From positions 1-20,241 of IMG/VR virus record IMGVR_UViG_3300032046_000270: DNA of 20,241 nt; one strand, 5' to 3'. Each line of letters starts with the position of its first letter. Within the stretch, counting starts at the first letter, position 1. The position numbers were made by a program, and so were the translations under genes. The stretch comes from a virus. The notes beneath the pieces were generated by a model that made no database searches, was not told the origin of the DNA, and saw only the letters and a program-made list of their open reading frames with translations. This document shows, in pieces, positions 1 to 20,241 of the stretch.

Positions 1-1
1 G

Positions 2-190
2 CTTGTATTATCGTGGCTAGAGATAGAAGACAGAAAGCGCTTTGATTGTCCATATTGGAATTCTAACATTATAATAGAAAATGAGGGCTTCCGAACTATT
101 TCAGAAACCCCCATAAGTAGCCCACCCGTAAGTTTTGAAAGAACTAAGGATAAAGATAACAAAGAAAAATCAGATTTGCAATTGTTTTAA
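2..190 (+). CDS. C-terminal fragment of an unidentified early protein
   Basis: An open frame runs in from the left edge and ends at a TAA at 188-190, giving the last 62 residues of a protein whose start lies outside the window. The visible part is hydrophilic and ends in a lysine/aspartate-rich tail (around KDKDNKEKSDLQLF). The terminal DLQLF resembles the beta-clamp-binding pentapeptide QL(S/D/N)LF of bacterial replication proteins, with D in place of the first Q. That, plus its place just upstream of the replication gene, suggests a DNA replication or recombination protein. This is inference; I do not recognise the family. No start codon or catalytic motif is visible. Confidence 0.55.
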   Translation, partial: LVLSWLEIEDRKRFDCPYWNSNIIIENEGFRTISETPISSPPVSFERTKDKDNKEKSDLQLF

Positions 191-199
191 AGAAGAAGA

Positions 200-233
200 A
201 CGGCCCGTCAGCACTTGTCGAACCGTCCTTTTA
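200..233 (+). terminator. Possible weak intrinsic terminator after the first gene
   Basis: A short stem (ACGG at 200-203 with CCGT at 223-226) is followed by CCTTTTATTAT. It lies 10 bases after the stop codon of the partial gene. The stem is only four pairs with a long loop, so this is a weak call based mainly on position and the T-rich tail. Confidence 0.3.
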
Positions 234-272
234 TTATGGAGTATCTCAATTGTTATAGATGATAAAATAAAA

Positions 273-321
273 AACCAGAATGTAAATTGAATTTTTGAAA
301 ATTCTTGTTTACATTCTGGTT
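273..321. repeat. Long imperfect hairpin (14-bp perfect outer arms)
   Basis: The arm AACCAGAATGTAAA (273-286) is repeated exactly in inverse at 308-321. Inside it a second perfect 7-bp inverted pair, GAATTTT (289-295) with AAAATTC (298-304), would extend the stem to a two-base loop. Flanks are A-rich to the left (read as T-rich on the minus strand) and AAAAGT to the right. It could act as a bidirectional terminator, an operator or part of a replication region. No minus-strand gene nearby would need terminating. Confidence 0.75.
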
Positions 322-339
322 AAAAGTCTTAAACTTTTT
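322..339. repeat. Short AT-rich inverted repeat
   Basis: AAAAGT (322-327) pairs with ACTTTTT (333-339) across a five-base loop, directly abutting the larger hairpin to its left. It may be the tail of a compound terminator or structure. Nothing else supports a specific role. Confidence 0.45.
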
Positions 340-347
340 AGTCGCCA

Positions 348-389
348 TACTTGAAAACATCTTACCTTTTGTCAGATAATTTTCAAGTA
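348..389. repeat. 10-bp inverted repeat flanking a promoter (operator-like)
   Basis: TACTTGAAAA (348-357) is exactly inverted as TTTTCAAGTA (380-389), centre-to-centre about three helical turns. The left arm covers the putative -35 and the right arm begins at the last base of the putative -10, which is the layout expected of a repressor or activator pair controlling the gene at 417. The role is inferred from geometry only. Confidence 0.55.
351..380 (+). promoter_or_regulatory. Putative promoter of the replication gene
   Basis: TTGAAA (351-356) and GATAAT (375-380) are separated by 18 bases, and transcription would start about 30 bases before the ATG at 417. The elements lie within the arms of the 10-bp inverted repeat, consistent with regulated early expression. 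The -35 is imperfect, so the assignment is tentative. Confidence 0.4.
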
Positions 390-416
390 CAATAATGAAC
401 TTTTTATGGGGGGAAT

Positions 417-1277
417 ATGCAATTTTTTAAAATGGAAAGTTCCTTTTTTGATGACACAAAAATAACCCGCATTCTGGAGGACAAAAAAAACGGATATCGG
501 CTAATAGTTTTTTGGTTTTTTCTTCTAGGATCTATCGCAGAACACATAAAAAACGACGCGTCAATTGTAAGCGTACCGCTAAGTCAGTTGGAACGCAGTC
601 GTATATTCATTTCCAAATCAAAGATGATTCAAATGCTAAACAAGTTGTCAACCATATTCGATTTCAAATGCGAATCAGTTGGAAATCAAATACACATAAA
701 TTACCCTAAGTTCTTGAAAATACACGAGAGGTATTTGACGAAAACCCTCCGAGAATCTTCCGAGAAACCTCCCACCCCCGGACAATTCTCGGAAGATTCT
801 CGGAGCTCGGATGTAAATACAATCCTAAATCCTAAATCCCAAATCCTAAATATAAAGGTGTGTGATATTATAACGCAACCTTCGGTTGCTGAAACAACAC
901 GCCACACAAAAAAACCCGCATCAAGAAATTGGCTTTTAAGGATTTGGAACGCTTACCGAGGCACATTACCAGAAGCAAAAAGCCTGGGTATATTCGAAGA
1001 GGACAAAACAAATCGTTTATGGTCCGAGGTTCCTGACGAAAAATATTGGGAAGATATTATAAAAAAGATTGTCAAAGATCCATATTGCAATGGACAAAAT
1101 AAAGAAAAGTGGATTGCAAGCTTTTCTTATCTGCTGAAGGAAGGAACGCATAATAAAATTGCAAATGGGTTATACGATAGAATAGAACCGCGCAGTTCAA
1201 ATGAATTTAGCAAAGACGAAATGATTAAGCTTCAAAAAGAAGCGCGGGAACGACGCGAGAAAGAATTATTTTCCTAA
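417..1277 (+). CDS. Replisome-organizer-like phage replication initiator
   Basis: This 286-residue protein has the layout of phage replisome organizers. An N-terminal winged-helix-type domain (about residues 1-105) begins FFDDTKITRIL followed by an aromatic/hydrophobic FWFFLLGSIAEH stretch, typical of the Phage_rep_org_N family. A low-complexity linker (about 108-165) follows, then a C-terminal region (170-255) with KWIASFSYLLKEGTHNKIANGLY, which resembles the W-x3-F-x-WLL-K-x-N-x2-K-x2-G-x-Y end of many phage replication proteins. Such proteins bind iterons in their own gene and recruit helicase or its loader. The linker DNA holds exactly such repeats (747-848). The start is the ATG after a G6 run that serves as an unusual Shine-Dalgarno. 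The basic, charged C-terminus ends in KELFS. Family assignment is by pattern, not by search. Confidence 0.75.
   Translation: MQFFKMESSFFDDTKITRILEDKKNGYRLIVFWFFLLGSIAEHIKNDASIVSVPLSQLERSRIFISKSKMIQMLNKLSTIFDFKCESVGNQIHINYPKFLKIHERYLTKTLRESSEKPPTPGQFSEDSRSSDVNTILNPKSQILNIKVCDIITQPSVAETTRHTKKPASRNWLLRIWNAYRGTLPEAKSLGIFEEDKTNRLWSEVPDEKYWEDIIKKIVKDPYCNGQNKEKWIASFSYLLKEGTHNKIANGLYDRIEPRSSNEFSKDEMIKLQKEARERREKELFS
747..805. repeat. Inverted iteron array inside the initiator gene (likely ori)
   Basis: A perfect 20-bp inverted repeat has arms at 747-766 and 786-805 and a 19-base C-rich spacer. Each arm contains two copies of one 8-mer three bases apart: TCCGAGAA twice on the left, TTCTCGGA twice on the right. 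This makes four sites with two in each orientation, an 11-bp helical period within each arm. It falls in the codons for the low-complexity linker (residues 111-130), so the protein tolerates it. As in lambda O and several Gram-positive phage replisome organizers, the initiator probably binds here. The binding itself is inferred. Confidence 0.8.
821..848. repeat. Four tandem AT-rich 7-mers, likely DNA-unwinding element
   Basis: AATCCTA (821-827), AATCCTA (828-834), AATCCCA (835-841) and AATCCTA (842-848) run head to tail, followed by a degenerate AATATAA. The period of seven is out of phase with the codons, so the repeat is maintained at DNA level and not as a protein repeat. It starts 15 bases after the iteron array, the usual arrangement of a replication origin with an adjacent melting region. 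Confidence 0.7.
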
Positions 1278-1323
1278 TTATTGCAATGGATTAGGCTAGT
1301 TATGCGATTATTGCTAAAATGGC

Positions 1324-1352
1324 TTGACATAATGCGTCAATTATATTATACT
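1324..1352 (+). promoter_or_regulatory. Strong sigma70-type promoter for the small early genes
   Basis: TTGACA (1324-1329, consensus) and TATACT (1347-1352) are separated by the ideal 17 bases. Transcription would start near 1359, just before GGAGGA (1362-1367) and the ATG at 1371, so the leader is very short. TTGAC (1324-1328) is inverted as GTCAA (1336-1340) across seven bases, placing a possible operator on the -35 element. Confidence 0.75.
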
Positions 1353-1370
1353 AGCTTCGTTGGAGGACAC

Positions 1371-1501
1371 ATGGAAACAATAGAAGAAAATGATATTTTT
1401 TTTACACTTGATAATTTGTTTTTTTATCGGAAAGAGCGTTTGTCTCTAAGTCTTACGATGAAGTCCTCCAATTATGCCATGAATATGTGGAGGTAGAGTG
1501 A
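1371..1501 (+). CDS. Small early protein with apparent -1 frame change at a T7 run
   Basis: GGAGGA stands four bases before ATG 1371. Reading straight through gives 41 residues ending at TAG 1494-1496, but after the seven T at 1419-1425 that reading becomes a poor sequence (RKERLSLSLTMKSSNYAMNM). Shifting by -1 there gives LSERAFVSKSYDEVLQLCHE and a TGA at 1499-1501, immediately before the next gene's AAGGAGGA. The combined product of about 43 residues (METIEENDIFFTLDNLFF, then LSERAF onward) looks like a normal soluble helical protein. The cause may be a one-base homopolymer error in the sequence, a real indel, or slippage on the T run. The zero-frame heptamer is G TTT TTT, which is not ideal for tandem tRNA slippage. 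Function unknown. Confidence 0.55.
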
Positions 1502-1513
1502 AAGGAGGACGAC

Positions 1514-1714
1514 ATGAAACGATGCCAAGATTGTGGGTCAGAAAACATTGTTTTGACCTTCTTAAGACCGACGTTATTACGATATGACGAATATGGAAGG
1601 TGGAGGGCAGTTAAAAGTCAAGAAGTTAATCTTTGTAGAAGTTGCAAGGAAAAGAGAGAATTGTTTTGGAAAACCAAGAGACAAGACGATCTGAAGAAAA
1701 TTATCAACGAATAA
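1514..1714 (+). CDS. Small zinc-ribbon-like protein
   Basis: The product has 66 residues, with AAGGAGGA seven bases before its ATG. Two CxxC pairs are visible, CQDC near the N-terminus (C4, C7) and CRSC near residue 41, about 35 residues apart, followed by a basic, charged C-terminal helix (KEKRELFWKTKRQDDLKK). This is the layout of a small treble-clef or zinc-ribbon protein binding one zinc ion, often found among phage early genes and presumed to bind nucleic acid or modulate host machinery. It follows the frameshifted gene closely and is followed by another small gene 13 bases on, so it is probably part of the transcript from 1324-1352. No specific function can be assigned. Confidence 0.7.
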   Translation: MKRCQDCGSENIVLTFLRPTLLRYDEYGRWRAVKSQEVNLCRSCKEKRELFWKTKRQDDLKKIINE

Positions 1715-1727
1715 GATAGGAGGTAAT

Positions 1728-1814
1728 ATGTTTGTTATAAAGTGGTCATTGACAGATAAGATTTTATTGTCGCCGATACACTTGCGGCTGGCACAACTCT
1801 GGCACAACTACTGA
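1728..1814 (+). CDS. 28-residue peptide gene with strong ribosome binding site
   Basis: A short frame (MFVIKWSLTDKILLSPIHLR and eight more residues) begins at ATG 1728, four bases after a near-perfect TAGGAGGT, and ends at TGA 1812-1814. It fits in the gap between its neighbours, with the next gene's AGGAGT starting 20 bases downstream. The peptide is basic with a hydrophobic core and no recognised family. The strong ribosome site is the main evidence that it is translated. Confidence 0.45.
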   Translation: MFVIKWSLTDKILLSPIHLRLAQLWHNY

Positions 1815-1845
1815 ATTATAAATCATTAATAATAGGAGTGAAACA

Positions 1846-2202
1846 ATGGAAAAGAAATACGTAACGCTATCAGAGTTAGACGTTGGTGCCCTCGCAGTGT
1901 CCCCGACAGGAGATACAATAATGAGGACAACATATACGATACCAAAGAAAATGAGCGGGACGGGCAATATACATGATATCGCATCGGACCAAAGGGATAT
2001 TGATATTATTTTTGATAGCGATGAAAAATACGCGATAGTATATGCCGCCTACTATAACAGGCCATACTCGACTTATGCGTCGGGAGAGGACGCTGCCGCC
2101 GCGGCGGCAGAAGAAGAAAATAAAAACTACAGCTATGTGATAATAGACAGAGAGGGCAATAAATACCAAAATTATTATGGAGAGCACTTGATTAGGGATT
2201 GA
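1846..2202 (+). CDS. Hypothetical acidic early protein with poly-alanine tract
   Basis: This 118-residue protein starts at an ATG preceded by TAGGAGTG. It is acidic and tyrosine-rich. Two segments (about 1-75 and 92-118) are joined by a linker containing six alanines in a row and then EEEN. The poly-alanine DNA is a GC-rich 18-bp palindrome (2093-2110) in an otherwise AT-rich gene. No signal peptide or membrane segment is seen. I do not recognise the family. It is the last + strand gene before the convergent late operon and may belong to the early transcript from 1324-1352. Confidence 0.65.
   Translation: MEKKYVTLSELDVGALAVSPTGDTIMRTTYTIPKKMSGTGNIHDIASDQRDIDIIFDSDEKYAIVYAAYYNRPYSTYASGEDAAAAAAEEENKNYSYVIIDREGNKYQNYYGEHLIRD
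2093..2110. repeat. Perfect 18-bp GC-rich palindrome
   Basis: CTGCCGCCG is followed immediately by its exact inverse CGGCGGCAG, inside the poly-alanine codons of the gene at 1846. It stands out by base composition. It may simply reflect GCC/GCG alanine codons, but its perfect symmetry is unusual. Confidence 0.7.
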
Positions 2203-2279
2203 TGCGACCTGTGGTCTGCCCATAGCGACAGACAGCTTTGTAACTTATGAGTCCGGGGAGATTTATAACACAGATACAT

Positions 2280-2528
2280 TTATGGAATAATGAATTGAGA
2301 AACAATGCGGACCAATTCTCCGCCGATTATAACTGCCAGCACATAGAGTATTTTTTTTTGTATCGCGGCTCCTGCTTTCAGTTCGATGACAGAATTTTCA
2401 ATTTCTTCAACTCCCTGGAATTTTCTGTCAAGCCTCTCGATCGATTCTTTTATCCAATTGATATTTGTTTCTGCGCGCGCAAGGGATACGCGAATTTCAG
2501 ATAGATTTTCTTCAAGATTCTGGTCCAT
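2280..2528 (-). CDS. Small coiled-coil protein with C-terminal membrane segment (XhlA/holin-like)
   Basis: This 82-residue protein has an N-terminal heptad-rich helix (about residues 1-50) and a C-terminal hydrophobic segment (about 58-72) beginning KKILYVLAVIIGG. The layout matches small phage lysis-associated proteins of the XhlA type, where a cytoplasmic coiled coil is anchored by one C-terminal helix, though similar topology occurs in unrelated proteins. It is the last gene of the long minus-strand operon, 10 bases after another small membrane protein, a common place for lysis genes. The function is inferred from layout and position. Confidence 0.6.
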   Translation of the reverse strand: MDQNLEENLSEIRVSLARAETNINWIKESIERLDRKFQGVEEIENSVIELKAGAAIQKKILYVLAVIIGGELVRIVSQFIIP

Positions 2529-2538
2529 TTAAAATAAC

Positions 2539-2700
2539 TTATTTCGGAGTTGAGAACTGATTTTTGAGCCACACGATTGCGTTATAAATAAACGTGAAAA
2601 CAGAATTTGATTTGAGCGCAGGAATTAATGCAAGCACTTCACTAATTGCAAAAAGAGCGGCAAGAATAATTACTTTGTTCGCGAAAATGAATTCTAACAT
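2539..2700 (-). CDS. 53-residue membrane protein, possible holin
   Basis: A short frame begins at ATG 2700 and ends at TAA 2541-2539. GAAAGGGG lies about 8 bases upstream of the start. The product begins MLEFIFANKVIILAALFAIS, continues as a hydrophobic stretch (about residues 9-29) and has a second weakly hydrophobic region (35-45) with a basic C-terminus. One or two membrane helices, tiny size and location between two late genes at the operon end fit a holin or similar lysis protein. No homologue is recognised, so holin is a guess from topology. Confidence 0.55.
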   Translation of the reverse strand: MLEFIFANKVIILAALFAISEVLALIPALKSNSVFTFIYNAIVWLKNQFSTPK

Positions 2701-2724
2701 GTGAAACCCCTTTCGTTGTTGTTT

Positions 2725-2991
2725 TCAGTCTACCAGAAAAATATCCTTTCCGGCATATATTTTTTTATCTTTGTTTTTTTCAATCTGCATCAAACACGTT
2801 TTGATTATCGATAATGAAGTTCTGCCGCAAAATAACCACCAGTCATAAAGCGTTTTCCCCATCAGATTATTTTTAATCAGGAAATCATAAATTTCCGGCG
2901 CCCTGGCGCACTCGGAAATGTGATACATCAAAACGGACATATCGAAACCGTCCATGATCTTTAAAATCTTTTCCCTAACCTCTTGTGTCAT
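2725..2991 (-). CDS. Hypothetical late protein
   Basis: Starting at ATG 2991, the product has 88 residues (MTQEVREKILKIMDGFDMSV at the start) and ends in KKIYAGKDIFLVD. GGTGA lies six bases before this ATG. An in-frame ATG at 3003 has no ribosome site, and a TTG at 3030 seems unlikely. The protein is a predicted soluble helical protein with cysteines at about 22, 50 and 61. It overlaps the end of the O-antigen polymerase-like gene by 17 bases, so the two are probably co-translated. I do not recognise the family. Its position between that gene and the small membrane proteins does not settle whether it acts in conversion or lysis. Confidence 0.6.
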   Translation of the reverse strand: MTQEVREKILKIMDGFDMSVLMYHISECARAPEIYDFLIKNNLMGKTLYDWWLFCGRTSLSIIKTCLMQIEKNKDKKIYAGKDIFLVD

Positions 2992-4093
2992 AAATTTCAC
3001 CATTGTTTTTTGTTCGCAGCGCGCCAACAACTAAATACATCCCCAAAATGCTTAAATTGAAATATCGAAGCGGATTATACAACAAACAAAGCAAAAGGAA
3101 CGACAAAAACGCGGCGCTCTGCCACCTTTCCGATCTCAAACGTGTCCATATACCCCAAATCGCCAGAATCGCCATTAAAAGACCCACAAGCCCAAACTCA
3201 AAAAATATCTGTAAGAATTCATTGTGCGTGTTGACAAAATATCCATATTCTCGCATGGCCACTAGCGTTAATTGAATGTGTGGACCGAAAAGATAAAATG
3301 AACCAGGCCCGAACCCAAATAGCATTTTGTAGTTGTCCGCATTATGCAAAAACCATTTTGTGATTATCTGCCACCATTCGAATCTTCCGGTACTATGAAA
3401 TAATTCCGGGCCTAAATGCAGAATACCCCACTGCCAGGAAATTGAAACAATCAGCGCCGGAATCGCATATTTATATTTCCCTTTTATCGATAAGAAAACA
3501 TACAACGAAAGCATTAAAACAAAACAGCCCAAAACCACACTCGCTTGATTTTTCAATATCGCAATTGTTGGAATAATTAACGTTAATGCATCAATAAAAA
3601 AAAGCTTTTTCGAATATCCATTTTCCATAAATCGAACTGGTGCAAAATTAATCCGCGAAAACATGATCGCAATAAATGACCCATCAAGTGCATAATTTTG
3701 CATTATTCCGTTTTGCTGAAATAATAAAATGCAAGCATCTGCAAAGGCAAGCCAACAAAGCGCCTTATCGAATATTTTAAAAAAGAAATCTTTGAAATAT
3801 AGAATCAATAAAAATCCAGAAAAATATAAAAGCGCTTCTAAGTTGATCGCATTGAAAGAAAGAGCCGCAAGATTGCCATATTTCAAATATTGCGATTCAG
3901 GATAAAAACAAAAAAAGATAGATTGTAATAAAAAATAAAAACAGGGCAATAATAGTTTCCATTCGAATCGCTCTTTGAATTTCATTAGAATAAAAAACGA
4001 TAAGAAAATAGTTCCACAAAATAATTGTGCCCGGACATAATCTTTAAAAAAAATGGACGCCACAAAGCATATTATAAAAACTATTTTTTGCAT
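2975..4093 (-). CDS. O-antigen polymerase/ligase-like membrane protein (Wzy/WaaL superfamily)
   Basis: The 372-residue product is highly hydrophobic, with about ten predicted membrane helices. A large loop near residues 230-300 carries GRFEWW, GFGPGSF and THNEFLQ followed by EFGLVGL. These are hallmarks of the Wzy_C/O-antigen ligase family, which polymerises or transfers lipid-linked O units at the periplasmic face of the inner membrane. I chose ATG 4093 because it overlaps the previous stop as TAATG; an upstream TTG at 4144 would add 17 polar residues. The gene sits directly after the fibre genes and before putative lysis genes. In phages such as Pseudomonas D3 a Wzy homologue changes the host O-antigen and blocks superinfection, so lysogenic conversion is a reasonable inference. 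Polymerase and ligase cannot be told apart by eye. Confidence 0.75.
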   Translation of the reverse strand: MQKIVFIICFVASIFFKDYVRAQLFCGTIFLSFFILMKFKERFEWKLLLPCFYFLLQSIFFCFYPESQYLKYGNLAALSFNAINLEALLYFSGFLLILYFKDFFFKIFDKALCWLAFADACILLFQQNGIMQNYALDGSFIAIMFSRINFAPVRFMENGYSKKLFFIDALTLIIPTIAILKNQASVVLGCFVLMLSLYVFLSIKGKYKYAIPALIVSISWQWGILHLGPELFHSTGRFEWWQIITKWFLHNADNYKMLFGFGPGSFYLFGPHIQLTLVAMREYGYFVNTHNEFLQIFFEFGLVGLLMAILAIWGIWTRLRSERWQSAAFLSFLLLCLLYNPLRYFNLSILGMYLVVGALRTKNNGEIYDTRG

Positions 4094-4452
4094 TAACTTG
4101 GCTTGGGAAATTGTGCTTTCACTGCTGCTATTCTGATCTTCCAAGCATCCTGGTCATGATATATTTCATCAAGCTGGTTGCCCCAATCGCCATAGGCAAG
4201 TCGTCTATTTTGATAACAAAGATCCAATGCTGTTGATGTCGCAATTGTATCAATCATATCTTGATCAATTAAAAAATTCCCATTGATTTTTTTCAATCCT
4301 TTATAATTATCAAGATATTCCTGCGGAAGCGAACCATCGATTTTTTCATCCCATAAAACAGTTATCTCTTCCGAAACCCCACCGGTATGATAATCGACCT
4401 CAACAAGCTTATTTTTTCCATTATGAATGAAAATTATTTTTCTTGATACCAT
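4093..4452 (-). CDS. Tail-fibre-associated small protein
   Basis: The 119-residue product starts at an ATG with AAGGAG 7-8 bases upstream, 10 bases after the fibre gene ends. The C-terminal part, YGDWGNQLDEIYHDQDAWK (87-105) and then IAAVKAQFPKP, is the widespread 'Y-x3-xQLDxIYHDxDAWKxxIxxVKxxxPKP' end found in phage proteins next to tail fibres. The N-terminal part (1-80) may be a small beta domain. Such proteins are usually annotated as fibre-associated or fibre-assembly proteins, without a proven reaction. Its stop overlaps the next start (TAATG), which couples it to the O-antigen polymerase-like gene. Confidence 0.7.
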   Translation of the reverse strand: MVSRKIIFIHNGKNKLVEVDYHTGGVSEEITVLWDEKIDGSLPQEYLDNYKGLKKINGNFLIDQDMIDTIATSTALDLCYQNRRLAYGDWGNQLDEIYHDQDAWKIRIAAVKAQFPKPS

Positions 4453-4462
4453 TTTTTTCTCC

Positions 4463-6223
4463 TTAATATGTGCAACCGGAAGATATCAATTTTAATTGGC
4501 AGTTCCAAGCTGACGCGCTTACGCCACCTGCCGTATGTGGCCTTAGAATATCTCCCATTTTTGCATTGATTGACGCCGAAACAAATCCATATTCTGTACT
4601 TAAACAATAACCGACACATATACCTTCATTACTTTGACCAGGAAGCGATTGAATATTTGTTGTGCGATTAGCGGAATTCAAAGAAAAACCAAAAAAGAAA
4701 CCAGCGCCAGTATAAGATTCACCACTATAAACAGCATTGGCAGTACATGGAATAAAACATGTAAGCACTGTTCCCGAAACAGAAGCGTCGGTTGTTCCGA
4801 TAAAAGAAGCTCCAAGTAAACGAATTGCAGTTGTAAAATATCTTATTTTTGTATCTGTTGCAGGAAATGCACCCGGAGAATCATAACAGATATCAGTTTT
4901 ATTCGTTTTTATTCCGCCAGCTTGAATAAAATTATTTGATGCATTGTTGTAGGCAAGACCAACTGCACGCCATGTATTGTGAGGATGATACCATCCTTTC
5001 AAATCTCCACGATAATATGGCGTAATATCTGAAATAATACATTGACCGACGTCGGAAATATAAAGCCAATATGCCGTAGATGTTTGTTCTGTCGCATTAT
5101 ACATTTCTGTACTTGTAGCAAGTTGTGTTGTTATATTCCACGAAGCTAGAGTATTTTTGAACTCTAGCAAATTTCCATAAACAGAAACATTTTGATTTAA
5201 TTTTGTTGTTTTAATTATTTCTGTTGTAGAAATTTCAAGATTAATTGTATTTTGATTGTCAGCTGTTCTATAAAAATCAACTGATCTTGCACCAACACAA
5301 TTGGCGGTGTCGATTATTGCCATTCCAATAAAAACACGATTGATTGAAATCCATGAAGCCCCGTCATATCGCTTCCAAAGATTATTTGCAAGATCATACC
5401 AATAATCGCCCGTTGCTGGACCGGTCGGAGCAACATAGTTCCAAATAGGATTATTATATGTAACATCTAATGTAGAGCCATCATTTGTTGCAAATATCCA
5501 GGCGGTTGACATAAGGGTAATTACATCATTGTCATAAATAGCGATACGGTTTATTGGTGCTCCGGCGGAATTATAAAAATATCCACGAAGACATTTTGTA
5601 AGCTCTGTCGCACTGTTTACAAAGGCTAGAAAATATTCTGTATTCCCGCCATGTACTATTTTAAAAGAAGCCCATTTGCCAATTAAGGCGGTGATCCCAG
5701 TCCCGGCTGTATCCATTGCTATTGTTTTAAAACACCACTCTTCTCCCCAAAGTCTCGTATCCCATTGACCTATGGCCAATATATTATTAACGAGTGCTGT
5801 ATTTTGAGAGCTGGGAGCCAAAGTCAAAGAAGCTTTATTTTGATCTGCAACAAAAGAAACCGAAACTCCATTAATATCCAAAACCAAATTGGTCGTCGTT
5901 GCTTTCAAATCAAAACTATTATTAGATCCTTTTGGCCAAATGAATTGTGCTTGATTGCTGGTGGTTCTTACTTGGCCAGAAACTACGCGATTCACGGGCG
6001 CAAGTATTTTGGTTGTATCTATTGTCGCGCCATTAACAATTAAATTTGTTATTCGGCACGTTCCCCAGGGTAGGGCAACCGTCCCGATGTTTTGATTTGA
6101 AGTTGGAATTCCTGCGGAATTTCTCCCAACAAAATCGCCCTCTAGGGCAGTATTAAAATCATTAAAAAAACTAGTGGTAATGGTGTCACCAGACACTCTG
6201 GTAGTTAATGTATTTGTTCCCAT
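4463..6223 (-). CDS. Tail fibre / receptor-binding protein
   Basis: The 586-residue protein has a likely attachment region at the N-terminus (about 1-100). This includes NIGTVALPWGTCRITNLIVNGATID, a pattern common at the start of phage tail-fibre proteins ('G..slPWG...v.nLivnG..id'). The rest is Ser/Thr/Asn-rich with many short beta-type strands and few charged helices, typical of trimeric host-binding fibres. The C-terminal ~200 residues are the probable receptor-binding part. Translation follows AGGAG, 8 bases before the ATG. It is the last large structural gene before the O-antigen polymerase-like gene, so a surface polysaccharide receptor is plausible but not shown. Confidence 0.7.
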   Translation of the reverse strand: MGTNTLTTRVSGDTITTSFFNDFNTALEGDFVGRNSAGIPTSNQNIGTVALPWGTCRITNLIVNGATIDTTKILAPVNRVVSGQVRTTSNQAQFIWPKGSNNSFDLKATTTNLVLDINGVSVSFVADQNKASLTLAPSSQNTALVNNILAIGQWDTRLWGEEWCFKTIAMDTAGTGITALIGKWASFKIVHGGNTEYFLAFVNSATELTKCLRGYFYNSAGAPINRIAIYDNDVITLMSTAWIFATNDGSTLDVTYNNPIWNYVAPTGPATGDYWYDLANNLWKRYDGASWISINRVFIGMAIIDTANCVGARSVDFYRTADNQNTINLEISTTEIIKTTKLNQNVSVYGNLLEFKNTLASWNITTQLATSTEMYNATEQTSTAYWLYISDVGQCIISDITPYYRGDLKGWYHPHNTWRAVGLAYNNASNNFIQAGGIKTNKTDICYDSPGAFPATDTKIRYFTTAIRLLGASFIGTTDASVSGTVLTCFIPCTANAVYSGESYTGAGFFFGFSLNSANRTTNIQSLPGQSNEGICVGYCLSTEYGFVSASINAKMGDILRPHTAGGVSASAWNCQLKLISSGCTY

Positions 6224-6235
6224 TTTATTATGCTC

Positions 6236-7585
6236 CTATGCTACTAATGTTGTATCAATTAAGGCTGCGCCTATTGCACTTGGATTATAAGAAGGGCTTC
6301 CGGTTCCTGATACCGTTGAAAGATCAATAACCGCATAATCAATCATTGCTAGCGGAGTGCTCGAAAAAGTTCCGTCTGAAAGAGATTTCCCTATTTGTCG
6401 TAATTTTAATGTGGTTGTAAAATAACCGACATTTTCTACTATTTCAATTATTTTAAATGCGATATTTTTTATAACTTCAATACAGCCTTGAGAAATTGGA
6501 AGCTTCATTTCTGTACTATCAATTTTTGCCACATCAACAAAGGGCAGAAATGTTCCTGGGGCCGGGACAATCCGAAGCGGATAGTTCAACGAAACCCGAT
6601 CATATAAATCCCATCCCTTAACAACTGTTGACGGGGCTTCAACTTTTAATTCAATTTTTGATGATTTAAACTCTTCACATAATCCTGTTGCCACAGCTAA
6701 TTTTGTTGCCGCGGTAGTTATAAAATCAAAAGTAAATTCTTTTGATTTATAACCAAACGTAGAACTATAAGCTACATTTTCATATTCTACGCCACTTATA
6801 ATTACACTTGTAAAAATTCTATGCTTTCCTGAATTATAATCAGAAAGACCAATTATATTTTGTCTTCCCATAATATCAAAAGGACCATAAAGATTTAAAA
6901 CAGATGTTGTGGAATTTTCCTGACGGCTTTTAACTATCATATTGTAATTTGAATCAATCAACATAATAGAATTTGAAGTTATAAGAAGATCGTCAAGTGC
7001 TTTCCTGGTGGCCATTTCAGAGAAATAATTTCCGTCGTCAATTACAAAGTCTGCTCCAACATTTATATTACTTGCAGAATAATTCAGAACGGACAAAACT
7101 TCTGTTTGATTTAAAAGTGATTTTATGGCATCGGAACAAAGCATCCCGTTTGTAATAATTCCAGATTGAACCTTAAGTGTTCTTAAAATAGAATCACGAC
7201 TTAAAACTTTGAATTGGATTTCTTCTTTTTCTCCACTTGTTTTTGTGGCCTCCTCATTTATGATTCCAGAAAAGATGATTTTATCACCAACAATATCATC
7301 ATTTAAAACAATATTAACTTTCGCTTTATCGCGATTATATTTGAAAATAGAACGCGAATCATTTTCATCATTGAAATATCCGTCAACATTAGCACATTTT
7401 AAATCGATATCTGAATAAACAAAAGTTCCAAAACCATAGTCTGCCGCATCGCCACCGCTTCGTTTTATCGCCGGAATTCCGCCCCAAATAACTCTTTCGG
7501 TGATATCAATTCCGACGGTATCATAAATATATTGAGATAATAAAACATATAGATATGCTTTATATCTCGAAGTAGTCGTTGCCAT
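6236..7585 (-). CDS. Tail tip/baseplate hub-like protein
   Basis: This 449-residue protein lies between the distal-tail-like and fibre genes, the place of hub or tip proteins in siphophages. It has a beta-rich N-terminal half with IFSGIINEEATK followed by FKVLSRDSILRTL, and a middle section with LLITSNSIMLIDSNYNMIVKSR. Together these resemble the repeated barrel and 'L..s....D..g.i.v..R' pattern of phage hub proteins. No peptidoglycan hydrolase or peptidase motif is seen. Its start shares one base with the upstream stop (TAATG). It ends with TAG, and the next ORF happens to be in the same frame but has its own ribosome site. Confidence 0.55.
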   Translation of the reverse strand: MATTTSRYKAYLYVLLSQYIYDTVGIDITERVIWGGIPAIKRSGGDAADYGFGTFVYSDIDLKCANVDGYFNDENDSRSIFKYNRDKAKVNIVLNDDIVGDKIIFSGIINEEATKTSGEKEEIQFKVLSRDSILRTLKVQSGIITNGMLCSDAIKSLLNQTEVLSVLNYSASNINVGADFVIDDGNYFSEMATRKALDDLLITSNSIMLIDSNYNMIVKSRQENSTTSVLNLYGPFDIMGRQNIIGLSDYNSGKHRIFTSVIISGVEYENVAYSSTFGYKSKEFTFDFITTAATKLAVATGLCEEFKSSKIELKVEAPSTVVKGWDLYDRVSLNYPLRIVPAPGTFLPFVDVAKIDSTEMKLPISQGCIEVIKNIAFKIIEIVENVGYFTTTLKLRQIGKSLSDGTFSSTPLAMIDYAVIDLSTVSGTGSPSYNPSAIGAALIDTTLVA

Positions 7586-8421
7586 TAAATACTTTCTTCA
7601 AGCGTGAATTGTGCGCTTATCCCGCCCTTATATAAATTCTTTGTATATCCCATTTTAACGGGCTTAGTTGTTTGCATATAATAAACATCTTGTAAGCGCC
7701 AGCCACGATTTGTATATGTAAAATAATTGGTTCCGCGTCGCCCGCCACAAAGCCACACTAGAAAAGGATCGGTTCGATCATTCAAAGAAAGAGATAGGTC
7801 CATATCTACGTTATAAACCAAAGCAGAAGGATAGTCTTTAAAAGTAACGTCAAAAGAAGCAGTTTCATCAAGTTTATGTATATAATACCGACCTGTCTGA
7901 ATCTTCTTGACGATTGAATTTTTATCAATTTCGATATCTTTGATTTCAGGATATCCCACAAATGTTCCAAGTTCTGACGTAGCAATAACTTGATTTGCAT
8001 ATTTTTCCTGATTCGGGGTTTGTGTTTTTGTTATTGTAATATAGATTTTTTGAGTTGTGATTGAATCAAATTCATAATATGCAGTATTATCTGCAAATGC
8101 CGTTTCCGATATCGATCCAAGTGTTCCGTCGATTCCAATAACATTTGTAAAATCAGTATATAAGCCAGCCACATCATATTTGCAAGTAAACTGTTTCCAG
8201 TCAATATCAACAAAAAATAATCTGGTAATTGTTTTTGAAGCCGGGAAAGTTATTTCTAATATTTCAACAATAGTATCATTGCTTGAGACTGATCTCCAAT
8301 ATGTGTTTCTATTTCGATCAAGACAATATTGACCAAGGCCAGTGGATGCGCTTATTAATGTACCATCTGCGAATAAATTCTGTGATTTCTCGAAAAACTT
8401 TATTCCGCCCGTTATTGCCAT
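7585..8421 (-). CDS. Distal tail protein with discoidin-like N-terminal domain
   Basis: The 278-residue product follows the tape measure gene by one base (TAA-A-ATG, with GGGG upstream). Residues 25-125 (LDRNRNTYWRSVSSND, then VEILEITFP and the ITRLFFVDIDW strand) match the F5/8 type C (discoidin) pattern of 'D.n..T.W' followed by 'i.i.l....i..i.l', a sugar- or ligand-binding beta sandwich. The C-terminal half (about 150-278) is beta-rich and ends in a strand resembling distal tail or baseplate proteins. Position predicts a tail-tip adaptor joining tube and hub; the discoidin-like part suggests glycan contact. Both are by pattern and context. Confidence 0.55.
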   Translation of the reverse strand: MAITGGIKFFEKSQNLFADGTLISASTGLGQYCLDRNRNTYWRSVSSNDTIVEILEITFPASKTITRLFFVDIDWKQFTCKYDVAGLYTDFTNVIGIDGTLGSISETAFADNTAYYEFDSITTQKIYITITKTQTPNQEKYANQVIATSELGTFVGYPEIKDIEIDKNSIVKKIQTGRYYIHKLDETASFDVTFKDYPSALVYNVDMDLSLSLNDRTDPFLVWLCGGRRGTNYFTYTNRGWRLQDVYYMQTTKPVKMGYTKNLYKGGISAQFTLEESI

Positions 8422-8422
8422 T

Positions 8423-10867
8423 TTATGACCCCGTATATATTCCGAGATATTTTGCTTCTGTTTGTCTGACTGTCAATGTCTTTTCTGCCGCTGGTCCGTC
8501 GAACCCTATTAAAACAGATTGTGTTTTTCCAGAACTACTTTCCGTGACCCCGGTCCGTTGATTTGCTACTGCATTAACTACCTCTTCAAAGTTTGACGCA
8601 GGGGTTATCAATTCCCCTGGACTTAACATCGCAGGAATTGAGTCTATGCCTGGAATTCCTCCAGTCACTAAGCCGCCCTTGGCTGCGCTGGTCACGTTTG
8701 CTATTTGTACTCCTGCTAAAGTAACTATAGAAGCAGCTTCCAATACTCCTATCGCTTGGCCCACAAAGGGTATTGTTGACCATCCGGCAATAATTGCCAT
8801 AATTGCCTGTGCTGCATGTATGGTTATATTTGCAACCGCCGCAGCTTTCCCGATTGCCTTTATAGTATCATTATGGCTTGCGGTTAATCCTTCCATGTTT
8901 TTAAAAGATCTTTGCAATCCTTGAATTTCTTCTGTTCGCATTGTTTTATTTATTTCCGCATATGTTGTCCCATATCTTTGTTGTTCCATTAAATAAGTAT
9001 TATTATTTTGAATTTGTTCTGTGGTTTTTCGTATTGTTTCTTGTAATTTTGCTCCTTGTTCTGTCAAAATAGATGCTTGAAGATTCTTGCCTTGAGTGTC
9101 AAGAAATAATTTTTGTTCTGTTTCGCTCATTTTATTGAACAATTTTTGATTATTTGTTTTTAAAATATCAAATTGTTTTTGTTTAAGCGTATCTTGTATT
9201 TTTTGATTTTCTTCAAATTTAGTCAAAGTATTATAATGATCAACCAGGGCTTCTATTTTTGCTTCTGTTTCTTCTCCTTGAGATTCTGCTATATATGCAA
9301 GTTCAAGTTCTTTGAGAATGTCCATTTGTTCTTTACGATTTGTCAGAAGTTCATTAGAATCATTTTGTAATCTTCCTATTTCATTTTGTTGCGAAAGTTC
9401 TCTTCTTTTCAATCCATCTTCTCTGAATTCTTCTTCAAGGTTTTTCTGTGATTCAAGCGCTTCTAAAATGATAGAACGCATGCCTTTATATTTTTCATCT
9501 GTTAATTTCTTAATATTTTCAATTTCAGCTTTTTTGAGTGATATCTCCTCTTCGGTTGCGCTCTGAATCTGTAAAACATATAAATCTTGTTCGGCCTTTA
9601 ATAATATTCTTTTAGCGAGTTCGGCTTGAGCCAATATGGCGTTTCGTTTGTCTGCTGCGGCTTTTAGGCCTTCGTTTTGCGCTGCCGGATCTGTTTCCTT
9701 GCTACGCTCAATTTGTGGTGCTGGTATCTTTGCATTCTTTGCAATTTCCATCATTCGTTCGATTTCTTCATCAAATGTTTCGGTTGTTTTTGAAAGATCC
9801 TCTTTTACTTTTTTATTATCTATTGTGAATATGCCTTTTATAAAATCTCTAAGAGAAGAAAACGCCCCAGAAATACCATCTACAAATCCCATTATAAGCT
9901 CTTCTATTGCAGGAAATATCTTTCCCCAATTCAAATATAATTCTGCGGCAACAACAATTAAAAGGCCGATTCCGGTTGCGGCAGTCAATCCAGAAATTGA
10001 AATTCCAAGTGCTTTTATAACGATATTAACTGCTGTCATTACTTTTTGTATTTCTGCAATAGCGTAAGTAGCCCCAGCAATGGCCGTTACAAGCCCAGCT
10101 ATAATCCCGGCTGCTGTTCCTAACGCAACGACCATATCCATTACTTGATCATGTTTTGTAAACCAATCAATCATTTCAGATAATTTTTTAGTGATTGAAA
10201 TAACAACTGGGGCCAATCGTTCGCCAATTGCTTTCTGGAAATCTTCAATTGCAACTCCCAGGTTTTTAATAGAACCAAGGCCTTTATTCTGTGCCTCTGC
10301 TTGACCTCCAAAACTTGCAGTCAATCCGTCGGTTACGTCAATAAGTCTCTGTTCTTTGCTTATCGAATCATCAATATAAATGCCCTGTCTTTTTAAAACA
10401 TCGGTTCCGTTTGCGATTGCTTTCCCGGCAATTGTGGCCGCCTCTGCCAATCCAATCCCCTTAGCTTTCGATAAATCAACAACTGCCTGGGTAAGCTCTT
10501 TTGAAACCTTGGTTTGGCCTAGCATTGTTTGTAAAACTGTTTGTGCCTTCACGATTTCATCGTCGTCAATACCGGTTTTTTCTTTGATTGCCGTGGCGAT
10601 ATTGCGATAATCTGCGACAAGTTCTTTAGAATAAATACCCTGATTTTGCATTGATTGAATAAGTGCATTGGAGGATTGTTCGCTTTCCATGTACGCTTTG
10701 ATTGCAAAACCAGCTTCGGTAGCAACTGCTGCGAAAGCGATTGCAGCATGCTTACTTATTTCGGTTAGTTGTTCTTTGTGTTCACCAAGCTTTTTCCCCA
10801 TTTCTCCAATAGCTGTTTTAAAACCAGTAGAATCGGCGGATATTTTAACGGTTAGTTCTTCGGCCAT
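8423..10867 (-). CDS. Phage tail tape measure protein
   Basis: At 814 residues this is the longest gene, which is diagnostic together with the chaperone frameshift just upstream. The N-terminal region (1-230) carries ADSTGFKTAIGEMGKKLGEH and the tape-measure signature around 195-225 (GSIKNLGVAIEDFQKAIGER). Hydrophobic segments follow at about 245-270 and 284-312. A long coiled-coil section (about 400-640, Glu/Gln/Lys-rich) comes next, then a hydrophobic C-terminal region (about 680-745) and a Gly-rich AAKGGLVTGGIPGIDSIPAMLSPGE end typical of these proteins. It sets tail length, probably in the order of 120 nm by the usual 0.15 nm per residue rule, and is ejected with the DNA. Its start overlaps the GT reading frame by 23 bases. 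Confidence 0.9.
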   Translation of the reverse strand: MAEELTVKISADSTGFKTAIGEMGKKLGEHKEQLTEISKHAAIAFAAVATEAGFAIKAYMESEQSSNALIQSMQNQGIYSKELVADYRNIATAIKEKTGIDDDEIVKAQTVLQTMLGQTKVSKELTQAVVDLSKAKGIGLAEAATIAGKAIANGTDVLKRQGIYIDDSISKEQRLIDVTDGLTASFGGQAEAQNKGLGSIKNLGVAIEDFQKAIGERLAPVVISITKKLSEMIDWFTKHDQVMDMVVALGTAAGIIAGLVTAIAGATYAIAEIQKVMTAVNIVIKALGISISGLTAATGIGLLIVVAAELYLNWGKIFPAIEELIMGFVDGISGAFSSLRDFIKGIFTIDNKKVKEDLSKTTETFDEEIERMMEIAKNAKIPAPQIERSKETDPAAQNEGLKAAADKRNAILAQAELAKRILLKAEQDLYVLQIQSATEEEISLKKAEIENIKKLTDEKYKGMRSIILEALESQKNLEEEFREDGLKRRELSQQNEIGRLQNDSNELLTNRKEQMDILKELELAYIAESQGEETEAKIEALVDHYNTLTKFEENQKIQDTLKQKQFDILKTNNQKLFNKMSETEQKLFLDTQGKNLQASILTEQGAKLQETIRKTTEQIQNNNTYLMEQQRYGTTYAEINKTMRTEEIQGLQRSFKNMEGLTASHNDTIKAIGKAAAVANITIHAAQAIMAIIAGWSTIPFVGQAIGVLEAASIVTLAGVQIANVTSAAKGGLVTGGIPGIDSIPAMLSPGELITPASNFEEVVNAVANQRTGVTESSSGKTQSVLIGFDGPAAEKTLTVRQTEAKYLGIYTGS

Positions 10868-11147
10868 TTATGAACTCCCTTTGCTTTCGCTCCTGTGCTT
10901 GCTTCATGGCCACATCTAGGGCCAATTGTTGTTTAGGAGTTAATTCTTTTTCTTCATTCAAATCACTTGTCGGACTATCGAAACTGGCCCCATGAAGAGC
11001 CGCCTCGAATTTATATTTTGATCCATGGCGTTTATTGATCGCCATAATCCGGAAATATATTTCTCGCATTGTCCGGGAAAGTATATATTCCGTAGTCCAC
11101 CCATATTCATTACTCAATAGATCGATTATTTCTGACCAATCTGTTTC
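10845..11147 (-). CDS. T-domain of tail assembly chaperone (frameshift extension, GT)
   Basis: This frame has no convincing start of its own; a TTG at 11117 lacks a ribosome site. Read in the -1 frame from the slippery site it continues without a stop as ETDWSEIIDLLSNEYGWTTE and YILSRTMREIYFRIMAINKR, the classic GT-type 'LS.EYGWT..YI' sequence. The extension adds 100 residues to the first 147 of the upstream protein, giving a GT product of about 247 residues. In lambda, gpGT carries the tape measure through its T part onto the tail tube subunits. The position directly before, and overlapping, the tape measure gene supports the same job here. Confidence 0.85.
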   Translation of the reverse strand, partial: ETDWSEIIDLLSNEYGWTTEYILSRTMREIYFRIMAINKRHGSKYKFEAALHGASFDSPTSDLNEEKELTPKQQLALDVAMKQAQERKQREFINGRRTNR

Positions 11148-11587
11148 TTTTTTTTTGAATCAATTATCCCATCTGATTTCGGGGGATTGCTTGCAACGAT
11201 AGTCTGTTCAATTGCTTTCATTATTCCCTGCGCATCGTCGGCAGTTAAAATACTTTTTGAAAGCAATGTCGCTCCTCCCAAAACCGAACTAAGCTTAATT
11301 CCATTTTCATCATAATCAATTGATTCTCTGGCTTCAAAATCCGATTTGTCTTCTATCGTTAATAGCTTCCAGGCAACGCGCGCCAAATTTGCAATATTGA
11401 TTTTTTCTGGCTTTCCCTCTGCATCCTTATCCAATAAATTTTCAAGTTGTTTACCGAAATTTTCTGTTATCCAATAGTAGGAATTCAAATCAACAGTTTT
11501 AAGGGAGTATGTTTTCTTGTTACAAGAAAGCACAAATGTAGAACCAACGGGTTGCAAATCCTTAATTGAAAGCTTTTCGTTTTCCAT
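11126..11587 (-). CDS. Tail assembly chaperone G
   Basis: This 153-residue protein begins after TAGGAG at ATG 11587. It has a small N-terminal beta-type region (residues 10-30, STFVLSCNKKTYSLKTVDLN) and a helical remainder. It sits immediately upstream of the tape measure gene, where tail chaperones always lie. The end (DSKKKKQIGQK) is encoded by a nine-A run with the A AAA AAG heptamer that diverts a fraction of ribosomes into the T frame. G is non-structural and protects the tape measure during tail assembly. The assignment rests on position and the frameshift architecture more than on sequence similarity. Confidence 0.85.
   Translation of the reverse strand: MENEKLSIKDLQPVGSTFVLSCNKKTYSLKTVDLNSYYWITENFGKQLENLLDKDAEGKPEKINIANLARVAWKLLTIEDKSDFEARESIDYDENGIKLSSVLGGATLLSKSILTADDAQGIMKAIEQTIVASNPPKSDGIIDSKKKKQIGQK
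11147..11153 (-). promoter_or_regulatory. -1 ribosomal frameshift site (A AAA AAG)
   Basis: In the zero frame the codons AAA (11152-11150) and AAG (11149-11147) are preceded by A, giving the canonical X XXY YYZ heptamer. The run of A is nine long. The -1 frame is open both through the site and on to 10845, and the zero frame stops 19 bases later at 11128-11126. Confidence 0.85.
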
Positions 11588-11634
11588 TTTAATGCTCCTA
11601 ATAAAAAGTATAACGTATATTTAAAATAATTCTA

Positions 11635-11661
11635 TTGACAAATGAATTTATAATATACAAT
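11635..11661 (+). promoter_or_regulatory. Putative promoter of the + strand regulator gene
   Basis: TTGACA (11635-11640) is at consensus and TACAAT (11656-11661) lies 15 bases downstream, a slightly short spacing. The -10 is the first half of a 10-bp palindrome TACAATTGTA (11656-11665). It points toward the small gene at 11798, opposite to all surrounding structural genes. Confidence 0.5.
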
Positions 11662-11710
11662 TGTAACTACAAATTAAAGAAGCGCAACCATAAAGTGATA
11701 GATTTGTCAA
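11635..11710. repeat. 9-bp inverted repeat around the island promoter
   Basis: TTGACAAAT (11635-11643) is repeated in inverse as ATTTGTCAA (11702-11710). The left arm covers the -35 element, and the right arm shares its last base with the next inverted repeat. It may be a pair of regulator-binding sites able to loop. The function is inferred. Confidence 0.45.
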
Positions 11711-11749
11711 CGTACTGAAAAAATATTTATTTTAATTAATTCAGTACGT
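11710..11749. repeat. 10-bp perfect inverted repeat in the leader of the regulator gene
   Basis: ACGTACTGAA (11710-11719) is exactly inverted as TTCAGTACGT (11740-11749), with a 20-base AT-only spacer. It lies between the promoter-like elements and the ribosome site at 11768. It may be an operator for the encoded ribbon-helix-helix-like protein or an RNA hairpin in its leader. Confidence 0.6.
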
Positions 11750-11780
11750 CTTATCAATCAATTCCTTGAGGAGAGCAATT

Positions 11781-11801
11781 ATGCGGGATTTACAACAATG
11801 A
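11781..11801 (+). CDS. Six-codon leader peptide (MRDLQQ)
   Basis: ATG 11781 has the good ribosome site (GAGGAG at 11768-11773) and ends at TGA 11799-11801. That stop overlaps the next ATG as ATGA. The larger gene at 11798 has no ribosome site of its own at proper distance, so translation is probably coupled through this short peptide. Confidence 0.45.
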   Translation: MRDLQQ

Positions 11802-11965
11802 AAAAACAACAAGAAAAGAAAACTGAAATTATCCGCATGCGTGTTTCACGTGGAACAAAAAATAGGATTCTTTGGCTTGCGAATCAATACGCCGGGGGAA
11901 ATGTTTCAAAATGGCTTGAATATGCGGGGATAAACTGTGTTCGAAAATATCTTATTAGGTTATAA
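11798..11965 (+). CDS. Small ribbon-helix-helix-like DNA-binding protein on the opposite strand
   Basis: This 55-residue basic protein has a short strand IIRMRVS (11-17), then GTKNRILWLANQY (19-31) and NVSKWLEYAGINCVRKYL (35-52) as two helices. The strand-helix-helix order and size match Arc/MetJ-type repressors, which dimerise so that the strand lies in the DNA major groove. It is the only + strand gene inside the late operon. It has its own promoter-like elements and inverted repeats upstream, and its last bases overlap the end of the major tail protein gene (11955). Autoregulation or control of the flanking operon is likely by family habit. The fold is read from the sequence pattern only. 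Confidence 0.6.
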   Translation: MKKQQEKKTEIIRMRVSRGTKNRILWLANQYAGGNVSKWLEYAGINCVRKYLIRL

Positions 11966-12851
11966 CATGCCTGATCTTCATAACGCCGTCTTTGCCTGCA
12001 TCGTATAAACATTTGGCCTTCAATTCTGGAGTTGAAAAAGCCATATGTTCCATTCCGATCGGCATGCCGATCCCTATGCAGCGGAAAAGATCTACTTCAA
12101 ATAATTCATCTGTTCCGCCAGAATACCCAGAACTTATTTTTTGCGCCATGACTATGGCTCCGAATTCTGGGAAAAACATCGTTGAAGCCGAACCAATCGT
12201 TACATTCATTGATTTGATATTAATTGGCTTGACCTCAAATGTTGCAGTATCGCCCGTTACGAAAGCCGGTGTTCCAACTTTTGTAAAGGTCAATCCATAA
12301 GTTGCTTCTATAAGCGTGGTTCCTATTGATAATGGCGTTGCGTTCAATTTCAGGGTATCATCCTGATAGGACCCGTCATTGCCTCTGGCAAAATCTGCAT
12401 CCGTTGAAAGATACAAATCAAATGTATTCGCGCTTACTGCTTTAATAACATATTTTCCGAATTTCAAATCGGCTTCATCGGCGCTTGTTGCCGTAACTGC
12501 GCTAATACCATTCGATGCGTTAATGACCGAAGTTCCTAAAACGTTAACCGCCGTTGATACGGCTCCGGTTGCCTCTGCGGCATTGTCCGTTGGGGCAGTT
12601 CCCAAAAATAATTCAATCAGGAAATTCGGATATGAATTTGATTTGATCGAAAGCTCGGCCTTAATTGTTGACGGCTGGCTTGCCCAGGCAAAACGATTTG
12701 ACCCGCCATACAGATCAACAATATCGCCCGATAGGGAAATTGTCGATCCTTTAATATTTTTTGCAATCCCGTAAAAGGTTCCATCTGCTCTTTTATATGG
12801 TGATATACTATGTACGCCATAAACTATTCGTGGAGCTGTTAAACCTGCCAT
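11955..12851 (-). CDS. Major tail (tube) protein
   Basis: The 298-residue product starts at an ATG after AGGAG. It lies after the tail completion genes and before the tail chaperones, the fixed place of tube subunits. It begins MAGLTAPRIVYGVHSISPYK and is beta-rich, with an internal Ala/Thr/Ser-rich part (about 85-165) that may be an inserted surface domain. The C-terminal section has FFPEFGAIVMAQK and ends KIRHVIT. The length is larger than many tube proteins, which fits an extra Ig-like insertion. The assignment is mainly by position, length and composition. Confidence 0.75.
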   Translation of the reverse strand: MAGLTAPRIVYGVHSISPYKRADGTFYGIAKNIKGSTISLSGDIVDLYGGSNRFAWASQPSTIKAELSIKSNSYPNFLIELFLGTAPTDNAAEATGAVSTAVNVLGTSVINASNGISAVTATSADEADLKFGKYVIKAVSANTFDLYLSTDADFARGNDGSYQDDTLKLNATPLSIGTTLIEATYGLTFTKVGTPAFVTGDTATFEVKPINIKSMNVTIGSASTMFFPEFGAIVMAQKISSGYSGGTDELFEVDLFRCIGIGMPIGMEHMAFSTPELKAKCLYDAGKDGVMKIRHVIT

Positions 12852-12876
12852 GATGTATTTCTCCTATGATGTGTTG

Positions 12877-13368
12877 TTAAACTATTGCAATTTTTAAATT
12901 CACCCCTACTGCCCGATGATTCTGATTTGAATTCATTAGACTCAATTCAATTGGAATAAGGCTATCAATATATATTTTACCATATGTTAATATGTCTGCC
13001 CAATGTTCCTCGAAAATTTCCCTTAATGCCCGGAGGTATCGAAATGCCCGCTTTGAAACAGTGTTTTCATCTAAATCATTGTTTGAATCATAGAAACAAA
13101 TGATAATGAAAACCTCAAGTTCTTCTGATATCCTGGCCCCAACAGATTGATTATTTATGTTCTGAATTCCATAAAAAATAAATGGATTGTAATTCATTAC
13201 AATTTTGTTTTGTAATGATTGCAGCGCATATGCATTTGAATCAATATTGGGAAGCGTAATATCGTTTGATTTGTCTGTAGTAATTGCGATCAATTTCGAA
13301 GACAAATTATCTGTCAAAATTGTTTTTATATTTGACAGAATAGTTTCTATATCTTGCTTTTGTCCCAC
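12877..13368 (-). CDS. Tail terminator-like protein
   Basis: The product has 163 residues from a GTG start two bases after the upstream TAA, with AGGTAAG at the ribosome site. It shows an N-terminal helix (QDIETILSNIKTILTDNLSS), a middle strand region, VFIIC in the core and a C-terminal strand NHRAVGVNLKIAIV. This alpha/beta layout fits the lambda gpU / Mu gp37-type tail terminator, a ring that caps the tail tube for joining to the head. It sits directly between the gpG-like protein and the tube protein, as in Mu-like and siphophage operons. Family match is by layout. Confidence 0.6.
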   Translation of the reverse strand: MGQKQDIETILSNIKTILTDNLSSKLIAITTDKSNDITLPNIDSNAYALQSLQNKIVMNYNPFIFYGIQNINNQSVGARISEELEVFIIICFYDSNNDLDENTVSKRAFRYLRALREIFEEHWADILTYGKIYIDSLIPIELSLMNSNQNHRAVGVNLKIAIV

Positions 13369-13370
13369 AA

Positions 13371-13889
13371 TTACTTACCTATATGTTCTTTCGTTTTTGC
13401 TCTTACAAAGGTATCAAGAATCGTTATCCACGATTTCAGCCGCATATTTGATTCTGGTTGCGGAGCAGTCTGTTCTGTTCCAATAAACAAAAAGGGCCGA
13501 AATGGAATTTTCTTTCTAGGCTTGCCGCTTTGATGATAGATTGCATAAGGCAATCCGCTTCCCATTTCCAAAACTTGTTTCCCTATGCGTCTGATATGAA
13601 TATTATCCGAAGTTGGTTCTGAAATCGAATCAACCAGCGCGCCACTTGCCACAAGCGCAGGATATATAAATCCCCATTTTTTCAATTTTTGTTTCTGATA
13701 TTTTTTCGATAAAGGAATGTATTTTCCTGGACCAGATAATGTTTTCAATGCCAAATTTCCGCGTTCCCAGGAAGCCAGAATTGCCAGAAAGGCAGGGCTT
13801 AAATCATCGCAAACAGCAGAAGCGCGATTCAAGGCATCCTGGAATTTTCCTTCCGGATCTACATTATAACTTGCGCCGCTCTCTACCAT
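13371..13889 (-). CDS. Virion morphogenesis protein (Mu gpG / HK97 gp10-like tail completion)
   Basis: This 172-residue basic protein contains FLAILASWERG near residue 40 and then 'PLSKKYQKQKLKKWG', 'LVASGALVDSIS', 'YAIYHQSGKPRKKIPFRPFLFIG'. These are the marks of the phage virion morphogenesis family: a conserved W/Y-x-x-K segment, a 'tG.L..Si' strand, YA-x-HQ-x-G, and the invariant IP-x-RPFL. It joins head and tail as a neck component. Its ATG overlaps the upstream stop (ATGGTAG), so the two genes are coupled. Confidence 0.8.
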   Translation of the reverse strand: MVESGASYNVDPEGKFQDALNRASAVCDDLSPAFLAILASWERGNLALKTLSGPGKYIPLSKKYQKQKLKKWGFIYPALVASGALVDSISEPTSDNIHIRRIGKQVLEMGSGLPYAIYHQSGKPRKKIPFRPFLFIGTEQTAPQPESNMRLKSWITILDTFVRAKTKEHIGK

Positions 13890-14323
13890 TGAGTTGTGTC
13901 CATTTGAAAAACATTTGTATAACTTGAGTTCTCAAGAAAGCTTGTTACGCCAGCATGTCCAGGGATTAGGGTTGCATCCGTTAATCTGATTTTCAAATCC
14001 TGAATATACTTCAACATATCATAAATATATTTCGAAGGATTTGTGCCCTCTTTAATCATTTGATCGATTTTTTCATTTCCCGATTTTACCGCCAGAATCT
14101 TTTGAACTTTTAAAACGACCAATAACAGACATATTTCCTTCACGACATTAAGAGCGTTGGCCCCTGTTATTGGCGTGACATATCTTGCAGCGCAAAACGA
14201 ATCAATAATCGATGAATAACGATCGATAAAGGTTCCTAGTTCTATGTCGGTTATCTTCCCGGTAGTTCCGAAAACAATATCCTTGAATTCAGAAGCAACT
14301 TCTGTCGCTGTGCAATATCCCAT
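13883..14323 (-). CDS. Head-tail connector, DUF1320 / Mu gp36-like
   Basis: The product has 146 residues, beginning MGYCTATEVASEFKDIVF followed by ITDIELGTFIDRYSSIIDSF, then AARYVTPI and a long helix LNVVKEICLLLVVLKVQKIL. The DUF1320 family has this layout: 'Y.t..dl...f', a helix with 'I..yiD.ysS.IDgyl..RY..P' and a C-terminal amphipathic helix region. These proteins form the adaptor ring beneath the portal. The gene starts immediately after the stop of the small gene at 14324 (TAA-ATG) and its own stop overlaps the gpG-like start. Confidence 0.8.
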   Translation of the reverse strand: MGYCTATEVASEFKDIVFGTTGKITDIELGTFIDRYSSIIDSFCAARYVTPITGANALNVVKEICLLLVVLKVQKILAVKSGNEKIDQMIKEGTNPSKYIYDMLKYIQDLKIRLTDATLIPGHAGVTSFLENSSYTNVFQMDTTQW

Positions 14324-14521
14324 TTAAGCCACCACTTTTTTCTTCCGGCCACGTTTGGTCTTCTCTTCACTATCTGACAGGGCCTCATCAAAACGAACAA
14401 GGCCCTTATCAAATAGTGTTTTTAACCAATGTTCGGACAGAATGGAGGTTTCTGGCAGGTATTGATTCTTAATACCGTGAACATTATTGCAGCTAAAATT
14501 TTGTAAACAGAATACTCGCAT
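14324..14521 (-). CDS. Small basic-tailed structural-operon protein
   Basis: With ATG 14521 as start, the stop of the preceding gene overlaps it as TGATG, and AGGTG lies 7-8 bases upstream. The 65-residue product has a cysteine-containing N-terminus (MRVFCLQNFSCNNVHG), a helix around SEHWLKTLFDKGLVRF and a lysine/arginine-rich end (KTKRGRKKKVVA). Small proteins with a basic tail between capsid and DUF1320 genes are common in Mu-like head operons; many have a 'W...L...G.v' motif as here. The role is unknown, perhaps a minor head or connector component. Confidence 0.65.
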   Translation of the reverse strand: MRVFCLQNFSCNNVHGIKNQYLPETSILSEHWLKTLFDKGLVRFDEALSDSEEKTKRGRKKKVVA

Positions 14522-15186
14522 CAATTGCACCTAAAGTTCTGGAAAAAATAAAGAGCAAATGTATTAGATCCGTTATATGTCCCATCAAAAGAAACCGTAT
14601 TGCTTTCGATTGCTGTTGCATTAACTGCTATTGTCGGAGCATTTGCTTCTTTTGACCCGGCAAGCAATGAAAAGAGAAAATCTCCGGCATTCGCCATGCA
14701 CTTTTTAATTCCTAATTTCTTGCCAAAACCGACCGACCAGGTTACGTCGTATGGCGAATTTTCACACAATGCTGGCCATACAATTGACGTTATCGTTTTA
14801 AAAGCCTTCGCTCCTGTCACTGCCGAAGTAGTCGAGAAAACAAAATTCTCATAAATCGCTGTACCATATTTATTTGTGCCATTAACGACAACGGTACATG
14901 GCGTATTCAAACTAGCAGTAGTGCCTCCCGGAGTAATAATAAAATTCCTGGGATAATCAGGCTGTACAAGAAAACCGCTTGAAGTTGTTTTTGCAGCGGC
15001 AGAAGTATTTCCTGTGGCGTCCAATAGCACATTGTCTGTCGCATTGGCTGCAACAGTCGTCCACGTCTGGGATTCAACCATTTTTTGAGAAGGAAGCTTG
15101 ATATCCCTGTAATAGATCGCATTGGCTTGTGCAAACAAGCTTGTGGATGCTACCAGGAGAATCAAGAAACTTAGAAATTGTCTCAT
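14521..15186 (-). CDS. Virion-like protein with N-terminal signal peptide
   Basis: The 221-residue product begins MRQFLSFLILLVASTSLFA, then QANA: a short basic end, a hydrophobic core and AxA sites, typical of type I signal peptides. The start is secure because AAGGAG sits 8-9 bases upstream. After the signal, the mature part contains 'NFIITPGGTTASLNTPCTVVV' and 'YENFVFSTTSAVTGAKAFKT' and then ITSIVWP, a pattern seen in phage head-region proteins near the capsid gene. Here it lies between capsid and connector genes. A secretion signal on a head-operon protein is odd, as phage heads assemble in the cytoplasm. It might be a surface-exclusion or periplasmic protein derived from a virion protein, or a scaffold-like membrane anchor. 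Confidence 0.6.
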   Translation of the reverse strand: MRQFLSFLILLVASTSLFAQANAIYYRDIKLPSQKMVESQTWTTVAANATDNVLLDATGNTSAAAKTTSSGFLVQPDYPRNFIITPGGTTASLNTPCTVVVNGTNKYGTAIYENFVFSTTSAVTGAKAFKTITSIVWPALCENSPYDVTWSVGFGKKLGIKKCMANAGDFLFSLLAGSKEANAPTIAVNATAIESNTVSFDGTYNGSNTFALYFFQNFRCN

Positions 15187-15207
15187 TTGTATTTTCTCCT
15201 TGAAGGA

Positions 15208-15236
15208 AGGGCCTGCCCCCTAAAGAGCAAGGCCCT
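15208..15236. repeat. Hairpin after the capsid gene
   Basis: AGGGCCT (15208-15214) is exactly inverted as AGGCCCT (15230-15236) with a 15-base loop, between the capsid gene stop and the next start. Transcription of the late operon goes through it on the minus strand, where no T-run follows, so it is more likely an RNA stabiliser or partial attenuator than a terminator. On the + strand AATTTTTATTT follows it. Confidence 0.6.
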
Positions 15237-15250
15237 AATTTTTATTTCAA

Positions 15251-16186
15251 TTACGCGATACAATCCTTGATAAGATAACCAGCATTTACGTTTGTAAGGA
15301 ACTGGTCATAATCATCTTCGCAAAGAATCGCATTCGCCCCTGCCGGGTTGTAAACCGGATATTTGTAGATTTTTCTTGGCATATCTTGCGCATAGCGTAC
15401 TTGATACCCAAGGGAAGTTTGATACAAGCTTGCTTTTTCTGGTATGAAAGCAAGAATCAAATTCTTGCCCCAAATCGGAGCGATAACGTCAGCGTGGCCT
15501 TCAACACTGGAATTATAAAAACTCTGTGCAACAAGAATTCTCTTGACGCCGATTGCAAGAGCTAATTCCTGGTCGGTCATCCCGCCAACACGATTATATT
15601 TATAACCGAGTGAATCGAGAATCTGCGGATGATAGCGCAGCATATTCCATACATCCCAATCCATGATTGCAGTATTCGGAGGGAAGCCGCAACCATCCCT
15701 GACGCCTTTTCTTGCTGTAGTGAAATCATCCAAAGGAATTGAATTCGATTTATCCGACCACTGATTAGTTCCGGAAAGCGTTGTGTTCTGTGTCATTACG
15801 CCCGTGCTTCCAAGTGTATCGGCAAGCGTCTTTTCTTTTTCAACCCAAAGAGCCAGCGCTAGAGCCATAACTCTGTCGCGTTCAGCATCAAATGGGGTAT
15901 TGGTGTTTTTATAATCTTCCTTGGTCACGATATCCTCAAGCCCATGGCCGATAATCTGATACTGGCTGGTCGTGTAGGAAGTCGTTTCAACTCTCTTATA
16001 AGAACCTCTCCCGGCCTTGAGAGTATTGACCATTCTCAAATACCCTTTTCCCATAACTCCGAGAACGCCGGTCTGTTGTACGCTTGGTACTACCGGAAGG
16101 ACTTCATCAGAAATGAAACCTTCGGGAATAAATGCCGAAGAAACGGTTGTTAATAGTTGATCCTGAATTGCTTTTAAAAGTGACAT
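15251..16186 (-). CDS. Major capsid protein (HK97-fold type)
   Basis: The 311-residue product follows the cement protein gene, with TAGGAG 9-10 bases before its ATG. It carries hallmarks of Mu/B3-like capsid proteins: an N-terminal arm region ('FISDEVLPVVPSVQQTGVLG'), 'ETTSYTTSQYQIIGHGLEDI', a long helix 'DAERDRVMALALALWVEKEK', 'SIPLDDFTTARKGVRDGCGF' with PPNTAIMDWDVWNMLRYHP, and a C-terminal strand with YQVRYAQD. It is probably processed or used together with the protease gene at 16658. A long series of head genes follows in the same direction, and a hairpin lies directly downstream. Confidence 0.9.
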   Translation of the reverse strand: MSLLKAIQDQLLTTVSSAFIPEGFISDEVLPVVPSVQQTGVLGVMGKGYLRMVNTLKAGRGSYKRVETTSYTTSQYQIIGHGLEDIVTKEDYKNTNTPFDAERDRVMALALALWVEKEKTLADTLGSTGVMTQNTTLSGTNQWSDKSNSIPLDDFTTARKGVRDGCGFPPNTAIMDWDVWNMLRYHPQILDSLGYKYNRVGGMTDQELALAIGVKRILVAQSFYNSSVEGHADVIAPIWGKNLILAFIPEKASLYQTSLGYQVRYAQDMPRKIYKYPVYNPAGANAILCEDDYDQFLTNVNAGYLIKDCIA

Positions 16187-16249
16187 TGCACATGCTCCTA
16201 TTTTAATAAGCTCAAGGAAGGCTTTTGGCCACCCTGACGCCTAGTTTGT

Positions 16250-16633
16250 TTACTCGGCCGCCGGGGCCTTGCTTAATGCTATTCTTCCACTGATAAGATC
16301 GCCAACTACGCCGCTTTCGTCAGCTATTCCAACGATCCTATCGCCCAAAGCATTCGGCTTTACAAAGGTTCCGTCAGTATGAGAAACGAGACTATCGCCA
16401 GCCGTTATTTGTTCGCCCAAAAGGAATTTTGCGCCGCCACCAACAGCTATTTCACAAAGCTGTTCGGCCGCAGTCGTAGCCGCTGATTGCATAACTCCAA
16501 AACATGGATTTGTATTTGCGGCACCCGCTGCCACATGATTATTGTCTGATCCTGGTTTCACTGCTGCGCCCTTTGCAATGACACCGTCACTTTTGAAAAC
16601 TGATATACTCGGTGCTACTAGTAAAGCTCCCAT
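16250..16633 (-). CDS. Capsid cement/decoration protein
   Basis: This 127-residue Ala/Gly-rich protein lies between the protease/scaffold and the capsid genes, with AAAGGAA upstream of ATG 16633. The sequence (KSDGVIAKGAAVKPG, then 'CFGVMQSAATTAAEQLCEIA', 'GGGAKFLLGEQITAGDSLVS', 'GDRIVGIADESGVVGDLISG') follows the repeating small-beta pattern of DUF2190-type and similar phage head-decoration proteins: 'v..G..V......................G.....ia.G..v.v.....i..Gd.L'. It would bind the outer face of the capsid at three-fold or quasi-three-fold points and strengthen it. Assignment is by pattern and position. Confidence 0.75.
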   Translation of the reverse strand: MGALLVAPSISVFKSDGVIAKGAAVKPGSDNNHVAAGAANTNPCFGVMQSAATTAAEQLCEIAVGGGAKFLLGEQITAGDSLVSHTDGTFVKPNALGDRIVGIADESGVVGDLISGRIALSKAPAAE

Positions 16634-16657
16634 TTTATTTTTCCTTTCGTTTAAAAA

Positions 16658-17281
16658 TTATTTTTCTACAAAAATTGCTTCATATTTCTGTCGAAGTCCT
16701 GCATTCTCTGAAAGAACCAAACTGATTGCGATTCCCATATCCTTGGCTTTCTTATCGATTATTTTCTTTTCAGCCAATGCAATAACTGCCTTCTGCGGAT
16801 CGTCTTCAATGGTTCCGTCAACAGTACTTCCATGCCCGGAATTGGTTTTCATTGCCAGTTCTGCAAATTTCACCATATCTCCCGATTCGAATGAATTTCT
16901 CTGTGCTTCGCAAACTCTGCCTTCGGAAAGCATTTTATTGAATGAGTCTTTCTTCTCGGCAAGTTTCTTTTTCTCTGCTTCGGCTTCTGATTTCTTCTTT
17001 TCGGCTTCGGCTTCCATTTCGGCTTTCTTTTCGGCCTCTGCTTTTTTCTCTGCTTCGGCTTTCTTTTCGGATTCCGAAAGATCGCCTTTGTCCGCATCGT
17101 CATCTGTTTTTGTTTCTTTCCCGGTATCCTTGTCTTTATCAAAACCCATTTTCTTAGCCATTTCTGCTAATTTTTCTTTGAGTTCTGATTCAGACTTTTC
17201 GCCTTCCATAATTTTGGATTCCAAAGCTTCAAGCTTGGCTTCCATGTCCTGAATTTGTTTCACAAGTTCCTTGTCTGCCAT
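16658..17281 (-). CDS. Possible internally started scaffold protein (nested in the protease gene)
   Basis: ATG 17281 is in the same frame as the protease (Met255), and AAGGGA lies 8 bases upstream. The 207-residue product (MADKELVKQIQDMEAKLEAL onward) would be the coiled-coil scaffold without the protease, matching gene Z nested in I of phage Mu and the C/Nu3 pair of lambda. That a shorter product is made is inferred from analogy and the ribosome site. Confidence 0.45.
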   Translation of the reverse strand: MADKELVKQIQDMEAKLEALESKIMEGEKSESELKEKLAEMAKKMGFDKDKDTGKETKTDDDADKGDLSESEKKAEAEKKAEAEKKAEMEAEAEKKKSEAEAEKKKLAEKKDSFNKMLSEGRVCEAQRNSFESGDMVKFAELAMKTNSGHGSTVDGTIEDDPQKAVIALAEKKIIDKKAKDMGIAISLVLSENAGLRQKYEAIFVEK

Positions 17282-18043
17282 ATCAGCTTTCCCTTTCTCG
17301 GATTCTTTTTCCGTTCCTTTCAATTTTCCATATATAAGAGAAACGCCTTTCTCCGGTATCGATTTTGTCCTGAAAGAACCATCAACAAAAAGAGAAGGTT
17401 CTTTCTGGCGAAATCTATATGAAGTTGACGTTTCATCGACCTCAAATTTATCGGCTCCGACGGCCTTTGCGATTGACTTTGCCTGTTCTAATGATTTTGC
17501 TTTTTCTTTTGAAACTACGATTGTTTGCAGATTCTTTGCTACAAGTTGAATTTCGCTTTTCTCTGCTAATTCCGTTATTGAATTCATGCCCTTAATAACC
17601 GGTCTATTGGTTAATCCTGCGCCCAAAAGCGTCGGTCCATATTCAGTCCCGGTTTCATTATCGATAAAATTGGTATCGAAATCAGCGGAGAGATATCTGA
17701 ATTCTTTGTCTTTGATTACGCGCGACCCGTTTGGCGTCCACTCGACAGTTGCCCATAATTCTGTATCGTCTGTGCGAAGCTCAACGCCCTTAATCCAAGC
17801 GGCATATATGTCATCTGAATTGTGTTTATAATCTATCCCGATATCAATTTTTCGGACATGATCATTGAAGTTTTTAATGAAGGATCGGAGCATGTCGACA
17901 GTAATATCAAAATCGCCGTATTGGGGATGCGTGAAAGAACCAGTGCGGATAAGTTCAACTACGTTCGGGACATCCGATGCAAGAATCGGCTCCGAGAACC
18001 GCAAGGCCCTCGGAGCTGTTCTCATAATTTTATTTTCTATCAT
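16658..18043 (-). CDS. Phage head maturation protease and scaffold (Mu gpI-like)
   Basis: The N-terminal 160 residues match the Mu I-type protease: 'IGIDYKH' at 68-74 with the conserved D-Y-K-H (as DYEH in relatives), WATVEWTPNG (97-106), EFRYLSADF (114-122) and GAGLTNRPVI (141-150). An insert of uncertain nature follows (about 175-245). The C-terminal 207 residues are a Lys/Glu/Ala-rich coiled coil with 'EKKAEAEKK' repeats, as in scaffold domains. As in Mu I/Z, protease and scaffold are in one gene, and ATG 17281 with AAGGGA 8 bases upstream may give a separate scaffold. The promoter just upstream suggests it starts the head transcript. The MIENKIM start has only a weak ribosome site. Confidence 0.85.
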   Translation of the reverse strand: MIENKIMRTAPRALRFSEPILASDVPNVVELIRTGSFTHPQYGDFDITVDMLRSFIKNFNDHVRKIDIGIDYKHNSDDIYAAWIKGVELRTDDTELWATVEWTPNGSRVIKDKEFRYLSADFDTNFIDNETGTEYGPTLLGAGLTNRPVIKGMNSITELAEKSEIQLVAKNLQTIVVSKEKAKSLEQAKSIAKAVGADKFEVDETSTSYRFRQKEPSLFVDGSFRTKSIPEKGVSLIYGKLKGTEKESEKGKADMADKELVKQIQDMEAKLEALESKIMEGEKSESELKEKLAEMAKKMGFDKDKDTGKETKTDDDADKGDLSESEKKAEAEKKAEAEKKAEMEAEAEKKKSEAEAEKKKLAEKKDSFNKMLSEGRVCEAQRNSFESGDMVKFAELAMKTNSGHGSTVDGTIEDDPQKAVIALAEKKIIDKKAKDMGIAISLVLSENAGLRQKYEAIFVEK

Positions 18044-18073
18044 GATGTTTATTCTCGTTGTGATAAAATTATG

Positions 18074-18090
18074 TTACAATTTTATTGTAA
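18074..18090. repeat. Inverted repeat over the -10 of the head promoter
   Basis: TTACAAT (18074-18080), TTT, ATTGTAA (18084-18090). It is followed on the minus strand by C, so the motif ATTGTAAC is shared with the promoter at 11635-11661, where TACAATTGTAAC occurs. It is a candidate regulator site. Confidence 0.6.
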
Positions 18091-18111
18091 ATTATTTCAA
18101 AGCCATGTCAA
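18084..18111 (-). promoter_or_regulatory. Putative promoter of the head gene operon
   Basis: On the minus strand TTGACA (18111-18106, consensus) and TACAAT (18089-18084) are 16 bases apart, 41 bases upstream of the protease ATG. The -35 overlaps the stop codon of the gene before it. The -10 lies within a perfect 7-bp inverted repeat, TTACAAT/ATTGTAA with a three-base loop (18074-18090). Confidence 0.6.
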
Positions 18112-18305
18112 TCACCATTATATAATTCTGTCGTTTTATTTATTAACCATTCGCAATCGTTACATTCCAACGAAGTTCGTTTAGGTATTTTCATACTTTT
18201 AAAGATTGCATTTTTATTGGCATTGTCATCGATAAAAGTGCCTTCTTCTTCAATTTCAAAGATTTCAGTTTCTATTTCATGATCTGGACAAGCTATTGTT
18301 GTCAT
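18108..18305 (-). CDS. Small acidic protein with possible zinc site
   Basis: The 65-residue product starts with an ATGA overlap on the previous gene. It is acidic in the first half (EIETEIFEIEEEGTF) and shows C6, H9, C48 and C51 (CPDH and CNDC), which could form one zinc site. It is the last gene of the right-hand coupled group and ends at the -35 of the head promoter. I do not recognise the family and cannot say whether it is structural. Confidence 0.6.
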   Translation of the reverse strand: MTTIACPDHEIETEIFEIEEEGTFIDDNANKNAIFKSMKIPKRTSLECNDCEWLINKTTELYNGD

Positions 18306-18850
18306 GTTTTCACCTCACAGATAACATCGTCAATTCTACTATATCGCCATTGTGTTCTGTAATAACCCGCGGCATCAACCCCCAATGTCGTTGTATCGCT
18401 TGCTACTGCTATCGGGATAAAAGCCGATCCGTTCCAAAGAGAAAAGCGAAGGGTTATATTTCCAAGCCCATCGTTTATAGCCTCAAATGAAAATCTACTC
18501 CAATTGGTTATTGTTATAGGGGAATAAATAACCGTGGTCAAAACTGTTGTAACTGAATTCTTATACCTGTTTATTGCAATATAGATACTATTGGCGCTTT
18601 GATATTGAATCCATGCAGAATAATAGTTTTTAAAATCAGAAGATAGCCTGATATAAAAATAAAAAAAATATCCAGCTGCTGCAATAATTGACTTGAACCA
18701 GGATATCATTCTTGAATCTTTTTGTGCGTTTTGATATTCAATGGCTGGATAACTTGAACCAATTGCTTCCAAGCAATGCGAAGTTGAAACGCTATCTGTA
18801 TTTATCCAGGAATAATTTGCGTCCCTAATAATCCAATCTGATTTTGCCAT
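18302..18850 (-). CDS. Lectin/jelly-roll-like domain protein, possibly the second half of a split adhesin
   Basis: The 182-residue, aromatic-rich and beta-rich product contains STSHCLEAIGSS near residue 22 and ends with YSRIDDVICEV. That is the shape of concanavalin-like and 'choice-of-anchor' sandwich domains, which usually begin 'eDFE...W', then 'sH.l.a', and end 'v.iDdI.v'. The missing 'DFE...W' opening is exactly what the upstream gene repeats four times. The two are in the same frame, separated only by TAG and one TTT codon. GGGGAG eight bases before ATG 18850 gives it its own start, so it may be made alone, by readthrough, or both. A glycan-binding virion protein is likely. Confidence 0.55.
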   Translation of the reverse strand: MAKSDWIIRDANYSWINTDSVSTSHCLEAIGSSYPAIEYQNAQKDSRMISWFKSIIAAAGYFFYFYIRLSSDFKNYYSAWIQYQSANSIYIAINRYKNSVTTVLTTVIYSPITITNWSRFSFEAINDGLGNITLRFSLWNGSAFIPIAVASDTTTLGVDAAGYYRTQWRYSRIDDVICEVKT

Positions 18851-18853
18851 AAA

Positions 18854-19243
18854 CTAAACTCCCCATGTTGCGCTTTCGAAATCTTCTGTAAGCAGTGTTG
18901 TAAACGCCGGAATCGTTGTATTCCAGGTACTACTTTCGAAATCTTCTGTTAACAGTGTTGTGAAAGAAGGAATCGCTGTATTCCAAGTGCTGCTTTCGAA
19001 ATCTTCCGTTAACAGTGTTGTGAACGCCGGAATCGTTGTATTCCATGAAACACTTTCAAAGTCTTCATAAATCAATTGAGTAATCGAATTTGCCAGATTT
19101 AATACTTCTGCCTCGCTATATTGAACAGTTTTTCCTTCGCTCGCCCAGATTATTTTCAATGCATTGCCAAGATTTGCATTCGAAGGAATCGCATAATGCG
19201 CCCTTACCGTTTCTATAATTTGCCCGGCAGTCTTTTGGCTCAT
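18854..19243 (-). CDS. Repeat protein with four EDFES-W motifs
   Basis: The 129-residue product has an N-terminal helical part (1-55, including QIIETVRAHYAIPS and LKIIWASEGK) and then a 20-residue repeat with EDFES at 60, 80, 100 and 120 and W at 67, 87, 107 and 127 (FESSTWNTTIPAFTTLLTED). EDFE...W is the usual first strand of jelly-roll and concanavalin-like domains, so the repeats look like multiplied domain openings without the domain. The gene ends at TAG 18856-18854 and the following gene continues in the same frame with the rest of such a domain. It overlaps its upstream neighbour by ATGA. Confidence 0.6.
   Translation of the reverse strand: MSQKTAGQIIETVRAHYAIPSNANLGNALKIIWASEGKTVQYSEAEVLNLANSITQLIYEDFESVSWNTTIPAFTTLLTEDFESSTWNTAIPSFTTLLTEDFESSTWNTTIPAFTTLLTEDFESATWGV
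18873..19070. repeat. 60-bp tandem repeats
   Basis: Three nearly identical 60-bp units start at 18873, 18933 and 18993 (each CTTTCGAAATCTTC or very close), with a partial, more diverged fourth at 19053. Similarity extends to silent positions, which points to recent tandem duplication. The period equals 20 codons, so copy number can change without breaking the frame. Confidence 0.85.
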
Positions 19244-19572
19244 GCAAGTGTCATAATCTTTGCATCGCCTATTGCGATGGCGGTTGATGAATCGTTTGTT
19301 ATTTTAACATTGTTTATGTCCAAATATTCTATAGTCAGAACGCCCTCGGCATTAATCCATTTCCCCGCATATGTACCAGTCACAGGCTTATATGCAACGA
19401 TTGTCATTGGAAATTGATTGCCCTTATTATGCGCAAAGATTTCCGAGCTTGCCGCCAGGGCTTGTAATATCGTTGTGTTTGTAAAGATCAATTCGTTTGT
19501 TATCGGAATACTTACCGCATTGATATTTCTGGCATTCAAATCCCGGATTGTTAAATCACCTTTGATTTTCAT
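19240..19572 (-). CDS. Hypothetical beta-rich accessory virion protein
   Basis: The product has 110 residues, starting with an ATGA overlap with the upstream gene. It begins MKIKGDLTIRDLNARNINAV and contains LEYLDINNVKIT-like strands (IEYLDINNVKITND), 'PVTGTYAGKWINAEG' and few charged helices. The pattern suggests a small beta protein, perhaps a fibre or decoration component. I do not recognise the family. The tight overlaps place it in one translational unit with the three repeat and lectin-like genes. Confidence 0.6.
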   Translation of the reverse strand: MKIKGDLTIRDLNARNINAVSIPITNELIFTNTTILQALAASSEIFAHNKGNQFPMTIVAYKPVTGTYAGKWINAEGVLTIEYLDINNVKITNDSSTAIAIGDAKIMTLA

Positions 19573-19883
19573 GATACAACAATCCTTCCGGCAAAGCGAT
19601 TATCCGGGGTTTCAGCTACTCTAAAAGTGATATCTCCGGAAGCGTTAACCTTTTCCTGGTCACAAAAGAGCTTTTCGAAATCAGAACCAGTGATACCTTC
19701 AAATTGATAAATCGGAGTGACGCCCTTGCCATGAACAGAAGCTAGAATAGTTTGAGAATAATAACCTCCGGAGGCCGTTCCCCATGAGGTCGTTGCATTA
19801 AAAGAAGTAGTATATTTCGTTGCGGTCCCACCTCCGCCGCCGACCCCAACCCAACTTCCCGCAAGGCCTCCAACTCCACTCAT
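19569..19883 (-). CDS. Glycine-rich minor structural protein
   Basis: This 104-residue protein starts with a glycine-rich tip (MSGVGGLAGSWVGVGGGGG), followed by 'TTSWGTASGGYYSQTILAS', VHGKGVTPIYQFEG and 'SGDITFRVAETPDNRFAG'. The end, 'sGDitirV...pD.RFaG.i.i', recurs in small phage proteins found near fibre or capsid genes, probably minor virion components. ATGA overlaps link it to genes on both sides. Assignment as virion protein is by pattern and company. Confidence 0.6.
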   Translation of the reverse strand: MSGVGGLAGSWVGVGGGGGTATKYTTSFNATTSWGTASGGYYSQTILASVHGKGVTPIYQFEGITGSDFEKLFCDQEKVNASGDITFRVAETPDNRFAGRIVVS

Positions 19884-20218
19884 AATATTTTCACATCTCC
19901 GCCGGTTATATGCAAATCGCCAGCGGCAACATCTTGAATAACAGACAACTTCTGACCATGGTTTATAACGTAATATTCGATAATCCCGCCAGGAAGAAAG
20001 AAGCTATCCCCGTCATTTGCGACGGCTACCGGATTGTTTCCGAATACAATCCAACAATCTTTGGTTGAAAATAGTCTGACAATACCAGTTGTGATTGCCG
20101 CAGAAAGGGCCGCAGTTCCCGTTACGGCTATTTTCTGCGAAGCTCCAGTAGCAATACATTGATAATGTTCTCGGATATTATTTCCGATTGATTGACAAAC
20201 AGTTTCTACGCCAGGCAT
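19880..20218 (-). CDS. Minor virion protein
   Basis: The product has 112 residues, with AAAGGGA before ATG 20218 at the right edge. It carries 'KIAVTGTAALSAAITTGIVR', 'FSTKDCWIVFGNNPVAVAND', 'FFLPGGIIEYYVINHGQKLS' and VIQDVAAGDLHITG. The order 'v.G.s.aSa.l......r...t.d.wi..G..P.a......fLp.g..e.......vsvi.....G.l.it' is common to small phage proteins encoded near head genes, usually labelled minor structural. It is the first gene of the coupled group in the window; its own promoter, if any, would be to the right of 20241. Confidence 0.6.
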   Translation of the reverse strand: MPGVETVCQSIGNNIREHYQCIATGASQKIAVTGTAALSAAITTGIVRLFSTKDCWIVFGNNPVAVANDGDSFFLPGGIIEYYVINHGQKLSVIQDVAAGDLHITGGDVKIL

Positions 20219-20241
20219 ATAGTCCCTTTAATGACAAATAT

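Follow-up and report, generated by a model that had tools for sequence, protein, structure and literature searches.

The virus record IMGVR_UViG_3300032046_000270 carries a cluster of short repeats inside a gene that resembles phage replication initiators, raising the question of whether this cluster is the replication origin of the phage. Two precedents frame the question: the ori of phage lambda, located in gene O, consists of four iterons and an AT-rich tract (PMC5043065, PMC7466680), and oriL of SPP1 lies within gene 38, the gene of the replisome organizer gp38 (PMC6316719). We analysed the whole record of 20,241 bases (referred to as the window), which is probably a fragment. The features on which the argument turns are as follows.

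417-1277, plus strand: replication initiator / replisome-organizer gene, 286 aa, with PHROG and C-terminal HMM matches
aa 3-37 of the initiator: N-terminal Phage_rep_org_N-like part (weak PF09681 match)
about aa 107-175: linker of the initiator
aa 176-254: C-terminal domain of the helicase-recruitment type
747-766, plus strand: left arm of the inverted repeat, CTCCGAGAATCTTCCGAGAA, with TCCGAGAA at 748-755 and 759-766; putative initiator-binding sites
767-785, no strand assigned: spacer between the arms, 19 nt, C-rich on the plus strand
786-805, minus strand: right arm, with TTCTCGGA at 786-793 and 797-804; the left-arm sites in opposite orientation
811-854, plus strand: G-free, strand-asymmetric stretch of 44 nt containing the heptamer array, read from the sequence
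821-851, plus strand: AATCCTA heptamer array, 4.4 copies (TRF); candidate unwinding or single-strand segment, or generic dispersed repeat

The initiator gene

The ORF at 417-1277 matched PHROG initiator families (PHROG 345 with E=5.5e-8, PHROG 10469 with E=1.5e-7 over aa 1-262, and PHROG 19658 with E=4.3e-7), which bears out the original prediction that the gene is replisome-organizer-like. A Pfam search of the protein gave nothing above threshold, the match to the winged-helix DNA-binding domain PF09681 (Phage_rep_org_N) being weak (aa 3-37, E=0.012, a score of 16.0 bits where the cut-off is 23.3). An HMM of the C-terminal domain, built with the record's own protein left out, nevertheless detected the initiator with E=4.5e-8 at Z=10000, and the protein contains the C-terminal pattern W...A.F.WL.....N..K...G.Y that is common to phage initiators. 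Its C-terminal 80 residues could be aligned with initiators of Marinitoga, Pseudomonas, Stenotrophomonas, Roseburia, Ruminococcus, Leptolyngbya, Aeromonas and Bacteroides phages. Their initiator genes are mostly followed, directly or nearly directly, by a gene for a DnaB-type helicase or a loader; in the 20,241 bases of the window neither kind of gene could be recognised. A single-sequence AlphaFold model of the initiator, made without an alignment, reached a pLDDT of 40.6 and was unusable.

Elsewhere in the window, the head genes at 15251-18043 (minus strand) are Mu/B3-like (Mu-like prophage I protein, PF10123; major head protein, PHROG 1005), alongside an initiator of the lambda/SPP1 type. 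Between the replication and structural genes sits a minus-strand gene (2978-4144) with an O-antigen ligase/polymerase domain (Wzy_C, PF04932; E=1.1e-7, barely over the cut-off), possibly a surface-modifying accessory gene. At 273-321, 5′ of the initiator gene, a perfect 14-nt inverted repeat (AACCAGAATGTAAA/TTTACATTCTGGTT) with a 21-nt spacer is followed on the minus strand by a T-rich run, because of which it may be a terminator or operator.

A perfect inverted repeat of 8-mers in the linker codons

The two arms at 747-766 and 786-805 are 20 nt each, 100% complementary and 19 nt apart, and each holds its 8-mer twice at a period of 11 bp (TCCGAGAA starting at 748 and 759, TTCTCGGA at 786 and 797). 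The coordinates and complementarity of the predicted 20-bp repeat of four 8-mers were thereby confirmed, and so was its location, together with the heptamer array, in the linker codons of the initiator (aa 111-145 of 286). Specifically, the inverted repeat corresponds to aa 111-130 and the array to aa 135-145, both preceding the C-terminal domain that begins at aa 176.

With spacers of up to 60 nt allowed, this 20-nt perfect inverted repeat is the longest of the record, compared with 9-13 nt in 20 first-order random sequences having the record's dinucleotide make-up. Synonymous-codon shuffles, which preserve both the protein and its codon use, gave a mean local repeat density of 5.7 against 24 in the actual gene, a value attained by 0 of 1000 shuffles. 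This localized statistic was the one used; an earlier shuffle statistic based on whole-gene repeat coverage discriminated less. Neither offset, 11 or 7, is divisible by 3, so that the encoded residues show no repetition; the repeat pattern is carried by the DNA, not by the protein. The inverted-repeat part is about 53% GC and thus not AT-rich, in a record of about 38% GC.

Scanning viral contigs for the exact arm yielded 0 matches, and scanning them for TTCTCGGANNNTTCTCGGA yielded 11, about the number expected by chance and none of them in an ORF that the C-terminal initiator HMM recognises. Separately, positions 397-415 of IMGVR_UViG_3300034378_000082 hold TTTCTCGGAAATTTCTCGGAAAC repeats with an 11-bp period; these are apparently intergenic, adjoin an ORF with a P-loop-like GSTGMGKS motif and are perhaps another origin. 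The GC skew of the window has no clear turning point at the repeat site, probably because changes of gene strand dominate the profile.

Repeats at the same place in distant relatives

Near relatives were sought in viral and genome contigs, using the whole protein, its separate domains and the capsid protein as queries; none was found, nor did a plasmid scan give any. We therefore turned to 17 distant relatives sharing the C-terminal domain, 11 of which carry phage-specific repeats beyond those of synonymous shuffles (at most 15 of 1000). These significant repeats occupy the same gene region as those of the record, 80-260 nt ahead of the C-terminal domain; the remaining 6 relatives had none by the localized shuffle statistic. 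As controls, 0 of 13 neighbouring helicase or loader genes showed localized repeats, and among 11 other genes of the record only one did (a 60-bp coding repeat). Such a repeat is seen at 18873-19066 (minus strand), where a gene has three 60-bp tandem repeats encoding a repeated 20-aa unit, TLLTEDFESSTWNTTIPAFT; its product is perhaps a virion or host-contact protein.

The Pseudomonas phages PP9W2, PseuP_224, TC7 and LESphi3 have related N-terminal domains and keep repeats of the CCCC(C/G)GCA type, although their linker residues differ. Since TC7 and LESphi3 retain these repeats despite C-terminal domains other than those of PP9W2 and PseuP_224, the repeats appear to go with the N-terminal domain. 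Judged from these sequence comparisons, such tracking of the N-terminal DNA-binding half is how initiator-binding sites should behave. The nearest named relatives by C-terminal domain are the initiators of Marinitoga camini virus 1 and 2 (27% identity, E=2e-4), which likewise have linker repeats, of the GAACCAGTTA type and some of them inverted. They differ from the record in the sequence of the repeat, in having no significant match outside the C-terminal domain, and in the phage DnaB-type helicase gene that follows their initiator.

An 11-bp period with mixed orientation in other phage initiators

Initiators of a MARIRTIKPEFW type (those of SOVA965, Kp4865-4, Gsput1, prophiGD05-3 and Pitbull, and of at least about 65 viral contigs) resemble the record in having linker sites at an 11-bp period, in direct as well as inverted orientation, with a short-unit tandem array within a few nt. 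In SOVA965, Kp4865-4, Gsput1 and prophiGD05-3, for instance, 8-mers at 11 bp and an inverted copy are followed by a tandem array of 5-8-nt units. In contrast to the record, their arrays are purine runs (GGAAG, GGAGAA, GGAACAGG) instead of AATCCTA, and no relationship is detectable between the record's N-terminal domain and theirs (E=570).

The association was also examined blind to gene identity by seeking GGAAGGGAAGGGAAGGGAAGG, a GGAAG array, in viral contigs. Among the matches listed, which comprised 80 loci (more exist), 67 fell inside ORFs recognised by the N-terminal initiator HMM, in every case with the array on the coding strand. From these listed loci 64 distinct upstream regions of 120 nt were taken, in which direct repeats of exact 7-mers occurred at a distance of 11 in 43 regions, of 22 in 30 and of 33 in 16, compared with 0.38 per distance in shuffles; inverted copies were present in 44 of the 64. 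GGAAG arrays directly 3′ of 11-bp periodic sites in initiator genes look like a general origin signature.

The 11-bp period and mixed orientation of the record appear to fit this widespread design, with the inverted pairs of 8-mers falling within its normal range. The original prediction had presented the inverted layout as a departure, a point that does not hold, since phage initiators often have 11-bp periodic sites in mixed orientation.

Taken with the position of the 8-mers, their excess over synonymous shuffles and the occurrence of the same plan in many unrelated phages, the predicted origin within the initiator gene is supported: we assign a probability of about 0.82 to the reading, based on sequence, that a cis-acting phage replication origin is embedded in this gene, as in lambda O and SPP1 gene 38, with the 8-mers as putative initiator-binding sites.

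The heptamer array and its possible role

The array opens 15 bases past the right arm, with AATCCTA at 821, 828 and 842, AATCCCA at 835 and then a degenerate AATATAA. The head-to-tail array of four 7-mers described earlier was therefore recovered where predicted, except that only three of the four are perfect, the one at 835 having C for T. TRF reported it at 821-851 with period 7, 4.4 copies, 91% matches and a score of 55, and no other period-7 array in the record exceeds 2.1 copies. The 7-base period runs out of codon phase within the reading frame, and 0 of 500 synonymous shuffles attained the array, in line with the earlier argument from its periodicity.

Support for its proposed role as a melting region is weak. 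The flank is moderately AT-rich (AT 0.70-0.72 at 810-870), and the 50 bp at 810-860 are less stable than about 94% of the record (about the 6th percentile of stability). Across relatives, an AT-rich flank was striking at first and weak once set against random placement: unstable DNA beside the repeats gave a modest p of about 0.005, the record on its own being unremarkable. The stretch at 810-860 may be an opening site or may be incidental.

Moreover, the AATCCTA unit is a common dispersed heptamer, and we put the chance at about even that the array is merely such a heptamer, landed or expanded in a tolerant linker, so that the 8-mers alone belong to the origin. Matches to AATCCTAAATCCCAAATCCTAA, as AATCCTA or AATCCCA arrays, number more than 100 across bacterial and archaeal genomes of many phyla, frequently with several in one genome, and 0 of 83 places checked were in initiator ORFs. 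In viral contigs AATCCTAAATCCTAAATCC was found at 22 loci, none within an ORF of at least 120 aa and none in an initiator, and heptameric repeats have been reported to be common in bacteria (PMC4692102). On the other hand, short-unit tandem arrays (4-8 nt) exceeding synonymous shuffles (at most 11 of 500) adjoin the repeats in 9 of 26 initiator genes, the record included, and in 0 of 21 control genes, suggesting that the site itself favours such arrays; the failure of any shuffle to attain the record's array likewise counts against a generic heptamer. As a separate observation, in a group of related virus contigs with otherwise very similar flanks, the copy number of an intergenic AATCCTA array varies from about 5 to 16, which makes it a variable-copy repeat.

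A broader proposal, which we advance tentatively and regard as somewhat less probable than not, is that many unrelated phages share one origin design: sites of 7-9 bp at an 11-bp period and in mixed orientation, with a strand-asymmetric array of 5-8-nt units, free in sequence, following immediately. The array, and not AT-richness as such, would then be the unwinding or single-strand loading element, and AATCCTA would be one solution next to GGAAG, GGAGAA, GGAACAGG and TAGTGA.

Other explanations for the inverted repeat

The 8-mers could instead be operators for a repressor or for autoregulation, or a partition or recombination site, and the inverted pairs typical of operators and the privacy of these repeats to this phage would both suit such a function. 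However, the repeats lie 330 nt into the gene, far from its start, and the significant clusters of the relatives sit in the initiator linker and track their own N-terminal domains, making this explanation unlikely.

Slightly less likely still is an RNA element, namely a 20-bp mRNA hairpin that pauses ribosomes or attenuates transcription within the gene. The predicted fold includes the full 20-bp stem at -44.8 kcal/mol (z -6.95), yet such a stem would not require an 11-bp repeat within its arms, and many of the relatives, with their direct and mixed-orientation 11-bp repeats, are without such a stem. Lambda iterons can also form hairpins and nonetheless act as O-binding sites (PMC7466680). An attenuator or terminator was set aside, given that no T-run follows the repeat, no terminator-like call was made at it and no Rfam match was found.

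That the repeat has no function, having arisen through template switching or a recent duplication in a linker under no constraint, is comparably improbable: although the arms are perfectly identical and no near relatives were found by which to gauge constraint, such an origin requires two independent events (an 11-bp duplication within an arm, then an inverted copy) and the 11-bp pattern recurs at the same place in unrelated phages.

A model for initiation and its likeness to lambda and SPP1

For an origin in the initiator gene, we infer a course of initiator binding, DNA opening and helicase loading, with a possible part for the heptamers. The N-terminal domain of the initiator would bind the four 8-mers, which would lie on one helix face within each arm owing to the 11-bp period and in opposite orientation between the arms. 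The half-site pairs would face each other across 19 nt, an arrangement compatible with two dimers or a loop; the bound initiator would probably be either a pair of dimers or a single looped, higher-order assembly. By binding, it would strain the DNA and open adjacent sequence that is AT-rich or strand-asymmetric; the closest candidate is the heptamer stretch at 811-870. The replicative helicase, either host DnaB or a phage one encoded beyond this fragment, would then be recruited by the C-terminal domain.

This layout resembles lambda in its four sites, placed centrally in the initiator gene and ahead of the part encoding the C-terminal domain, in the inverted symmetry of its sites and in the AT-richer, strand-asymmetric stretch 3′ of them. 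Lambda's iterons are each a 19-bp inverted repeat bound by O dimers (PMC7466680, PMC5043065), and a 40-bp AT-rich, strand-asymmetric tract follows them (PMC5043065, PMC7466680). To contrast the record's inverted pairs with direct iterons in lambda, as had been done, was consequently an overstatement. The actual differences are that lambda has four such inverted-repeat iterons where the record has 8-mers in two direct pairs (11 bp) set face to face, that the record's flank is a heptamer array and weaker in AT, and that PHROG 345 (replication initiation O-like) is the only link between its protein and O. With SPP1 oriL the record shares repeats and an AT-rich, candidate unwinding region within the gene of a replisome-organizer-type protein; unlike the record's, the SPP1 repeats are described as direct, and the record is without a recognised helicase or loader gene.

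Significance

Origins inside initiator genes being already known, this phage adds a probable new example; the possible novelty lies in how widely phages share the combination of 11-bp periodic sites and a short-unit tandem array. In the literature covered, mainly freely accessible, we found no description of a short-unit array beside the sites as a general origin part. From the comparison set an origin is likewise indicated for RepA-like actinophage initiators of the type found in prophiGD05-3. In cluster A RepA mycobacteriophages, whose RepA proteins may or may not belong to this family, the origin has been assumed to lie within or next to repA, and no repeated motifs were identified in the flank examined (PMC7157519). 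For the phage studied here, which has no near relatives, the analysis provides a concrete origin candidate, and it suggests that the origins of phages of unknown biology can be read from the initiator linker by combining synonymous-shuffle statistics with the 11-bp period.
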